DNA from: Armatimonadota bacterium
GTDB lineage: Bacteria > Armatimonadota > Fimbriimonadia > Fimbriimonadales > GBS-DC
Length of the DNA stretch: 61,103 bases
Direction of reading: 5' to 3'
Assembly (NCBI GenBank): GCA_023511915.1
Contig: JAIMAN010000008.1
Span: 1-61,103 of the forward strand
Positions 1 to 61,103 of this stretch are shown here, piece by piece. Below the pieces are notes generated by a model, which was given only the letters and a program-made list of their open reading frames with translations, was not told the origin of the DNA and ran no database searches. The position numbers were made by a program, and so were the translations under genes. The first letter of the stretch is position 1. The number at the start of each line of letters is the position of its first letter.

Positions 1-98
1 CGTTGTGATCGGGTATTCTACCGCTGTGTTGTGCCGTTTGGGTGTTATCATAGTGGATGAAATTTACCCCAAGCGGCGCTTTTTTTGTACCTGATCGA
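1..98. other. Left-edge intergenic segment with possible terminator
   Basis: I see no gene here. A short GC-rich dyad AGCGGCGCT (72-80) runs into seven T residues (80-86). This could be a weak rho-independent terminator for a plus-strand gene lying left of the window. The stem is only four base pairs, so the call is tentative. Confidence 0.3.
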
Positions 99-180
99 TG
101 TACCCTTATCAGCTCCTAACCTCCCCCGTACACGGGGGAGGAACTCCCTCCCCGCGGGCGGGGAGGGTTGGGGTGGGGGC
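99..180. repeat. Double C-rich hairpin repeat
   Basis: TGTACCCTTATCAG (99-112) is followed by two perfect-stem hairpins, CCTCCCCCGTACACGGGGGAGG and a CCCTCCCC/GGGGAGGG stem. The same 14-mer recurs at 39033-39046, but there the CCTCCCCCGTACAC core is in the opposite orientation. It lies downstream of the minus-strand operon and is probably a dispersed repeat that may also act as a terminator. Confidence 0.6.
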
Positions 181-234
181 TATATTAAATCTCACTGCAA
201 AGACACTTACTGTGGCGAATCCAAGAGGTACTTC

Positions 235-537
235 CTATTCATCATGCGAACCGAAGGCTTCTCGGATGGCTTTCAACATCGCCTCGGCGTCCTCGTCGCT
301 GAGCGTGCCCGCAAACGCACGGAGTTCCTTGACAGGCGCGCCCGAATGCGCTACCACATACCTGTGATAGGTGTCCTCGTCAACCGTCGCCGAGATCACC
401 TGTTCCCCGTCGCGGAACTTCAAGATGTATCGATAGCGCGGGCGTTCCGACTTCGAAAAGCGGATAATCGTACGCGCTTCGATGAGTTCGCCGCGCAGGT
501 CCTTCGGCTTGGATGTGCGTCGCGTGCGTGTCGCCAT
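235..537 (-). CDS. Small hypothetical protein
   Basis: This gene encodes 100 aa that I do not recognise. The N-terminus is very basic (TRTRRTSKPK). It is followed by a stretch likely to form beta strands (RYILKFRDGEQVISATVDED) and an acidic helical end containing LSDEDAEAMLKAIREAF. There is no signal peptide or membrane segment. It is the last gene of the pcm-enoyl-CoA hydratase-pfkA operon, starting 18 nt after the pfkA stop. The basic head could bind nucleic acid, but nothing specific supports a function. Confidence 0.6.
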   Translation of the reverse strand: MATRTRRTSKPKDLRGELIEARTIIRFSKSERPRYRYILKFRDGEQVISATVDEDTYHRYVVAHSGAPVKELRAFAGTLSDEDAEAMLKAIREAFGSHDE

Positions 538-555
538 ACGCCAATTCTACCCCCC

Positions 556-1524
556 CTATATCGCCATCATGCTCGCCACTTCCAGTTTGCGCAGGTCAAT
601 CGTTTTGGTCGCCGTCTGGATGTATTCAATCGGCACGGCGACGAGCCTGCCGCCCTCCACGCCGACCATCTCGTTGGTGTGCCCGTCCAGCAGGCGTTGC
701 ACGGCGAACACGCCGAGTTGCGTCGCCAGCACGCGGTCAAACGCCGTCGGCGAGCCGCCCCGCTGCATGTGCCCCAGCACCAACGCCCGCATGTGATACG
801 GCGTATGCTCCTGCAGGAACTTCTTGACATCTTCGGCGCGCGCCGCGCCCTCCGCCACCACGATGATGCTGGAACGCTTGCTCCGCTCGTAGCTGTCGCG
901 CAGCTTGTCCAGCAAGTCCACCAAGTCGTAGGGCACTTCGGGGATGAGTATCGCCTCCGCGCCGCCCGCCAGACCCACCTCCAGCGCGATGAACCCCTTG
1001 TGCCTGCCCATCACCTCAATCACGAACACACGCTCGTGCGAGTACGCCGTGTCGCGCACCTTGTCGATCGCCTCCAGCGCGGTGTTGACCGCCGTGTCGA
1101 AGCCGATGGAGTAGTCCGTGCCGGGGATGTCGTTGTCGATTGTGCCCGGCAGCCCCATCACCTTCACGGGCGAGATGCGCGAGAGTTCCACCCCGCCGCG
1201 CATCGAGCCGTCCCCGCCGATGATGACCAGCGCGTCGATGCCGTACTTGTCCAGTATCGCCGCGCCTTTCTGCAGACCTTCGGGCGTCTTGAACTCCTCG
1301 CAGCGGGCGGAGCGCAGAATCGTGCCCCCACGATTGATAATCCCGCCCACTGAGAGCGAACTCATCGGCTCGATTTCTTCGTTCAGCAGCCCCGCGTAGC
1401 CGCGCCTGATGCCGTACACCTCCAGCCCGTTGTAGAGCGCGGCGCGCACTACCGCCCGAATCGCCGCGTTCATGCCGGGCGAATCGCCGCCGCTGGTCAG
1501 CACGCCTATCCGCTTGACACTCAT
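556..1524 (-). CDS. pfkA: ATP-dependent 6-phosphofructokinase
   Basis: The 322-aa product phosphorylates fructose 6-phosphate to the 1,6-bisphosphate, the committed step of glycolysis. Length and motifs match bacterial PfkA. The N-terminal nucleotide motif is LTSGGDSPGMNAA. GGDGS near residue 103 has the glycine typical of ATP-using rather than PPi-using enzymes. The catalytic PGTIDNDI is near 125-132, followed by GTDYSIGFDTA, and the substrate-site EVMGRHKGF is near 170. The ATG at 1524 overlaps the upstream stop as ATGA, so the longer frame upstream is not coding. It is translationally coupled to the enoyl-CoA hydratase. Confidence 0.97.
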   Translation of the reverse strand: MSVKRIGVLTSGGDSPGMNAAIRAVVRAALYNGLEVYGIRRGYAGLLNEEIEPMSSLSVGGIINRGGTILRSARCEEFKTPEGLQKGAAILDKYGIDALVIIGGDGSMRGGVELSRISPVKVMGLPGTIDNDIPGTDYSIGFDTAVNTALEAIDKVRDTAYSHERVFVIEVMGRHKGFIALEVGLAGGAEAILIPEVPYDLVDLLDKLRDSYERSKRSSIIVVAEGAARAEDVKKFLQEHTPYHMRALVLGHMQRGGSPTAFDRVLATQLGVFAVQRLLDGHTNEMVGVEGGRLVAVPIEYIQTATKTIDLRKLEVASMMAI

Positions 1525-2300
1525 GGCGTCCCTCCGAAGTTGGGCTGGCGTTTCTCCAGAAAGGCGCGGATGCCCTCCTGCCCTTCGGGGCTGACGCGCA
1601 GTTCGGCAATGCGGGCAATCGTGAGCGAGCGCAGTTCGTCGGCAGGCAGCGTCTGCGTCGCGTGCAGGAGCATCTTCGCCGCCGCCATCGCGTTGGGACC
1701 GTTCTGCAGCAGGTTCTCCACGACCGCCTCCACCGCCGCGTCCAGTTGGTCGGCGGGCGCGAGCCGATGCACCAGCCCAATCCGCAGCGCGGTCTCGGCG
1801 TCGAACCGTTCGCCCGTGATGAAGAGCGCGCGGGCGTTGCCGTAGCCGATTTTGCGCGCCACATACGGCGCAATCACGGCGGGGATTAGCCCCAGTTTCA
1901 CCTCGCTGAAAGCGAATCGCGCGTCGGGCGTCGCCACCGCCACATCGCACACGGCGACCAGCCCCGCGCCCCCGCCCATCGCCGCCCCATGCACCCGACC
2001 CACCACAGGCTTCGGGCAGTGGTCAATCGCCTCGAACATCCGCGCGAGCCGCCGCGCGTCCTCCAAGTTCTCGGCGAAACTGTAGTTCACCATCTTGCCC
2101 ATCCAGTGCAGGTCTGCCCCTGCGCAGAACGACTTGCCCGCGCCCTGCACCACCACCACGCGCGTCGCCGCGTCCTCACGCAGCGACTCGAACGCCTCCG
2201 TGAGCTGCGCAATCAGCGTCTCGTCGAAGGCGTTGTGCGTCTCGGGGCGGTTGAGCGTAATCCGCGTGATCGGCGGCGTGCGGTCAATCAGCACACTCAT
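1521..2300 (-). CDS. Enoyl-CoA hydratase/isomerase family protein
   Basis: The 259-aa crotonase-fold protein probably hydrates an enoyl-CoA in fatty-acid or branched-chain degradation. The oxyanion-hole region FCAGADLHWMGKM (near 55-67) and GAAMGGGAGLVAVCD (near 105) are clear, and a catalytic-type glutamate lies in FSEVKLGLIP. The HWM variant is frequent in methylglutaconyl-CoA hydratases, so leucine catabolism is possible, but no partner genes are nearby to confirm this. It starts one base after the pcm stop and overlaps pfkA by four bases. Confidence 0.9.
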   Translation of the reverse strand: MSVLIDRTPPITRITLNRPETHNAFDETLIAQLTEAFESLREDAATRVVVVQGAGKSFCAGADLHWMGKMVNYSFAENLEDARRLARMFEAIDHCPKPVVGRVHGAAMGGGAGLVAVCDVAVATPDARFAFSEVKLGLIPAVIAPYVARKIGYGNARALFITGERFDAETALRIGLVHRLAPADQLDAAVEAVVENLLQNGPNAMAAAKMLLHATQTLPADELRSLTIARIAELRVSPEGQEGIRAFLEKRQPNFGGTP

Positions 2301-2301
2301 C

Positions 2302-2976
2302 TTAGCCCTCCAGTTCCTCCGATTTCCAGCCGTACTTGCCCACCAGCGGCACGAACATGCACTCGCCGAAGATCTTGGCGCGTAGGCGCGTGCCGTGCTT
2401 GGTGATGCGCGTGAGCCGTTGGTACTGCCGCGAGCCGAACGGCAGCAGAAGTTTACCCCCGTCGGGGCTGAGTTGGTCGAGCAGGGGCTGCGGGACTTTG
2501 GGCGGCGCGCCCGCCGTGACCAAGATGCGGTCATACGGCGCATACGGGGGAAAGCCGCAAGTGCCGTCGCCAATCACGAAGGTAATCGGCGGCAGGTTCA
2601 GCGGCTGCAGGTTGCGCAACGCCTGCAGGGTCAGGCGCGGGAACCGCTCGATGGTCGTCAGCCGCCCGCACAGCCGACGCAAAATCGCCGTCTGGTAGCC
2701 CGACCCCGTGCCGATTTCCAGCACATTTTCGTTGCCCGTGAGTTCCAGCAGTTGGGTCATCTGTCCCACCAGCGACGGCTGCGAGATGGTCTGCCCTTCG
2801 CCGATGGGCAGCGCGTGGTCGATGTAGGCGTACAGGCGATGGCTTTCGGGCACGAACAGGTGTCGGGGCGTCTGGCGCATCGCCTGCAGCACGCGCGGGT
2901 CGCGCACCCCCTTCGCATGCGCCTGTTCCAGCAGCGACTCCAGCTGGGCGGTGTAGTCCGTCCCGTCGGCGGGCAT
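2302..2976 (-). CDS. pcm: Protein-L-isoaspartate O-methyltransferase
   Basis: The 224-aa enzyme repairs isomerised aspartyl residues by methylating them with SAM. Diagnostic motifs are TPRHLFVPES, the substrate loop GEGQTISQP, and SAM motif I VLEIGTGSGYQTAIL followed by TIERFP. PYDRILVTAGAPP is motif II. It is first in the operon with the hydratase and pfkA. A 13-bp perfect inverted repeat (2996-3008 and 3021-3033) and the 21-bp palindrome array lie just upstream, so its promoter region is unusual. The exact start is less certain than the family. Confidence 0.94.
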   Translation of the reverse strand: MPADGTDYTAQLESLLEQAHAKGVRDPRVLQAMRQTPRHLFVPESHRLYAYIDHALPIGEGQTISQPSLVGQMTQLLELTGNENVLEIGTGSGYQTAILRRLCGRLTTIERFPRLTLQALRNLQPLNLPPITFVIGDGTCGFPPYAPYDRILVTAGAPPKVPQPLLDQLSPDGGKLLLPFGSRQYQRLTRITKHGTRLRAKIFGECMFVPLVGKYGWKSEELEG

Positions 2977-2995
2977 ACCCAGCAGGTTCGACGGT

Positions 2996-3033
2996 GCGGG
3001 CGCGAGTCCTGCAGAGAGTTGACTCGCGCCCGC
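2996..3033. repeat. 13-bp inverted repeat upstream of pcm
   Basis: GCGGGCGCGAGTC (2996-3008) and its exact complement GACTCGCGCCCGC (3021-3033) flank a 12-nt loop. The repeat sits between the pcm start and the palindrome array. On the minus strand it would fold in the pcm 5' leader, so it could affect pcm translation or serve as a protein site. Confidence 0.6.
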
Positions 3034-3150
3034 GGTCTATAGACCGACATCCATGGTCTACAGACCAGCGTCCGCGGTCTGCAGACCGGCGCCTGCGGTC
3101 TATAGACCGGCGTCCATGGTCTACAGACCAGCGTCCGCATGGAACAGACC
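3034..3150. repeat. Array of 21-bp-spaced palindromes between divergent genes
   Basis: Five copies of GGTCT-NN-AGACC start at 3034, 3055, 3076, 3097 and 3118, exactly 21 bp apart. A sixth, half-degenerate copy at 3139 keeps ACAGACC. Linkers are RRCRYCYRY-like 9-mers. A spacing of two helical turns puts every dyad on the same DNA face. The array ends at the putative -35 of the downstream glycosidase gene, so an operator array is plausible. A simple tandem expansion cannot be excluded. Confidence 0.75.
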
Positions 3151-3168
3151 CGCACACATAGGTACAAT
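3140..3168 (+). promoter_or_regulatory. Promoter of DUF4038 glycosidase gene
   Basis: TGGAAC (3140-3145), a 17-bp spacer, then TACAAT (3163-3168). The start codon at 3175 is only six bases after the -10, which predicts a leaderless mRNA. The -35 lies inside the last degenerate copy of the palindrome array. Confidence 0.6.
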
Positions 3169-3174
3169 CCCCGT

Positions 3175-4479
3175 ATGTCTACCCTACCGAAGTTGCGCGT
3201 GTGGGACGAGGCGGGGCATCCCTGTCGTGGGCGGTACTTGGTCACGGAGCGGGGCGAGCCGTTTTTCTACTTGGGCGACACGGCGTGGGAACTGTTCCAC
3301 CGCCTCACGCGCGAGGAGGCAGACCTGTACCTGACCGACCGCGCGGCGAAGGGCTTCACGGTCATTCAGGCGGTCGCGCTGGCGGAACTGGACGGGCTGA
3401 ACACGCCGAACGCTTACGGCGACACGCCCCTGCACCACAACGACCCCGCGCAGCCGAACGAGGCGTACTTTCGGCATGTGGACTGGGTGATTGACCGCGC
3501 GAACGCGCTGGGGCTGTATGTGGGGCTGCTGCCAACTTGGGGCGACAAGGTGAACCAAAAGTGGGGCGTCGGTCCCGAAATCTTCACCCCAGAGAACGCG
3601 CGCCTCTACGGCGAGTTTCTCGGCAGGCGGTATCGCGACAAGGGCATCGTGTGGATTCTCGGCGGCGACCGCCCGATTGAGTGCGAGGCGCACCTGAGCG
3701 TCTGGCGGGCGATGGCGGCGGGGCTGCGGGCAGGCGACGACGGCGCGCACCTGATGACCTATCACCCCGTGGGCGGGCAATCGTCCGCCGAGCGGCTGCA
3801 CGCCGAGCCGTGGCTGGACTTCAACATGCTGCAGTCGGGGCACGGGCGTCGCGCGGCGGCGAACTACGCGATGCTGGAGCGCGACTACCGACGCACGCCT
3901 GTCAAGCCCTGCATGGATGGCGAGCCGTGCTACGAAGACCACCCGATTGGCTTCGACCCGCGCAACGGCTGGTTCGACGCCGCCGATGTGCGCCGCGCGG
4001 CGTATTGGGCGTTGCTGGCGGGCGCGCACGGGCACACCTACGGCTGCCACAACATCTGGCAGATGTACGCGCCCGAGAAGCATACGCCCGTCTCGCACGC
4101 GCGGCGGGCGTGGCGGGAGTCGCTGAACCTGCCGGGCGCGGGGCAGATGCGCTACGCGAAGCAACTGATGCTGCGCCGTGACCCGTTGCTGCGCGTGCCT
4201 GACCAGAGCCTGCTGGCGTCGGACGCTGGGGAGGGCGAGGCGCACATCCGCGCCGCGCGCGCCGCCGACGGCAGCTACGCCTACCTCTACCTGCCCACGC
4301 CGCGACCCGTGCGCGTGCGGATGGACAAACTCGCGGGGCGCACCGTGCAGGCGCACTGGTACGACCCGCGCATAGGGGAGTGGACGCCCATCGGCGAGTT
4401 CCGCGCCACAGGCGAGCGTGAGTTCACCCCGCCCACAGGCGACGCGCACGACTGGGTGCTGGTGTTGGAGCGCGCATGA
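3175..4479 (+). CDS. DUF4038-type glycoside hydrolase (apiosidase-like)
   Basis: The 434-aa protein resembles the DUF4038 / GH140-like TIM-barrel enzymes that release apiose or related sugars from plant polysaccharides. The family hallmark FFYLGDTAWELFHRL is near residue 30, followed by YLTDRAAKGFTVIQ and later WILGGDRP. A C-terminal beta domain of the collagen-binding-like type follows (YLYLPTPRPVRV, WYDPRIGEW). No signal peptide is visible, so it may act inside the cell. The ATG at 3175 was chosen over 3139 because TACAAT lies six bases upstream. Substrate is not provable from sequence. Confidence 0.8.
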   Translation: MSTLPKLRVWDEAGHPCRGRYLVTERGEPFFYLGDTAWELFHRLTREEADLYLTDRAAKGFTVIQAVALAELDGLNTPNAYGDTPLHHNDPAQPNEAYFRHVDWVIDRANALGLYVGLLPTWGDKVNQKWGVGPEIFTPENARLYGEFLGRRYRDKGIVWILGGDRPIECEAHLSVWRAMAAGLRAGDDGAHLMTYHPVGGQSSAERLHAEPWLDFNMLQSGHGRRAAANYAMLERDYRRTPVKPCMDGEPCYEDHPIGFDPRNGWFDAADVRRAAYWALLAGAHGHTYGCHNIWQMYAPEKHTPVSHARRAWRESLNLPGAGQMRYAKQLMLRRDPLLRVPDQSLLASDAGEGEAHIRAARAADGSYAYLYLPTPRPVRVRMDKLAGRTVQAHWYDPRIGEWTPIGEFRATGEREFTPPTGDAHDWVLVLERA

Positions 4480-4480
4480 A

Positions 4481-4524
4481 CCCCCCTCTCCCACCGCGTG
4501 GGAGAGGGGATGGAGGTGAGGGGA
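4481..4524. repeat. CCCCTCTCCC hairpin repeat
   Basis: A perfect hairpin, CCCCTCTCCCAC-CGC-GTGGGAGAGGGG, followed by GGAGGTGAGGGGA. It lies between convergent genes and resembles the arms of the larger element at 38792, 52527 and 56229. It probably doubles as a bidirectional terminator. Confidence 0.6.
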
Positions 4525-4525
4525 A

Positions 4526-5620
4526 TCACTTCTGCACGCGCTTGATGGTGCAGCCAAACGCGCGCGTCTGTTGCACGGGCGGCTGCTTGCCCTCCAGAAT
4601 CGCGTCCAGAGCGTTCTTGAGGTCGCGCTGGCTGACGCGCTGCGGGTTCTGGCTGTCGTCGATGCGCCCGTGATAGCGCAAGACGAAGTTCGAATCCAGC
4701 ACGAACACTTCGGGCGTTACCTTCGCGTCGTACAGGTCGGCGATACGGTTGCCCTCGTCCTTCAGCACGGGGAAGGTGAAGCCCTTCTTCTGGGCGTGGT
4801 CGGTCACCTCAGGGGCAGGCTCGGTGTTGTTGGCGTTGATGCCGAGAAACATCACGCCCTTGGGCATATACTCCTTCGCGAGGGTCGCCATGCGCTCGTC
4901 GTAGTCCAGCGAGATGGGGCAGCGCGTGGCGATGAACATAATCACGATGGCTTTTTTGTCCTTGATGTCGTAGAGGGTGACCTCTTTGGGCAGTCCTTCG
5001 CGCGGGTTCATGTTCGGCAGGGTGAAGTTGGGGACGCGCTTGCCGATTTCGGGCTTCTCGGCGGCTTGCGGGGCTGCCGCGCCGTACTGTGCGCTCGCGC
5101 CTGCAAAGTACGCCAGCAGTTCGTCGGCGTGGTTGCTCGTGCCCGCCTTTTCGAAGACCTTCTCGATCGTGCCGTCGGGCGCAATCACATAGGTCGTGCG
5201 GCTCGCGAAGCCCGCGCTCGTGCGCACTTGGTAGGCTTCAGCGACCTTGCCGTCAGCGTCCGCCAGCACGATGTGCTTCAGGTTGTGCTGCTGGGCGAAG
5301 TTCTTCTGCGCCTCGGGCGCGTCCACGCTAATCGCGAACACGACCGCGTGCTGGCTGAGTTTCTCGTACTGGTCGCGCACGGCGCAGTTTTGCGCGGTGC
5401 AGCCGGGCGTGTTCGATTTCGGGTAGAACATCAGCACGACGCGCTTGCCTGCGTAGTCGCTCAGGCGGTAGGTGTTGCCGTCGCTGCCGACAAGCGTGAA
5501 GTCGGGGGCTTTCGAACCTTCCTTCAGAGGCGTGGACGAGAACACGAAACTCCACACGCCCCACAACAGAATCCCGATGGTGAACGGAATCGCCCACCAG
5601 AAACGGTTGCGCTTCTGCAT
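4526..5620 (-). CDS. Membrane-anchored double redoxin (peroxiredoxin plus thioredoxin-like)
   Basis: The 364-aa protein starts with a basic N-terminus and one hydrophobic segment (about 9-26), probably a signal anchor exporting the rest. Domain 1 (about 38-180) is a Bcp-type peroxiredoxin with [14 protein letters not shown], whose peroxidatic and resolving-type cysteines are five apart. Domain 2 (about 205-350) is a second redoxin with [13 protein letters not shown], where a single cysteine replaces the usual CXXC. The likely role is peroxide defence outside the cytoplasm. The start follows a GGAGG site, with TATACT (5672-5677) as the -10. It lies downstream of ruvA. Confidence 0.85.
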
Positions 5621-5684
5621 AGCGTATACCTCCCTATACGGTTTAGACGCGCGGCGTCGCGCGCGGTTCGGAGTATACCCGTTT

Positions 5685-6299
5685 TCAGCGTCGGGGGGCA
5701 AGTCGGGCGAGGGCGAGACGCATGAGGGTCTGTTCGTCGGCGTCGGGCTGCTCGTCCAGCACAGCGTTGAGGGCAGCCTGCGCGTCGCGGCGCGTGTAGC
5801 CGAGTTGCACCAGCCCTTCGGTCAGCGCGTCGAGGTCAATCGCGCGGGCGCGTGTGGCTGCCGCCAGCCGCTCCACCTGCCGCTCGAAGGCGAACTGGGC
5901 GACCTTGTCGGACAGCTCCAGCGCGAGGCGTTCCGCCAGCTTCGCGCCGACGCCTGGCAGCGACTTGAGGTAGCGGGTGTCCTTGCGGGCGATTGCACGC
6001 GCCAGTGCGTCAGGCTCGCCCGCGCCCATCAGGTTCAACGCCAGGCGCGGTCCGACACCGCTGACGGTAATCAGCAGGTCGAACAGTTTGCGCTGGGCAG
6101 GCTCCAGAAAGCCGTACAGCAGGATGCCCTCGTCCTCGTGGAACAGGGTGCGGATGTGCAGGGTAAGCGGTTCGCCCAGCGGGGGCAGTTGCTCGCGGAG
6201 GTTGGGCGGCAGGCGCACCTCGTAGCCGACGCCGCCCACCTCAATCAGCGCAAGGTTCTCTTCTACACTCAGCAGCACGCCGTTTAGCCTGCCAATCAT
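5685..6299 (-). CDS. ruvA: Holliday junction helicase subunit RuvA
   Basis: The 204-aa RuvA binds four-way junctions and loads RuvB for branch migration. The N-terminal OB fold ([28 protein letters not shown]) is typical. Two helix-hairpin-helix motifs follow, [13 protein letters not shown] (near 80) and [13 protein letters not shown] (near 115). The C-terminal RuvB-contacting domain contains [16 protein letters not shown]. The gene starts directly after the stop of the TPR gene, so they are one transcript. No ruvB or ruvC lies adjacent. The promoter of the next gene appears to lie near its 3' end. Confidence 0.95.
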
Positions 6300-7955
6300 C
6301 TACGGCGCAGGGAACACGGGCACGAACAGCAGCGCCATCAGCAGCTCCAGCGCGCGGGGCGGCTCTGGGGGCGTGAGGCTGGTGACGCGGTTGGGATCCA
6401 GCTGCGCCGCGCGGCGTATCGCTTGGTCTGCCTCGCGCACCTTACGCAACTCGGTGTAGACATACGACGCGCCGACCTGCGCCCAGGCGGTATCGCGCGC
6501 GAGTTCGAGTGCCTTGTTCAGCGCGGCTTCTGCCTGCTGAAGCGTCTCTGCACTGGGGCGGTTGCCGTCGCGCTTGGTGGTGTAGGCTTCGAAGGCGTGG
6601 CTCATCGCAATCCCCAAGTGCGCAGGCGCGTAGTCGGGTCGCGCGACCAACGCCAGCTCGAACCACTCGCGCGCGGTCTTGAGTAGGTCTTCCTCGCCGG
6701 GGCGCAGCCCGTCGATGAGGTTCAGCATCCCGCGCAGTTGGTACGCCTCCGCCATCAGCGGGTCTAAGTCCAGCGTGCGCCAGAAGGCGTCTTTGGCGCG
6801 GTCGAACTCGCGGTTGTTCACGAGGCTCCAGTAGCGCAGGAAGGCGACTTGGGGGGTATTGTCGCTCACCCCTTGCGCTTGGGCGGCAAGCCTGCCGACG
6901 ACGGTGGCGCGCCGTCCCAGCATCGCGAGGTTCGCTTGCGCCGCCAGCAGCGGGCGCGACTCTTTGTCCAGTTTCTCCGCTTCGGCGAAGGCGCGCTCCT
7001 GCTCGCGTGTGTCGTTGAGTAGCGCGGCTGCCAGCCCGCGAATGGCGTAGGTGTAGTCGTTGGCGACTCCGCGACGGGCGGCGGTGTTCGTAATCACCAC
7101 CACATCGCGCAGCCTGCCCGCCTGCAGATAGGCATACGCCAGCAGGTTGATATAGCGCGGGTTGGACGGCTCGCGCTCGGTCAGTTGCAGTAGGTCGTTG
7201 ATGCTCGCGGATGCCTGCCCTTCGGTAATCAGCAGCAGCGTGCGGGCGACAATCGCGTCGGGCGTGCGCGAGTCGCCGAGCGCTTTCAGGCGCATCTGGT
7301 TGATTTTGTGCTGCGCGTCGATGGCGTTGCGCAGCAGTTCGCGCTCGTTGCGGGCGTTTCGGGCGCGGCGCAGGCTCGCCGCCACGCGCAACTCTTGCGT
7401 CTCCAGCGAGTCGGGGTACAGCCGCGCGAGGTCTTCCACTGCTTCGTCCGCTTCGGCGGCGCGCCCCAAGCGCAGCAGGGTCTGAATCTGCAGCACGCGC
7501 GATTCGCGGTGCGTCGAGTCTGCCTTGAGGGCGACGCGCGTGTGGTACAGGGCGTCGTCGAACTTGCCGTCAGCGAACGCCGCGCGCGCCTGCTCGTAAT
7601 GATACGGCGCGCCCTGCCCCACGCCGTTGTCAATCACCAGGCGCAACTCCTTCGCGACTGTCTTGTTGCCCTCCAGAAACGCGACAATCTTCAGCCGCCG
7701 CTCGCCCTCCGTGTCGGTCACGGTGTCCCATTCGTACTCGTAGGGGGTGCTGTCGTCCACCTCGCGCAGCGCGCCGTCCACTTGGAACTCCACGCGCTCG
7801 ACCAGTTTCTCGGACTGCACCCGCGCGACGACCTTCACGATGCCCTTGATGCTCGCGCCGTCGTCGAGGTTGACCGTAATCGTTGCGTCCGACTTTGGCT
7901 GCGCGAACGCGCCTGCAAGCAGCGCCAGCCAGCCGATGTGCCGAATTGCCTTCAT
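6300..7955 (-). CDS. Secreted TPR-repeat protein with Ig-like N-terminal domain
   Basis: The 551-aa product begins with a short signal peptide (KAIRHIGWLALLAGAFAQ). A beta domain of about 90 residues follows (ATITVNLDDGASIKG, RVEFQVDG), resembling a bacterial Ig-like or 'generated surface' module. Then come about ten TPR-like helical repeats, with APAHLGIAMSHAF and AWAQVGASYVYTELRK near the end. TPR arrays are protein-docking scaffolds, and no partner is identifiable. The ATG at 7955 was chosen because it gives the signal peptide; the upstream in-frame extension runs antisense through the divergent gene. It is operonic with ruvA. Confidence 0.75.
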   Translation of the reverse strand: MKAIRHIGWLALLAGAFAQPKSDATITVNLDDGASIKGIVKVVARVQSEKLVERVEFQVDGALREVDDSTPYEYEWDTVTDTEGERRLKIVAFLEGNKTVAKELRLVIDNGVGQGAPYHYEQARAAFADGKFDDALYHTRVALKADSTHRESRVLQIQTLLRLGRAAEADEAVEDLARLYPDSLETQELRVAASLRRARNARNERELLRNAIDAQHKINQMRLKALGDSRTPDAIVARTLLLITEGQASASINDLLQLTEREPSNPRYINLLAYAYLQAGRLRDVVVITNTAARRGVANDYTYAIRGLAAALLNDTREQERAFAEAEKLDKESRPLLAAQANLAMLGRRATVVGRLAAQAQGVSDNTPQVAFLRYWSLVNNREFDRAKDAFWRTLDLDPLMAEAYQLRGMLNLIDGLRPGEEDLLKTAREWFELALVARPDYAPAHLGIAMSHAFEAYTTKRDGNRPSAETLQQAEAALNKALELARDTAWAQVGASYVYTELRKVREADQAIRRAAQLDPNRVTSLTPPEPPRALELLMALLFVPVFPAP

Positions 7956-8006
7956 AACGAAGGCTACGATTCTCGCCCCACGCGCCGATTCCTGCAGGGT
8001 GTGAGG

Positions 8007-8012
8007 TAGAAT
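8007..8012 (+). promoter_or_regulatory. -10 element, leaderless arrangement
   Basis: GG-TAGAAT ends six bases before the ATG at 8019. No ribosome-binding site fits in between. I see no convincing -35. Confidence 0.5.
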
Positions 8013-8018
8013 CGCGCT

Positions 8019-8678
8019 ATGGACGGCTTGTATCACCCCGCGCTGACGGCGTATCTGGAGGGCTTGGTGGAACGCCCGCACCCGCTGTTGGCGGCGATGG
8101 AACAGCGCGCCGCCGAGACGAATTTCCCGATTGTGGGTCCTGTGGTGGGGCAGTTGTTTTACTGGCTGACGCGGCTGACGGGCGCGCGGCGCGTTTTTGA
8201 GTTGGGCAGCGGCTACGGCTACTCGACAGCGTGGTTCGCGCTGGCGGTACGCGACAACGGCGGCGGCGTGGTGCATCACACCGTGTGGGACGCCGACCTG
8301 TCGCGTCAGGCGCAGGAGTACCTCGCGCAGATGGGGCTGAGCGACCTGATGACCTACCATGTCGGCGAGGCGGTGGAGACACTGCAGCGCGTCGGCGGCG
8401 AGTACGACCTCATCTTCTGCGACATCGACAAGGCGGGCTATCCCGCGTCGCTGCCTGTGGTGAAGCGACACCTGCGCGTCGGCGGGCTTGCGCTCTACGA
8501 CAATATGCTCTGGAGCGGGCGCGTGTGGGACACGCAGGACACTTCCGAAGCGACCGAAGCGATTCGCACACTCACCCAGCAGATGACCCACGACCCCGAC
8601 CTGCAAACGGTGCTGTTCCCGATGCGCGACGGCGTGCTGGCGGGAATTAAAGTGCGCCCATCGGGTACAATTCCGTAG
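8019..8678 (+). CDS. Class I SAM-dependent O-methyltransferase
   Basis: The 219-aa protein belongs to the caffeoyl-CoA O-methyltransferase-like family 3. Motif I is FELGSGYGYSTAWFA (near 60), the metal and substrate region is YDLIFCDIDKAGYPAS (near 130), and GLALYDNMLWSGRV (near 160) supplies the second aspartate-asparagine pair. The size is normal for bacterial members, which methylate catechol-like hydroxyls. The physiological substrate is unknown. It is divergent from the TPR gene and has a -10 six bases before the start codon. Confidence 0.85.
   Translation: MDGLYHPALTAYLEGLVERPHPLLAAMEQRAAETNFPIVGPVVGQLFYWLTRLTGARRVFELGSGYGYSTAWFALAVRDNGGGVVHHTVWDADLSRQAQEYLAQMGLSDLMTYHVGEAVETLQRVGGEYDLIFCDIDKAGYPASLPVVKRHLRVGGLALYDNMLWSGRVWDTQDTSEATEAIRTLTQQMTHDPDLQTVLFPMRDGVLAGIKVRPSGTIP
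8666..8671 (+). promoter_or_regulatory. -10 element inside the end of the methyltransferase gene
   Basis: GG-TACAAT is followed by eight bases and then the GTG start of the next gene. The element lies within the last codons of the upstream gene. It suggests independent, near-leaderless transcription of the Lon-N protein. Confidence 0.5.
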
Positions 8679-8679
8679 A

Positions 8680-9354
8680 GTGAACGAGTCAATCTGGACG
8701 ATACCGCTGTTTCCGTTGGAGACAGTGTTATTTCCGTACACGGCGCTGCCGTTGCACATCTTTGAGCCGCGTTATCGGGAAATGGTGATGCACTGTCTGG
8801 AGACCGACTCGCCGTTTGGGGTGGTGCTGATTCGCGAGGGTCGGGAGGTCGGCGACCCAGAGGTACAGGTGCATGAGGTCGGCACGCTGGCGCGAATCGG
8901 GCGTCTGCGCCGTCAGCCCGACGGCAGGCTACACCTGCTGGCAATCGGCGAGGAGCGGTTCCAGATTGTGCGCGTGCTACGCCACGAGGCGCCGTATCTC
9001 AAGGCGCATGTGCGGCTGTGGCGCGACTACGAGCCGTTCGACTGGGACGCTGACCAGCAGTATGCCGATGCAGTCGCCCAGCGGTTCCGCGAGTTCCTGC
9101 AGATTGCGCTGGAAGCGGGCGGGCTGCGCGTGGACGACATCGAACTGCCCCATAGCCCGACCGCCCTCTCGTTCGCGATTGCGGGCACGCTCCAACTCGA
9201 AATGCCCCTACGCCAGTACCTGCTGGAACTGCAGGACGCCCGCGAACGGCTGCGACTCGTTGACCAAATCTTGGAAACCTTGACAAGCGTGCTTGCGTCA
9301 GAGATTCAACCCTACAACCCTGACCACTGGCGCGAGTATGTCAATCCCAATTGA
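8680..9354 (+). CDS. LON N-terminal substrate-binding domain protein
   Basis: The 224-aa protein is only the N-terminal (LAN/PUA-like) domain of Lon protease, without ATPase or protease parts. The signature is IPLFPLETVLFPYTALPLHI, then FEPRYREMV and a FGVVLIREGREVG strand. A helical C-terminal half contains DARERLRLVDQILE. Stand-alone members are common in bacteria and are thought to bind unfolded or specific proteins, but their role is not settled. The GTG start at 8680 lies two bases after the previous stop and eight bases after a TACAAT element. Confidence 0.85.
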   Translation: MNESIWTIPLFPLETVLFPYTALPLHIFEPRYREMVMHCLETDSPFGVVLIREGREVGDPEVQVHEVGTLARIGRLRRQPDGRLHLLAIGEERFQIVRVLRHEAPYLKAHVRLWRDYEPFDWDADQQYADAVAQRFREFLQIALEAGGLRVDDIELPHSPTALSFAIAGTLQLEMPLRQYLLELQDARERLRLVDQILETLTSVLASEIQPYNPDHWREYVNPN

Positions 9355-9364
9355 GAGGCAGGCG

Positions 9365-10534
9365 ATGATTGAAGGCATTGTTAAGATCGTAGGAGGTCGT
9401 GAGAAGAAGCTGCAGCACGGCTATCCGTGGGTGCAGCGCGGCGAAATCTCGGAGGTGCTGGGCGCGCTGACGCCCGGCGCACTGGTGCGCGTGGTCAACT
9501 TCCGCAACGAGACGCTCGGCATCGGCACTTACAACCCCCAGAGCCGATTCCCTGTGCGCGTGCTGACCGCAGCCGACGAGCCGATTGACCGCGCGTTTTT
9601 CGAGCAGCGTCTGGAGCGCGCCCTGCGCCACCGTCAGCGCGTCGTTCAGGACACCAACGCGATGCGCCTCGTGTTCAGCGAATCGGACGGGCTGCCCGGA
9701 CTCATCGTCGACCAGTACGCTGACTACTTGGTGGTGCAGGTGCGCACGATGGGTATGGAGCGGCTGCGCGAGTTGTGGCTGCCGACGCTGATAGAGCGAC
9801 TGGAGCCGAAGGGCGTCATCGAGCGCAGCGAGATGGCGAGCCGCGCCGAGGAGGGGCTGGAACCGTTCGCAGGCGTGCTGCACGGCGACGCGCCCGAACT
9901 CATCGAAATCGAAGAGAGCGGGCTGGCCTTCCTCGTGCCGACCGACGCGGGACGCAAGACGGGCTTTTATTTAGACCAGCGCGAGAACCGTCGCCGACTG
10001 GCGGCGCAGGTGCGCCCTGGCGAGCGCGTGCTGGACCTGTTTTGCTACACGGGCGCGTTCGCGCTGTATGCCGCGCGCGCGGGCGCACACGCTATCGGGG
10101 TGGACATCTTGCCCGACGCGATTGATCTGGCGGAAGTGCATGCCCGACGCAATCGGCTGGAGGCGCACTGGATCGTCGAAAACGCCTTCGACTGGCTGCC
10201 CCAAGCCGCCGAGCAGGGCGCACAGTTCGACTGGATTGTGCTGGATCCGCCCGCGATTGCCAAACGCCAAGACCAGAAAGACTCGCTGCGCTGGGCAATC
10301 TGGAAGCTGGTCTACAACGCGCTGCCGCTGCTGACGGAGGGTGGGCGGCTGGTGGTGTGCAGCTGCGCCTATCAGCTGAGCCTCGCCGAGATGCTGGATA
10401 CCGTGCGCTTGGCGGCGACCGACCGCACGATCCCGCTCTTCTTGGAGGAGATTACCTTCCAAGCGCCCGACCACCCGTACCTGTTGCAATTCCCCGAAAG
10501 CCTGTATCTGAAGTGCCTCTGGGCGCGGGTGTGA
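9365..10534 (+). CDS. RlmI/RlmK-type 23S rRNA cytosine-5 methyltransferase
   Basis: The 389-aa protein has the RlmI architecture. An N-terminal PUA domain (KIVGGREKKLQHGYPWVQRGEI) is followed by a central region with VFSESDGLPGLIVDQY. The C-terminal Rossmann methyltransferase has RVLDLFCYTGAFALYAA, DWIVLDPPAIAK and the catalytic-type cysteine loop VVCSCAYQLS. It probably makes m5C in 23S rRNA. I chose the ATG at 9365, 10 nt after the previous stop and preceded by GAGAGGCAGG. An in-frame ATG at 9338 would overlap the previous gene. Confidence 0.88.
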   Translation: MIEGIVKIVGGREKKLQHGYPWVQRGEISEVLGALTPGALVRVVNFRNETLGIGTYNPQSRFPVRVLTAADEPIDRAFFEQRLERALRHRQRVVQDTNAMRLVFSESDGLPGLIVDQYADYLVVQVRTMGMERLRELWLPTLIERLEPKGVIERSEMASRAEEGLEPFAGVLHGDAPELIEIEESGLAFLVPTDAGRKTGFYLDQRENRRRLAAQVRPGERVLDLFCYTGAFALYAARAGAHAIGVDILPDAIDLAEVHARRNRLEAHWIVENAFDWLPQAAEQGAQFDWIVLDPPAIAKRQDQKDSLRWAIWKLVYNALPLLTEGGRLVVCSCAYQLSLAEMLDTVRLAATDRTIPLFLEEITFQAPDHPYLLQFPESLYLKCLWARV

Positions 10535-10535
10535 G

Positions 10536-11156
10536 TTAGACCTCCACGCGCAGGGCAGCGGCGGGCGGCATCTTCGCGGCGCGAATGGCGGGCAGGATAG
10601 TGGCGACCACTGTCACCACCACGCCGACCGCCATCGCCTGCCCCAACAGCGTCAGCAGCTCCAGCAGGGACGCCGCGCCCCACACGCCCGCGCCCAGCCG
10701 AAACAGGTTGATGATGAACACCAGCAGCCAGCCGACGACGAACCCAATCGCAGAGGCGACCACCCCCAGCATCCCAGCCTCCAAAAAGAAGAGCTTGACC
10801 ACGAACGAATCGAGCGCGCCCAGACACTTCATCGTGCCAATCTCCTTGTAGCGCTCCGTGACCGCCATCAGCATCGAGTTCGAGATGCCGACGGTGGACA
10901 TCAGCAGGCTCATGACCACCAGCCAGGTTTGGCGCGTGGCGGTCTCGAGGGCGGCGGGGTCGTTGGGGTCTATTGGGGGGGCGTAGAGCGCGGCGGCGCG
11001 CACCGCCGTGAAAAAGGCGATGCCCAGCATCACGCCTGCGGCAGTAATCAGCGCGCGCAGGAAGCGCACCCGAATGTTCAGCAGGCTAATCCGAAACGCT
11101 ACCGAGAGCGGCAGCTGCACCTGCTTGCGTATCGCGCCTGTCCGTTGCGTACTCAT
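10536..11156 (-). CDS. Minimal FtsX/MacB-like ABC transporter permease
   Basis: The 206-aa membrane protein has four predicted helices. The first, around LITAAGVMLGIAFFTAV, is followed after only about 35 residues by the FtsX core. The core contains MAVTERYKEIGTMKCLGA, the canonical cytoplasmic loop that contacts the ATPase, and ends in ATILPAIRAAKMPPAAALR. The 150-250-residue extracytoplasmic domain of MacB-type permeases is missing. No ATPase gene is in the cluster, so it must be supplied in trans. The start overlaps the upstream PqqD-like gene as ATGA. Confidence 0.8.
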   Translation of the reverse strand: MSTQRTGAIRKQVQLPLSVAFRISLLNIRVRFLRALITAAGVMLGIAFFTAVRAAALYAPPIDPNDPAALETATRQTWLVVMSLLMSTVGISNSMLMAVTERYKEIGTMKCLGALDSFVVKLFFLEAGMLGVVASAIGFVVGWLLVFIINLFRLGAGVWGAASLLELLTLLGQAMAVGVVVTVVATILPAIRAAKMPPAAALRVEV

Positions 11157-11539
11157 AGCCGTTTCTTCGCGTAGGCGATAAACCCGCGTCGGGCGAGCGT
11201 GTTCAAAAACGCGAACAGCGACAGCTCCGCCTCGCGCCGCTCCAGCGTATACTGCTGCACAAGGCGTTGCACGATGCTCTCCACCGCGTGCTTGCCGTCG
11301 CACAGTGCCCACACCGCGCTGCCGATTTCGTCCAGCTCGATTCTGTGTTCGCGGGGCAGCTTGAATATCCTGCTGAACCAGCCGAAAACCCCGCGCGGCT
11401 TAATGGGCACAATCAGGATGTAGACGCCGTCCTCGCGCTGCTCGAAGCGCACGAGTGCGTTGCGGACGGGGTACAGGCGCAGCACCTGCCGACGGTCTAC
11501 CTGCGGCTCGGCGCGCCGAAACAGCCGTTTCAGCAGCAT
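11153..11539 (-). CDS. PqqD-like protein (RRE-type winged helix)
   Basis: The 128-aa protein shows the PqqD-fold signature IELDEIGSAVWALCDGKH followed by SIVQRLVQQYTLERREAE and a terminal helix FLNTLARRGFIAY. PqqD-type domains are RiPP recognition elements that bind precursor peptides and hand them to radical-SAM or other enzymes, though many genomic PqqD homologues have no known peptide. An N-terminal extension of about 60 residues (VPIKPRGVFGWFSRIFKLP) precedes the domain. It overlaps its upstream neighbour by 10 nt and the permease by four, so the three genes are translationally coupled. Confidence 0.75.
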   Translation of the reverse strand: MLLKRLFRRAEPQVDRRQVLRLYPVRNALVRFEQREDGVYILIVPIKPRGVFGWFSRIFKLPREHRIELDEIGSAVWALCDGKHAVESIVQRLVQQYTLERREAELSLFAFLNTLARRGFIAYAKKRL

Positions 11540-12468
11540 ACCGTGCGCGCCATCACCTCCTCCAGCAGGTTCGAGCGGAACGGGCTGTGGTGCTGGATGT
11601 GGAACACGGTGTTGCGCGGCTTGCACAGCCATGCGACGGCGCGCACACGCCACGCGGGCAGGCGCAGGCGACACAGGCTCACGACGCACTCGGTCGCCAG
11701 CGCGCCCAGCCCCAAGCGCGTGGTCAGATGCACGCCGTAGTCGTTCTCGTCCCAAGTGAACGGCTCGCGTGCGCCGCGCCAAGTGCGCCAGCGCAGCCAG
11801 TGATCCACCCACTCGGCGAACTCGTAGCCCTTGATCAGTTGCTCGGCGCGGGCGACGCGCTCCAGCACCAGCCGCTCGTGGCGGCGCGTGAGCACCAGGC
11901 GCGTCTGCCCCGTGACGGCGTGCGCTTTTTCGAGGCGGAAGTCGGCGGGCGCGGCGCTGTGCAGCCCGTACAGGCTCCACTCCACCCAGCCGTCGGGGTC
12001 GGGCGCGACGCGCAGGCTCTCGAACATCGGGCGCGCCTGCTGAAACAGCGCGTCGTGCTTGGCAGCCGAGCGCAGTTGCATCAGCACAATCGTATGGTGT
12101 TCGGGGTAGCGTTGGATGCGCCCGACGGCGCGCTCGTCGGAACGCCAGCGGAACTCGATGCAGTCGGCGTCGACGGGGTGCAGCGTGCTGTGGAACGGCT
12201 GACGCGCCTTGCGCTTGGCGCGCTCCAGTTTCGTCAGGAACTGCTGCAGCACATAGGCAAGGTCGGTCTTACGGCGTGTGCGGCTCCACTTGAGGTCTAA
12301 CTCCATGCTATGGGGCGACCCAACTTGTAGGAACCCCTCCCGCCAGTCGCCCGAGTAGCCTTTGAGGTACCAGTCTGCTGGCGCGTCCAGCCGCAGTCCG
12401 TGCCACCCGATGCGTGTGGGCAGGGGTGCAGACTCGCTGGAGACGCCTGCCCGACGCTCGGTGTTCAC
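11530..12468 (-). CDS. Uncharacterised protein coupled to TatA and PqqD-like genes
   Basis: The 312-aa protein is not recognised. The GTG start at 12468 overlaps the tatA stop as GTGA, and the frame ends inside the PqqD-like gene, so it is tightly coupled. The first half is rich in alternating beta-type segments (LRLDAPADWYLKGYSG, IEFRWRSDERAVGRIQRYP). A later region has FTWDENDYGVHLTTRLG. The C-terminus ends in Cys-Cys after HIQHHSPFRSNLLEEV. There is no signal peptide or membrane helix. Context suggests it works with the PqqD-like protein and permease in export, binding or modification of an unknown ligand. Confidence 0.75.
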   Translation of the reverse strand: MNTERRAGVSSESAPLPTRIGWHGLRLDAPADWYLKGYSGDWREGFLQVGSPHSMELDLKWSRTRRKTDLAYVLQQFLTKLERAKRKARQPFHSTLHPVDADCIEFRWRSDERAVGRIQRYPEHHTIVLMQLRSAAKHDALFQQARPMFESLRVAPDPDGWVEWSLYGLHSAAPADFRLEKAHAVTGQTRLVLTRRHERLVLERVARAEQLIKGYEFAEWVDHWLRWRTWRGAREPFTWDENDYGVHLTTRLGLGALATECVVSLCRLRLPAWRVRAVAWLCKPRNTVFHIQHHSPFRSNLLEEVMARTVCC

Positions 12469-12638
12469 TTCTGTGCCTGTTCCGCCTCGTCTTCGGTGCG
12501 GGTCGCGCGGCGAAACTCGGTCAGTGCCTCGCCGATCGAACGCGCCAGTGCAGGCAAGCGCGACGCGCCAAACAGCACCAGCACGATGACCAGCAGAATC
12601 ATCCACTCCTGCGTACCCATGTATCCCAGAATCGGCAT
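12465..12638 (-). CDS. tatA: Twin-arginine translocase TatA/E-type subunit
   Basis: The 57-aa protein has the TatA layout: a short hydrophobic helix (EWMILLVIVLVLFGASRLP), the FGxxxLP hinge, then an amphipathic helix (ALARSIGEALTEFRRAT) and an acidic tail. TatA oligomers form the Tat export pore with TatC. No tatC is in the window. The ATG at 12638 follows a GGAGG. It sits between the hydroxy-acid oxidase and the unknown coupled gene, an unusual place for a Tat subunit. It may serve the whole cell or this cluster. Confidence 0.88.
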   Translation of the reverse strand: MPILGYMGTQEWMILLVIVLVLFGASRLPALARSIGEALTEFRRATRTEDEAEQAQK

Positions 12639-12713
12639 GCTTGGTGTTCCTCCAGCGCATAGTATACCCCATCGGGCGAGGCGTTGGCGCATGGCGGTTC
12701 CTGCATGGGCGCG

Positions 12714-13877
12714 CTACTCCACCACATGCAACGCCTCGCGACCCAGGTCGCTGACGCGCGTGTAGCCCGACAGGGCGAGCGTGAGGTCGAACTCGGCGAG
12801 GAAGTTGCGCAGGTAGGTGTGGACGCCGCTCTCGCCGTCGACGCCGAGCGCCCACATCACGGGTCTGCCCAGCCCGACCATCCGCGCGCCGAGCGCGAGC
12901 GCCTTGAGCGCGTCCGCGCCCGTGCGGACACCGCTGTCGAACAGCAACGGAACCGCGTCGCCGACCGCTTCGGCAATCTGCCAGAACGCTTCCAGCGCGG
13001 GAATCGCGCCGTCCACCTGCCTGCCGCCGTGATTGGAGACGATGATGCCGTCTACGCCGCGCCGAACCGCCTCGCGGGCGTCGTCGGGGTGCAGGATGCC
13101 CTTCAGCAGCACGGGCAGGCGCGTCCACTCCCGCAGGCGCGACAGGTCGTCCCAAGTCAGGCTGGGGTTGCCGAAAATCGCCGCGAACTGCATCGCCGCG
13201 CTGCCCGGATCCGCTTCGGGCGGGGCGGCGAGCAGCGCGCGGAACGCGGGGTCGCTGAAGTAGTTCGCCAGCCCGTCGCCGTGCATAAACGGCAGGTAGG
13301 CGCGGCGCAAATCGCGCGGACGCCACGCCAGCATGTAGGTGTCCACCGTCACGACAATCGCGCTGTAGCCCGCCGCCTCTGCACGGCGCACGAAACTCGC
13401 AGCAACCTCGTGATTGCGACTCCAGTAGAGTTGGAACCAGCGCGGCGCATCGCCCATCGCCTCGGCGACCTGCTCGATCGTGTAGGACGCCACCGTGCTG
13501 AGTGTGAAGGGGACGCCGAGTTTCGCGCAGGCGCGCGCAGTGGCTAACTCACCGTCGGGGTGGATAATCCCCTGCACGCCCACAGGCGCGACATAAATCG
13601 GCGCGGGATACCGTCGCCCAAACAGTTCGACGCTCCAGTCGCGCTGGGAGACATCGCGCAAAAATCGCGGCACAATCTGCCACATGGCGAACGCGCGGCG
13701 GTTGGCGTCGGCAGTCGCTTCTGTGCCTGCGCTGCCCGCCACATAGTCATACGCTTCGGGCGTCATCGCCGCGCGCGCCGCTGCCTCCAACGACTCCGCA
13801 TCCACAGGGAACTGCTCAGGCATCCCGAACAGCCCCTTGCGGTAAATCTCCAGCTGACGCTCCATGCCTGTTTCCAT
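12714..13877 (-). CDS. FMN-dependent alpha-hydroxy-acid oxidase (lactate 2-monooxygenase-like)
   Basis: The 387-aa TIM-barrel flavoprotein oxidises an L-2-hydroxy acid. FMN and substrate motifs include YVAGSAGTEATADANRRAF, PIYVAPVGVQGIIHPDGE, the active-site SNHGGRQVDGA with its catalytic histidine, and LLFDSGVRTGADALKALALG. The insert around PFMHGDGLANYFSDPAF resembles lactate 2-monooxygenase more than simple lactate oxidase. The actual substrate is unknown. MftD of mycofactocin clusters is a relative found beside a PqqD-like protein, but no other mycofactocin genes are here. The start may be 13877 or the ATG at 13865. Confidence 0.88.
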   Translation of the reverse strand: METGMERQLEIYRKGLFGMPEQFPVDAESLEAAARAAMTPEAYDYVAGSAGTEATADANRRAFAMWQIVPRFLRDVSQRDWSVELFGRRYPAPIYVAPVGVQGIIHPDGELATARACAKLGVPFTLSTVASYTIEQVAEAMGDAPRWFQLYWSRNHEVAASFVRRAEAAGYSAIVVTVDTYMLAWRPRDLRRAYLPFMHGDGLANYFSDPAFRALLAAPPEADPGSAAMQFAAIFGNPSLTWDDLSRLREWTRLPVLLKGILHPDDAREAVRRGVDGIIVSNHGGRQVDGAIPALEAFWQIAEAVGDAVPLLFDSGVRTGADALKALALGARMVGLGRPVMWALGVDGESGVHTYLRNFLAEFDLTLALSGYTRVSDLGREALHVVE

Positions 13878-14017
13878 CGTCGGAACCCCGCCGTGGGATT
13901 CGACGCGCCCTACCGTCTCTCCTGCCGATGAATCCTTTTCGTCCCATTACGCCTCTAACCGTACAGAGACCCTGATGGGAAGGGTCTCCTATGACAACGA
14001 CAGGAGGTATGCAAGCG

Positions 14018-14266
14018 ATGGAAATCCGATACGATGTGGAAGTGGACGCGCGCGGGTTGCAGTGCCCGATGCCGATTGTGAACGCACGCAAGACCTTTCA
14101 GACGCTTCAATCGGGTCAGACGCTGCGCGTGCTGGCGACCGACCCTGGCTCGGTGAACGACTTCAAAGGCTGGGCGAATATGGTCGCCGACGCGGAACTG
14201 GTCGCGCAAGAGACCGCCGAGATGGACGGCAAGACGGTCTATGTGCATTATGTCCGCAAAAAGTGA
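14018..14266 (+). CDS. TusA/SirA family sulfur carrier protein
   Basis: The 82-aa protein has the TusA signature with the persulfide cysteine in DARGLQCPMPIVNARK (near 14-29) and the later LATDPGSVNDFKGW strand-helix. The family carries sulfane sulfur as a cysteine persulfide for tRNA thiolation, molybdenum cofactor or sulfur oxidation. The ATG at 14018 is 10 nt after AGGAGG; in-frame ATGs at 13991 and 14009 are possible but less well placed. It lies 12 nt upstream of a DsrE-type gene, its usual partner. Confidence 0.9.
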   Translation: MEIRYDVEVDARGLQCPMPIVNARKTFQTLQSGQTLRVLATDPGSVNDFKGWANMVADAELVAQETAEMDGKTVYVHYVRKK

Positions 14267-14278
14267 GGTGAGGAGGCG

Positions 14279-14863
14279 ATGCCGATGGATGGACAAGCAG
14301 TCGTTGACCGCGCTCCAGGGGCAGACCTTAGCGCGTTGGAGGCGCAGGTGCAGCAGTTGCAGGCGCAGGTGGACGCGCTGCGCGTGCAGTTGCCCGACAA
14401 CCGCCTGTCGATGGTGGTCTTTTCGGGCGACTTGGATCGCGTGCTGGCGGCGTTTGTGATTGCGTCGGGCGCGGCTGCCAGCGGGATGGAGGTCTCGATG
14501 TTCTTCACCTTCTGGGGACTGACCGCGCTGCGCCAGAAGCGTACCACGCGCGGTAAGACACTGTTCCAGAAGCTGATGGGCTGGATGACGCCTGTGGGCT
14601 TGCGCGGGCTGGGCGTGTCGAAGATGAACTTCGGCGGCGTCGGCGCGAAGATGCTCCGCGCGATGATGCGTCAGCAGGGGGTTCCTCAGCCCGAAGCGAT
14701 GGCGCAGATGGCGCGCGAGTTGGGCGTGCGCATCGTCGCCTGCCAGATGTCGATGGATGTGATGGGCATCCGCAAAGAGGAGCTCATCGACGGCGTCGAG
14801 GTGGGCGGCGTGGCGACCTTCTTGGGCGACGCGACCCGCTCGAAAACGACGCTGTTCATCTGA
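14279..14863 (+). CDS. DsrE/DrsH-like family protein
   Basis: The 194-aa protein starts with a coiled-coil-like stretch (LEAQVQQLQAQVDALRVQL). It then shows the DrsE fold with SMVVFSGDLDRVLAAFVIA and GMEVSMFFTFWGLTALR. A KMNFGGVGAKMLRAMM segment and a cysteine-bearing VRIVACQMSMDVMGI follow near residue 155. Such proteins accept sulfur from, or pass it to, TusA. It is preceded by GAGGAGGCG and co-transcribed with the TusA gene. No Dsr or Sox oxidation genes are in the window, so the sink for the sulfur is unknown. Confidence 0.85.
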   Translation: MPMDGQAVVDRAPGADLSALEAQVQQLQAQVDALRVQLPDNRLSMVVFSGDLDRVLAAFVIASGAAASGMEVSMFFTFWGLTALRQKRTTRGKTLFQKLMGWMTPVGLRGLGVSKMNFGGVGAKMLRAMMRQQGVPQPEAMAQMARELGVRIVACQMSMDVMGIRKEELIDGVEVGGVATFLGDATRSKTTLFI

Positions 14864-15090
14864 TTTGGAAGCGAAGCTTCCGCCCGACGCTGACAGTGGG
14901 CGCACCGCCGTGCGCCCCCGCGCCACACCAACACCAGCCATTGCGTCAACGCGACGCGCTTCCGCGTGGCGCGGTCGTGGCAACGGGCAGGCTGCAGGGT
15001 CGGTCCGTCCAGTTGCCCCGCGCCAAAGTTCCACCGCACTTGCAGCACGCCTTGAGGGGCTGGAGGCAAGGGGCGTCTGCTCTCGCAAGG
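14864..15090. other. Intergenic region with partial hairpin repeat
   Basis: There is no gene. GGAAGC-GAA-GCTTCC (about 14867-14881) followed by CGCCC-GACGCTGACAG resembles one half of the two-hairpin element at 38855, 52562 and 56281. A GGGCGCACCGCCGTGCGCCC hairpin follows. The rest is GC-rich without visible structure, up to the valS promoter. Confidence 0.5.
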
Positions 15091-15096
15091 TACAAT
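15091..15096 (+). promoter_or_regulatory. valS -10 element
   Basis: GG-TACAAT ends ten bases before the valS ATG. The transcript would have at most a four-base leader and no Shine-Dalgarno sequence. Confidence 0.5.
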
Positions 15097-15106
15097 ACTC
15101 CCCGCC

Positions 15107-17833
15107 ATGTACGAGTTGCCCAAGACCTACGACCCGCATCAGGTGGAGGAGCGGCGCTACCAGTGGGAGCTGGCGCGCGGCGACTTCGAGGCGACCATAG
15201 CAGACGACGGCAGACCCCGCTACTGCATCACCATCCCGCCGCCCAACATCACTGGCTCGCTGCACATGGGGCACGCGCTCAACAACGCCATCCACGATGT
15301 GCTGCTGCGCTGGAAACGGATGCAGGGCTACAATGTGCTGTGCGTGCCGGGCACCGACCACGCGGGCATCGCGACGCAGAATGTCGTGGAACGCGCCCTG
15401 CGCCAACAGGAAGGCATCAGCCGCCACGATCTGGGGCGCGAGAAGTTTCTGGAGCGCGTGTGGCAGTGGCGCGAACAGTATGGCAACACCATCCTGATGC
15501 AGTTCCGCAAACTCGGCTGCTCGTATGACTGGCGCTACACCCGCTTCACCTTAGACCCCGACTATGTGGACGCCGTGCTGGAGGTGTTCATACGCTGGTG
15601 GCAGGACGGGCACCTGTATATCGGCGAGCGCGTCATCAACTGGTGCCCGCGCTGCATGACGGCGATTTCGGACATCGAGATCGAGCAGAGCGACGAGGCG
15701 GGCAAACTGTATCATATTCGCTACCCGTTTGCGGACGGCGACGGCTATGTGGTGGTCGCCACGACGCGCCCTGAGACGATGCTGGGCGATGTGGCGGTCG
15801 CCGTGAACCCCGCCGACGCCCGCTACACCGAGCGCGTTGGCAAGTCGCTGCGCCTGCCGCTGGTGGAGCGCGTCATCCCGCTGATTGCCGACCCGTATCC
15901 CGACCCCACCTTCGGCACAGGCGCAGTGAAGGTCACCCCCGCACACGACCCGAACGACTTCGAGATCGGGCAACGGCATAACCTGCCCCGCCCCGTGATT
16001 ATGCACTTGGACGGCACGATTAACACCGAAGCCCTGCGCGAGAGCCTCAACGCCCACGACAACCCCTACCTGCAACGCTATCACGGCGTTGACCGCTACA
16101 AAGCCCGCGAGATGATTGTGCAAGACCTCGAAGCGAACGGCTACCTGGAGAAGGTGGAGGACTACACCGTGCCGCTGGCGCGTTGCGAACGCTGCCACAC
16201 GGTCATCGAGCCGCTGCTGAGCGAGCAGTGGTTCTGCCGTATGCAGAGCATCGCGCAGCCCGCGATTGAGGTCGTCCAGCAGGGCAAAATCCAATTCCAC
16301 CCTGAACGCTACACCGAGATGTACCTGCACTGGATGGAGAACATCCGCGACTGGTGCATCTCACGCCAACTCTGGTGGGGGCATCAGATTCCCGCGTGGT
16401 ACTGCATGGACTGCCATCCCGAAAACTTCGACGAGTCGGGCAAGTTGCTGCGGCGCGAAAGCCCGATTGTGCAGAAGACCGCGCCCGACAAGTGCCCGCG
16501 CTGCGGCAGCACGCGCTTGGTGCGCGACCCCGATGTGCTGGACACCTGGTTCTCATCGGCGATTTGGCCCCACACGGTGCTGGGCTGGCCCCGCCAGACC
16601 GACGAACTGCGCCTGTTCTACCCGACCGATGTGCTGATTACCGCGCAGGAGATTCTGTACCTGTGGGTGGCGCGCATGGTGATGACAGGGCTGTATTTTA
16701 TGGGTGACATCCCCTTCCGCGAGGTCTACATCCACGCCACCGTGCTGAACAAGGAGGGCAAGCGGATGTCCAAGTCGCTGGGCACGGGGATTGACCCGCT
16801 GGAGTTGATCGACAAGTACGGCGCGGACGCGCTGCGCTGGTCGCTGCTGCAGCAGGCGGGGATGCAGCAGTCCATCCGCTTTTACGAGGAACGGGTGGTC
16901 AGCGCACGCAACTTCGCGAACAAGGTGTGGAACGCCACGCGCTTCGTGCTGCTGAACTTGGAGGGGGCGGACTTGGATGCGCTTCGGGTGATGGGCGCGC
17001 AGCCCGCCGACGCGCTCGATCGCTGGATTCTCAGCCGCCTGCAGCGCACGATTCAGACCATAGAGGACGCGCTGGGACGCTACTGCTTCGACGATGGCGC
17101 GAACGCGCTGTACGAGTTCATTTGGAGCGAGGTGTGCGACTGGTATATCGAGGCGGTCAAGCCGCGCCTGCACGACCCCGCCCGACGCGCCCAGACGCAA
17201 GCGATGCTGCTGTACCTGTTTGACCGCCTGCTGCGCCTGCTGCACCCCTACATGCCGCACATGACGCAGGAACTCTGGCAGGCGATTGGCGCGACAGACG
17301 CCGAGCCGTCGCTGGGCAGAGCGCGATTCCCCGTCGCCGACCCCGCTTTGATTGACCCCGACGCCGAAGCGGAGGTCGCGCAAGTGTTCGAGGGCATCCG
17401 CGCGATTCGCAACCTGCGCGCGGAGGTGAAAATCACGCCAGGCGTCGCCATTCCTGCCGTGTGGGTGAACCCGACGGACGACGCGAGCGCGGAACGCCTG
17501 CAACGGCACGCGGCAACCATCGGGCACCTGGCGTGGTGTCAGGAGGTGCGCTTCGGACAGCCGACGGAACGCGCGCTGATGAACCCCGCCGACGGCGCGG
17601 AGGTCTACCTGCCTATCGCAGGGCTGGTCGATGTCGCCCGCGAGCGCGAACGCCTGCAGAAGGAACTCGCGAAACTGGAGGCTGAAATCAAACAGGTTCA
17701 GGCGCGCCTGCGCAACCCGCAGTTCGTCGAACGCGCCAAGCCCGAAGTGGTGCAGGAGACCCGCGCCCAAGAGCGCGACCTGCTCGACAGGCACGCCCGC
17801 CTGAAAGCGCGGCTGGAACAACTGCAGGAATAG
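15107..17833 (+). CDS. valS: Valyl-tRNA synthetase
   Basis: The 908-aa class I synthetase charges tRNA-Val. The HIGH motif is in PPNITGSLHMGHALNNA (near 44-60) and the KMSKS motif in KEGKRMSKSLGTGIDP (near 545). The editing CP1 domain (VVATTRPETMLGDVAVAV) is intact, so mischarged Thr-tRNA can be hydrolysed. A zinc-ribbon-like CPRCGSTRLV lies near 465. The C-terminal coiled coil (RERERLQKELAKLEAEIKQ) that grips the tRNA is present. Length is normal. It is monocistronic or co-transcribed with the M14 peptidase 14 nt downstream, which has its own -10. Confidence 0.98.
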   Translation: MYELPKTYDPHQVEERRYQWELARGDFEATIADDGRPRYCITIPPPNITGSLHMGHALNNAIHDVLLRWKRMQGYNVLCVPGTDHAGIATQNVVERALRQQEGISRHDLGREKFLERVWQWREQYGNTILMQFRKLGCSYDWRYTRFTLDPDYVDAVLEVFIRWWQDGHLYIGERVINWCPRCMTAISDIEIEQSDEAGKLYHIRYPFADGDGYVVVATTRPETMLGDVAVAVNPADARYTERVGKSLRLPLVERVIPLIADPYPDPTFGTGAVKVTPAHDPNDFEIGQRHNLPRPVIMHLDGTINTEALRESLNAHDNPYLQRYHGVDRYKAREMIVQDLEANGYLEKVEDYTVPLARCERCHTVIEPLLSEQWFCRMQSIAQPAIEVVQQGKIQFHPERYTEMYLHWMENIRDWCISRQLWWGHQIPAWYCMDCHPENFDESGKLLRRESPIVQKTAPDKCPRCGSTRLVRDPDVLDTWFSSAIWPHTVLGWPRQTDELRLFYPTDVLITAQEILYLWVARMVMTGLYFMGDIPFREVYIHATVLNKEGKRMSKSLGTGIDPLELIDKYGADALRWSLLQQAGMQQSIRFYEERVVSARNFANKVWNATRFVLLNLEGADLDALRVMGAQPADALDRWILSRLQRTIQTIEDALGRYCFDDGANALYEFIWSEVCDWYIEAVKPRLHDPARRAQTQAMLLYLFDRLLRLLHPYMPHMTQELWQAIGATDAEPSLGRARFPVADPALIDPDAEAEVAQVFEGIRAIRNLRAEVKITPGVAIPAVWVNPTDDASAERLQRHAATIGHLAWCQEVRFGQPTERALMNPADGAEVYLPIAGLVDVARERERLQKELAKLEAEIKQVQARLRNPQFVERAKPEVVQETRAQERDLLDRHARLKARLEQLQE

Positions 17834-17835
17834 GC

Positions 17836-17841
17836 TATAAT
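17836..17841 (+). promoter_or_regulatory. -10 element of carboxypeptidase gene
   Basis: A consensus TATAAT starts three bases after the valS stop and ends six bases before the ATG. The spacing puts transcription start at or next to the A of the start codon. TGGAAC (17814-17819) is a possible -35. Confidence 0.6.
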
Positions 17842-17847
17842 AGAGCC

Positions 17848-19095
17848 ATGCGGCGCATCATGGGTGTTTTGGTGCTGTGCCTGACGCTCGTTTGGGCAGT
17901 GCAGGCGCAAGAGGTCAAGTACGACGGCTACCAGGTCTGGCGCATCACCGTGCGCACGCCTGCCGAGCGGGAGCAGGTGCAGCAACTCGTGCGCGATGTG
18001 TGGATGGTGCGCGGCAGCACTATCGATGTGTGCCTGTCGCCCGACGAGCAGGCGACGCTGCGCAAGGCGGGCTTCACGGGCGAGGTGCTGATCCCCGATG
18101 TCGGCGCACGGATACGCCAGCAGAAGAGCGAGTTCGCCCCGCAAGATGGCAGCCTGTTCACGCGCTACCTGACGCTGAACGAGATTTACGCCGCGATGCG
18201 CCAGTTAGCCGACCAGAACCCGCGCCTGGTGCAGATGTTCGAGATTGGCAGGTCGATTGAGAACCGCCCGATTTACGCGCTGCGCTTGACGCGCGAGCCG
18301 CGTCGCGTCCGCGTCTATCGCGACCGCCCGCAGGTGGTCATCAACGCCATGCAACACGCCCGCGAGTGGATCACCCCGCCCGTCGCGCTGTATTTCGCCT
18401 ACCGCCTCGTCGCCGAGTACCCCACGAACACGCAGGTACGCGAGGCACTCGATCGGCTGGAGGTCTATGTCGTGCCTGTGGTCAACCCCGACGGCTATGT
18501 GTTCACGCACACCACGAACCGACTCTGGCGCAAGAATCGCCGCTACATCGGCAGGGTGTTCAATCAGCCTGTGTACGGCGTGGACTTGAACCGCAACTGG
18601 AGCTACGGCTGGGGCGGCGAGGGTTCCAGCGGGCAGCCGTGGAGCGACACCTATCGGGGCAGCGCGCCCTTCTCGGAGCCCGAGACCTACTGGCTGAGCC
18701 GCTGGATGCTAAGCCTGCCGACCCTGCGGGCGCATGTCGATGTGCATAGCTACTCGCAGCTGATTCTCTGGCCGTGGGGCTACACAACCGACCTCGCGCC
18801 GTTTAGTGGGGTGTTCGAGCGCGTCGGGCAGGCGATGCAAACGGCAATCCAGAGTGTGCATGGGCAGTTCTACATCGCGGGACCGATTGCGCCGACGCTT
18901 TACATCGCCAGTGGCGGGATGACCGACTGGGTGTTCGGGGCGCGCGGCGCGCTGTCGTTCACCTACGAACTGCGCGACACAGGGCAGTACGGGTTTCTGC
19001 TGCCGCCTGACCAAATCCTGCCCACCTGCGAGGAGGTCTACCCCGCGTTTCTGGAGCTGCTGCGCTGGACACGGCAACGGGACTGGCGGGAGTAG
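17848..19095 (+). CDS. Secreted zinc carboxypeptidase, M14 family
   Basis: The 415-aa preproprotein has a signal peptide (GVLVLCLTLVWAVQAQ), a propeptide-like region to about residue 110, then the M14 catalytic domain. The zinc ligands are in NAMQHAREWITPP (His and Glu) and LRAHVDVHSYSQLI (His). Substrate binding is by VDLNRNWSYGWGG, and the catalytic glutamate is in SFTYELRDTG. The subfamily resembles carboxypeptidases A and T, which remove C-terminal amino acids, likely for peptide nutrition outside the cell. Length is typical. The TATAAT six bases upstream fixes the start. Confidence 0.93.
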   Translation: MRRIMGVLVLCLTLVWAVQAQEVKYDGYQVWRITVRTPAEREQVQQLVRDVWMVRGSTIDVCLSPDEQATLRKAGFTGEVLIPDVGARIRQQKSEFAPQDGSLFTRYLTLNEIYAAMRQLADQNPRLVQMFEIGRSIENRPIYALRLTREPRRVRVYRDRPQVVINAMQHAREWITPPVALYFAYRLVAEYPTNTQVREALDRLEVYVVPVVNPDGYVFTHTTNRLWRKNRRYIGRVFNQPVYGVDLNRNWSYGWGGEGSSGQPWSDTYRGSAPFSEPETYWLSRWMLSLPTLRAHVDVHSYSQLILWPWGYTTDLAPFSGVFERVGQAMQTAIQSVHGQFYIAGPIAPTLYIASGGMTDWVFGARGALSFTYELRDTGQYGFLLPPDQILPTCEEVYPAFLELLRWTRQRDWRE

Positions 19096-19105
19096 GCGCA
19101 CCCCC

Positions 19106-19134
19106 TTGTATTCGCGCGGTGGATAGGGTATAAT
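19106..19134 (+). promoter_or_regulatory. Promoter of the ribosomal protein cluster
   Basis: TTGTAT (19106-19111), a 17-bp spacer and a consensus TATAAT (19129-19134) precede rpsN, with a leader of about 15 nt. This places a strong promoter exactly where rplE would normally sit upstream. Confidence 0.7.
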
Positions 19135-19156
19135 AGCCCCTCGCGAGGTAGAGACG

Positions 19157-19342
19157 ATGCCAACCACTGCGTGGATTGAGAAGGCGAAGAAGAAACCGAA
19201 GTTCAAGGTGCGTCGGGTGAACCGATGTAGCATCTGTGGTCGCTCGCGCGGCTACATCCGCTACTTCGGCATCTGTCGCATCTGCTTGCGCGAGCAGGCG
19301 CATAAAGGCGTGCTGCCCGGCGTGCGCAAGTCGAGCTGGTAA
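19157..19342 (+). CDS. rpsN: Ribosomal protein S14, zinc-binding type Z
   Basis: The 61-aa small-subunit protein binds the 3' domain of 16S rRNA. It is the short, zinc-containing form: two CXXC pairs, RCSICGRSR and [11 protein letters not shown], near residues 24-43. The C-terminus [11 protein letters not shown] is canonical. It is the first gene of the cluster here; normally rplE precedes it in the spc operon. It is followed by rpsH after a GGAGG site. Confidence 0.97.
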
Positions 19343-19357
19343 GGAGGCGTTATAACG

Positions 19358-19753
19358 ATGATGACCGACCCAATCGCGGATATGCTGACCCGTATCCGAA
19401 ACGGGGCGCAGGCGCGTAAGGAGAGCGTGGCGATGCCCAGCTCGCGCCTGAAAGTCCAAATCGCGGAACTACTGAAAAAAGAAGGCTTTATACGGGATTA
19501 CACGGTCAAACCCGACGGCGTGCGCTCGACGCTGGTGATTCATTTAAAATACGCGCCCAGCGGCGAGTCGGTGATCCAGCACATCGAGCGGGTGAGCAAG
19601 CCCGGACGACGCATCTACGCCCCCGTCGAGAAGCTGCGCCCGATACGGCGCGGGCTGGGCACAGCGATTGTTTCGACCCCGCAGGGGCTGCTGCCCGACC
19701 GCGAATGCCGCAAACGACGCATCGGCGGCGAGGTCATCTGCATCGTCTGGTAA
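19358..19753 (+). CDS. rpsH: Ribosomal protein S8
   Basis: The 131-aa primary 16S rRNA-binding protein has DPIADMLTRIRNG at its start, MPSSRLKVQIAELLKKEGFI, and the C-terminal GLGTAIVSTPQGLL and GGEVICIVW. In other bacteria it also represses its own operon by binding spc mRNA. Translation may start at 19358 or at the second ATG, 19361. GGAGG lies upstream. Confidence 0.97.
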   Translation: MMTDPIADMLTRIRNGAQARKESVAMPSSRLKVQIAELLKKEGFIRDYTVKPDGVRSTLVIHLKYAPSGESVIQHIERVSKPGRRIYAPVEKLRPIRRGLGTAIVSTPQGLLPDRECRKRRIGGEVICIVW

Positions 19754-19764
19754 GGAGGCAAACC

Positions 19765-20331
19765 ATGTCGCGAATCGGCAAACAACCTATTCCCCTGCCC
19801 AAGGGCGTCGAGGTTCAGGTAGACGGGAACCGCGTGAAGGTCAAGGGTCCCAAAGGCGAGTTGACGCACGAGTTGCCCGACGCGATTCAGCTGCAGCGCG
19901 AGAACGGGACGCTGCAAGTGGTACGCGCCAGCGACGAGCGGTTCGCCCGCGCCCAGCACGGACTGCAGCGCACGCTGATTGCCAACATGGTCAAGGGCGT
20001 CTCGGAGGGCTTCGAGAAGACGCTCGAAATCGTCGGCGTCGGCTACCGCGCGCAGATGGAGGGCAAGACGCTCGTGCTGCAGGTCGGCTACTCGCATCCC
20101 GTGCGCGTCGAGCCGTTTCCAGGCATTACGCTTTCGGTAGAGCAAGACCCGCAAACGCGCGGGACGCTGATTGTGGTGCGCGGCATCGACAAGCAGCTTG
20201 TGGGGCAGCAGGCAGCCAATATCCGCGCGGTGCGCCCGCCCGATTCCTACAAGGGCAAGGGGCTGCGCTATCGCGGCGAAAAGGTACGACTCAAGCCTGG
20301 CAAGCAGCAGGCAGGCAAGGGCAAGAAGTAA
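19765..20331 (+). CDS. rplF: Ribosomal protein L6
   Basis: The 188-aa large-subunit protein has two L6 folds. The N-terminus SRIGKQPIPLPKGVEV and KGPKGELTHELP are typical, as is the second-domain signature IRAVRPPDSYKGKGLRY near 152-168. It lies near the GTPase centre of the 50S subunit. The start follows TAAGGAGG, and the upstream in-frame extension lies inside rpsH. Confidence 0.97.
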   Translation: MSRIGKQPIPLPKGVEVQVDGNRVKVKGPKGELTHELPDAIQLQRENGTLQVVRASDERFARAQHGLQRTLIANMVKGVSEGFEKTLEIVGVGYRAQMEGKTLVLQVGYSHPVRVEPFPGITLSVEQDPQTRGTLIVVRGIDKQLVGQQAANIRAVRPPDSYKGKGLRYRGEKVRLKPGKQQAGKGKK

Positions 20332-20344
20332 GAGGTGAACCGCT

Positions 20345-20707
20345 ATGAAGAAGACGGCGCGTGAGAAACGCATCACCCGACACAAGCGCATTCGGCGCAA
20401 GGTGTTCGGCTCGCCCGAACGCCCGCGCCTGTGCGTGTATCGCAGCGTGCATCACATGCACGCCCAAATCATCGATGATGTCGCAGGGCATACGCTGGTC
20501 TCCGCATCCACAACGGAGCCGACCCTGCGCAAGGAACTCACCAGCACGGGCAACAAAGCGGCGGCGGCTGCCGTCGGACGGCTGATTGCCCAACGCGCGC
20601 TGGAGAAAGGCATCACGCAGGTTGTGTTCGATCGCGGCGGGTTCCTCTATCACGGACGCATCGCCGCCGTCGCCGACGCCGCGCGCGAGGCAGGACTCAA
20701 GTTTTAG
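20345..20707 (+). CDS. rplR: Ribosomal protein L18
   Basis: The 120-aa 5S rRNA-binding protein has the basic N-terminus [15 protein letters not shown], then [21 protein letters not shown] and the C-terminal [26 protein letters not shown]. It attaches 5S rRNA to the central protuberance. The length and the order rplF-rplR-rpsE are standard. Confidence 0.97.
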
Positions 20708-20715
20708 GAGGCGGT

Positions 20716-21270
20716 ATGCAACGCAAACGACATAGTTATATCAATCCCGACCAGTTGAACTTGCATGTGGAGCGCGTGATTCACACGAACCGCGTCTCCA
20801 AGACGCACAAGGGCGGGCGCACGCTGAGCTTCCAGGTGATGGTGGTGGTCGGCGATACGAACGGGCATGTGGGCGTCGGGCTGGGCAAGGCGCGCCAAGT
20901 GCCCGACGCGATCCGCAAAGCCATCGAAGCCGCGCGGCGCAACTTGGTCTATGTGCCGCGCGTCGGCACGACCATCCCGCACGAGGTGGAGATCGAGTAC
21001 GGCTCCACACGGCTGGTGCTGAAACCCGCCTCGCCGGGCACGGGCGTCGTGGCGGGAAGCTCGGTACGCGCGCTGCTGGAAGCAGCAGGCGTCAGCGATG
21101 TGCTGGCGAAACTCGTCGGCTCGCGCAACGCCATTAACGCCGCATGGGCGACCTTGGAAGCGTTCCGCGCGATGCAAACGCCCGAAGAGATCGCCCAAAT
21201 GCGCGGACTGCCCATGCGCACGCTCACCCCGTGGTATGTGCGCAAGTTCCAAGAGGGTGCGGAGGCATAA
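20716..21270 (+). CDS. rpsE: Ribosomal protein S5
   Basis: The 184-aa protein helps form the mRNA entry helicase and secures decoding accuracy. Signatures are [34 protein letters not shown] and [19 protein letters not shown]. Residues 1-20 before the core are slightly longer than usual. It is 8 nt after rplR and 2 nt before rpmD. Confidence 0.97.
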
Positions 21271-21272
21271 CG

Positions 21273-21470
21273 ATGCTCAAAATCACGCTCAAGCGAAGCC
21301 CTATCGGCTACGAAGAGAGCCAGAAACGCACAGTGCGCGCGCTCGGACTGCGCAAACTGAACCAAACGGTCTACCACCGCGATGAGCCGAACATCCGCGG
21401 GATGATCGCCAAAGTCGCGCACCTGGTGCATGTAGAGACCGTTGCAGAGGAGGAGGCGACAACGCGATGA
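21273..21470 (+). CDS. rpmD: Ribosomal protein L30
   Basis: The 65-aa protein has the bacterial L30 signature [31 protein letters not shown] and [14 protein letters not shown]. It is present as in most bacteria, unlike lineages that have lost it. The ATG at 21273 lies two bases after the rpsE stop, and the stop overlaps the rplO start as ATGA. The longer frame upstream lies inside rpsE. Confidence 0.95.
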
Positions 21471-21916
21471 TCGAATTACATACGCTCAAACCTGAGCTGG
21501 GCAGCAAAAAGCGGCGCAAGCGCGTCGGGCGCGGCATCGGCTCCGGGCACGGCAAGACCGCCACGCGCGGCACGAAAGGGCAAAAGGCGCGCGACACCAT
21601 CCCGCCGCGCTTCGAAGGCGGACAGACGCCCATCCATCGCCGACTGCCTGTGCGCGTCGGATTCCGCAATGTGAACCGAGTCGAGTACGCCGTGATTAAT
21701 GTCAGCACGCTGGCGGAGCGGTTCCAACCGAACGAGACCGTCACGCCCGAACTGCTCAAGGAGCGGCGGATTATCCGCAAGCTCAAGGACGGCGTCAAAG
21801 TGCTGGGCACAGGCGAAATCAGCATCCCGCTCACGGTGCATGCGCACGCCGTCAGCGAGAGCGCACGCGCCAAAATCGAGGCGGCGGGCGGGACGGTGCA
21901 ACTCATCGAAAAGTGA
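21467..21916 (+). CDS. rplO: Ribosomal protein L15
   Basis: The 149-aa protein has the typical basic, glycine-rich N-terminus [19 protein letters not shown] and [17 protein letters not shown]. The folded C-terminal part includes [18 protein letters not shown] and [15 protein letters not shown]. It is a late-assembly 50S protein, coupled by a four-base overlap to rpmD, and secY follows after 7 nt. Confidence 0.97.
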
Positions 21917-21923
21917 GGTCGCC

Positions 21924-23228
21924 ATGCTAAGCGTCAACTTCGTCAGCGCCCTGCAAAGCGCGTTCAAAATCCCCGAACTGCGCGCCCGAATCGTGTTCGT
22001 GTTCGCGATGTTCACGGTCTACGCGATTGGGCTGCATATCCCCATCCCCGGCGTTGACCGCGAAGTGCTGCGGCGGCTGTTTGAAGACCAGCAGCTGCTG
22101 GAGTTTTTGAACATGTTCACGGGCGGCGCGCTGCGCAAACTCACGATTCTCGCGCTGGGGCTGAACCCCTACATCACGGCGTCGATTATCATGCAGGTCT
22201 TCTCCTACGCCGACCCGAAGCTGCGCGAGGCGATGCGCGAGGAGTCGGGACGACGCCTGATGCAGCAGCGCACACGGCTGCTGACGATTGCGATTGCGCT
22301 GGTGCAGTCCATCGGACTGATCGCGACCTTCCGTTCGGCGGGCGCGCTGGAACTGAGCGGCGTGCAGTATGTGCAGGTCATCGTCGCGTGGACGGCAGGC
22401 GCAATGTTCCTGCTATGGCTGGGCGAGCAGATTACCGAGAAGGGACTGGGCAACGGCGTCTCGCTGATGATTTTCGCCAGCATCGTCGCCAGCATGCCCT
22501 ACCAAGTCACCCGCACCTACCAAGCGCTGCAAGCGGGCGCGATTAACTTCGGGCAGATTCTGCTGCTGCTGGCGATTTTCGTGGCGACGGTGTGGGGCAT
22601 CGTCTATGTCACGACCTCGCAGCGGCGCATTCCGATTCAGCACATGCGGCGCATCGTCGGGCGCAGGCAGATGATGGGCGGCACTTCGTACCTGCCCATC
22701 CCTGTCAACGCCGCGGGCGTGATCCCGATTATCTTCGCCGTGTCGCTGCAACTGCTGCCCGCAACCATTCTGCAGATGATCCCCTACGACCGCGAGAACC
22801 CCGGTCCCGTGGTCGGGTTCCTCGTGGGCGCGATTGAACTGCTGACGCCTGGCGGCGGGGTTGTCGGTTCGCTGATTTATGCAGGGCTGATTTTCCTGTT
22901 CACCTACTTCTATGTGTCGGTGGTGTTCAACACCGACGAGATTGCCGAGAACTTGAAGCGTCAGGGCGCGTTCATTCAGGGCGTGCGTCCGGGCAAGCCG
23001 ACCTCCGACTACCTCAACGATGTGCTGACGCGCATCACCTTCGCGGGCGCGGCGTTCCTGGCGTTCATCGCGCTGATGCAATACTGGGTGCCCAGCCTCA
23101 CGCGCATCGACACGCTGAGTATCGTGGGCGGCACCTCGCTGCTGATTCTGGTGGGCGTCGCCATCGACTTCTCGCGCCAGTTGCAAGCGCAACTCGCCAT
23201 GCGCCAGTACGACGAGATGATGAAATAA
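21924..23228 (+). CDS. secY: Preprotein translocase channel subunit SecY
   Basis: The 434-aa membrane protein forms the SecYEG channel, with ten transmembrane helices expected. Seen features are the plug region IPGVDREVLRRLFE, LGLNPYITASIIMQ, LGEQITEKGLGNGVSLMIF and the cytoplasmic ribosome/SecA-binding loop RRIPIQHMRRIVG. The C-terminal loop QGAFIQGVRPGKPTSDYL is also present. Length is normal. The ATG at 21924 follows GTGAGGTCGCC; the in-frame extension upstream lies in rplO. The order rplO-secY-adk-map is conserved. Confidence 0.97.
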   Translation: MLSVNFVSALQSAFKIPELRARIVFVFAMFTVYAIGLHIPIPGVDREVLRRLFEDQQLLEFLNMFTGGALRKLTILALGLNPYITASIIMQVFSYADPKLREAMREESGRRLMQQRTRLLTIAIALVQSIGLIATFRSAGALELSGVQYVQVIVAWTAGAMFLLWLGEQITEKGLGNGVSLMIFASIVASMPYQVTRTYQALQAGAINFGQILLLLAIFVATVWGIVYVTTSQRRIPIQHMRRIVGRRQMMGGTSYLPIPVNAAGVIPIIFAVSLQLLPATILQMIPYDRENPGPVVGFLVGAIELLTPGGGVVGSLIYAGLIFLFTYFYVSVVFNTDEIAENLKRQGAFIQGVRPGKPTSDYLNDVLTRITFAGAAFLAFIALMQYWVPSLTRIDTLSIVGGTSLLILVGVAIDFSRQLQAQLAMRQYDEMMK

Positions 23229-23239
23229 CGGGGCGAGGC

Positions 23240-23872
23240 ATGCGACTGGTGTTCATCGGCGCGCCGGGCGCGGGTAAAGGCACACAGGCGAAGCGGTTGG
23301 CGGCGGAGAAGGGCTACCCGATTGTCGCCACGGGCGACCTGCTGCGCGCCGCCATCGCCGAGCAGACCCCGCTGGGACAGCAAGCGCGCGCCTACATCCA
23401 ACGCGGCGAACTCGTGCCCGACCCGCTGGTGAACCAACTCGTCGCCGAGCGCATCGCCACGCTGGAGTCGTTCATCCTCGACGGCTACCCGCGCAACCTG
23501 ACCCAAGCGCAAATGCTGGAGACCATTCTGCCGCAGCCGCTGAGCGCGGTCGTCTACTTCGCAATCAGCGAGGACGCGCTGATTGCGCGGCTGGGCGGGC
23601 GACGCATCTGCCCGCAGTGCGGCGCAGTGTTCCACATCACCGCCAACCCCAGCACGGCGGGCGACCGCTGCGACCACTGCGGCGCGACGCTGATTACCCG
23701 CGAAGACGACCAGCCCGACACCATCCGCAAGCGGTTTAGCGTCTACCGCGAGCAGACCGCGCCGCTGGTGGACTACTACCGTCAGCGCGGGCTGCTGCGC
23801 ACAGTCAACGCCGACGCGCCCCCCGACACCGTGTACCAGCAACTGCTGAGCGTTTTATGCGAATCTACCTGA
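23240..23872 (+). CDS. adk: Adenylate kinase, zinc-LID type
   Basis: The 210-aa enzyme interconverts ATP plus AMP with two ADP. The P-loop is GAPGAGKGTQAKRLA (near 7-21), the AMP site includes TGDLLRAAI, and FILDGYPRNLTQAQ is the family signature. The LID carries four cysteines (ICPQCGAV and CDHCGA), so it binds zinc, a stabilising feature common in Gram-positives and thermophiles. It overlaps map by 16 nt. Confidence 0.97.
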   Translation: MRLVFIGAPGAGKGTQAKRLAAEKGYPIVATGDLLRAAIAEQTPLGQQARAYIQRGELVPDPLVNQLVAERIATLESFILDGYPRNLTQAQMLETILPQPLSAVVYFAISEDALIARLGGRRICPQCGAVFHITANPSTAGDRCDHCGATLITREDDQPDTIRKRFSVYREQTAPLVDYYRQRGLLRTVNADAPPDTVYQQLLSVLCEST

Positions 23873-24609
23873 AAACTCAGAGCCAAATCGAACGCATCCG
23901 CAAAGCGGGGCGCATCGCCGCCCGCGTGCTGCGCACCTGCGCCGAGAGGATCGAGCCGAACCGCACGCTCGATGTGGAACTCGACCAACTCGCCGAGCAG
24001 ATGGTGCTGGAGATGGGCGGCTTCCCCGCCTTCAAGGGCTATCGGCTGTTCCCGCATGTGCTGTGCGTCTCCATCAACGAGGAGGTCGTGCACGGCTTGC
24101 CGACAGGCAGAGTACTGCGCGCGGGCGACATCGTGACGCTGGACATCGGCGTCTACTACGAGGGCTACTGCTGCGACACCGCCCTCACGCTGATTGTGGG
24201 GCACGCCGACTACCAGCGCAAACGGCTGGTGCGCGTCACGGAGGAAGCCCTGCACAAGGCGCTGGAGGTCACCCGCGCGGGCAATACCACCGGCGACATC
24301 AGCGCGGCAATCCAGCAGCACGCCGAATCGTTCGGGTTCAAACCCGCGCGCGGCTTGGCAGGGCACGGCGTCGGACGGTTCGTCCACGAGATGCCCGACA
24401 TTCCCAACATCGGCGAAGCGGGCACAGGCGTACCCCTCCAAGCCGGCATGGTGCTTGCCATCGAGCCGATGCTCGTGATGGGCGAGCCTGAAGTGGAGTT
24501 CGCCGACGACGAATGGGCGATCGTCACGCGCGACGGCAAGCCCGCCGCGCACTTCGAACACACCGTCGTCGTCACCGAAAACGGCGCCGACATCCTCACT
24601 ATCGAGTAA
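23857..24609 (+). CDS. map: Methionine aminopeptidase, type I
   Basis: The 250-aa metalloenzyme removes the initiator methionine. The metal ligands are in VTLDIGVYYEGYCCDTALT (two Asp), GRFVHEMPDIPN-type loop (His), LAIEPMLV (Glu) and the C-terminal AHFEHTVVVTENGAD with its glutamate nearby. GHGVGRFVHEMP is the family signature. The length matches the bacterial type Ia short form. The start is inside adk, so the two are translationally coupled. Confidence 0.97.
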   Translation: MRIYLKTQSQIERIRKAGRIAARVLRTCAERIEPNRTLDVELDQLAEQMVLEMGGFPAFKGYRLFPHVLCVSINEEVVHGLPTGRVLRAGDIVTLDIGVYYEGYCCDTALTLIVGHADYQRKRLVRVTEEALHKALEVTRAGNTTGDISAAIQQHAESFGFKPARGLAGHGVGRFVHEMPDIPNIGEAGTGVPLQAGMVLAIEPMLVMGEPEVEFADDEWAIVTRDGKPAAHFEHTVVVTENGADILTIE

Positions 24610-24630
24610 ACTTAATGCGGAGGTGATGCG

Positions 24631-24858
24631 ATGGCGAAAACCGAAGGCAAGGAGATCGAGGTCGAGGGCACAGTGGTCGAGTGCCTGCCGAACACCACTT
24701 TCAAGGTGGAGATCGAGGGCGGGCACACGATTCTGGCGCACCTATCGGGCAAGATGCGCATCCACTTTATCCGCATCCTGCCGGGCGACCGCGTGAAGGT
24801 CGCCCTGTCGCCCTACGACCTGACGCGCGGACGCATCGTGTATCGGTACAGAAGTTAG
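24631..24858 (+). CDS. infA: Translation initiation factor IF-1
   Basis: The 75-aa OB-fold protein blocks the ribosomal A site during initiation. Key segments are [37 protein letters not shown] and the C-terminal [14 protein letters not shown]. Length is typical. A GGAGG precedes the start. A possible internal promoter for the next genes follows it. Confidence 0.97.
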
Positions 24859-24889
24859 CGCGCCCCAGCGCGGGCGTCGCCCCGATGGG

Positions 24890-24943
24890 TTGCATGCGCA
24901 TAACCCGCGTCGGGTATAATCTCGGTTCGCGAGCGGGTATACT
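24890..24943 (+). promoter_or_regulatory. Possible internal promoters before rpmJ
   Basis: TTGCAT (24890-24895) with GG-TATAAT (24915-24920) at a 19-bp spacing, and a second GG-TATACT (24938-24943), lie in the 114-nt gap between infA and rpmJ. They could boost the rpmJ-rpsM-rpsK-rpsD-rpoA part. Spacing of the first pair is slightly long. Confidence 0.45.
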
Positions 24944-24972
24944 TATGCGCCCGCGTCACGGAGGCGACAACG

Positions 24973-25086
24973 ATGAAGGTACGAGCATCCGTCAAGAAGA
25001 TGTGCGCGAAGTGTAAGATTATTCGGCGCAAGCGCGTGGTTCGGATCATTTGTGAGAATCCGAAGCACAAGCAGCGCCAAGGTTAG
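24973..25086 (+). CDS. rpmJ: Ribosomal protein L36, zinc-binding form
   Basis: The 37-aa protein, [14 protein letters not shown] at its start, carries the C-X2-C...C-X4-H zinc knuckle (CAKC, then CENPKH) of the zinc-plus form. It is the smallest 50S protein and lies between infA and rpsM, as is usual. The frame reads 38 codons to TAG at 25084-25086. A GGAGG-like GGAGGCGACAACG precedes the ATG. Confidence 0.95.
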
Positions 25087-25100
25087 GAGGCAAGTAGCGT

Positions 25101-25481
25101 ATGGCGCGTATCGCAGGAGTGGACTTACCACGCGACCGTAAGGTGGAATACGCCCTACCCGTGATTTTCGGGATAGGGCTGTCGGCGGCGCGTAAAATCT
25201 TGCAGGCGACGGGCGTTGACCCGAACAAGCGCGTGCGCGACCTCACTGACGAAGAGGTCGCCAAACTGCGCGCGGAAATCGAAAACAACTACACGATTGA
25301 AGGCGACCTGCGCCGCGAGCAGCAGATGAACATCCGACGCCTGATCGAGATCGGCTGCTATCGCGGCATTCGCCACCGACGCGGGCTGCCCGTACACGGG
25401 CAACGCACCCGCACCAACGCGCGCACCCGTAAGGGTCCCAAAAAGACCGTCAGCACGGGCAAGCGCAAGAAAGCCAAGTAA
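25101..25481 (+). CDS. rpsM: Ribosomal protein S13
   Basis: The 126-aa 30S head protein contacts tRNA and forms intersubunit bridges. Signatures are [33 protein letters not shown] (helix-turn-helix-like) and the C-terminal [20 protein letters not shown] with a long basic tail. The GGAGG next to the rpmJ stop serves as its ribosome-binding site. Confidence 0.97.
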
Positions 25482-25496
25482 TGAGGGAGAGCAACT

Positions 25497-25892
25497 ATGG
25501 CGCGTAAAGCACGAGGCGGTGTCCAGCAACGGAAGGAACGCAAAAATATCGCAGCAGGCGTGGCGCATATCCACGCCAGCTTCAACAACACCATCGTATC
25601 GATTACCGATGTGAACGGGAATGTGGTGTCGTGGTCGAGCGGCGGCTCGGTCGGCTTCAAAGGCGCGAAAAAAGGCACCCCGTTCGCCGCGCAGGTCGCG
25701 TCCGAACGCGCCGCGCGCGCCGCGATGGAACACGGCATGCGCAAAGTCGATGTGCTGGTCAAAGGTCCCGGACCCGGACGCGAGACCGCCATCCGCTCGC
25801 TGCAGGCGGCAGGGCTCGAAATCCAGAGCATCAAGGATGTGACGCCCGTGCCGCACAACGGTTGCCGACCGCCCAAGCGACGCCGCGTGTAA
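25497..25892 (+). CDS. rpsK: Ribosomal protein S11
   Basis: The 131-aa platform protein has [38 protein letters not shown] and [19 protein letters not shown]. The C-terminus [18 protein letters not shown] is the standard end near the mRNA exit. It lies between rpsM and rpsD, as in most alpha operons. Confidence 0.97.
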
Positions 25893-25911
25893 TCAAGGAG
25901 GAAACAACCGT

Positions 25912-26544
25912 ATGTCAGTGATTTGGGATTCGAAGTGCAGCATGTGCCGACGCGCGGGCGTGAAACTGTACCTCAAGGGTGACCGCTGCTACACCAAAAA
26001 GTGCGCCCTCGAGCGACGCAACTTCCCGCCTGGGCAACACGGTCCGCGCACGCGCGACCGCAAGATAAGCGAGTACGGCGAGCAGCTGCGCGAGAAGCAG
26101 AAGCTGCGCCAGATGTACCACCTGCGCGAGGCGCAGTTCCGCCGCTATGTCGAAAACGCGCAACGCGCACGCGGCGTCACAGGCGAGGTGCTGCTACGCC
26201 AACTGGAAATGCGCCTCGATAATGTGATCTATCGGCTGGGGTTCGCCAACTCGCGCGGGCAAGCGCGCCAGATGGTCTCGCACAAGTTCATCACGGTCAA
26301 CGGCAAGCGCGTGAACATCCCCTCTTACCAAGTGCGCGCAGGCGATGTGATCAGCATCCACGAGTCGAAGCGTTCGACCGCGCTGGCGAAAGACGCGCTG
26401 GCGCGCGCGGCGGAACACACCCCGCCCGCATGGCTTGCCTACGACCCCAGCCAGGTGCAGGGCAAGGTGCTGCACGCGCCCAGCGCCGAGGAGATCGACA
26501 CGCGCATCGAAATGCAGAAAATCATCGAGTTTTATAGCCGCTAA
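25912..26544 (+). CDS. rpsD: Ribosomal protein S4, zinc-finger form
   Basis: The 210-aa 16S assembly initiator has an N-terminal zinc finger: cysteines in KCSMCRRAG and later CYTKKCALE, near residues 9, 12, 26 and 31. The S4 RNA-binding domain is MRLDNVIYRLGFANSRGQARQMVSHKFITVNG (central part). In other bacteria S4 represses the alpha operon. Length is typical. Confidence 0.97.
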   Translation: MSVIWDSKCSMCRRAGVKLYLKGDRCYTKKCALERRNFPPGQHGPRTRDRKISEYGEQLREKQKLRQMYHLREAQFRRYVENAQRARGVTGEVLLRQLEMRLDNVIYRLGFANSRGQARQMVSHKFITVNGKRVNIPSYQVRAGDVISIHESKRSTALAKDALARAAEHTPPAWLAYDPSQVQGKVLHAPSAEEIDTRIEMQKIIEFYSR

Positions 26545-26561
26545 GGAGGCGTTCGCGCGAT

Positions 26562-27533
26562 ATGACGACATCACTGGTAGAGACACAAGTCCGCACGCTG
26601 GTTAGCGAGCAGAACTACGGGAAGTTCGAAATCGAGCCATTGGAGCGCGGCTACGGCGTGACGCTGGGCAACGCCCTGCGCCGCGTGCTGCTGTCGTCCA
26701 TCCCCGGCGCAGCGATTACCAGCGTGCGCATCGAGGGCGTGCTGAGCGAGTTTGAGCCGATCCCTGGCGTGAAGGAAGACACCATTCACTTCCTGCTCAA
26801 CCTCAAAAATGTGGTCATCCGCATCGATTCGGAGCATCCGCGCGAGCGCTATTCGTTGCGCCTGCAAGTGCAAGGACCCGGGCGCGTGACGGCAGCGGAC
26901 ATCCAAGCGCCGATGGATGTGGAGATTATGAACCCCGAACTGTACCTGGCGACCCTGAGCGACGCCAGCGCGCGCCTGAATGTCGACATCACCGTCGAAG
27001 TCGGGCGCGGGTATGTCGCCGCGCTCAAACGCGAGCGGGAACGCGGGCGCGGGTCTGTGGGCGAAATCCGCATGAACGCGCTGTTCAACCCCGTCACGAA
27101 GGTCAACTTCTTGGTGGAGCCGACGCTGGTGGGCGAGCGCACGGACTACGACCGCCTGATTCTGGAGGTCTGGACGAACGGCTCGGTCGCCCCCGCCGAA
27201 GTGGTCAGTCAAGCGGCGACGATACTCACCAAGCAGTTCGAGCAACTCATGGTGCTGGGTAGCGAGGGGCTGGGCGACCACGCGGTGGTGGTTCCCGCGC
27301 CGCCTGGGGTGAATGTGCCCGACCGCCCGCTGGAGGAGCTGGGATTGTCCACGCGCGTGCTGAACGCCCTGCGCAGCGGCGGTATCGACACCCTGTATAA
27401 ACTGCTCAACACGCCCGAACAAAAGCTTAACAGCCTGCGCAACTTCGGCGAAACCGCCCGCAAAGAGGTCGAAGAGAAAATCAGCGCGATGGGGCTGAGC
27501 CTGATGAAATCGGGAAGGAGGCGAGGTTCATGA
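26562..27533 (+). CDS. rpoA: RNA polymerase alpha subunit
   Basis: The 323-aa protein dimerises to nucleate RNA polymerase. The N-terminal domain has [37 protein letters not shown] and [17 protein letters not shown]. The C-terminal UP-element and activator-binding domain (about 245-315) has [19 protein letters not shown] and [19 protein letters not shown]. The stop overlaps the rplQ start as ATGA. Confidence 0.98.
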
Positions 27534-27883
27534 ACCACGGAGCTGGCTACCGCAAACTGGGACGCCCGAGCGACCATCGCATGCATATGCTGCGTAATCA
27601 GGTGCGCTCGCTGCTGATTCACGAACGAATCGAGACGACCGTCACCCGCGCGAAAGAGACGCGCCGACTGGCGGAAAAGATGATCACGCTGGCGAAGCAG
27701 GACACCCTGCACGCCCGACGCCAGGCGCGCGCGTTCCTGCGCGACGAGAGCCTGGTCAAGCATCTCTTTGACAACATCGCGCCGCGCTACAAGACCCGCA
27801 ACGGCGGCTACACGCGCCTCGTGCGCGTCGGCACACGCCGCGGCGACGCGGTCGAAACCGCGCTGCTGGAACTGGTCGAATAG
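27530..27883 (+). CDS. rplQ: Ribosomal protein L17
   Basis: The 117-aa protein is full length for bacteria, with [37 protein letters not shown] and [27 protein letters not shown]. It lies near the peptide exit tunnel. Translation is coupled to rpoA by a four-base overlap, and truA starts 3 nt after its stop. Confidence 0.97.
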
Positions 27884-27886
27884 CGC

Positions 27887-28621
27887 ATGCGCAACCTGCG
27901 CCTGCGAATCGAGTACGACGGAACCGAGTTCCACGGGTTCGCGCGGCAGCAGGGCACGCGCACGGTGCAAGGCGTGCTGGAACACGCGCTGACGGCGACG
28001 CTGGGCGAACCCATCGAGGTCGTCGGCGCGAGCCGTACCGACGCGGGCGTCCACGCGCGCGGGCAGGTGGTCAACTTCCGCACCAGCCGCCCCATCCCAA
28101 CCGAGCGGCTGACGACCGTCCTGAACCGCCGCCTGCCGACCGACCTGAAAGTGCTGGACGCGCGGGAGGTGAGCGAACGCTTCCACGCGCGCTTCTCGGC
28201 GCATAGCCGCGTCTACCGCTACACACTCTACACAGGGCAACACCCCTCGGTGTGGCGGATACGGTATGCATGGCATCTGCCGCGCCAATTAGACGGCGCG
28301 GCGATGCAGGCGGCGCTGGAACAGATTCGGGGCGAACACGACTTTCGCCCCTACTCGGTCAAACTCCCGACCGAGCGCAACACGGTGCGCATGCTGTATC
28401 GCGGGCAGGTGCGCCCCACCCGCGACGGCGTGCAGATCGAACTGGAGGCGAACGGCTTCCTGCGCGGAATGGTGCGCCTGATTGTGGGCGACCTGACGCA
28501 AGTGGGCAGCGGCGCGCTGCCGATGGATGCGCTTGCCGAACGGCTGCGCACGCGCCAACAGGCGACCCTGATGGCGCCCCCACAAGGGCTATGCCTGATT
28601 CGGGTAAAATACAGACGCTGA
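27887..28621 (+). CDS. truA: tRNA pseudouridine synthase A
   Basis: The 244-aa enzyme converts U38-U40 of the tRNA anticodon arm to pseudouridine. The catalytic aspartate is in VVGASRTDAGVHARGQVVNF (near 50). FHARFSAHSRVYRYTLY and FLRGMVRLIVGDLTQVGSG are further family motifs. Its place between rplQ and rplM matches the Gram-positive-like order. The gene's 3' end contains a GG-TAAAAT that could be a promoter for rplM. Confidence 0.96.
   Translation: MRNLRLRIEYDGTEFHGFARQQGTRTVQGVLEHALTATLGEPIEVVGASRTDAGVHARGQVVNFRTSRPIPTERLTTVLNRRLPTDLKVLDAREVSERFHARFSAHSRVYRYTLYTGQHPSVWRIRYAWHLPRQLDGAAMQAALEQIRGEHDFRPYSVKLPTERNTVRMLYRGQVRPTRDGVQIELEANGFLRGMVRLIVGDLTQVGSGALPMDALAERLRTRQQATLMAPPQGLCLIRVKYRR
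28605..28610 (+). promoter_or_regulatory. Possible -10 element before rplM
   Basis: GG-TAAAAT lies in the last codons of truA, 28 nt before the rplM start, which has its own GAGGAGG. There is no clear -35. Confidence 0.35.
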
Positions 28622-28638
28622 ACGAGGAGGCAATCCTT

Positions 28639-29082
28639 ATGTTGCAACGCACCTATACGATGAAAAAAGACGAAATCCAGCGAACCTGGTGGGTCGTCGA
28701 CGCGGCGGGCAAGCCCGTCGGGCGAGTCGCCGCCCAAGTCGCACGCCTGCTGCAAGGTAAGCACAAGCCCACCTACACGCCCCATATGGACATGGGCGAC
28801 CATGTGATTATCCTGAACGCGGAGAAGGCGATTTTCACAGGCAACAAGTTGGAGGAGGTGCTGTACCACCACACGATGCACCCCGGCGGGCTGCGCGCCT
28901 ACACACGGCGCAAACTGATGACCGAGAAGCCCGAACGGATGCTGACGCGCGTGGTGAGCCGCATGCTGCCCAAGACCAAACTCCGCGCGCGGATGCTCAA
29001 ACGGCTGCGCGTGTTCGCAGGCGCGGAACACCCCCACCAGGCGCAGCAGCCCCAGCCCTACAGTCTCGAAGGAGGGAAGTGA
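28639..29082 (+). CDS. rplM: Ribosomal protein L13
   Basis: The 147-aa protein has [41 protein letters not shown] (split) and the signature [19 protein letters not shown]. It assembles early into the 50S subunit. The ATG at 28639 follows GAGGAGGCAATCCTT. Its stop overlaps the rpsI start region. Confidence 0.97.
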
Positions 29083-29474
29083 TGGAGCCGATTCGCTACT
29101 ACGGCACAGGACGACGCAAGAACGCTTCGGCGCGGGTATGGCTGACGCCGGGCAGCGGCAGGATTATTATCAACGGGCGCGAGGCGCCCGAGTACCTGCG
29201 TCGCCCGATTCTGGAGCGCATCGTGACGCAGCCGATGCGTCTGCTGGGCATCGACGGGCAGTACGACATCATGGCGACGGTGCGCGGGGGCGGGCTGTCG
29301 GGTCAAGCGGGCGCGATTCGGCACGGCGTCGCGCGCGCCCTGCTGCAAGTCAGCCCCGAATACCGCGCGGTGCTGAAGCAGAACGGACTGCTGACCCGCG
29401 ACGCCCGCGAGAAGGAGCGCAAGAAGTACGGACGCCACGGCGCACGGCGCGGCTTCCAGTTCGTGAAGCGCTGA
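29082..29474 (+). CDS. rpsI: Ribosomal protein S9
   Basis: The 130-aa protein has [38 protein letters not shown] and the terminal [16 protein letters not shown]. The C-terminal Lys-Arg tail reaches the P-site tRNA anticodon, as it should. I took the ATG at 29082, five bases after GGAGGG; a GTG directly before it is possible. The stop TGATG overlaps purD. Confidence 0.97.
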
Positions 29475-30745
29475 TGCGCATCCTGTTGGTCGGCGGCGGC
29501 GGACGCGAACACGCGCTGGCGTGGAAACTGCGCCAGAGCCACCACTGCGACGCGCTCTACGCTGCGCCCGGCAACGCGGGTATCGCTCAACTCGCCGAGT
29601 GCGTCCCTATCGCCGCGAGCGCCGTCGCCGACCTGGTGCAGTTCGCCCGCCAGAACGCGATTGACCTCGTGGTGGTCGGTCCCGAATCGCCCTTGATTGC
29701 GGGGCTTGCCGACGCGCTGCACGAGGCGGGCGTTCCTTGCTTCGGTCCCACACGCGCTGCGGCGCAACTGGAGGGCAGCAAGGCGTTCGCCAAGCAACTG
29801 CTGGCGGATGTGGGCGCGCCGACCGCCCCGTTCGCCGTGTTCGATGACGCTGACCAAGCGCGCGCCTACCTGCGCAAGCAGTTCACTCAACACCCCTGCG
29901 TGGTCAAAGCGGACGGCGAGGCGCTGGGCAAGGGCGTGTTCGTGTGCGACACGCTCGGCGACGCGCTGGACGCCGTCGAGTTCCTGATGGAGCAAGGCGG
30001 GCTGGGCGCAGCGGGCAAGCGCGTTGTGATTGAAGACCGCCTGCACGGGCGCGAGATGTCGCTGCTGTGCCTCACCGACGGCGAACGCGCGTTGCCAATG
30101 CCCCCCGTGCGCGACTACAAACGCGCCTTCGACGGCGACCGCGGTCCCAACACGGGCGGGATGGGCTGCTATACCCCGCTGCCCGACGCGACGCCCGCCC
30201 TCGTGGAGACCGCGCTCCGCCAAATCGTGCGCCCCGTAATTCGCGAGATGGCGCAGCGCGGGACGCCCTATCGCGGCGTGCTGTACGCAGGGCTGATGGT
30301 TCACGACGCGCAGCCCTACACGCTGGAATTCAACTGCCGATTCGGCGATCCCGAAACGCAAGTGCTGATGCCCCTACTGCAGAGCGACCTGCTGGAGTTG
30401 GCGCATGGCGTCGCGACGGGCGCACGGAACGCGACCGCGCTGGCGTTTGAATCGCGCGCGGCGGTGTGCGTCGTGCTAGCGTCAGGCGGGTATCCGGGCG
30501 CGTACCGCACGGGGCTGCCGATTGAGGGGCTGGACGCCGCTGCGAAACTGCCCGACACGCTGATTTTCCACGCGGGCACACGCGCCGAGAACGGGCAAAT
30601 CCTTACCAGCGGCGGGCGCGTGCTGAACATCGTCGGCTTGGGCGACACGCTCGACGAGGCGCGCCACAACGCCTACCGCGCCGCCGAACACATCCACTTC
30701 GACGGCATGCACTACCGCCGCGACATCGGCGAAAGTGTGCTATAA
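29474..30745 (+). CDS. purD: Phosphoribosylamine-glycine ligase
   Basis: The 423-aa ATP-grasp enzyme joins glycine to phosphoribosylamine in purine synthesis. Motifs are [33 protein letters not shown], the ATP-grasp strand [19 protein letters not shown], and the metal-site [19 protein letters not shown]. Length is standard. It starts on the last base of the rpsI stop, so a purine gene is coupled to the ribosomal operon. Its TAA stop is part of the TATAAT -10 of the next gene. Confidence 0.97.
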
Positions 30746-30746
30746 T
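30741..30746 (+). promoter_or_regulatory. -10 element overlapping the purD stop codon
   Basis: TATAAT contains the purD TAA stop and ends seven bases before the next ATG. The transcript would be leaderless or nearly so. Confidence 0.6.
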
Positions 30747-30753
30747 AGACCTG

Positions 30754-32484
30754 ATGCGCCGATGGCTGCTTGTCTGGGGACTCGTTCTACTGATGGCGTG
30801 CGTGCACGCGCAGAGCGTCGCGTGGAGCCGCCTGTACCTACATCCCAACTCGCGTGGATTCCTGCCGCAGGTCGCCGCTGCTGACCCGCAGGGCAACCTC
30901 ATCGTGGCGGGACGATACATCCACGAGAACGACCCCTTCAACAGCGTAGCAATCGTCAAGTACGCGCCGAACGGCGACCTGCTGTGGACGCGCACCTTCG
31001 GACTGCTCACGGAAGCCGAGTACGCCGAAGCAATTGTCGTCGCGCCCGATGGCTCGTTCTATCTGGGCGTCACCCGCGCGGACAACGACTCGCTCGCGTT
31101 TCTGCAGCGCTGGTCTGCGAACGGCGACCTGCTCTGGTCGGCGCAAATCAACATCACCGCCTACGATGTGATTCGGCAGATTGTCGTGCGCCCTGACGGC
31201 GGTGCGGAGGTCATCCATGCGATTGGCAGCAGCGCGGGGATTGGCTTCACACGGCTGCGCTACGACGCTTCGGGCAACCAACTGCTCAGCAATACCTACT
31301 GGCCGCCAGGCACGCTGCTGGCGAACCGCACGCCTGTCGGGATGTTGCTGCTGGACGCCAGCACGACGCTGGTGCTTTACAACAACGGCGAGGTCGGCGA
31401 TATCATCAAGGGCTACTCACGCACCTACCTGCGCGCGATCGACGCCTCTGGCGGCACGGTGTACGAGGCGCAGTTCCCACTGCGCACCGAGCGGTGGGCG
31501 CGGTCGGACGACGGCTCGCTCTACCTGCTGGGCGACTACTGGGACAGCGCGAGCCAGCAGATGCGCCTGCGCCTGGTGCGTGTGAACCCGACGAACGGCA
31601 GCCCGCTTGGGCAGTGGAACCTAAGCGCGGCGGCGGGCGACGCGATTCCCGACATTCTGGCGGTCAGCGGCACAATATGGCTGGCGACGGGCGCGTGGGA
31701 GACCGCCACAACGCGCGGCATAACAACGCTGCTGGGCACGGCGAGCGGCGCGTCGCTGGGAACCGCCACGCTGATGGGCGTCTACCGCCCTGTAGCGGGC
31801 GTGCGCACGGCGACGGGCGCGCTGGCGCAACTCATCGGCGAACTGCTGCCCAGCCCCGACCGCTGGAAGCCCGCGCTGCAGTGGTTCCGCAGCGACGGCG
31901 CACTGATGGCGCAGGGCTACCTGCCCCCGCTCAGCCCCGCCGACGAGACGCCCGAACTGCTCGTCGCCAGTCCCGACGGCGCGCTCTATGCGGTGGCGAC
32001 CGTGCAGCAGGGCAGCCAGAATATCGCAGGCGCGGGCGTCTGGCGCATCAACCCGCCGCCAACGCTCAGCGGGCAAGTCGTGCTGAACGACTACCTGCCC
32101 AGCCCCGCAGGCAAAACGGCGCAGTTTACGCTCACCAACGGCAGCCAGACCGACTCGGCGACGCTGACGCTGGGCGCGGGCGGCAGTTATAGCCTGCAGA
32201 CGGGCGTCACGGGCACGGTGCAGGCGCGCGTCTATGTGCCAGGCTGGCTGGGGCAACGCCAGACGCTTGTGGTCGGCGGCAGCGGCGTCGTCACGGCGAA
32301 CTGGAGCCTCATCAACGGCGACGCGAACCGCGACAACCAAATCGACGACGCTGATCTGCTGGAGGTGCTGTTCGCCTTCGGGCAAACGGGCGCGAACCTG
32401 CCCGCCGACTGCAACGGCGACGGCACAGTGGACGACGCCGACCTGCTGATTGTGTTGTTCAACTTCGGCGCAGTGGGAGACTAA
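30754..32484 (+). CDS. Secreted propeller-like protein with dockerin-like C-terminal repeats
   Basis: The 576-aa protein has a signal peptide (WLLVWGLVLLMACVHAQ); a lipobox-like LMAC is also visible. Repeats such as AIVKYAPNGDLLWTRTFG and LQRWSANGDLLWSAQI resemble SBBP-type beta-propeller blades up to about residue 430. A Greek-key-like domain follows (LSGQVVLNDYLPSPAG). The last 60 residues hold two calcium-loop repeats, NGDANRDNQIDDADLLEVL and CNGDGTVDDADLLIVLFNFG, like dockerins but with a distinct helix. The function is unknown; likely cell-surface or extracellular. It is probably leaderless. Confidence 0.8.
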   Translation: MRRWLLVWGLVLLMACVHAQSVAWSRLYLHPNSRGFLPQVAAADPQGNLIVAGRYIHENDPFNSVAIVKYAPNGDLLWTRTFGLLTEAEYAEAIVVAPDGSFYLGVTRADNDSLAFLQRWSANGDLLWSAQINITAYDVIRQIVVRPDGGAEVIHAIGSSAGIGFTRLRYDASGNQLLSNTYWPPGTLLANRTPVGMLLLDASTTLVLYNNGEVGDIIKGYSRTYLRAIDASGGTVYEAQFPLRTERWARSDDGSLYLLGDYWDSASQQMRLRLVRVNPTNGSPLGQWNLSAAAGDAIPDILAVSGTIWLATGAWETATTRGITTLLGTASGASLGTATLMGVYRPVAGVRTATGALAQLIGELLPSPDRWKPALQWFRSDGALMAQGYLPPLSPADETPELLVASPDGALYAVATVQQGSQNIAGAGVWRINPPPTLSGQVVLNDYLPSPAGKTAQFTLTNGSQTDSATLTLGAGGSYSLQTGVTGTVQARVYVPGWLGQRQTLVVGGSGVVTANWSLINGDANRDNQIDDADLLEVLFAFGQTGANLPADCNGDGTVDDADLLIVLFNFGAVGD

Positions 32485-32543
32485 TACCAACTTACTGCCG
32501 CGATTCCTGCCGAAATGCCCCCCGTTCGGGCGTGCGCAGCGGG

Positions 32544-32549
32544 TATCCT
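32544..32549 (+). promoter_or_regulatory. Weak -10-like element before the MFS gene
   Basis: GG-TATCCT ends nine bases before the ATG at 32559. It follows the same close spacing as other genes in the window, but the hexamer is a poor match. Confidence 0.3.
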
Positions 32550-32558
32550 TTATCCTGA

Positions 32559-33716
32559 ATGCAGACGGAGACGGACGCGCGGCGGGCAGGGGGGCGGCTG
32601 GCATGGGCAGCGCTGGGCTGGATTGCGCTGGTCGCCTTTCTGGACACCTTCGCGATTGTGCCTGTGCTTGCGCCCTACGCCAAGCGCGCCCTACAGGCGA
32701 CCGATGCGCAGGCGGGACTGATTCTGGGGCTTTACTCGCTGGCGAACCTGCTGGCGAACTTCTATTCGGGCGTGCTGATCGACCGCTTTGGGCGCAGGCT
32801 GCCGATGGCGCTCAGCCTGTGGGCGGCAGGCGCGCTGATTGCGCTCTACCCGTTGGCGACCACCCCCGAACTGCTGATGGCGCTGCGGGTGCTGCACGGC
32901 GCAACGGGCGCGGTGTTTGTGCCTGCGCTGTTTGCGCTGGTGGGCGAGTACGGTAAGCGCAACCGCACGGGCGCGATGGGCAGCGCAGGCGCACTGATTG
33001 GGCTGGTCGCGCTGCTGGGACCCCCAATCGGCGGGATTGTCGCCCGCGACTATGGCGAACCCGCGCTGTTTGGCGGCGTGGCGGCGTTGATGCTCATCGG
33101 CGGAGTTGCCGCGCTGCTGGTGCAAGACCCCCCGCGCGCGGGGCAGGCGCAGGCGTCTCTTCACCCGCGCGAGGCGCTCCGTCTGCCCGATTTGCGGCGC
33201 GTGTACCTGCTCACGCTGGCGATGACCTTTATGATGGGCGCGCTGACCTTCGCCTTGCCCGTGCTGTTGCAGGATGCAGGCTACGACGCGGCGTATCGGG
33301 GCAGGCTGTTTGGGCTGCTCGCGCTGGTCTCTATCGCGCTAATGGCGTCGATACGACGCGGCAGACTGTTGGGCGGCGCGCTGGGGCGGGCGATGCTCGG
33401 CGTGGCGTTCATGGCGGCAGGCGCGCTGGGGCTGAGCCTGCTCGCAGACGCGCCGCAGGCGTTCTGGGGTGTGGCGGCACTGTACGGCGTCGGCTTCGGG
33501 TTGGTGTTCCCCGCAGTGCATCTGGGCGCGTTCGAGGGCGCGCCTGACCACCTGCGCGGGGTTAGCCTCGCGCTGTTGCATGCGTTCTACTCGCTCGGCT
33601 ATGTGCTGGGTCCCGCGATGGCAGGCGTGGTGGGCGCGGCGTATGCGGGCTATCTCGGCGCGGCGTTCGGTACAGTTCTGCTGGCGGCGACTTTGGGGCT
33701 GCGACGAACACGATAG
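32559..33716 (+). CDS. Major facilitator superfamily transporter
   Basis: The 385-aa membrane protein has about twelve hydrophobic helices. The MFS loop 2-3 signature is clear in YSGVLIDRFGRRLPMALSL (near 70-88). The first helix WIALVAFLDTFAIVPVLAPY and ALVGEYGKRNRTGAMG in the next loop fit drug/sugar efflux-type MFS proteins. The substrate cannot be deduced. It has its own upstream gap of 74 nt and converges on pyrG. Confidence 0.88.
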   Translation: MQTETDARRAGGRLAWAALGWIALVAFLDTFAIVPVLAPYAKRALQATDAQAGLILGLYSLANLLANFYSGVLIDRFGRRLPMALSLWAAGALIALYPLATTPELLMALRVLHGATGAVFVPALFALVGEYGKRNRTGAMGSAGALIGLVALLGPPIGGIVARDYGEPALFGGVAALMLIGGVAALLVQDPPRAGQAQASLHPREALRLPDLRRVYLLTLAMTFMMGALTFALPVLLQDAGYDAAYRGRLFGLLALVSIALMASIRRGRLLGGALGRAMLGVAFMAAGALGLSLLADAPQAFWGVAALYGVGFGLVFPAVHLGAFEGAPDHLRGVSLALLHAFYSLGYVLGPAMAGVVGAAYAGYLGAAFGTVLLAATLGLRRTR

Positions 33717-33720
33717 GCAG

Positions 33721-35651
<1,931 letters not shown>

Positions 35652-35699
35652 CTATCCCGTGCCTGTGGCAGGCAGGGTAGAATATAGGCGGAGTGGGCG

Positions 35700-36197
35700 A
35701 TGAAGGCGCGTGTGAACTTTATCCGAGACCTGCTGGCGCGCAGCTACGAAGGTAGCCCGTGGCACAGCTTCAAGGCTGCCGTGCGCGATCTGACCGACGA
35801 GGAAGCCCTGTGGGTTCCCCCAACAGGCTACAAAGGCTACCGCTGGGCGGACGGCACGATTCTGAAAATCATCTTCCACCTCGGCGCGGACAAACTGGTG
35901 CAAATCTCCACCGCGTTCGGCGAAGGGGGCGTGGACTGGCGTGCGATGGAGGTGCGCTTCCGCGCGATGGGGGGCAACCTCGCTGCCGCACTTCAGATTG
36001 CACAAGAGGGCTACGAGACCACCCTCGACGCGCTCGCGCCCCTCACTGACGACGACCTCGAAGTGGAACGCCCCTACTGGGGCGGCGGGCGCATGCCCAC
36101 AGGCGATCTTTTTCTGATGCTCGCCGAACACGATGTGTACCACGCAGGGCAAATCATCTACATCCGCGGCATGTACGCCGCGCAGAAGGGGAAATAG
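35700..36197 (+). CDS. DinB-like four-helix protein
   Basis: The 165-aa protein resembles the DinB/YfiT metal-binding helical-bundle superfamily. The first histidine is in [15 protein letters not shown], and the C-terminal [14 protein letters not shown] carries the classic H-x3-H. Members bind a divalent metal and often use bacillithiol or similar thiols, but many have no known role. GG-TAGAAT (35678-35683) is a likely promoter element 16 nt upstream. It ends 2 nt before pgk, so it is co-transcribed with it. Confidence 0.7.
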
Positions 36198-36199
36198 CT

Positions 36200-37372
36200 A
36201 TGCAGAAAAAAACGGTGCGCGATATCGAGGTGCAGGGCAAGCGCGTGTTGGCGCGTGTGGACTTCAATGTGCCGATGCAGGACGGGCAGATTACCGACGA
36301 TCGGCGCGTTCGGGAGTCGCTGCCGACGATTCAGTACCTGCTGGAGCGCGGCGCGACGGTGATTCTGATGTCGCACCTCGGGCGTCCGAAGGGGCAGCGC
36401 GACCCGAAGTATAGCCTGCGCCCTGTGGCAACGCGACTGGAGCAACTGCTGGGGCGTCCCGTCCACTTCTTCGACGACTGCATCGGCGCGGCGGTGGAGG
36501 CGGGCGTCGCGAGCCTGCCGCCGAACTCGGTCGCGCTGCTGGAGAATGTGCGCTTCTACCCGCAGGAGGAGGCGAACGACCCTGAGTTTGCGCGTGCGCT
36601 GGCGCGGCTGGGCGAGGTCTATGTGAACGATGCGTTCGGCTCGGCGCACCGCGCGCATGCCTCCACCGAGGGCGTCGCACACTACCTGCCCGCCGTCGCG
36701 GGCTTGCTGATGGAGAAAGAGCTGCGCTACTTGGGGCAGGCGCTTGCCAACCCCGAACGCCCCTTCGTCGCCATTCTGGGCGGCGCGAAAGTCCACGACA
36801 AAATCGGCGTCATCCAGAACCTGCTGCCGAAGGTGGACAAGCTGCTGATTGGCGGCGGGATGGCGTTCACCTTCCTGAAGGCGCAGGGCTACGAAATCGG
36901 CAAGTCGCTGCTGGACGCCGACAGCCTCGAGTTCGCCGCGCAGATGCTGCAGGGGGCGGGCGACAAACTCGTGCTGCCGACCGATGTGGTCGTCGCGCCT
37001 GCGCTGGCGCCGAACGCGCCCACCCAGACCGTGCCCGTCAGCCAGATCCCGCCCGACCAGATGGGACTGGACATCGGCGCAGAGACGGCGCGTATGTTCA
37101 GCGAAGTTGTACGCAACGCGCGCACCGTCGTGTGGAACGGACCGCTGGGCGCGTTCGAGACCCCGCCATTCGAACAGGGCACGCGCGCCGTACTGCAAGC
37201 CCTCGCCGAGTCGGGCGCGGTCTCGATTCTGGGCGGGGGCGACACGGCAGCCGCCGCCGAGCAACTCGGCTTCGCTGACCGAATGACCCATATCTCCACT
37301 GGCGGGGGCGCGTCGCTGGAGTTTCTGGAGGGCAAAACCCTGCCAGGCGTCGCCGCGCTCGTGGATGCCTGA
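36200..37372 (+). CDS. pgk: Phosphoglycerate kinase
   Basis: The 390-aa glycolytic enzyme transfers phosphate from 1,3-bisphosphoglycerate to ADP. The N-domain has [19 protein letters not shown] and [12 protein letters not shown]. The hinge and C-domain have [34 protein letters not shown], and the nucleotide site [14 protein letters not shown] and [12 protein letters not shown]. Length is normal. No gap or tpi gene is adjacent. GGGG-CGAAAA-CCCC after the stop (about 37377) could be a weak terminator. Confidence 0.97.
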
Positions 37373-37411
37373 ATGCGGGGCGAAAACCCCCAATTCATAG
37401 CAGGAATCGGG

Positions 37412-37417
37412 TAAAAT
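37412..37417 (+). promoter_or_regulatory. -10 element of prepilin gene 1
   Basis: GG-TAAAAT lies 31 nt before the ATG at 37449. The leader includes a strong GGAGG followed by TACCGACT, almost the same as the leader of the second prepilin gene. Confidence 0.45.
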
Positions 37418-37448
37418 CGGGCGTACTTAACCGCTGGAGGTACCGACT

Positions 37449-38393
37449 ATGCGACGAAGCGGATTTACGCTGATTGAGCTGTTGGTCGTTATTGCGATTA
37501 TCGCCATCTTGGCGGCGATTTTGTTCCCCGTGTTTGCGCGGGCGCGGGAGAGCGCACGCAAGACCCAGTGTCTGAGCAACATGCGTCAACTTGGTACAGC
37601 GATTGCGGCATACACCACCGATTACGACGAGTACTTCCCTGAGATGGCGAGCGGCGGCTGCTGGGGACGCGCCGGCATCGCCAACGCCCTCTGGAGCCGC
37701 CAAATCTACCCGTATGTCAAGAACAAGGGCGTGTTCGAGTGCCCCTCGGCGGCTATCTCGCGGGGCGGCATGCGCTTCGATGCCAGCGTGCCTGTGCCTG
37801 AAGACCCCGAAGTGAACCCGCCTCCATGCAACAACTGGCACACCGACCGCCGTGCCATGCCGATTGGGATGAACAAATTCTTCGCCCCGTACTGGCAGTG
37901 CCGCGAGGGGGTAGACCCCGGTTGTCAGGCGATGTGGGATCCGTGCGCGACGCTGGGCATTCCCGCATGCGACTCGGTGTGCGCGCGGCAATACATCAAT
38001 CACGCCCGTATCCGTGAGGCAGCGAAGATGGTTGTGCTAACCGACGGCGTGACCAGCTGCAACGGCGGCGGTGGATACTGGATCAATGTCTCGGGTCCTG
38101 TGAACTCGCTCTTTGGCATTTCGGGACGCCATGAGGGGCACAACATCACTTTCGCGGATGGGCACAGCAAGTGGTACCCGCTGCGCGCCACGGAGTCGTG
38201 GCTCACGCAGTCAGACCCCAACTTGCGCATGTCCACCACGCAGCACCGTGGGATGGTGCAGGAGCGCGTCAACTCAGGCGCGCAGAACTTTACCTGCGTG
38301 AACTACAACCCCGCGGATGTTCACTGGAACCCGATGGTCGCCTACCCCGGCGACGACCCGAACATCGATCAACGCTGTCGTCCGACGATGTAG
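37449..38393 (+). CDS. Prepilin-type protein with H-X9-DG C-terminal domain (copy 1)
   Basis: The 314-aa protein begins with a type IV prepilin leader, [24 protein letters not shown], cleaved after glycine by prepilin peptidase and then N-methylated. [20 protein letters not shown] is the hallmark next to it. The H-X9-DG motif is in [15 protein letters not shown] near residue 235. It has eleven or so cysteines, so disulfides outside the cell are likely. These pseudopilin-like proteins are amplified in Armatimonadota and Planctomycetota, function unknown. It is followed by a small membrane protein gene, as in copy 2. Confidence 0.88.
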
Positions 38394-38403
38394 CGTATCC
38401 TCA

Positions 38404-38423
38404 AGGGGGGCATACGCCCCCCT
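38404..38423. other. Hairpin between prepilin and small membrane protein genes
   Basis: AGGGGGGC-ATAC-GCCCCCCT is a perfect 8-bp stem with a 4-nt loop. It sits 11 nt after the prepilin stop and 18 nt before the next ATG. It could attenuate the second gene or protect the prepilin mRNA end. The second cassette lacks it. Confidence 0.5.
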
Positions 38424-38441
38424 ACTTTCTGGGAGGTTGCG

Positions 38442-38645
38442 ATGAAACAAGAGATACCGACTTGGGCAGTTGTCGTGATTGTGGTTGTGTTGTTGGGCTT
38501 GATTGGCGCGTGGTACTTCTCGGCGACCAGCAAGTCCGCCAGCGACACTGTGGTAGAGAAGACCTTCGGCGACGAATCGAACCCGTTTGGCAACCAAGCG
38601 CCGCCCGCGCGACCGCAGGCAGGGCAGGGCGCGAGCGGTCCGTAA
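38442..38645 (+). CDS. Small single-pass membrane protein (MKQE-type, copy 1)
   Basis: The 67-aa protein starts KQEIPTWAVVVIVVVLLGLI, a single helix (about 8-27) with a short N-terminal tail, and ends in a disordered Pro/Gly/Gln-rich tail (PPARPQAGQGASGP). A paralogue at 57677-57865 shares MKQE-(I/L)-PT and layout and also follows a prepilin gene. The function is unknown. The repeated pairing suggests a partner of the prepilin protein. GGGAGG lies seven bases before the ATG. Confidence 0.75.
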   Translation: MKQEIPTWAVVVIVVVLLGLIGAWYFSATSKSASDTVVEKTFGDESNPFGNQAPPARPQAGQGASGP

Positions 38646-38660
38646 TTATCAATCGCATAA

Positions 38661-38730
38661 CCAAAGTTCGCGAAAACAAGCATAATTGATGACCCCCTCC
38701 TTAAGGTTCCCCCTGCCCGCAGGGGGAACC
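38661..38730. repeat. Dispersed repeat family A, copy 1
   Basis: It starts CCAAAGTTCGCGAAAACAAG, then ATAATTGATGACCCCCTCC, TTAAGG and the hairpin GGTTCCCCCTGCCCGCAGGGGGAACC. Related copies are at 53788-53909 and, inverted, at 57539-57663. Copies 1 and 3 both begin just after the stop codon of a MKQE-type small membrane protein gene. Confidence 0.75.
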
Positions 38731-38791
38731 GAGCCACGCACTGACAAGGGTACATCGCTTGAGCTCGCTGTGGGCAGGGAGCGCACGCTCT

Positions 38792-38962
38792 TTTGCCCTT
38801 ACCTCCAGCCCCTCTCCCAAGGTGTGGGCGAGGGGAGCCGCGCACGGACCTGTTTGGAGTGCTGAAGCGTTAGCTTCAGCGTGGGCGGAAGCTCAGCTTC
38901 CGCACTCCACAATCCCCCTCTCTCGCCTCGCGGGAGAGGGGGACACAGGGGGTTAGGGCAAC
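38792..38962. repeat. Composite hairpin element, family B copy 1
   Basis: About 170 bp. The left end is TTTGCCCTTA and the right end TTAGGGCAAC, an imperfect terminal inverted repeat. Inside are a CCCCTCTCCC hairpin, then the core TGGAGTGC...GCACTCCA (38855-38909) enclosing two stems (GCTGAAGC/GCTTCAGC and CGGAAGC/GCTTCCG), then CTCTCGCCTCGCGGGAGAG. Related copies are at 52527-52679 and 56229-56376. Confidence 0.7.
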
Positions 38963-39032
38963 ATGGCGCGCCTGCCCGTTCACGCCTGTTCAGGGAAAAT
39001 CGCCCCTGTCTCAGCGATTCCGTGCCGAACCG

Positions 39033-39075
39033 TGTACCCTTATCAGCCGTGTACGGGGGAGGTTAGGAGGGTGGG
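39033..39075. repeat. TGTACCCTTATCAG repeat with inverted core
   Basis: It shares its first 14 bases with 99-112. The following GTGTACGGGGGAGGTTAGGAG is the reverse complement of bases 113-136 relative to that 14-mer. This suggests the hairpin core flipped in one copy. Confidence 0.55.
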
Positions 39076-39079
39076 GGTA

Positions 39080-40444
39080 TCACTCCACCCGCAGCAGCTC
39101 CATCAGAGGGGCGATGGTCGGCTGCGCGTCCAGATTCCAGACGAACTGCAGCACCTCGTCCTGCCGTGCGCGGGGCAGCGCCCACTCGGTCAGCACATAG
39201 AACTTCGCCTCGACCTCCTCGTCGCTCATGGGGTTGCGGGCGTGCCCGCGCGGGAAGGTGTTCTCTTCGGTCAGCGTGCGCCCGTCCTTGAGGTGCAGCG
39301 TGATGCGGTTCGGGATGCCTTCGGGGTAGCGGGCGTCCATCGCCGTGTCGTGGCGCACGGTGATGCGGCTCACCAGCTCCAGCAGCGCGGGGTCGGTGTA
39401 GCGCGCCTCGTCGAAGGTGTCCAAGTCCACCTTGCCGTCCATCAGCGTCGCGCCGACGATGTAGGGCAGGCTGTGGTCGGCGGTCTCGCGGCTCTGCGGG
39501 CGCCACTTCTCAGGCTCGCTGCCGATGATCGAATAGCACGCCTCGAAGGTGTCAATCTCAATGCGCTCGATTTGACTGATGTCGCCGCCGATTTGCTCGC
39601 GCATCGCCAGCGCCGCCCATACCGCGCTCTGCGCGTGGTACTCCACAGGGTAATACTTGATGTAGGTCTCGTTGATCATAAACCCTCGCCCCTCCTCGCC
39701 GCCGAGCGCGCCGACCGTGAACTCGCCCGACACCTGCTTCATAAAGCCCATCTTGCCCTCGAAGATTTCGGAGGGTCCCGTCAGCCCATATTTGGCGAGC
39801 CAGCTGGCGAACACGGCGTGTCGGCTGGAGTTAGCGAAGGCGCACCCTTTCCAGGCGGAGATTTCGCCGACGCGCGTCTGACGCATCGCCAGCCCCGACA
39901 CGCCTGCGATGCTCATCGCGTGGCGCGTGGCGGTCGCGTCCAGTCCCATCAGTCGGCTTGCCGCCGCCGACGCCGAAAACAGCCCGTAGTTCACATGGTC
40001 CCAGCCGCGCGCCCGCAGGCTCGCTGAATCGCACAGGCGGCACTGGATCTCGTATGCCAGCACTGTCGCCAGCAGCGTCTCCTTGCCTGAGCTGCCCTCC
40101 GCTTCGGCGACCGCCAGCACCGCCGCGAGGTTGTCGCTGGGGTGCGCAGGCTCTTTGGACAGGTAGGTGTCGTTGTAGTCCAGGTAGCGAATCAGCAGCC
40201 CGTTCGCGAACGCCGCCCAGTCGGGTGAGGCTTTGTGCGCCGTGCCCAGCACCGTCGCCCCGTAGGGACTGCTCACCTGCGTCGCCACCGTGCGCACCTG
40301 CTGCGCCGTTTCCGACCGCCACGCGCCGAACGCGCAGGCAATCGAGTCGATAATCCGCCGCTTCGCTTCGTGAATGGCTTCTTGGGGAAGCGCTTCGTAC
40401 TTGAGTTCCGTAGCGTAGTGTGCCAGCCGTTCTGCTAAGGTCAT
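39080..40444 (-). CDS. MmgE/PrpD family protein
   Basis: The 454-aa protein belongs to the 2-methylcitrate dehydratase / cis-aconitate decarboxylase fold. Motifs seen include RRIIDSIACAFGAWR, AAFANGLLIRYLDYNDTYL, EPAHPSDNLAAVLAVAEAEG and SIAGVSGLAMRQTRVGEISAW with KGCAFANSSRHA following. The conserved KYYPVEYHAQSA lies near 265. Full PrpD enzymes are slightly longer. With no prpB or prpC nearby, a propionate pathway is not shown, so the substrate stays open. It stands alone between repeats and topA. Confidence 0.85.
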   Translation of the reverse strand: MTLAERLAHYATELKYEALPQEAIHEAKRRIIDSIACAFGAWRSETAQQVRTVATQVSSPYGATVLGTAHKASPDWAAFANGLLIRYLDYNDTYLSKEPAHPSDNLAAVLAVAEAEGSSGKETLLATVLAYEIQCRLCDSASLRARGWDHVNYGLFSASAAASRLMGLDATATRHAMSIAGVSGLAMRQTRVGEISAWKGCAFANSSRHAVFASWLAKYGLTGPSEIFEGKMGFMKQVSGEFTVGALGGEEGRGFMINETYIKYYPVEYHAQSAVWAALAMREQIGGDISQIERIEIDTFEACYSIIGSEPEKWRPQSRETADHSLPYIVGATLMDGKVDLDTFDEARYTDPALLELVSRITVRHDTAMDARYPEGIPNRITLHLKDGRTLTEENTFPRGHARNPMSDEEVEAKFYVLTEWALPRARQDEVLQFVWNLDAQPTIAPLMELLRVE

Positions 40445-40502
40445 CTGTATGCCTCCGTACTGAGTATGTTGCGGGGGGAATTGTACCTGTTGGTGCGCTC
40501 AC

Positions 40503-40532
40503 TTGACACGCCCGCACCCAATCAGGTAAATT
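40503..40532 (+). promoter_or_regulatory. topA promoter
   Basis: A consensus TTGACA (40503-40508), an 18-bp spacer and TAAATT (40527-40532) precede the topA ATG at 40562, giving a leader of about 24 nt. Confidence 0.6.
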
Positions 40533-40561
40533 GCTTGCCCGTATTGATTTGGGAGACTGCG

Positions 40562-42772
40562 ATGGCGAAAAGCACCCGCACCACACGAACCAAGCGCACG
40601 AAGGGCGCGTCCACGCGCACAAAGCAATCGCTGCCCGCGCCGTCGGGCAAGCCCGTGATTATCGTGGAATCGCCCGCCAAGACGCGCACGCTCGCCAAAA
40701 TTCTCGGCGGCGCGTACACCATCGAGGCATCCATGGGGCATGTGCGCGACCTGCCGAAGTCCACGCTGGGGGTGGATGTCGATAACGACTTCCAGCCGAC
40801 CTACGCGCCGCTGCCCGACCGCAAAGAGACGCTGCAGCGCCTGCACGCCGTGACGCAGGGCGCGCCTGTGGTGTACCTGGCGACCGACCCCGACCGCGAA
40901 GGCGAAGCAATCGCGTGGCACATCCAGCAGGCGCTCGGACTGCAAAACGCGCAGCGCATCGAGTTCAACGAAATCACCGCCGCCGCCGTGCAACGCGCCC
41001 TGCAAAGCCCCCGCGCGATTGACCTTGACCGCGTGAACGCGCAGCAGGCGCGGCGCGTGCTGGATCGGCTGGTCGGCTACCAAATCAGCCCGCTGCTGTG
41101 GCGCAAACTGCGCGGCGGGCGCAACGCGCTCAGCGCAGGGCGCGTGCAGTCGGTCGCCGTGCGCCTGATTGTCGAACGCGAACGCGAAATCCGCGCCTTC
41201 GTGCCCGAAGAGTATTGGAAAATCACCGCCACGCTGACCCCCAAAACCGAACACTTCCCCTTCGACGCCGAACTGCGCCAAAAAGGCGACGCCAAACTCG
41301 AACTCAAGACCGAAGCGGACGCCAACGCCGTGCTACGCGACCTGCAAGGCGCGACCTACATCGTCGAGTCGGTGGAGAAACGCCAGCGCAAGCGCACGCC
41401 GCCCCCGCCGTTTATCACCAGCACGCTGCAGCAGGAAGCCTCGCGCAAACTCGGCTTCTCCGCCAAACGCACGATGCAAATCGCGCAGCAACTCTACGAG
41501 GGCGTCGAACTCGGCGACGAGGGCGCGGTCGGACTCATCACCTACATGCGCACCGACTCGGTACGCCTGTCCAACGAAGCGCTGCAGATGGCGCGCGAAT
41601 TCATCCAAGCGAACTACGCGCCCGACTACCTGCCCAGCAAGCCGCGCCAGTATAAGACGCGCTCCAGCGCGCAGGACGCCCACGAAGCCATCCGCCCGAC
41701 CGATGTGAACCGCACGCCCGACGCCGTCAAGCCCTACCTCACGCCCGAACAGTTCCGCCTGTACGAACTCATCTGGAAGCGGTTCGTGGCAAGCCAGATG
41801 GCGGAGGCGCAACTGGAGGTCACCAGCGTCAACATCCGCGCACGCGACTACCTGTTCCGCGCGTCGGGCACAGTGGTGCTGTTCGACGGATTCCTGCGCC
41901 TGTACCAAGAGGGCAAGGACACCGCCGAACGCGACGAGGAGGAGCTGCCGCCCCTGCCCCCGCTGCAACAGGGCGAACTGCTGGACTTGCTGAAACTGAC
42001 GCCGAGCCAGCACTTCACGCAGCCGCCCCCACGCTACACCGAAGCGACGCTGGTCAAAACGCTGGAACAAAACGGCATCGGACGCCCCAGCACCTACGCG
42101 GCGATTCTGTCCACCATCCAAGAGCGCGGCTATGTCGCGCTGGAGAACCGCGCCTTCAAGCCGACCCCGCTCGGCGAGGCGGTCAACGACTTCCTCGTCA
42201 AGCACTTCCCCGAACTGTTCGATGTGCCCTTCACGGCGCGGATGGAGCAGGAACTCGACGAGATCGAAGAGGGCAAGGCGGACTGGGTGCAGGTGGTGCG
42301 CGCGTTTTATGAGCCGATGCAGCGACAGGTGCAATCCGCCAGCAGCAGCGACGAGCGCGTGGAGATTCCCGTCGTGGAGACCGACCGCGCGTGCCCGACC
42401 TGCGGCGCGACGATGGTGCTGCGCACAGGTCGCTACGGGCAGTTCCTCGCCTGCTCGCGCTACCCCGACTGCAAGACGACGCTACCTGTGGGCGCGACGG
42501 GCGTCCGCTGCCCCGTCTGCAATACGGGCGAAATCGTGCAGCGCAAGTCCAAGAAGGGGCGCGTGTTTTACAGCTGCACCAACAAGGAGTGTACGCTGCT
42601 CACTTGGGACAAGCCGACGGGCGCGCTCTGCCCCAAGTGCAACGCGCCGCTGGTCGAAAAGACGCTCAAACGCGCCCAGCAGCGCATCATCGCCTGCAGC
42701 AACGCCGAATGCGACTACCGCGAAACGCACCCCCTCTCGGAAGAGGACGCCCTCATGGACGCGGTTTCGTAG
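40562..42772 (+). CDS. topA: DNA topoisomerase I (type IA)
   Basis: The 736-aa enzyme relaxes negative supercoils. A Lys/Arg/Thr-rich tail of about 28 residues precedes the TOPRIM domain (PVIIVESPAKTRTLAKILG, ATDPDREGEAIAWHI). The active-site tyrosine is in GLITYMRTDSVRLS (near 325). Other core motifs are NGIGRPSTYAAILSTIQ and HFPELFDVPFTARME. Three C-terminal four-cysteine zinc ribbons follow (CPTCGATMVLRTG, CPVCNTGEIVQRK, CPKCNAPLVEK), of which the last two diverge. The ATG at 40562 fits the promoter; the frame upstream crosses it. Confidence 0.97.
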   Translation: MAKSTRTTRTKRTKGASTRTKQSLPAPSGKPVIIVESPAKTRTLAKILGGAYTIEASMGHVRDLPKSTLGVDVDNDFQPTYAPLPDRKETLQRLHAVTQGAPVVYLATDPDREGEAIAWHIQQALGLQNAQRIEFNEITAAAVQRALQSPRAIDLDRVNAQQARRVLDRLVGYQISPLLWRKLRGGRNALSAGRVQSVAVRLIVEREREIRAFVPEEYWKITATLTPKTEHFPFDAELRQKGDAKLELKTEADANAVLRDLQGATYIVESVEKRQRKRTPPPPFITSTLQQEASRKLGFSAKRTMQIAQQLYEGVELGDEGAVGLITYMRTDSVRLSNEALQMAREFIQANYAPDYLPSKPRQYKTRSSAQDAHEAIRPTDVNRTPDAVKPYLTPEQFRLYELIWKRFVASQMAEAQLEVTSVNIRARDYLFRASGTVVLFDGFLRLYQEGKDTAERDEEELPPLPPLQQGELLDLLKLTPSQHFTQPPPRYTEATLVKTLEQNGIGRPSTYAAILSTIQERGYVALENRAFKPTPLGEAVNDFLVKHFPELFDVPFTARMEQELDEIEEGKADWVQVVRAFYEPMQRQVQSASSSDERVEIPVVETDRACPTCGATMVLRTGRYGQFLACSRYPDCKTTLPVGATGVRCPVCNTGEIVQRKSKKGRVFYSCTNKECTLLTWDKPTGALCPKCNAPLVEKTLKRAQQRIIACSNAECDYRETHPLSEEDALMDAVS

Positions 42773-42829
42773 ACCCATAGCAGGAATCTCGCGCCCCTGT
42801 GCGTATTAGTACAGCGTAGGGGGACGACG

Positions 42830-43086
42830 ATGCCCATCTGTATTCTGGAGAGCATTTACCGACAGTGCCTGCGCCTGGGGCTGAACCCAGACGATGCACA
42901 TGACTGCGGCACAGAGGTCTGTCTGCGCTACCACAAGCGCACAGGCGCATACCCGTCGCGGTCGTGCTGGGCGGCTTAGCCGAAGGCTTGACGCCTGAAG
43001 CCATCCTGCACGAGTACCCCGCCCTCACCGCCGAAGCCATCCGAGCGTGCGTGGCGTATGCAGCAGAGACGCAGCCTCTCTCATAG
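42830..43086 (+). pseudogene. Frameshifted DUF433 antitoxin-like gene
   Basis: The last part (to TAG at 43084) reads RIPVAVVLGGLAEGLTPEAI followed by LHEYPALTAEAIRACVAYAAE, the DUF433 core of VapB-type antitoxins. Upstream, the reading frame moves: ATG at 42830 opens a frame with GTEVCLRYHKRTG that stops at 42979. The usual PEVC...G(T)RIPV motif would need both frames, so a shift near 42940-42950 is likely. There is no intact start for the core frame. A DUF5615-type toxin partner was not found. Confidence 0.5.
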
Positions 43087-43212
43087 ACCCGCAACCAACG
43101 CCATGAAGTCGGCAGCGCTCACAATAGCGATTCCTTGATATCTGCCCAGCGGCAGCAGATGGCGACGGTCAGCTATGCAGGTCGCATGCGCGGCACTCGT
43201 GAATAAGGTCAT
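43081..43212 (-). pseudogene. PIN-domain toxin C-terminal remnant
   Basis: A minus-strand frame of about 43 codons ends CIADRRHLLPLGRYQGIAIV followed by SAADFMALVAGL. This is the usual C-terminal pattern of VapC-like PIN toxins (D-R-x-L-L-x-L-x-x-Y-x-G-I-x-I-V). The catalytic N-terminal part is absent. It overlaps the end of the antitoxin-like gene in another frame, consistent with a deletion that removed most of the toxin. Confidence 0.5.
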
Positions 43213-43429
43213 CAACGAACGCTTCACGCTCCTCTTCGGTCATCGCGTCCCAGTTCAGCCCGCGCTCCGCGCACAGGCGGCGCATCGGCTGCTCGCCCTC
43301 AGCGATAGTGCGCTGCCACCAAGCATCGCGTGCTGCGCTCAACATCTGTAGCACAGCCCGTTGTCGCTCTGGGGGCAGCTGCAGAATCAACTCCACAATC
43401 TGCTCGTCAGAAAGCTCCATCTTTGGCAT
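43169..43429 (-). CDS. Antitoxin-like small protein, partner of decayed PIN toxin
   Basis: The 86-aa protein reads MPKMELSDEQIVELILQLP, then RQRAVLQMLSAARDAWW and MTEEEREAFVDDLIHECR. The acidic, helical C-terminal pattern is common in antitoxins encoded directly before PIN toxins. The last residues (ACDLHS) may be chimeric because the toxin remnant overlaps them in another frame. TACAAT on the minus strand (43448-43453) is a possible -10. The start at 43429 is a choice; an ATG at 43483 is in frame. Confidence 0.5.
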   Translation of the reverse strand: MPKMELSDEQIVELILQLPPERQRAVLQMLSAARDAWWQRTIAEGEQPMRRLCAERGLNWDAMTEEEREAFVDDLIHECRACDLHS

Positions 43430-43486
43430 ACGGTACCACCATTGGTGATTGTACCCAACCGAAATGGGGGCGAAGAATGCCATAAG

Positions 43487-44350
43487 CTACCGTATCATCG
43501 TGCCGATGCCTGCGTCGGTGAAGACTTCGATGAGCAGGGCGTGCGGGATGCGCCCGTCGATGATGTGCGCGCGGGGGCAGCCCTGCTCTAATGCGCTCAG
43601 ACACGCCTGCAGTTTGGGGATCATCCCGCCCGACACGCGCCCGTTGTCCAGCATGCGTTGCGCCTGCTCGCGGCTCAGCTCGGAAATCAGCGACTGCGGG
43701 TCGTCGGGGTCGCTCAGCACGCCAGGCACATCGGTCATCAGGATAAACTTCTCCGCTTTGAGTGCGCCTGCGAGTGCGCCTGCGGCGAAGTCGGCGTTCA
43801 GGTTGTAGGTCGCGCCGTCCGCGCCCAGCCCGACGGGGCTAATCACGGGGATGTAGCCGCCCGCCAGCGCGTTCCGCACGACTTCGGGGTTAATCTGCTC
43901 CACCTCGCCGACGAAGCCGAGGTCTACCTCCGCCTGCAGTTTGCGGGCGCGGATGAGGTTGCCGTCTTTGCCCGACAGCCCGACGGCGCGCCCGCCCTGC
44001 TGCTGAATCAGCGCGACCAGGCGCGGGTTCGTCTTGCCCGTCAGCGCCATCTCCACCAGCTCCATCGTCTCGGCGTCGGTGACGCGCAAGCCGTCCACGA
44101 ACTGCGGCGTCTTGCCCACGCGCTTCATCAGCTCGGAGATTTCGGGTCCGCCGCCATGCACCAGCACGGGTCGGATACCCACGCAGTGCATCAGCACGAG
44201 GTCTTGCATCACCTGCGCGGCGTACCCGTCCCCGCCCATCGCCGCGCCGCCGTACTTGACCACGAAAATCGCGCCGCTCCACCTTTGAATATACGGCAAC
44301 GCCTGAATCAGCACCTCTGCCTGAATCTTCGACGAATCGGGTATGCTCAT
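43487..44350 (-). CDS. argB: N-acetylglutamate kinase
   Basis: The 287-aa enzyme phosphorylates N-acetylglutamate in arginine synthesis. ATP and substrate motifs are FVVKYGGAAMGGDGYAAQV, PVLVHGGGPEISELMKRVG, GLSGKDGNLIRARK, PVISPVGLGADGATYNLNAD and MTDVPGVLSDPDDP. Length is normal, and there is no N-terminal helix for arginine-inhibited hexamers, so feedback type is unclear. TATAAT lies ten bases before the ATG on the minus strand. argJ of the same pathway is 14 kb away, so the arginine genes are scattered. Confidence 0.96.
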   Translation of the reverse strand: MSIPDSSKIQAEVLIQALPYIQRWSGAIFVVKYGGAAMGGDGYAAQVMQDLVLMHCVGIRPVLVHGGGPEISELMKRVGKTPQFVDGLRVTDAETMELVEMALTGKTNPRLVALIQQQGGRAVGLSGKDGNLIRARKLQAEVDLGFVGEVEQINPEVVRNALAGGYIPVISPVGLGADGATYNLNADFAAGALAGALKAEKFILMTDVPGVLSDPDDPQSLISELSREQAQRMLDNGRVSGGMIPKLQACLSALEQGCPRAHIIDGRIPHALLIEVFTDAGIGTMIR

Positions 44351-44360
44351 ACGGGAGGCA

Positions 44361-44366
44361 ATTATA
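44361..44366 (-). promoter_or_regulatory. argB -10 element
   Basis: On the minus strand GG-TATAAT ends ten bases before the argB ATG, leaving a leader of about four bases. The same bases lie between the divergent argB and rsmA starts. Confidence 0.5.
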
Positions 44367-44369
44367 CCT

Positions 44370-45233
44370 GTGGAGCCTGTGAACCCCTTCTCGCTGCGCC
44401 AGATTCGCGCGTGGCTGCAGGAGTACCATGTGCGCCCGTCCAAAGGTTGGGGGCAGAACTTTTTGACCGATCGGCGGGTCGCGATGCGCGTGCTGGAGGC
44501 GGCGGAGTTGCAGCCCGACGATGTGGCGCTGGAAATCGGTCCGGGGCTGGGCGCGCTGACGCTGCTGCTGGCGGAGCGCGTGCGCCAGGTGATTGCCGTC
44601 GAGGTGGACGCGCGGCTGGTGGCGATTCTGCAGGGGGTCATCGAGGCGCAGGGCATCGGCAACATCACGCTGATTCAGGCGAACGTGCTCAGCCAGCCCG
44701 TGCCCGAGTTGCTGCGCGGCGAGGCGCAGGCGACGGTGGTCGCCAACATCCCCTACAGCATCACCTCGCCGCTGCTGGAGCATCTGCTGCGGCACAAGGC
44801 GTACATCCCGCGCATCGTGCTGACTGTGCAGAAGGAGGTCGCCGAGCGGCTGACCGCCAAGCCCAGCACACCTGCCTACGGCGCGTTGAGCCTGTTCGTG
44901 CAGTATCACTGCGAGGCGGAGTATCTGGGGCGCGTGCCCAACACGGCGTTCTACCCGCAGCCCGAGGTGGACTCGGCGATTGTGCGCCTGACGCCCGTGC
45001 CCGACCGCCTGCCGCCCGACGCGCAGAAGTGGTTCTTCAGGCTCACCCGCGCGGGCTTTGGCAAGCGGCGCAAGACGCTGCGGAATGCGCTCACCGCCCT
45101 GTTCGACGACGCCGACCGCGCGAGCGCAATTCTGAGGCGGGCGAACATCCCCATCAGCGCGCGCGCCGAAGATCTGTCGCTACAGCAGTGGCTGGAATTG
45201 GCGCGGGAGACCGTCCAGACGGTGCAGGAGTAG
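44370..45233 (+). CDS. rsmA: 16S rRNA adenine dimethyltransferase RsmA/KsgA
   Basis: The 287-aa enzyme dimethylates two adjacent adenines in the 3' hairpin of 16S rRNA. Motifs are GWGQNFLTDRRVAMRVLEAA, the SAM site ALEIGPGLGALTLLLAE, and the catalytic VVANIPYSITSPLLEHLL. The C-terminal domain has AGFGKRRKTLRNAL. I chose GTG at 44370, 11 nt after GGGAGG. GTG 44379 and ATG 44343 are in-frame alternatives, the latter overlapping argB. It is divergent from argB. Confidence 0.95.
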   Translation: MEPVNPFSLRQIRAWLQEYHVRPSKGWGQNFLTDRRVAMRVLEAAELQPDDVALEIGPGLGALTLLLAERVRQVIAVEVDARLVAILQGVIEAQGIGNITLIQANVLSQPVPELLRGEAQATVVANIPYSITSPLLEHLLRHKAYIPRIVLTVQKEVAERLTAKPSTPAYGALSLFVQYHCEAEYLGRVPNTAFYPQPEVDSAIVRLTPVPDRLPPDAQKWFFRLTRAGFGKRRKTLRNALTALFDDADRASAILRRANIPISARAEDLSLQQWLELARETVQTVQE

Positions 45234-45256
45234 CAGGAATTACCACGATTGTGGTG

Positions 45257-45262
45257 TATAAT
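45257..45262 (+). promoter_or_regulatory. -10 element of the three-repeat secreted protein
   Basis: A consensus TATAAT lies 51 nt before the ATG at 45314, which has an AGGAGG site. This gene therefore has a normal leader, in contrast to many neighbours. Confidence 0.5.
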
Positions 45263-45313
45263 AGAGGCGCCTGTACGATTGAACTTTTCGCACGCAGGCA
45301 AAGGAGGCTGATG

Positions 45314-47734
45314 ATGCATTATAGATGGTGGAGCTTTTTGGCTTTAGCGACGATGCTATGCGCCGTTGGCTTCGCGCAGAAAGGGCAGGTTCAGGAGAAG
45401 CCTGACCCGCTGGCAAAGCCTGACCCGACGGTCAAGGCGCAAAACTGGCGAATCACACCAATCAAGGTTGCCCCGCGCAACCCAGCGGACTATGTGCGCT
45501 ACACCCCGCGCGGCGACTTTTTCCCCGCTTCGGGGGGAACGGTTGTCTACGATGTGACGGGTACGCCCAGCTATGACGGTGCAGGCGCAAGCTGCAATGT
45601 GCGCGTCTCCATCCAAGCGCCCAACAACAAGACCCACTTCTCTGGAATCGCTTGGGATGTGCAGCTGACAGCAACCTCGCCCAGCTACCTCTCGGAGATT
45701 GCCGTGCTGATAACGAATGTGAACGGCGAGGGATATATACTGCGTCCTGGCGCGGGCGATACCTTCGGCGGAACAGGTTCCTACTCCAGCGGTGGGCTGA
45801 ACGACCTGTGCGGCGTGTACGGACTGCCGCCGTTGAATCTGCCCGACGGGTATCTCTACTTAGAGTTCTTTGAGACCTACGATGACTTTCCCGACTGCGC
45901 ACAGGACGGCAACTGGGACAGCGGCACGCTGACTTTTGCGTTTGACACGCCCGCGCCCTTCACAGGCTACGACGAAGTGGACGACGCGGGCGACCTGCCC
46001 GAAAGCGCGCAGGCGACCCCCAGCGGCGCACTCACGGGCATTCGCGGCGCGCTCACGGCAGGCGATGTGGACATGTACGCCATCTACATCGCGAACCCGT
46101 TCGCGTTTGCCGCCAGCACGCGCTGCAACGCGCTGTTCGACACGCAGCTGTTCCTGTTCGATGCGAACGGCAACCCCGTGAGTTTCAACGACGACGCGCC
46201 CGAAGGCGGCGCGGCTTCGCGTCTGGACGGCAGTTGTATTCCTGGTCCGGGTCTTTACTACTTGGCGGTCTCGGCGTATGACCGCGACGCGGCGGACTGC
46301 AACGGCGCGGAGTTATGGGCGGATGCACCGTTTGACCAAATTCGCTGCGCGGACGGCACAGGCTCTGGGCGCGTCGGCGGCTGGGCAGGCTCGCACAGCG
46401 TGAGCGCGAGTTACATCATCACGCTGGAAGGCGCGGAAGGCGCGTCGCCGGGCGACCCCGACGACTGCCCGCCGTTCCAAGGCTGGGATGAGTTCGGCAA
46501 CGGCGGCGGCGACGCAGGCGACTTGCCCGAAAGCTCTCAAAGCACGGGCAACGCGGCAATCCCCGTCATTCGCGGGCAGCTGGATGCGGACGATGTGGAT
46601 ATGTACGCGATCACCATCGATGACCCCGCTGCATTCAGCGCGACGACCGTCGGCGGCGCGACCTTCGATACACAGCTGTGGCTGTTCGATGCCAACGGCA
46701 AGGGCGTGGTGGCGAACGACGACTCGGGCGGGCTGCAGTCGCGCATCGACAACACGGCAGGCTGTATCACCGCGCCTGGTGTCTATTACCTTGCCATCTC
46801 GCGCTATGCACGCAACGCAGCGGGCTGTGAAGGCGGTGGTATTTGGGCAGGACGCACGAACAACTGCCCCGACGGTACCGAGGCGACCTCGCGCGTGGCG
46901 AGCTGGTCGGGTAGCACCAGCGCGGCGGGCGAGTACCGCATCTTCCTGACGGGCGTGCGCGGCGCAACGCGCGGCGACCCCAACGATTGCCCGCCCCCCG
47001 GCGACGATCGCTGGGATGAGCAAGCGAACGGCGGCGGCGACGCAGGCGACCTGCCGAGCAACGCACAAGCGGTCTACCGCCCTGACCAGACGCCGTGCCA
47101 GTCGCCCGTGACGCGCATCTCGGGCGTGCGCACCGACTCTGCTGACGCCGACATGTATGTCATCTGCATCACGGACCCAGCCAACTTCTCGGCGTCAACA
47201 GCCGGGCTGGCAGGGTTCGATACCCAGCTCTGGCTCTTCCGCTGCGACGGCATGGGCGTCGTGCATAACGACGACTCAGGCGGGCTGCAATCGCGCATCG
47301 ATAACTCCACAGGCTGTCTGAACGGGCTGCAAGCGGGAACCTATCTGCTCGCCGTCACGGGCTACAACCAAGACCCTGTGGATTCGGGCGGCAACCTGCT
47401 CTGGAACAACTCGCCGTTCAGCGAAGTGCGCTGTCCCGACGGTCCGGGCGCGGCTAACTCGATGGTCGGCTGGACAGGCTCTGGCGGCTCGGGCAACTAC
47501 GGCATCGCGCTTACGGGTGCGTACTTCGTGGCGCAGGGCGGCTGCGAAGGCGGTCCGGGGCAGTGCGACGGCGACGCCAACCGCGACGGGCGCGTCGATG
47601 ACGCCGACCTGCTGATTGTGCTGTTCCAGTTCGGCGAGTTCGGCTTCGGGCTGCAGGGTGATGTGGATAACAACGGCACGGTCGACGATGCCGACCTGCT
47701 GGTTGTGCTGTTCAACTTCGGCTGCGGCTCGTAA
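45314..47734 (+). CDS. Secreted three-repeat protein with dockerin-like C-terminus
   Basis: The 806-aa protein has a signal peptide (WWSFLALATMLCAVGFAQ) and an N-terminal beta domain (about 60-205). Three repeats of about 165 residues follow, starting near 217, 390 and 565. Each has DAGDLP, VDMYAI/VICI, FDTQLWLFDANG and NDD(S/A), resembling PPC/DVUA0089-type calcium-binding beta modules. The C-terminal 55 residues hold two DADLL calcium-loop repeats. The likely role is at the cell surface, function unknown. The ATG at 45314 is six bases after AGGAGG; the huge upstream frame extension is antisense to argB and discarded. Confidence 0.8.
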   Translation: MHYRWWSFLALATMLCAVGFAQKGQVQEKPDPLAKPDPTVKAQNWRITPIKVAPRNPADYVRYTPRGDFFPASGGTVVYDVTGTPSYDGAGASCNVRVSIQAPNNKTHFSGIAWDVQLTATSPSYLSEIAVLITNVNGEGYILRPGAGDTFGGTGSYSSGGLNDLCGVYGLPPLNLPDGYLYLEFFETYDDFPDCAQDGNWDSGTLTFAFDTPAPFTGYDEVDDAGDLPESAQATPSGALTGIRGALTAGDVDMYAIYIANPFAFAASTRCNALFDTQLFLFDANGNPVSFNDDAPEGGAASRLDGSCIPGPGLYYLAVSAYDRDAADCNGAELWADAPFDQIRCADGTGSGRVGGWAGSHSVSASYIITLEGAEGASPGDPDDCPPFQGWDEFGNGGGDAGDLPESSQSTGNAAIPVIRGQLDADDVDMYAITIDDPAAFSATTVGGATFDTQLWLFDANGKGVVANDDSGGLQSRIDNTAGCITAPGVYYLAISRYARNAAGCEGGGIWAGRTNNCPDGTEATSRVASWSGSTSAAGEYRIFLTGVRGATRGDPNDCPPPGDDRWDEQANGGGDAGDLPSNAQAVYRPDQTPCQSPVTRISGVRTDSADADMYVICITDPANFSASTAGLAGFDTQLWLFRCDGMGVVHNDDSGGLQSRIDNSTGCLNGLQAGTYLLAVTGYNQDPVDSGGNLLWNNSPFSEVRCPDGPGAANSMVGWTGSGGSGNYGIALTGAYFVAQGGCEGGPGQCDGDANRDGRVDDADLLIVLFQFGEFGFGLQGDVDNNGTVDDADLLVVLFNFGCGS

Positions 47735-47743
47735 GCCTCACTT

Positions 47744-47773
47744 GCGGGCTTCCTCCTTCGCGGGGAAGCCCGC
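47744..47773. terminator. Bidirectional terminator hairpin
   Basis: GCGGGCTTCC (47744-47753) pairs perfectly with GGAAGCCCGC (47764-47773) around a 10-nt loop, with a short T run after it on the plus strand. It separates two convergent genes that end at 47734 and 47777. Confidence 0.7.
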
Positions 47774-47776
47774 TGT

Positions 47777-49717
47777 TTACCGAAGCGCCGCGATTGCCTC
47801 CACGCTGTGCGGGTTCTCCAACGCGCTCAGGTCGCCCGTCGGCTCGCCCAAGTACGCTGCACGGATGACCCGCCGCATAATCTTGGCGTTGCGCGTCTTG
47901 GGCAGGTCGGGCACGGCGTAGACCGCTTTGGGCATCAGCGGCTTGCCCATCCGCACTGCCACCAAGTTCAGCAGCTCCTGCGCCAGCGCGTCGCTGTATG
48001 CATAGCCTGGCTTCAGCACCACGAACGCCACCGCCGCCTGCCCCTTGAGTTCGTCGGGGACACCAATCACGCCTGCCTCGCTCACGGCGGGATGCTCCAC
48101 CAGCACGCTTTCGATTTCGGCGGGACCGACGCGCTTGCCCGCGATTTTGAGCGTGTCGTCCGCGCGCCCCAAGATGTACCAGAAGCCGTCCTCGTCAATC
48201 AGGCTCAGGTCGCCGTGATACCAGATGCCCTCGAAGCGGCTCCAGTAGGTCTCCAGATAGCGTTCCGTGTCGCGCCAGAAGCCGCGCGTCATGCCGGGGT
48301 TCACATTCCGCACGCACAGCAGTCCGACCTCGCCGCGCACAGGGTCGCCCGACTCGTTCAGCACTTCGGCGTCCACGCCGGGCGCGACGGTGTTGAAACT
48401 GCACGGTTTGAGCGGGCGCAGCACCGTGCAGCCCAGAATCCCGCCCGAAATTTCCGTGCCCCCCGAATAGTTGATGATGGGCGCGCGGTTCTTGCCCACA
48501 TGCTGCAGCGTCCACAGCCACGGTTCTGGGTTCCACGGCTCGCCTGTGGAGCCGAGCAGGCGCAGACTGGGCATCGGGTGGCGGTCGGCGTACTCCGCGC
48601 TCTCGCGCATCAGCGCACGAATCAGCGTCGGCGTGATGCCCAGCACCGTAATCCCGTGACGCTCTACCATGTCCCACACGCGGTCGGGCGCGGGATAGTC
48701 GGGCGAGCCGTCGTACATAAACACCGTCGCGCCCAGAATCAGCCCGCCCATAATCAGCCACGGTCCCATCATCCAGCCGATGTCCGTGAGCCAACTGATG
48801 GTGTCGGTGGGCTTGAGGTCGAACAGGTGGTACATGTCCTGCGCCGCCTTGATGGGGAAGCCCGCATGCCCATGGAACGCGGCTTTGGGCTTGCCTGTCG
48901 TGCCCGAAGTGTAAATCATCATGCAGGGCGTTTCGCTGTCGAACGCGGGCGCGTCGTAGTCGCCGTCGTCCAGCAGGTCGGTGTAGCGCACTTCCAGCGC
49001 GGGGTCGAAGCGCACATCGCGCCCTGCGCGTTCGACGACGAACACGCGCTGCACCTGTGGCAGGTTGTGCAGGGCTTCGAAGGCGGTCTCGCGCATGGGC
49101 ACGATTTTGCCGCGTCGGGGGAACCCGTCGGCGATGAACAGCCAGCGCGCCTCAGCGTCCTGCATGCGCGTCTGGATAGGCTCCGCGCCGAAGCCCGAGA
49201 ACAGCGGCAGCGCAATCGCGCCGATGCGCCCAATCGCCAGCAGCGCAATCGCCGTTTCGGGCACAAACGGCAGGAACAGCCCGACGCGGTCGCCGTGCTG
49301 CACGCCCTGCTTGAGCAGCCCGCGCGCGAGCGCGTTCACCTCGCGCAGCAACTCGGTGTAGGTGTAGCGGCGTACCGCGCCCTCCTCGCCCTCCCACACG
49401 AGCGCGAGCGCGTCGCCGCGCCCTGCTTGCACATGGCGCTCCAGCGCGTTGTAAGTCCAGTTCAGCCGCCCGCCAACGAACCACTTCGCGAACGGCTTGC
49501 CCGCCGAGAGGTCTACCGTCTGCGTGTAGGGCGTGTGCCAGTGGAAGCCGATGTCCGCGAAAAACGCCTGCCAGAACCAGTCGGGGTCGTCGATGCTCTT
49601 TTGGAGGAACGCCTCGTAGGTGGGTAGTCCGTAGCGGCGCATCTGCGCCGTGATGTTCGCCTGCTCGATTATCCCGTCGTCGGGTCGCCATGCGATGGGC
49701 AGATTCAGCTCCTGCAT
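47777..49717 (-). CDS. Acetyl-CoA synthetase-like acyl-CoA ligase
   Basis: The 646-aa AMP-forming enzyme activates a short-chain acid to its CoA ester. The P-loop is CMMIYTSGTTGKPKAAFHGH (near 270), followed by GSTGEPWNPEPW, the aspartate motif GIWYHGDLSLIDEDG and the hinge GRADDTLKIAGKRVGPAEIE. The acetylatable lysine is in LPKTRNAKIMRRVIR near the end. The N-terminus includes FFADIGFHWHTPYTQTVD, as in the Acs family. The exact acid is not deducible. A GGAGG precedes the start, and it is divergent from the small gene at 49775. Confidence 0.92.
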   Translation of the reverse strand: MQELNLPIAWRPDDGIIEQANITAQMRRYGLPTYEAFLQKSIDDPDWFWQAFFADIGFHWHTPYTQTVDLSAGKPFAKWFVGGRLNWTYNALERHVQAGRGDALALVWEGEEGAVRRYTYTELLREVNALARGLLKQGVQHGDRVGLFLPFVPETAIALLAIGRIGAIALPLFSGFGAEPIQTRMQDAEARWLFIADGFPRRGKIVPMRETAFEALHNLPQVQRVFVVERAGRDVRFDPALEVRYTDLLDDGDYDAPAFDSETPCMMIYTSGTTGKPKAAFHGHAGFPIKAAQDMYHLFDLKPTDTISWLTDIGWMMGPWLIMGGLILGATVFMYDGSPDYPAPDRVWDMVERHGITVLGITPTLIRALMRESAEYADRHPMPSLRLLGSTGEPWNPEPWLWTLQHVGKNRAPIINYSGGTEISGGILGCTVLRPLKPCSFNTVAPGVDAEVLNESGDPVRGEVGLLCVRNVNPGMTRGFWRDTERYLETYWSRFEGIWYHGDLSLIDEDGFWYILGRADDTLKIAGKRVGPAEIESVLVEHPAVSEAGVIGVPDELKGQAAVAFVVLKPGYAYSDALAQELLNLVAVRMGKPLMPKAVYAVPDLPKTRNAKIMRRVIRAAYLGEPTGDLSALENPHSVEAIAALR

Positions 49718-49758
49718 GCTTCGTCGCCTCCGAGAAGAGGATACCTGATGGGCTGAGG

Positions 49759-49764
49759 TACAAT
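49759..49764 (+). promoter_or_regulatory. -10 element of the nucleotidyltransferase pair
   Basis: GG-TACAAT ends ten bases before the ATG at 49775, leaving a leader of about four bases. Confidence 0.5.
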
Positions 49765-49774
49765 CCTCAGTACT

Positions 49775-50167
49775 ATGGCATACCAGCCGTTGACGCTGCG
49801 GCAGGTCGCGGCGGCGATTCGAGAGGAGCAGGCGTCGCCCGACGGCGACCCGTGGCTGTGGGTGCGGCAGTTTATGGACGACTTTTACGCAGCGACGCCC
49901 GAAGTGCGCGCGACGCTGATTGCCGAACGCCCCGACCTCACGGGCGACCCGCGCTTCGACGCCTACCTCGCCGCGCTCGCCGAGCATTTCGCCATCCACT
50001 ACCAGCTGCCCATCCCGCGCTGGGTCAACGAGCCTGAGCGGTTCCTGGAGCAGTGGTGGTTCCCGACGCAGTTCAAGAGCCTGCACGCGCTGGCAATCGT
50101 GGAAAGCCCCGCCGCGTTCCGCAGGCGCGGGATTTTTGTCGACCGAACTGAGTTCCAACGATGCTAA
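49775..50167 (+). CDS. Uncharacterised partner of DUF6036-type nucleotidyltransferase
   Basis: The 130-aa protein is mostly helical, with LTLRQVAAAIREEQASPDG near the start and AALAEHFAIHYQLPIPRW in the middle. The conserved-looking WVNEPERFLEQWWFP is followed by HALAIVESPAAFRRRGIFVD. I recall similar small proteins beside nucleotidyltransferase genes, where they could be antitoxins, but this is context-based. It overlaps the next gene by 7 nt, so the two are translationally coupled. A -10 element ten bases upstream suggests a near-leaderless mRNA. Confidence 0.65.
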   Translation: MAYQPLTLRQVAAAIREEQASPDGDPWLWVRQFMDDFYAATPEVRATLIAERPDLTGDPRFDAYLAALAEHFAIHYQLPIPRWVNEPERFLEQWWFPTQFKSLHALAIVESPAAFRRRGIFVDRTEFQRC

Positions 50168-50688
50168 ACCGCGAGCAGATTGTGCGTGCGCTGACCCGCT
50201 TGGCGGCGGTACTGGAGGCGCGTGGCGTGCAGGGCGAAGTTTACTTGGTGGGCGGCGCAGCGATTGCGCTTGCCTACGACGCCCGACGCGCCACGCGCGA
50301 TGTCGACGCCGTATTCGCCCCCAAGCAAGCCGTCTACGAGGCGGCGCAGGTCGTCGCCGAAGAACTCCACCTGCCCGAAAACTGGCTCAACGACGCTGTG
50401 AAACTCTACCTGCGCAGCGAAGACCCCGAACCGCTGCAACCATTAGACCTGCCTGGACTGCGTGTGCTGGTCGCCTCGCCGCGATACCTGCTCGCGCTCA
50501 AGCTTCTCGCCTCGCGCCGCGAAGATGAGCAGGATATACGGATGCTGCTGAACCTGTTGCAAATCCAGTCGGTAGACGAGGCGTTAGCGGTCGTGCTGCA
50601 GGTCTACCCAGAAGGACAGATTCTGCCCAAAACGCGCTTCATGCTGGAGGAAATCTTCGGAGGTCAACCCCATGCGAACGCCGATTGA
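50161..50688 (+). CDS. DUF6036-like nucleotidyltransferase, possible toxin
   Basis: The 175-aa protein shows the minimal nucleotidyltransferase core: YLVGGAAIALAYDARRATRD with the GG and the D-x-D (DVDAVF) metal-binding aspartates near residues 43-45. It continues with LRVLVASPRYLLALKLLASR and REDEQDIRMLLNLL, the typical second half of this family. Related enzymes act as toxins that modify tRNA ends in MenT/AbiEii-type systems. Whether this one is a toxin is inferred from its coupled small partner. It overlaps the following gene by 17 nt. Confidence 0.75.
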   Translation: MLNREQIVRALTRLAAVLEARGVQGEVYLVGGAAIALAYDARRATRDVDAVFAPKQAVYEAAQVVAEELHLPENWLNDAVKLYLRSEDPEPLQPLDLPGLRVLVASPRYLLALKLLASRREDEQDIRMLLNLLQIQSVDEALAVVLQVYPEGQILPKTRFMLEEIFGGQPHANAD

Positions 50689-52519
50689 ATACTGCTACCG
50701 TCCCCACCGTTCCAACCCGCGCATCCGCGAGGTGGAGCCGAGCCTCGCGCAGTTGGGGGGCACTTTCTGGGTCTATGTGCAAAACGACTCGCGCCAGCCC
50801 CGCTCCGTCAGCTCGATCCAACTGAACGGGCGCGAGATCGAGGCAATCCCGAAAGGCAAGGGGCTGAACTGGTATCGTCTGAGCCACGAGTTGATTCCGC
50901 CACGCACGACCGCGCTGCTGATTCTGAACCTGCAGCGGGCGATGCTGGACGCCGCGCCGATTGAACTCATCATGCGCTTCGGCGACGGGACGCAGGCGAC
51001 GGCGCGGCTGGAGCCGAAGCCCGCGCCCGCCGCGCTGGCAAGCGCGTGGCTGGAGGGGCGCAGGCTGACCGTCGTGGTGCGCAACGACGACCCCGCATTG
51101 CCGTTGCGCGTGCAGCGGCTGCGCGTGGAGGGCAGGTCGGCGCGCTTCCGTGCGCTTGCGTCCGAAGCGGAGCCGAACGGCGGGCTGAACTTTCTGACGG
51201 CGACGCTGCCCCGCGCGCCGTTGCCCCACCTGAGCCTCCCCCTGCAGGTGGATGTGCGCCTCGGCGAAACGGCGTGGATGCTGGGCGGGGCGGTGCGACC
51301 TCTGCCGCGCGTGTTCCCGCTGGGCACATGGCGCACGAGCGTCTGGGAGAACGACGCCGAGCGTCAGGCGTGGCGCGAACGCGGCTTCGATACCTTCGTG
51401 TTCAGCGGGGGCGCGGAACTCACCGAGACCGAGCGGCGCGCCTTCACCGAAATCTGCCCGCGCGAGGGCATCTACGCGCTGCCCTACTGCGGCTTCCCGC
51501 GCCCTGCCGTGTCGTTTATCGAGCGCAACCGCCAAAACGCGCACATCATCGCCTACATGATCAAAGACGAGCCCGACTGGTCTGACCCTGCCCAGCACGA
51601 GGGCTGGCATATCCCCGCGTTGTGCGAGCGCGTGGCGAAAATCTTCCGCGACCGCGAGGGGATCCCGCCCGTGTACCTGAACTTGGCGCGGTCGCGTCGG
51701 TTCGGCGAGTTCGCGGAGATTCCCGACATCGCCTGCTACGACGCCTATCGCGTGGGCGCGCCGATGCCCGACCTATCGCCCGCCGAGTGGGGCAACCTGC
51801 TGGAGCTGGCGGCGACCTACACGGAAGACCTGCGCGCCAACTGCGAGCCGCTGCCGTTCTGGGTGTGGGCGCAGGGGGCGCACATGTGGGACGAGCGCGT
51901 GTGGGTGGACGGCGCACTCGGACGCGCCTGCCCGACCCCTGAAGAGATTCGCGTGCAACTGTGGCTGCAACTCAGTCGCGGCGCGAAGGGCGTGCTGTGG
52001 TTCATCGGCTTCGACGAGGCGGAGTTCCGACGGTACTACACCGAGGCGCGCGACATCCCCGCGCTGCGCGCCCTGCCCGAAGCCGAGCGCGCCCCGCTGG
52101 TGGAGCAACTCGTCGCGCACGGGCGCGAGGCGTTCGACGAGCAGGCGCGCCTGAACCGATTCCTGCAGCCCCTGCGCGACGCGCTGCTTGGCATGGAGTG
52201 GCGTCCGAACGGCGTGCGCGTGCTGGCTGCCAGCAGCCCGCGCCGACTGGACGCCGCGCTGCTGGTCGGGGCGCGCCTGGCGGCAATCTGGCTGACCAAC
52301 CTCGACTACGCGATGCACCCGCAGGGCTATCGGTTCCGCGAGCAGCGCGGGATTGAGGTGGAGGCGCGGCTACCCGCGTGGCTGACCCCCAAGCGAGTGC
52401 GCCTGCTTGCGCTCGAGAGCGAGCCGCGCCCGCTGCCAATCGAACGCAGCGGGTCAGCTGTGCGCCTGCGCATCGACGCGCTGCCCCAGCAGGTAGGGGT
52501 AGTCTGGATAGAGTCTTAG
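50672..52519 (+). CDS. Putative glycoside hydrolase-like TIM-barrel protein
   Basis: The 615-aa protein is not assigned to a named family. Residues about 1-215 are beta-rich (FWVYVQNDSRQPRSV, TTALLILNLQRAML). From about 220 a TIM-barrel-like part follows: GFDTFVFSGGAELTETERRA, IIAYMIKDEPDWSDPA and FWVWAQGAHMW. The KDEPDW pattern resembles acidic catalytic residues in beta-galactosidase-like hydrolases. A C-terminal beta domain ends it. No signal peptide is seen. A GGAGG site precedes the ATG, inside the nucleotidyltransferase gene. Function as a glycosidase is inference. Confidence 0.6.
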   Translation: MRTPIEYCYRPHRSNPRIREVEPSLAQLGGTFWVYVQNDSRQPRSVSSIQLNGREIEAIPKGKGLNWYRLSHELIPPRTTALLILNLQRAMLDAAPIELIMRFGDGTQATARLEPKPAPAALASAWLEGRRLTVVVRNDDPALPLRVQRLRVEGRSARFRALASEAEPNGGLNFLTATLPRAPLPHLSLPLQVDVRLGETAWMLGGAVRPLPRVFPLGTWRTSVWENDAERQAWRERGFDTFVFSGGAELTETERRAFTEICPREGIYALPYCGFPRPAVSFIERNRQNAHIIAYMIKDEPDWSDPAQHEGWHIPALCERVAKIFRDREGIPPVYLNLARSRRFGEFAEIPDIACYDAYRVGAPMPDLSPAEWGNLLELAATYTEDLRANCEPLPFWVWAQGAHMWDERVWVDGALGRACPTPEEIRVQLWLQLSRGAKGVLWFIGFDEAEFRRYYTEARDIPALRALPEAERAPLVEQLVAHGREAFDEQARLNRFLQPLRDALLGMEWRPNGVRVLAASSPRRLDAALLVGARLAAIWLTNLDYAMHPQGYRFREQRGIEVEARLPAWLTPKRVRLLALESEPRPLPIERSGSAVRLRIDALPQQVGVVWIES

Positions 52520-52526
52520 CGCTGTA

Positions 52527-52679
52527 TCCCCCCTCTCCCGCCTCGCGAGCAACGGGGCTTGTGGAGTGCGGAAGCGGAGCTTCCGCCCAACGCTGAAGCT
52601 GACGCTTCAGCACTCCAAACGGGTCGGCGCGCGTCCTCCTTCGCCCACGCTGTGGGAGAGGGGCGGGGGGTGAGGGCAG
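52527..52679. repeat. Composite hairpin element, family B copy 2
   Basis: It is inverted relative to copy 1. The core TGGAGTGC (52562) to GCACTCCA (52617) contains CGGAAGC-GGA-GCTTCCG and GCTGAAGC-TGAC-GCTTCAGC. A CCCTCTCCCGCCTCGCGAG arm lies to the left. To the right, AAACGGGTCGGCGCGCG leads to a GTGGGAGAGGGGC arm and TGAGGGCA. The left terminal repeat is missing. It lies between convergent genes. Confidence 0.7.
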
Positions 52680-52680
52680 T

Positions 52681-53694
52681 CTACTCCACCCAGTCGGCGA
52701 TATAGATATTCGTCTCGCCGCGCGTTTTGGCAGTGCGGTTAGACGCCCACACCAGCCTCTTGCCGTCGCGCGAGAACATCGGGAAGCCGTCAAAGTCGCC
52801 CGTGTAGGTAATCTGCTGCACGCCCGTGCCGTCAAGGTTAATCAGAAACAGGTCGAACTCGCGCCCGCGCGGGTCGTGGTGATTGCTGGTGAAAATCATC
52901 TGGCGGTTGCCTGGCTTCATAAACGGCGCGAAGTTCGCCTGACCCAGCTGGCTGATGCGCCGCTTGCGCCTGCCGTCGGCGGTCATCACCCACAGCTCCA
53001 ACTTGCTGGGGCGCACCAGTCGCTTGCGCAGCAGGTCTTGAAACTCCTTGACCTCCTCGTCGGTTTTCGGGTGGTAGGCGCGATAAACGATGTAGCGCCC
53101 GTCCCACGAGTAGAACGGTCCGCCGTTGTAGCCGATTTCGGTCGTGAGGCGTCGGACGCGCTTGGTGCGCAGGTTCAGCTCCGCGAGGTCGATGTTGCCC
53201 CAGCGCGTGGTCGTAAACAGCACGCGGTCGCCGCGCGGGTGGAACGAGCCTTCGGCGTTGTAGGCGTCGTCGTCGGTGAGCGCGACACGCTCCGAGCCGT
53301 CGGCGTTCGCCATGTAAAGCCGATACGGGAACAGCCCCCAAACATACCCCTGCGAGCGGTCGGGCGGGGACGGCGGCTCCGTGCTGTACCAGTCGGTGGA
53401 GCTATACAAAACCTTCTTGCCGTCGGGCGACCAGTAGCCGCAGGTGCAACGCCCCTTGCCCGTAGACACGAGGCGCACATCCGTACCGTCGATGTTCATC
53501 GTGAACATCTGGTCTGCCGTGAACGGCGGGCGCGTGCTTTGGAAGATGAGCTTTTTGCCGTCGAAGGAGAAGTATGCCTCCGCGTTCTCGCCGCCGAAAG
53601 TCAGTTGGCGCACATTGCGCAGGCGCGTCTCGCGCGGGTCGTGCAACACAGGTTCCTGCGTCGGCTGCCCCAGTGCAAGGTGAATGCCACACAT
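52681..53694 (-). CDS. TolB-like WD40/PD40 beta-propeller protein
   Basis: The 337-aa protein is built of six or so PD40 blades, for example AEAYFSFDGKKLIFQSTR, CTCGYWSPDGKKVLYSSTD, GSFHPRGDRVLFTTT and DGFPMFSRDGKRLVWASNR. Propellers of this kind bind proteins or peptides, as in TolB or dipeptidyl peptidases. There is no protease domain and no clear signal peptide, since the start MCGIHLALGQP is not hydrophobic. Without tol-pal neighbours the role is unknown. TATACT on the minus strand ends nine bases before the ATG. Confidence 0.8.
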   Translation of the reverse strand: MCGIHLALGQPTQEPVLHDPRETRLRNVRQLTFGGENAEAYFSFDGKKLIFQSTRPPFTADQMFTMNIDGTDVRLVSTGKGRCTCGYWSPDGKKVLYSSTDWYSTEPPSPPDRSQGYVWGLFPYRLYMANADGSERVALTDDDAYNAEGSFHPRGDRVLFTTTRWGNIDLAELNLRTKRVRRLTTEIGYNGGPFYSWDGRYIVYRAYHPKTDEEVKEFQDLLRKRLVRPSKLELWVMTADGRRKRRISQLGQANFAPFMKPGNRQMIFTSNHHDPRGREFDLFLINLDGTGVQQITYTGDFDGFPMFSRDGKRLVWASNRTAKTRGETNIYIADWVE

Positions 53695-53703
53695 AGCAAG
53701 TTA

Positions 53704-53709
53704 AGTATA
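53704..53709 (-). promoter_or_regulatory. -10 element of the propeller gene
   Basis: On the minus strand GC-TATACT ends nine bases before the ATG at 53694, again without space for a ribosome-binding site. Confidence 0.45.
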
Positions 53710-53787
53710 GCCGAACGGTGCGTGCAGAGACTGCCTCTGAGGCGACATGGATTTGCTGTGAGGCGACCTTTGATACTAATCGTGCAT

Positions 53788-53909
53788 CCAAAGTTCGTAA
53801 AAGCAAGTGGGAGTGAAGCCCCCCTCCTTAAGGTTCCCCCTGCGAGCAGGGGGAACCGAACCCGTGTGCGGTTCCCCTCGCGAAGCGGGGGGAACCTTAA
53901 GGAGGGGGG
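53788..53909. repeat. Dispersed repeat family A, copy 2, with long inverted repeat
   Basis: It starts CCAAAGTTCGTAAAAGCAAG and contains two GGTTCCCC-type hairpins. Its arms CCCCCCTCCTTAAGGTTCCC and GGGGAACCTTAAGGAGGGGG (about 53819-53909) pair over about 22 bp, so the whole could form a cruciform. Unlike copies 1 and 3 it does not follow an intact small membrane protein gene. Confidence 0.75.
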
Positions 53910-53990
53910 CAACTATGAACTCTGAACGCGCGGTTGATACAACCACAACTCTTGGGGCAACCACAGAGGGCTGTCCCTACGAAACGGGCA

Positions 53991-54021
53991 TGTAGGGGCA
54001 GACCTCCGTGTCTGCCCTGCT
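53991..54021. repeat. GGGGCAGAC hairpin repeat, second copy
   Basis: TGTAGGGGCAGACCTCCGTG followed by TCTGCCC. It matches the element after pyrG (33721-33751) with few changes and lies 30 bases after the capsid gene's stop, so it may terminate that transcript. Confidence 0.6.
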
Positions 54022-54048
54022 TGCGTGTTGGATGATCCGCGAAGGCAA

Positions 54049-54978
54049 TTATCCCGTACCCAGCAGCGCGGTCTGCCAAAGCCCGTAGCCGACGCCGTAG
54101 CGGGCGCGCGCGCCGTACAGCACCATGTCGCGCATAAACACCTGCTCGCTGTCGGGCTTGTCCAGCGCGGCGAACTCCAACGGCACATCGCGCCGCTCCT
54201 GCAGCACCACCGCCCGCATCGCCCGCGAGGTGTCCAGCAGGAACCACTTGTTCTCGTGCGTCCCCGTGATGTAGTGCGACACAATCAGGCGCAACTTGCC
54301 CTGCATCACATTCCGATACGGCGTGTAGTTACCCGTCGTGTTCGCCTGCACCACAATCGGCGATTCTAGCAGCTCCATCGCCAGCCACTGCAGTTTCGGT
54401 CCGACCAGTAGCGTGTCGGGCATGATGCCCATCGGTCGCCCGCGATCGTCCTTGAACTGCATCATCTGCGCGACGGCGGCTTGCAGGCTCGCCGTAGACA
54501 GCGCGCCGCTATACACATTGCTCTGCAGTCCGCTCTCGCCCTCTTGGTGGTCGGTGTCGAACAGCAGTTGCCCGTCGTAGCAGCGTCCGTCGACGGCGCC
54601 GCGCAGCAGGGCTTCAATCACGAGTTGCTCCTTGTGGCGCACGGCTTCCCGCGCAAGGTCGCGCACGCGCATGCGCACCATGTCGTACTGTTCGTCTTCC
54701 AGCGCGCGTCGCTCGACGGCAATCGACGCTTCCCACACTTGGTCGCTGATGGTGTATTCGTACACGCCCAGTCCTGCGGGTTGCCGCTCGTCGACGAACT
54801 CGCGCATGCGGGGCACGCTGCCCAGCCAGCCGTACTTCTGCACAGGCAGGTTCGTGCGCACAATCGTCGCAATCTGCGGGGTGATGCTCGCTTCGTCCAG
54901 CTGGCGATAGGCGCGGAAGAATTCCGTGCGCAGCCCCGCCTCCACCAGCGACAGCAAATCGCTCCGTACCAGTGGCAT
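54049..54978 (-). CDS. Mu-type major capsid protein (gpT-like)
   Basis: The 309-aa protein matches the Mu gpT-like major head subunits. After an N-terminal helix (GLRTEFFRAYRQLDEA) come the hallmark KYGWLGSVPRMREFVDERQ and GVYEYTISDQVWEASIAVER. Then follow the spine-helix region with ALLRGAVDGRCYDGQLLFDTDH near 140 and LLVGPKLQWLAMELLESPIV. The size fits a full HK97-fold protein. It is last in a three-gene unit with protease/scaffold and decoration genes. There are no terminase, portal or tail genes, so it is either a remnant or a domesticated shell. Confidence 0.85.
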   Translation of the reverse strand: MPLVRSDLLSLVEAGLRTEFFRAYRQLDEASITPQIATIVRTNLPVQKYGWLGSVPRMREFVDERQPAGLGVYEYTISDQVWEASIAVERRALEDEQYDMVRMRVRDLAREAVRHKEQLVIEALLRGAVDGRCYDGQLLFDTDHQEGESGLQSNVYSGALSTASLQAAVAQMMQFKDDRGRPMGIMPDTLLVGPKLQWLAMELLESPIVVQANTTGNYTPYRNVMQGKLRLIVSHYITGTHENKWFLLDTSRAMRAVVLQERRDVPLEFAALDKPDSEQVFMRDMVLYGARARYGVGYGLWQTALLGTG

Positions 54979-54991
54979 CTCAGCTCACCTC

Positions 54992-55405
54992 CTACACGGT
55001 ATGGTTGTCGATGCGGATACGCACGCGGTTGCCGTCCAGCAGTTCCACCACCGTGCCCACGACGATGTTATTCGTGCTGGTTTTGGCGACCTCGTTGTCG
55101 GTGACGGCGCGCGCCGTCGCCCCGATGTCCGCCTGCGTAAAGCTGCCGATACGGTTGTAGATGAAAGTGCCCCGCTTGACTACGCGGCAGCGTTTCGCGC
55201 CGTTCGCGCCGCTTGTGTTGTCCACACTTTCAAACGCGACGCCCACAAAGCGCAGGTTCGCCGTGTCGCTGGCGGGCACGAGGTAGCCTGTGCTGTCGAC
55301 GCACACCAGCGCGCCCTTCCAAATCCGCGCGTTTGCCTTCACAGGATACGCCACAATCAGCCCTTCGCGTTCGTGCGTCTCGTAGGGTTGGCTCAGTGCA
55401 GGCAT
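54992..55405 (-). CDS. Phage capsid decoration/stabilisation-like protein
   Basis: The 137-aa protein is beta-rich: GLIVAYPVKANARIWKGAL, CVDSTGYLVPASDTANLRF, VGVAFESVDNTSG, then CRVVKRGTFIYNR and VVGTVVELLDGNRVRIRID. This pattern matches small head proteins encoded between protease and capsid genes of Mu-like phages (DUF2190-like). The ATG at 55405 follows AGGAGG, which is inside the upstream gene's end. It probably sits on the capsid surface. Identity rests on position and fold pattern more than on sharp motifs. Confidence 0.65.
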   Translation of the reverse strand: MPALSQPYETHEREGLIVAYPVKANARIWKGALVCVDSTGYLVPASDTANLRFVGVAFESVDNTSGANGAKRCRVVKRGTFIYNRIGSFTQADIGATARAVTDNEVAKTSTNNIVVGTVVELLDGNRVRIRIDNHTV

Positions 55406-55406
55406 C

Positions 55407-56186
55407 TCAGCGCACCTCCTTGCTGCGGAGTATCTCGGCGGGGTCAAGGTCGGGGAACGCTTGTCGGAGAAATTCCAGCGCGTCCGTGCTGAACGCGGGC
55501 GGCTCGTCGGCGGGCGTCGGGGCAAGCTCGCCCAGCAGGTGCTGCGGCGGCAGGCTGTCGACGAATCGGCGGAACAGCTCGGCGACCGAAGTCGTCTCAC
55601 CGCTGAACTGCACAGGCGCGTCGCCCTGCAACAGAATCGCCTCCGCCAACGGCGCAAGCGCAGGGGGCAACTGCCCGCGCAGGCTCCACTGCTGAATCTG
55701 TTCGCGGGCGTCGCGGCGCTTCAGCTCGGCTTCCAACTCGCGCACGCGCGCCTGCAAGTACGCCTCACTCTCAGGCTCGTGCAACGGCATCGTGTCCAAT
55801 CGAATCACCTCCTGTATGGCTCGCGCCGAGTGGAACAGTTGCGCGTCGGGGATACGGGGGCTGGCGGTCAGCGAGACTTCGAGCAGGCGTGTCAGGTCGC
55901 GGCTCAGCCCGACGCTCAGCCCGCGCAGGCGCAGTCGGCGTAGCAGCGCGTCCGCTTCGGGAAACAGCGCCAGCCTGCCGAACAGCTCCTGCCCGCGCCG
56001 CCACACGCGCGCCACCCACCCCAGCAGCAACGGCGACGGGCGATGCTCCACCAGAATCGGCGCGGGGGCGCGAAAGGCGCGTACAATCGCGTCCAAGTGC
56101 GCCTCGGTAATGGCGACCCCCTTGTCGGGGTAGACCCCCGCCTCCAGCAACTTCGCGTCGCGATAGACCCACTCGGTGCGCGGCAT
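55407..56186 (-). CDS. Mu-like phage prohead protease/scaffold
   Basis: The 259-aa protein has an N-terminal region like Mu-type head proteases: GVYPDKGVAITEAHLDAIV, ILVEHRPSPLLLGWVARVW (with a histidine after a hydrophobic strand) and RLRGLSVGLSRDLTRLLEVS with a serine in the core. PRIPDAQLF follows. The second half (about 145-259) is charged and helical (ARVRELEAELKRRDAREQI), as expected for a scaffold domain. A His/Ser protease is therefore plausible. The ATG at 56186 was preferred to a TTG at 56213. It is the first gene of the capsid unit. Confidence 0.7.
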   Translation of the reverse strand: MPRTEWVYRDAKLLEAGVYPDKGVAITEAHLDAIVRAFRAPAPILVEHRPSPLLLGWVARVWRRGQELFGRLALFPEADALLRRLRLRGLSVGLSRDLTRLLEVSLTASPRIPDAQLFHSARAIQEVIRLDTMPLHEPESEAYLQARVRELEAELKRRDAREQIQQWSLRGQLPPALAPLAEAILLQGDAPVQFSGETTSVAELFRRFVDSLPPQHLLGELAPTPADEPPAFSTDALEFLRQAFPDLDPAEILRSKEVR

Positions 56187-56228
56187 TCCGCATACACAGG
56201 GCAGTGAATGCAAGGGGAGACAACCTAA

Positions 56229-56376
56229 TTTGCCCTCACCCTCTGTGTCCCCCTATCCCGCGAGGCGGGCAAGGGGATTATGGAGTGCGGAAGCGGAGCT
56301 TCAGCACTCCAAACAGGTCAGCGTGCAGCTCACCTCTCTCCTGCAAGGCGGGAGAGGGGTTGGGGATGAGGGCAAA
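56229..56376. repeat. Composite hairpin element, family B copy 3, with 10-bp terminal inverted repeats
   Basis: The 148-bp copy is bounded by perfect inverted repeats TTTGCCCTCA (56229-56238) and TGAGGGCAAA (56367-56376). Its core (56281-56311) is shortened to one stem, TGGAGTGCGGAAGCGGAGCT followed by TCAGCACTCCA. This is a hybrid of the two stems found in the full copies. It lies just upstream of the capsid module. Confidence 0.75.
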
Positions 56377-56414
56377 AAGCGCGTCAGTTCCGCATACAGT
56401 GAACCTACGACGGG

Positions 56415-56420
56415 TATACT
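56415..56420 (+). promoter_or_regulatory. -10 element of the deacetylase gene
   Basis: GG-TATACT ends seven bases before the ATG at 56428. This identifies the start and rules out the long upstream extension through the repeat. Confidence 0.55.
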
Positions 56421-56427
56421 GCCTACG

Positions 56428-57519
56428 ATGACGCCGTTTTTTTACGATACGGCAATCGAGCAGTACCAGTTCAGCGAGTCGCACCCGCTGAAACCGCAGC
56501 GGCTGATGCTGCTGCGCGCCCTGATGGAGGCGTATGGGCTGACCGCGCACTTGGACTGGCAGACGCCGCCCGCCATCGACGAGTCGGAACTGCGCCGCGT
56601 CCACACGCCCGAATACATCGAGGTGGTGCGCCAACTCAGCGCGGGCGCGCCGATTATGGACGCGCATCGCTGGGGCTTCTCGCCGTATGGGGACAACCCG
56701 CCGTTTGTGGGCATGTGGGACGCCGCGCTGGCGTACACCCGCGCGACGGTCGCCGCCGCCTACGCCGTGCGCGACGGCGCGCCGCTGGCGATCAACATCA
56801 CAGGCGGGCTGCACCACGCGCTGCCCAACCGCGCCAACGGCTTCTGCGTCTTCAACGACCCCGCAATTGCCGTCCACATCCTGCGCGAACGGTTCGAGCG
56901 CGTGGCGTACCTCGACATCGACCTGCATCACGGCGATGGCGTACAATGGATTTTCTACCGCGACCCCAGCGTGCTGACCGTCTCGATTCACGAAGGGGGC
57001 AGGTGGCTTTTCCCAGGCACGGGCGAGGCGAACGAGTTAGGCGAGGGCGCAGCGGAGGGCGCCTCGGTCAACATCCCGCTCGCGCCCTACACCGACGACG
57101 CGCTCTGGCAGCGGGCGTTCGAGGCGGTCGTGCCCCGCGCGTTTGACAGGTTCCAGCCCGACGCGCTCGTGTTGCAGATGGGCTGCGACCCGCACTACTT
57201 GGATCCGCTGGGGCATCTGTGCCTGACGGCGCAGGGCTGGCTGCGCGGCGTGCAGTGGGCGAAGTCGCTGGGCATTCCGATTGTCGCGCTGGGCGGCGGG
57301 GGCTACAACCTGACCACCGTGCCGCGCATGTGGACGCTCGCAATTGCCACACTCGTCGGGGTAGACCTGCCCGACGCAACGCCCGAATCGTTCGTCTGGC
57401 GCGACCGCATCCCCACACTCAGCGACCACACACCCCCCGACATCGAACCCGCCGACTTGGACTACGCCCGCCGCTACGCCGAAACGCAAATCGCCTTCTG
57501 GGAGAGGTATTGGGGCTAA
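56428..57519 (+). CDS. AcuC-like histone deacetylase family protein
   Basis: The 363-aa metal-dependent amidohydrolase shares the arginase/deacetylase fold. Motifs are FSESHPLKPQRLMLL, GGLHHALPNRANGFCVFND (two active-site His), YLDIDLHHGDGVQWIFY (zinc Asp and His), VLQMGCDPHYLDPLGHL (second Asp) and ALGGGGYNLTTVPRMW. Relatives deacetylate acetyl-CoA synthetase (AcuC) or polyamines. An Acs-like gene lies 7 kb away, so a regulatory link is possible but speculative. It appears near-leaderless. Downstream is a repeat A copy. Confidence 0.9.
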   Translation: MTPFFYDTAIEQYQFSESHPLKPQRLMLLRALMEAYGLTAHLDWQTPPAIDESELRRVHTPEYIEVVRQLSAGAPIMDAHRWGFSPYGDNPPFVGMWDAALAYTRATVAAAYAVRDGAPLAINITGGLHHALPNRANGFCVFNDPAIAVHILRERFERVAYLDIDLHHGDGVQWIFYRDPSVLTVSIHEGGRWLFPGTGEANELGEGAAEGASVNIPLAPYTDDALWQRAFEAVVPRAFDRFQPDALVLQMGCDPHYLDPLGHLCLTAQGWLRGVQWAKSLGIPIVALGGGGYNLTTVPRMWTLAIATLVGVDLPDATPESFVWRDRIPTLSDHTPPDIEPADLDYARRYAETQIAFWERYWG

Positions 57520-57538
57520 CGCTGGGCAGAGTTTATGA

Positions 57539-57663
57539 TGCCCCTCCTGCAGGTTCCCCCCGCTTCGCGAGGGGAACCGCGCACGGGTTAGGTTCCCCCC
57601 GCTTCGCGAGGGGAACCTAAAGGAGGGGGTCATCAATTACGCTCGTTTTTTTACGAACTTTGG
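57539..57663. repeat. Dispersed repeat family A, copy 3 (inverted)
   Basis: On the minus strand it begins CCAAAGTTCGTAAAAAAACG, then GCGTAATTGATGACCCCCTC and TTTAGGTTCCCC, closely like copy 1. Two GGTTCCCCCCGCTTCGCGAG hairpins fill the rest. It starts 13 bases after the stop of the minus-strand small membrane protein gene, the same position as copy 1, and separates it from the convergent deacetylase. Confidence 0.75.
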
Positions 57664-57676
57664 TCGGCGATTGGGA

Positions 57677-57865
57677 TTAGTAGCCGCCGCCTTGCTGGTT
57701 GGGCGGCGCGCCCCCACCAGGCACAGGCGGCGCAGCTTGCACCTCGCCAGGGCGACCCTCGCCCTGCGCGCCGCCTGTCCAAGTGCGGTACAGAAAAAAG
57801 CCCGCAACCAGCACAATCGCGACGATAATCGCGACCACAACGCCTGTCGGCAGTTCCTGCTTCAT
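57677..57865 (-). CDS. Small single-pass membrane protein (MKQE-type, copy 2)
   Basis: The 62-aa protein starts KQELPTGVVVAIIVAIVLVA, one helix (about 8-27) followed by FFLYRTW, and ends in a Gly/Pro/Gln-rich tail (PPVPGGGAPPNQQGGGY). It is a diverged paralogue of 38442-38645: the first seven residues, helix position and tail type match. A GGAGG lies seven bases before the ATG. It is 13 nt downstream of prepilin gene 2. The function is unknown; it may assist assembly or anchoring of the prepilin product. Confidence 0.75.
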   Translation of the reverse strand: MKQELPTGVVVAIIVAIVLVAGFFLYRTWTGGAQGEGRPGEVQAAPPVPGGGAPPNQQGGGY

Positions 57866-57878
57866 CGGTTGCCTCCGA

Positions 57879-58688
57879 TTAGTCGGGCGAGTTCTCGCAC
57901 GCCGCCTGCGTCGGGAACCGTCCGTCGCTCATCAGCACGGGGTAGTAGCCCTTCTCGTAGTCGGGGCGGTTGCCAGGCGTGTCCGTCGCGCGCGCCCACT
58001 TGGCGTGCCCATCGGCGTAGGTGAAGTTCATCCCGCCCTGATGGCGCGGGCGACCCTGATAAAACTCCCAGCCGTTGCGCCCCTCGGGCCAATACTTGCG
58101 GAAGTTCTGGCTGTCGGCAGGACCAATCATACACACGCGCCAGCTGTAGATAAAGTTGTTGTCAGCGATGATGCCGATGCTGGCAGCCTCCTGCAGTTTC
58201 GCCAGCGGCGTGGGGATGGGCACGCCGTTCGCGCCCGCGTTGCCGAAGATCACCTCGTTCAAGCCGTACTCCACAAACGGCACGATGCGCGGGCTGTTCG
58301 CGCCCCGACCGCACTCCCACAGTGCATACGCCGCGACATAGGTCACGCCCGAATAACTCGGACAGTCGAAGATGCCTCCGTTGCGAATGTACGGGTAGAC
58401 CATCGTCGCCCAGTGCTGGCGCGGCTGGTTGGCGTTGTTCGTGAAGTAGCCTGTCTCGGCGCACCCGCCCGGCCACGGCTGCGGGAAAAACACCTCGTCG
58501 TAGTCCTGCACATACATCATCACCGCCGTGCCAATCTGACGGGTGTTGCTCAAACACTGGGTCTTGCGCGCACTCTCACGCGCCTGCGCAAACACGGGGA
58601 ACAAGATAGCCGCCAAGATCGCGATAATCGCAATCACGACCAGCAGCTCAATAAGCGTGAACCCACGCTGACGACTTGTGTATCGCAT
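57879..58688 (-). CDS. Prepilin-type protein with H-X9-DG C-terminal domain (copy 2)
   Basis: The 269-aa protein begins [20 protein letters not shown] with a prepilin peptidase site after glycine. It shares the [13 protein letters not shown] stretch with copy 1. The H-X9-DG motif is in [16 protein letters not shown] near residue 222. The middle differs strongly from copy 1, so the pilus-like core is constant and the exposed domain variable. The ATG at 58688 is seven bases after GGAGGT; 58691 is an alternative. It has a perfect consensus promoter and is followed by the small membrane protein gene. Confidence 0.88.
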
Positions 58689-58738
58689 CATAGTACCTCC
58701 GTCGGTGTCCATAAGCACAATAGCCTATGGTAATCTCT

Positions 58739-58767
58739 ATTATAGCATGGTTTTGCGCAAATGTCAA
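58739..58767 (-). promoter_or_regulatory. Perfect consensus promoter of prepilin gene 2
   Basis: On the minus strand TTGACA (58762-58767), a 17-bp spacer and TATAAT (58739-58744) match the housekeeping sigma consensus at all twelve positions. Strong constitutive expression is expected. The leader of about 45 nt ends in GGAGGT. Confidence 0.8.
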
Positions 58768-58780
58768 GGGGTGCAGCGGG

Positions 58781-58786
58781 TACAAT
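58781..58786 (+). promoter_or_regulatory. argJ -10 element
   Basis: GG-TACAAT ends eight bases before the argJ ATG. Its presumed upstream region overlaps the divergent prepilin promoter, so the two may compete. Confidence 0.5.
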
Positions 58787-58794
58787 ACCGCCCG

Positions 58795-59994
58795 ATGGCA
58801 GCGTTGAACACGAATTTGGGCGTCAATTTCCCGCGCGGGTTCCGCAGCGCGGGGGTCTACTGTGGGATTAAGAAGCCCGGACTGCTGGATCTGGCGCTGA
58901 TTGTGTCGGAAACGGAGTCGAGCGTGGCGGGCATGTTCACGACCAACCGCGCCTGCGCCGCGCCTGTTGTGTGGTCGAAGCAGGCGGTTGCTGGACGCAG
59001 GGCGCGCGCGATTGTCGCCAACAGCGGCAACGCGAACTGCCTCACGGGCGAGCAGGGCATGCGCGACGCACAACGCATGGCGGAACTGGTCGCCAAGCGG
59101 CTGGAGTGCCCCCCTACGCAGGTGGTGGTCGCCTCCACAGGCGTGATTGGCGTGCCGTTGCCGATGCCCGCCGTCGAGTCGGGGATTGCGCAGGCGTTCG
59201 AGCGGCTCACCGACGGCGACGACCGCACCACAGCAGACGCGATTCTGACCACCGACAACGCCTCCAAGCGCGCCTCGCTGGAGATCGAGACGCCTGCAGG
59301 CGCGGTGCGCATCGGCGCGATTGCCAAAGGCGCAGGGATGATCGCTCCCAACATGGCAACGATGCTGGCGTTCATCACGACCGACGCGGCGATCGACCCC
59401 GCCGACCTGCAGGCATGCCTCGCGCGGGTGGTGAACGCGACCTTCAACTGCATCACCGTAGACGGCGACACCAGCACAAACGATATGGTGGTTGCGCTGG
59501 CGAACGGCGCGTCGGGCGTGCAGTTGGCAGGCGACGCGCTACAGCCGTTCGAGCAGGGGCTGTATCAAGTGTGCGAGTACCTCGCCAAGCGCATCGTCAA
59601 AGACGGCGAGGGCGCAAGCCGCATCTTCGAGGTGCGCGTGTCGGGCGCGGCGGACGCCGACGCCGCACGCCGAATCGCCCGCACCATCGCCGAGTCGCAA
59701 CTGGTCAAAACCGCCGTTCACGGGGGCGACCCGAACTGGGGACGCATCATCGCCGCTGCGGGACGCGCAGGCGCGCCTATCGATGTCAGCCGCGCACGCC
59801 TGCACCTGCAGAATACACTGGTGTTCGAAAACGGTCGCCCGACAGAGTACGACGAGCGCGCCCTTGTGGAGGCGATGCAGACTGATGAGGTCACAATCGC
59901 GCTGACCCTGAGCGACGGCGACGGAGAAGCGCACTTCTGGAGCAGCGACCTGACCGCCGAGTATGTCAAAATCAACGCGCACTACCGCACCTGA
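58795..59994 (+). CDS. argJ: Bifunctional ornithine acetyltransferase / N-acetylglutamate synthase
   Basis: The 399-aa precursor self-cleaves into alpha and beta chains before the threonine in AGMIAPNMATMLAFITTDA (near 190). Other motifs are GVYCGIKKPGLLDLALIVSE, FTTNRACAAPVVWSK, the oxyanion-region VVASTGVIGVPLPM, CITVDGDTSTNDMVVALANG and GDPNWGRIIAAAGRAG. It recycles the acetyl group from N-acetylornithine to glutamate, and may also use acetyl-CoA. The ATG at 58795, eight bases after TACAAT, replaces a longer frame that runs through the promoter. Confidence 0.96.
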   Translation: MAALNTNLGVNFPRGFRSAGVYCGIKKPGLLDLALIVSETESSVAGMFTTNRACAAPVVWSKQAVAGRRARAIVANSGNANCLTGEQGMRDAQRMAELVAKRLECPPTQVVVASTGVIGVPLPMPAVESGIAQAFERLTDGDDRTTADAILTTDNASKRASLEIETPAGAVRIGAIAKGAGMIAPNMATMLAFITTDAAIDPADLQACLARVVNATFNCITVDGDTSTNDMVVALANGASGVQLAGDALQPFEQGLYQVCEYLAKRIVKDGEGASRIFEVRVSGAADADAARRIARTIAESQLVKTAVHGGDPNWGRIIAAAGRAGAPIDVSRARLHLQNTLVFENGRPTEYDERALVEAMQTDEVTIALTLSDGDGEAHFWSSDLTAEYVKINAHYRT

Positions 59995-59998
59995 GACG

Positions 59999-60997
59999 AT
60001 GCGGGCGTACCGCCTCGTCGCGCCGAACACGCTGCGCTGGGAGCAGGTTCCCGTGCCTGCGCCCCAGCCGCACGAGGCGTTGCTGCGCATTCACGCCTGC
60101 GGGCTGTGCGGCACAGACCTGCACCTCAAAACGCGCGGGCACTACTACTGGAACGAACGCCCGATGACGCTGGGGCACGAAATCGTCGCCGAGATTGTGA
60201 GCCTGCCGCTGGACTATGCAGGCGAGTTGCAGGTGGGCGATGATGTGGTGGTTGACCCGCAGATTGTGTGCGGCGCGTGCCACTTCTGTCGGCGCGGGCG
60301 GCTGAACCTGTGCGAGCGGCTGGAGCATCTCGGCTTGAGCATCGACGGCGGCTTCGCGGAGTACCTTGCTGCGCCTGTGCGCAACCTGTATCGTGTGCCT
60401 TCCGACGCGCCGCGCGAGTCGCTATGGCGGTACGCGCTGGCAGAGCCTGTAGCGACCTGCGTCGCGGGCATGCGCTTGGCGAACCCGCAGCCCGACGAGA
60501 CGGTCGCCGTCGTCGGGCTGGGCTTTTTCGGGCAAGTGTACGCGCAACTGGCGCGGCTGTGGGGCGTGGAGCGGGTAATCGCGCTGGAGCCGAACCCCGC
60601 GCGGCGCGCCGTCGCGCACGCCATCGGCGCAGCCATGCCCCTCGCCCCCGACGAGTGGCAGGCGCAGCTCATCGAAGCCCATGTGGTCATCGATGCGGCG
60701 GGCTCCCCAGACGCCGCCGACTGGTGCCTGCGCGTCGCACGCAAGGCGGGGCGCGTCGTCGTCTTCGGCTACCGACCCGAACCCGTGCAAGTGGACTGGT
60801 ACCAGATCCTCGTCAAGGAACTAACCGTCATCGGCTCGCGCTCCAGCAACCACGCTTGGGAATACAGCCTGCAGTTGGTGCATACCAACCGCCTTGCGCT
60901 GGACGCGCTTATCGACGCGCGCCCGTTTGACGCCATCGAGCAGGCGTTCGCCGACGCGGAAGCGCAACGCGCCTTCAAGCCGATTCTGCGCTGGTGA
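59999..60997 (+). CDS. Zinc-dependent alcohol/sorbitol dehydrogenase family protein
   Basis: The 332-aa medium-chain dehydrogenase has the catalytic zinc cysteine in HACGLCGTDLHL (near 35), the GHE motif in TLGHEIVAEI, and a four-cysteine structural zinc loop in CGACHFCRRGRLNLCERL. The NAD-binding Rossmann motif is VAVVGLGFFGQVYAQLA (near 167). Substrate class (polyol, threonine or alcohol) cannot be decided. It starts 4 nt after argJ, probably co-transcribed, without an obvious ribosome-binding site. Confidence 0.9.
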   Translation: MRAYRLVAPNTLRWEQVPVPAPQPHEALLRIHACGLCGTDLHLKTRGHYYWNERPMTLGHEIVAEIVSLPLDYAGELQVGDDVVVDPQIVCGACHFCRRGRLNLCERLEHLGLSIDGGFAEYLAAPVRNLYRVPSDAPRESLWRYALAEPVATCVAGMRLANPQPDETVAVVGLGFFGQVYAQLARLWGVERVIALEPNPARRAVAHAIGAAMPLAPDEWQAQLIEAHVVIDAAGSPDAADWCLRVARKAGRVVVFGYRPEPVQVDWYQILVKELTVIGSRSSNHAWEYSLQLVHTNRLALDALIDARPFDAIEQAFADAEAQRAFKPILRW

Positions 60998-61020
60998 TGC
61001 ATAGACAATAGGGCGAGCGA

Positions 61021-61103
61021 ATGTTGCCCCCTGCCATGCAGAAGCCCGTGCTGGAGCCGAAAATCGGCTTCTCGTCCAAAAAGCGCGGCGTCAGCAAGCG
61101 CAT
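61021..61103 (+). CDS. Truncated ORF at the window edge
   Basis: ATG at 61021 opens a frame (MLPPAMQKPVLEPKIGFSSK, then KRGVSKR) that runs off the window. It is too short to identify. It lies 23 nt after the dehydrogenase stop. An internal ATG at 61036 could be the start. Confidence 0.35.
   Translation, partial: MLPPAMQKPVLEPKIGFSSKKRGVSKR

Follow-up and report, generated by a model that had tools for sequence, protein, structure and literature searches.

A Mu-type capsid locus in Armatimonadota, probably part of an inherited and chromosomally dispersed DNA-packaging viriform

In gene transfer agents (GTAs) of the RcGTA type, an HK97-type head and a full tail are encoded in one cluster. Capsid-forming PICI satellites are mobile islands that carry an integrase and need a helper phage. 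GTAs have been documented in few lineages, and their wider prevalence is an open question, partly because scattered loci resemble remnants; the GTA particles that are known possess tails (PMC11841831). Neither a GTA of Armatimonadota nor a tail-less GTA is reported in the open-access literature searched. The three capsid genes considered here lie in the window, i.e., the whole stretch of 61,103 nucleotides of Armatimonadota DNA that was analysed. Judging from sequence comparisons, they are likely to form the capsid locus of a viriform of the GTA kind that is ancient, vertically inherited and dispersed over the chromosome, and that would package and transfer DNA.

The capsid locus

As originally predicted, the locus consists of three Mu-type head genes with intact frames on the minus strand (54049–56186). 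The gene for the gpT major head protein (54049–54978, 309 aa) matches PF10124 (E 2.7e-61) and PHROG 371 (E 9e-66), the capsid decoration protein gene (54992–55405, 137 aa) matches PHROG 1731 (E 3e-31), and the gene for the Mu-type prohead protease/scaffold (55407–56186) matches PHROG 976 (E 1.3e-8). The protease/scaffold frame is open over 55407–56213 (268 aa), with a likely ATG at 56186 that gives a protein of 259 aa. His57 and Ser100, in the numbering of the 268-aa frame, do not vary among the 21 relatives compared, and would represent the expected catalytic pair. The genes are spaced by 1 and 13 nt, as predicted, and ribosome-binding sites (AGGAGGTG) precede both the gpT gene and the decoration gene, the latter being the middle gene for which such a site had been noted. 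The GC content of the capsid genes is 0.656 versus 0.650 for the whole window, and their codon use is that of the host. A PADLOC run returned no system.

The 10-kb flanks of the locus hold no linked portal, terminase, tail, lysis or transposition genes, and the neighbourhoods read hold no integrase. The window is devoid of other phage genes; the portal, terminase and adaptor matches of the same genome sit on other contigs. Of the genes at 21 loci compared across the order, just the capsid trio is conserved throughout, in the same arrangement, which excludes chance. The gpT of this lineage occurs as a single copy in 41 of 61 relatives within the order and, at E ≤ 1e-60, in 91 of 205 genomes of the phylum; its relatives in named genomes are nearly all from Armatimonadota, mostly from the class Fimbriimonadia.

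The repeats that flank the locus look ordinary, and neither is counted as part of the system. The upstream element (56229–56376), about 150 nt long, is a dispersed repeat, as predicted; the genome has about 60 more matches to it, often in two pieces. A search for inverted repeats in it, down to 14 nt, did not recover the terminal ones ascribed to it. The downstream element (53818–53910) is an inverted repeat with 26-nt arms that are 96% complementary, and part of it is found again on contig C4, upstream of the portal gene.

Packaging and neck genes at other loci

The original prediction regarded the capsid module as an orphan. This description no longer applies, because the same genome encodes a portal, a large terminase (TerL), and a head–tail adaptor and stopper, each in single copy. 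A search with a terminase profile gives one TerL match, on contig C61, identified via PF17289/PF03237; the Walker A motif (CGRRWGK), the DEAA motif and the nuclease aspartates are invariant in 31 of 31 TerL sequences. The portal, likewise a single match (contig C4), was found with a profile built from TerL–portal pairs of other families, and matches Portal_Mu PF06074 with E 4e-67. The adaptor on contig C101, found with a profile built from the gene that follows gpT in other families, adjoins the stopper and a small coiled-coil protein with a single TM segment, which is retained beside the neck genes. The AlphaFold model of a relative's stopper (pLDDT 93) matches necks and stoppers of lambda, Pam3, T1 and others. 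For the adaptor, also modelled from a relative's protein (pLDDT 92), the matches are weak (E 0.15 and above), the best of them being to phage connectors such as HK97 gp6 and the SaPI1 neck.

The chromosomal distances between these loci can be read in a closed genome of the same genus, Fimbriimonadales bacterium KatS3mg018 (AP024673.1, here G010; family-level clade GBS-DC, PMC9671151). The capsid locus is found at 1,412 kb, the portal at 1,233 kb, TerL at 2,273 kb and the neck genes at 2,556 kb, so that the four loci are separated by 0.18–1.3 Mb. Four other genomes (G050, G058, G036 and G034) have terminase and portal adjacent to each other and apart from the capsid genes, and in several other Armatimonadota families the distance from portal to gpT is 2–10 kb. 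The most compact arrangement is a single 7-kb cluster in G030, with protease, decoration protein, gpT, membrane protein, adaptor, stopper, terminase and portal. Because the parts are clustered or near each other in G030 and these other families, we conclude that they belong together and became scattered in the family of the window.

Variants of the arrangement were seen in other genomes. In the HRBIN16 class (L215:11384-12457 and L219:6635-7699), an extra gene of 355 aa and of no known family lies between the membrane protein and the adaptor, and in L260 a GDSL lipase gene takes this place between gpT and the adaptor. A goat-rumen Abditibacteriota genome (L261:9629-12320) has the same genes in shuffled order, with stopper and gpT followed by protease and decoration protein. 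In an outlying family (G018:C45; L080, L180), a divergent capsid locus is followed by tail-like genes (a hub-like protein of 741 aa and a protein of 974 aa) and an amidase, and a portal and a different terminase lie about 31 kb from it.

Tail genes were found neither beside the 21 capsid loci nor in the G030 cluster. Searches for the tape-measure family TIGR01760 and the sheath family PF04984 gave nothing convincing in the family of the window, and TIGR01760 is insensitive, as it also missed a long tape-measure-like protein of a G010 prophage; the tail profile searches as a whole covered few families. The tail hub of G018 and G047 is missing from most carriers; a few genomes give weak hub matches elsewhere. 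In the approximately 1.3 of 3.0 Mb (about 44%) of G010 that was read, clear similarity to the phage head and tail proteins used for comparison is confined to the known loci and the prophage at 664–684 kb. No small-terminase, regulator or lysis genes were found in the same searches.

Other phage-related elements were noted in these genomes. The G010 prophage (G010:C1:664001-684000; L192) is Mu-like, with its own gpT and portal and a tape-measure-like protein of 1094 aa. Genus g11, which does not have the present system, carries a different cluster in several species (L103, G047:C1:1988001-2008000; also G040, G051 and G056), by appearance with an HK97-type portal and capsid, in addition to TerL and a tail-hub-like protein of 710 aa; this cluster might be a second element that is inherited. 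L365 (IMGVR_UViG_3300027268_000061), which is catalogued as a viral contig, has gpT and TerL together with one adaptor-like and one stopper-like gene, next to host-like genes, and may represent the same kind of system in another lineage.

Inheritance, selection and competing explanations

Among 205 Armatimonadota genomes, gpT and portal are both present in 82, one without the other in 9 and 7, and neither in 107 (p ~7e-38), counts that ignore kinship between phylogenetically non-independent genomes, with absences spread over several genera. In 51 high-quality members of the order, 34 have both, none gpT alone, 2 portal alone and 15 neither, when weak, prophage-like matches are left out. The several genomes of the phylum in which gpT was found without portal, or portal without gpT, count against the preferred reading. 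Pairwise distances follow those of the host DNA polymerase (DnaE), with correlations (rho) of 0.90 for TerL, 0.86 for the portal, and 0.90 for gpT without G018 or 0.85 with it, and the distances of the three proteins correlate mutually at 0.72–0.85. By this measure, gpT, TerL and portal have been inherited vertically with the host. The closest gpT on viral contigs is 34–37% identical, and the closest portal 27%. In a quick gpT tree, a branch of 2.0 separates the Armatimonadota clade from 23 of 24 viral gpTs; L039 and the G010 prophage copy join near its base on long branches and with uncertain placement.

The median dN/dS is 0.07 for gpT, 0.10 for the portal, 0.12 for the decoration protein, 0.15 for TerL, 0.20 for the adaptor and 0.23 for the protease, and 0.32 for the stopper. 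For each capsid type, the 11 genes compared within and close to the genus all have open frames. These values indicate that the head and packaging genes are maintained by strong purifying selection, which, with conservation across the phylum, bears out the earlier suggestion of domestication. One species, G001 (L228:10001-10928; L156), has a 2-nt deletion in gpT and a stop near codon 67 of TerL, and its portal and adaptor each match only in two pieces, from which frameshifts can be deduced; the protease, decoration and flanking genes and DnaE remain open. If the four unlinked loci serve one system, they would be expected to decay together, as they do here. Apparent internal stops in the portals of G010, G003, G009 and G014 were dismissed, as they lie at the gene end.

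These observations bear on what the trio could be other than part of an inherited packaging system. An ordinary Mu-like prophage was rejected, because the unlinked loci lie among host genes. The original prediction also considered a recent remnant, and the presence of three genes only at the locus, with no integrase, would fit a decaying prophage; dN/dS of 0.07–0.23 for the main parts, the open capsid frames, the phylum-wide conservation and the co-inheritance of the scattered packaging genes make decay extremely improbable. An encapsulin-like empty nanocompartment, suggested by phage-type shell genes standing alone at the capsid locus, is the most remote of the explanations considered: protease, portal, terminase, adaptor and stopper have all been kept and are inherited together, and the conserved neighbours of the shell gene are head genes only, with no conserved cargo gene among them. 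For the same reason the empty particles of the original prediction give way to DNA-filled heads, to which the co-inherited portal and terminase point. A helper-dependent satellite of the capsid-forming PICI type, which would build its own heads and take tails from a helper phage, could account for the finding of head and packaging genes but no tail genes, but is very improbable for a gene set with no integrase, spread over up to four loci, whose distances follow the host and for which many carrier genomes have no detected related prophage.

A further alternative is that the system is a tail-less domesticated head that packages DNA for another job, either protection or export of DNA at the membrane via the coiled-coil protein, or delivery by means of a head-borne adhesin. 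The absence of tail genes beside the capsid loci and in G030, the coiled-coil protein kept at the neck locus, and the 355-aa or lipase gene inserted between gpT and adaptor would agree with such a role. The adaptor and stopper, which connect to tails in phages, are kept, however, and the tail search covered few families and less than half of G010, so we regard this alternative as distinctly unlikely. Somewhat less doubtful, but still tentative, is the idea that Armatimonadota make tail-less, DNA-filled heads from a phylum-wide, selected set of genes for head, neck and packaging, with a membrane-anchored partner, by which chromosomal DNA would be moved or stored in a manner unlike that of known GTAs; for a tail-less DNA-packaging head, no precedent was found in the open-access literature searched.

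For a dispersed viriform of the GTA kind, the preferred explanation, the following sequence of events can be envisaged. A prohead would be built from gpT, decoration protein and protease/scaffold, and matured by the protease, with a vertex formed by the Mu-type portal from its own locus. TerL, from another locus, would cut chromosomal DNA and pump a headful in through the portal, and the neck would be sealed by the adaptor and stopper of the fourth locus, beside the small membrane-anchored coiled-coil protein. The cargo would be host DNA, because the system's own gene set, with distances of up to 1.3 Mb between its loci, would not fit a particle. The lack of tail genes in the searches described above speaks against this explanation, as known GTA particles are tailed (PMC11841831). 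Particle formation, packaging of host DNA and delivery to other cells are what we infer from the gene set.

Comparison with known systems

With a candidate GTA conserved throughout a phylum, whose parts occupy up to four loci, prevalence, age and dispersal can be tested directly. The case also illustrates how an "orphan capsid" of three genes can belong to a larger machine that is dispersed and maintained, and similar orphans therefore merit a search of the whole genome. If the tail is truly absent, the system would represent a new way of packaging and moving DNA.

The best solved homologue of gpT is that of the phage of PDB codes 8rkc/8rkx (E 6e-49), which we take to be JBD30, a Mu-like siphophage with a gpT head. 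The gpT, decoration, protease and DUF935-portal families are common to both, but gpT is only about 35% identical, and the Armatimonadota genes are chromosomally inherited, with no linked transposition, lysis or tail genes. As for capsid-forming PICI, head and packaging genes occur without a tail, whereas the Armatimonadota system is dispersed and vertically inherited.

Closer parallels are found among GTAs. The RcGTA-type agents of Alphaproteobacteria (Rhodogtaviriformidae; PMC9662315, PMC11841831) are similar in their vertical inheritance, in having head and packaging genes, and in the placement of accessory genes at several loci; the Armatimonadota system differs by its Mu-type gpT and DUF935 portal, and by the lack of any tail found. 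BhGTA/VSH-1 of Brachyspira (Brachygtaviriformidae; PMC9662315) likewise has host-inherited, phage-derived structural genes on a long branch from free phages, and dispersed loci with a single terL outside the structural cluster. In BhGTA, the structural genes form one 16.3-kb cluster and particles have been observed (PMC9662315), whereas the Armatimonadota head genes are Mu-type, the system is split over up to four loci, and no tail gene was found. Relative to these described systems, what is new here is the missing tail, the host phylum, the Mu-type head and the degree of dispersal.
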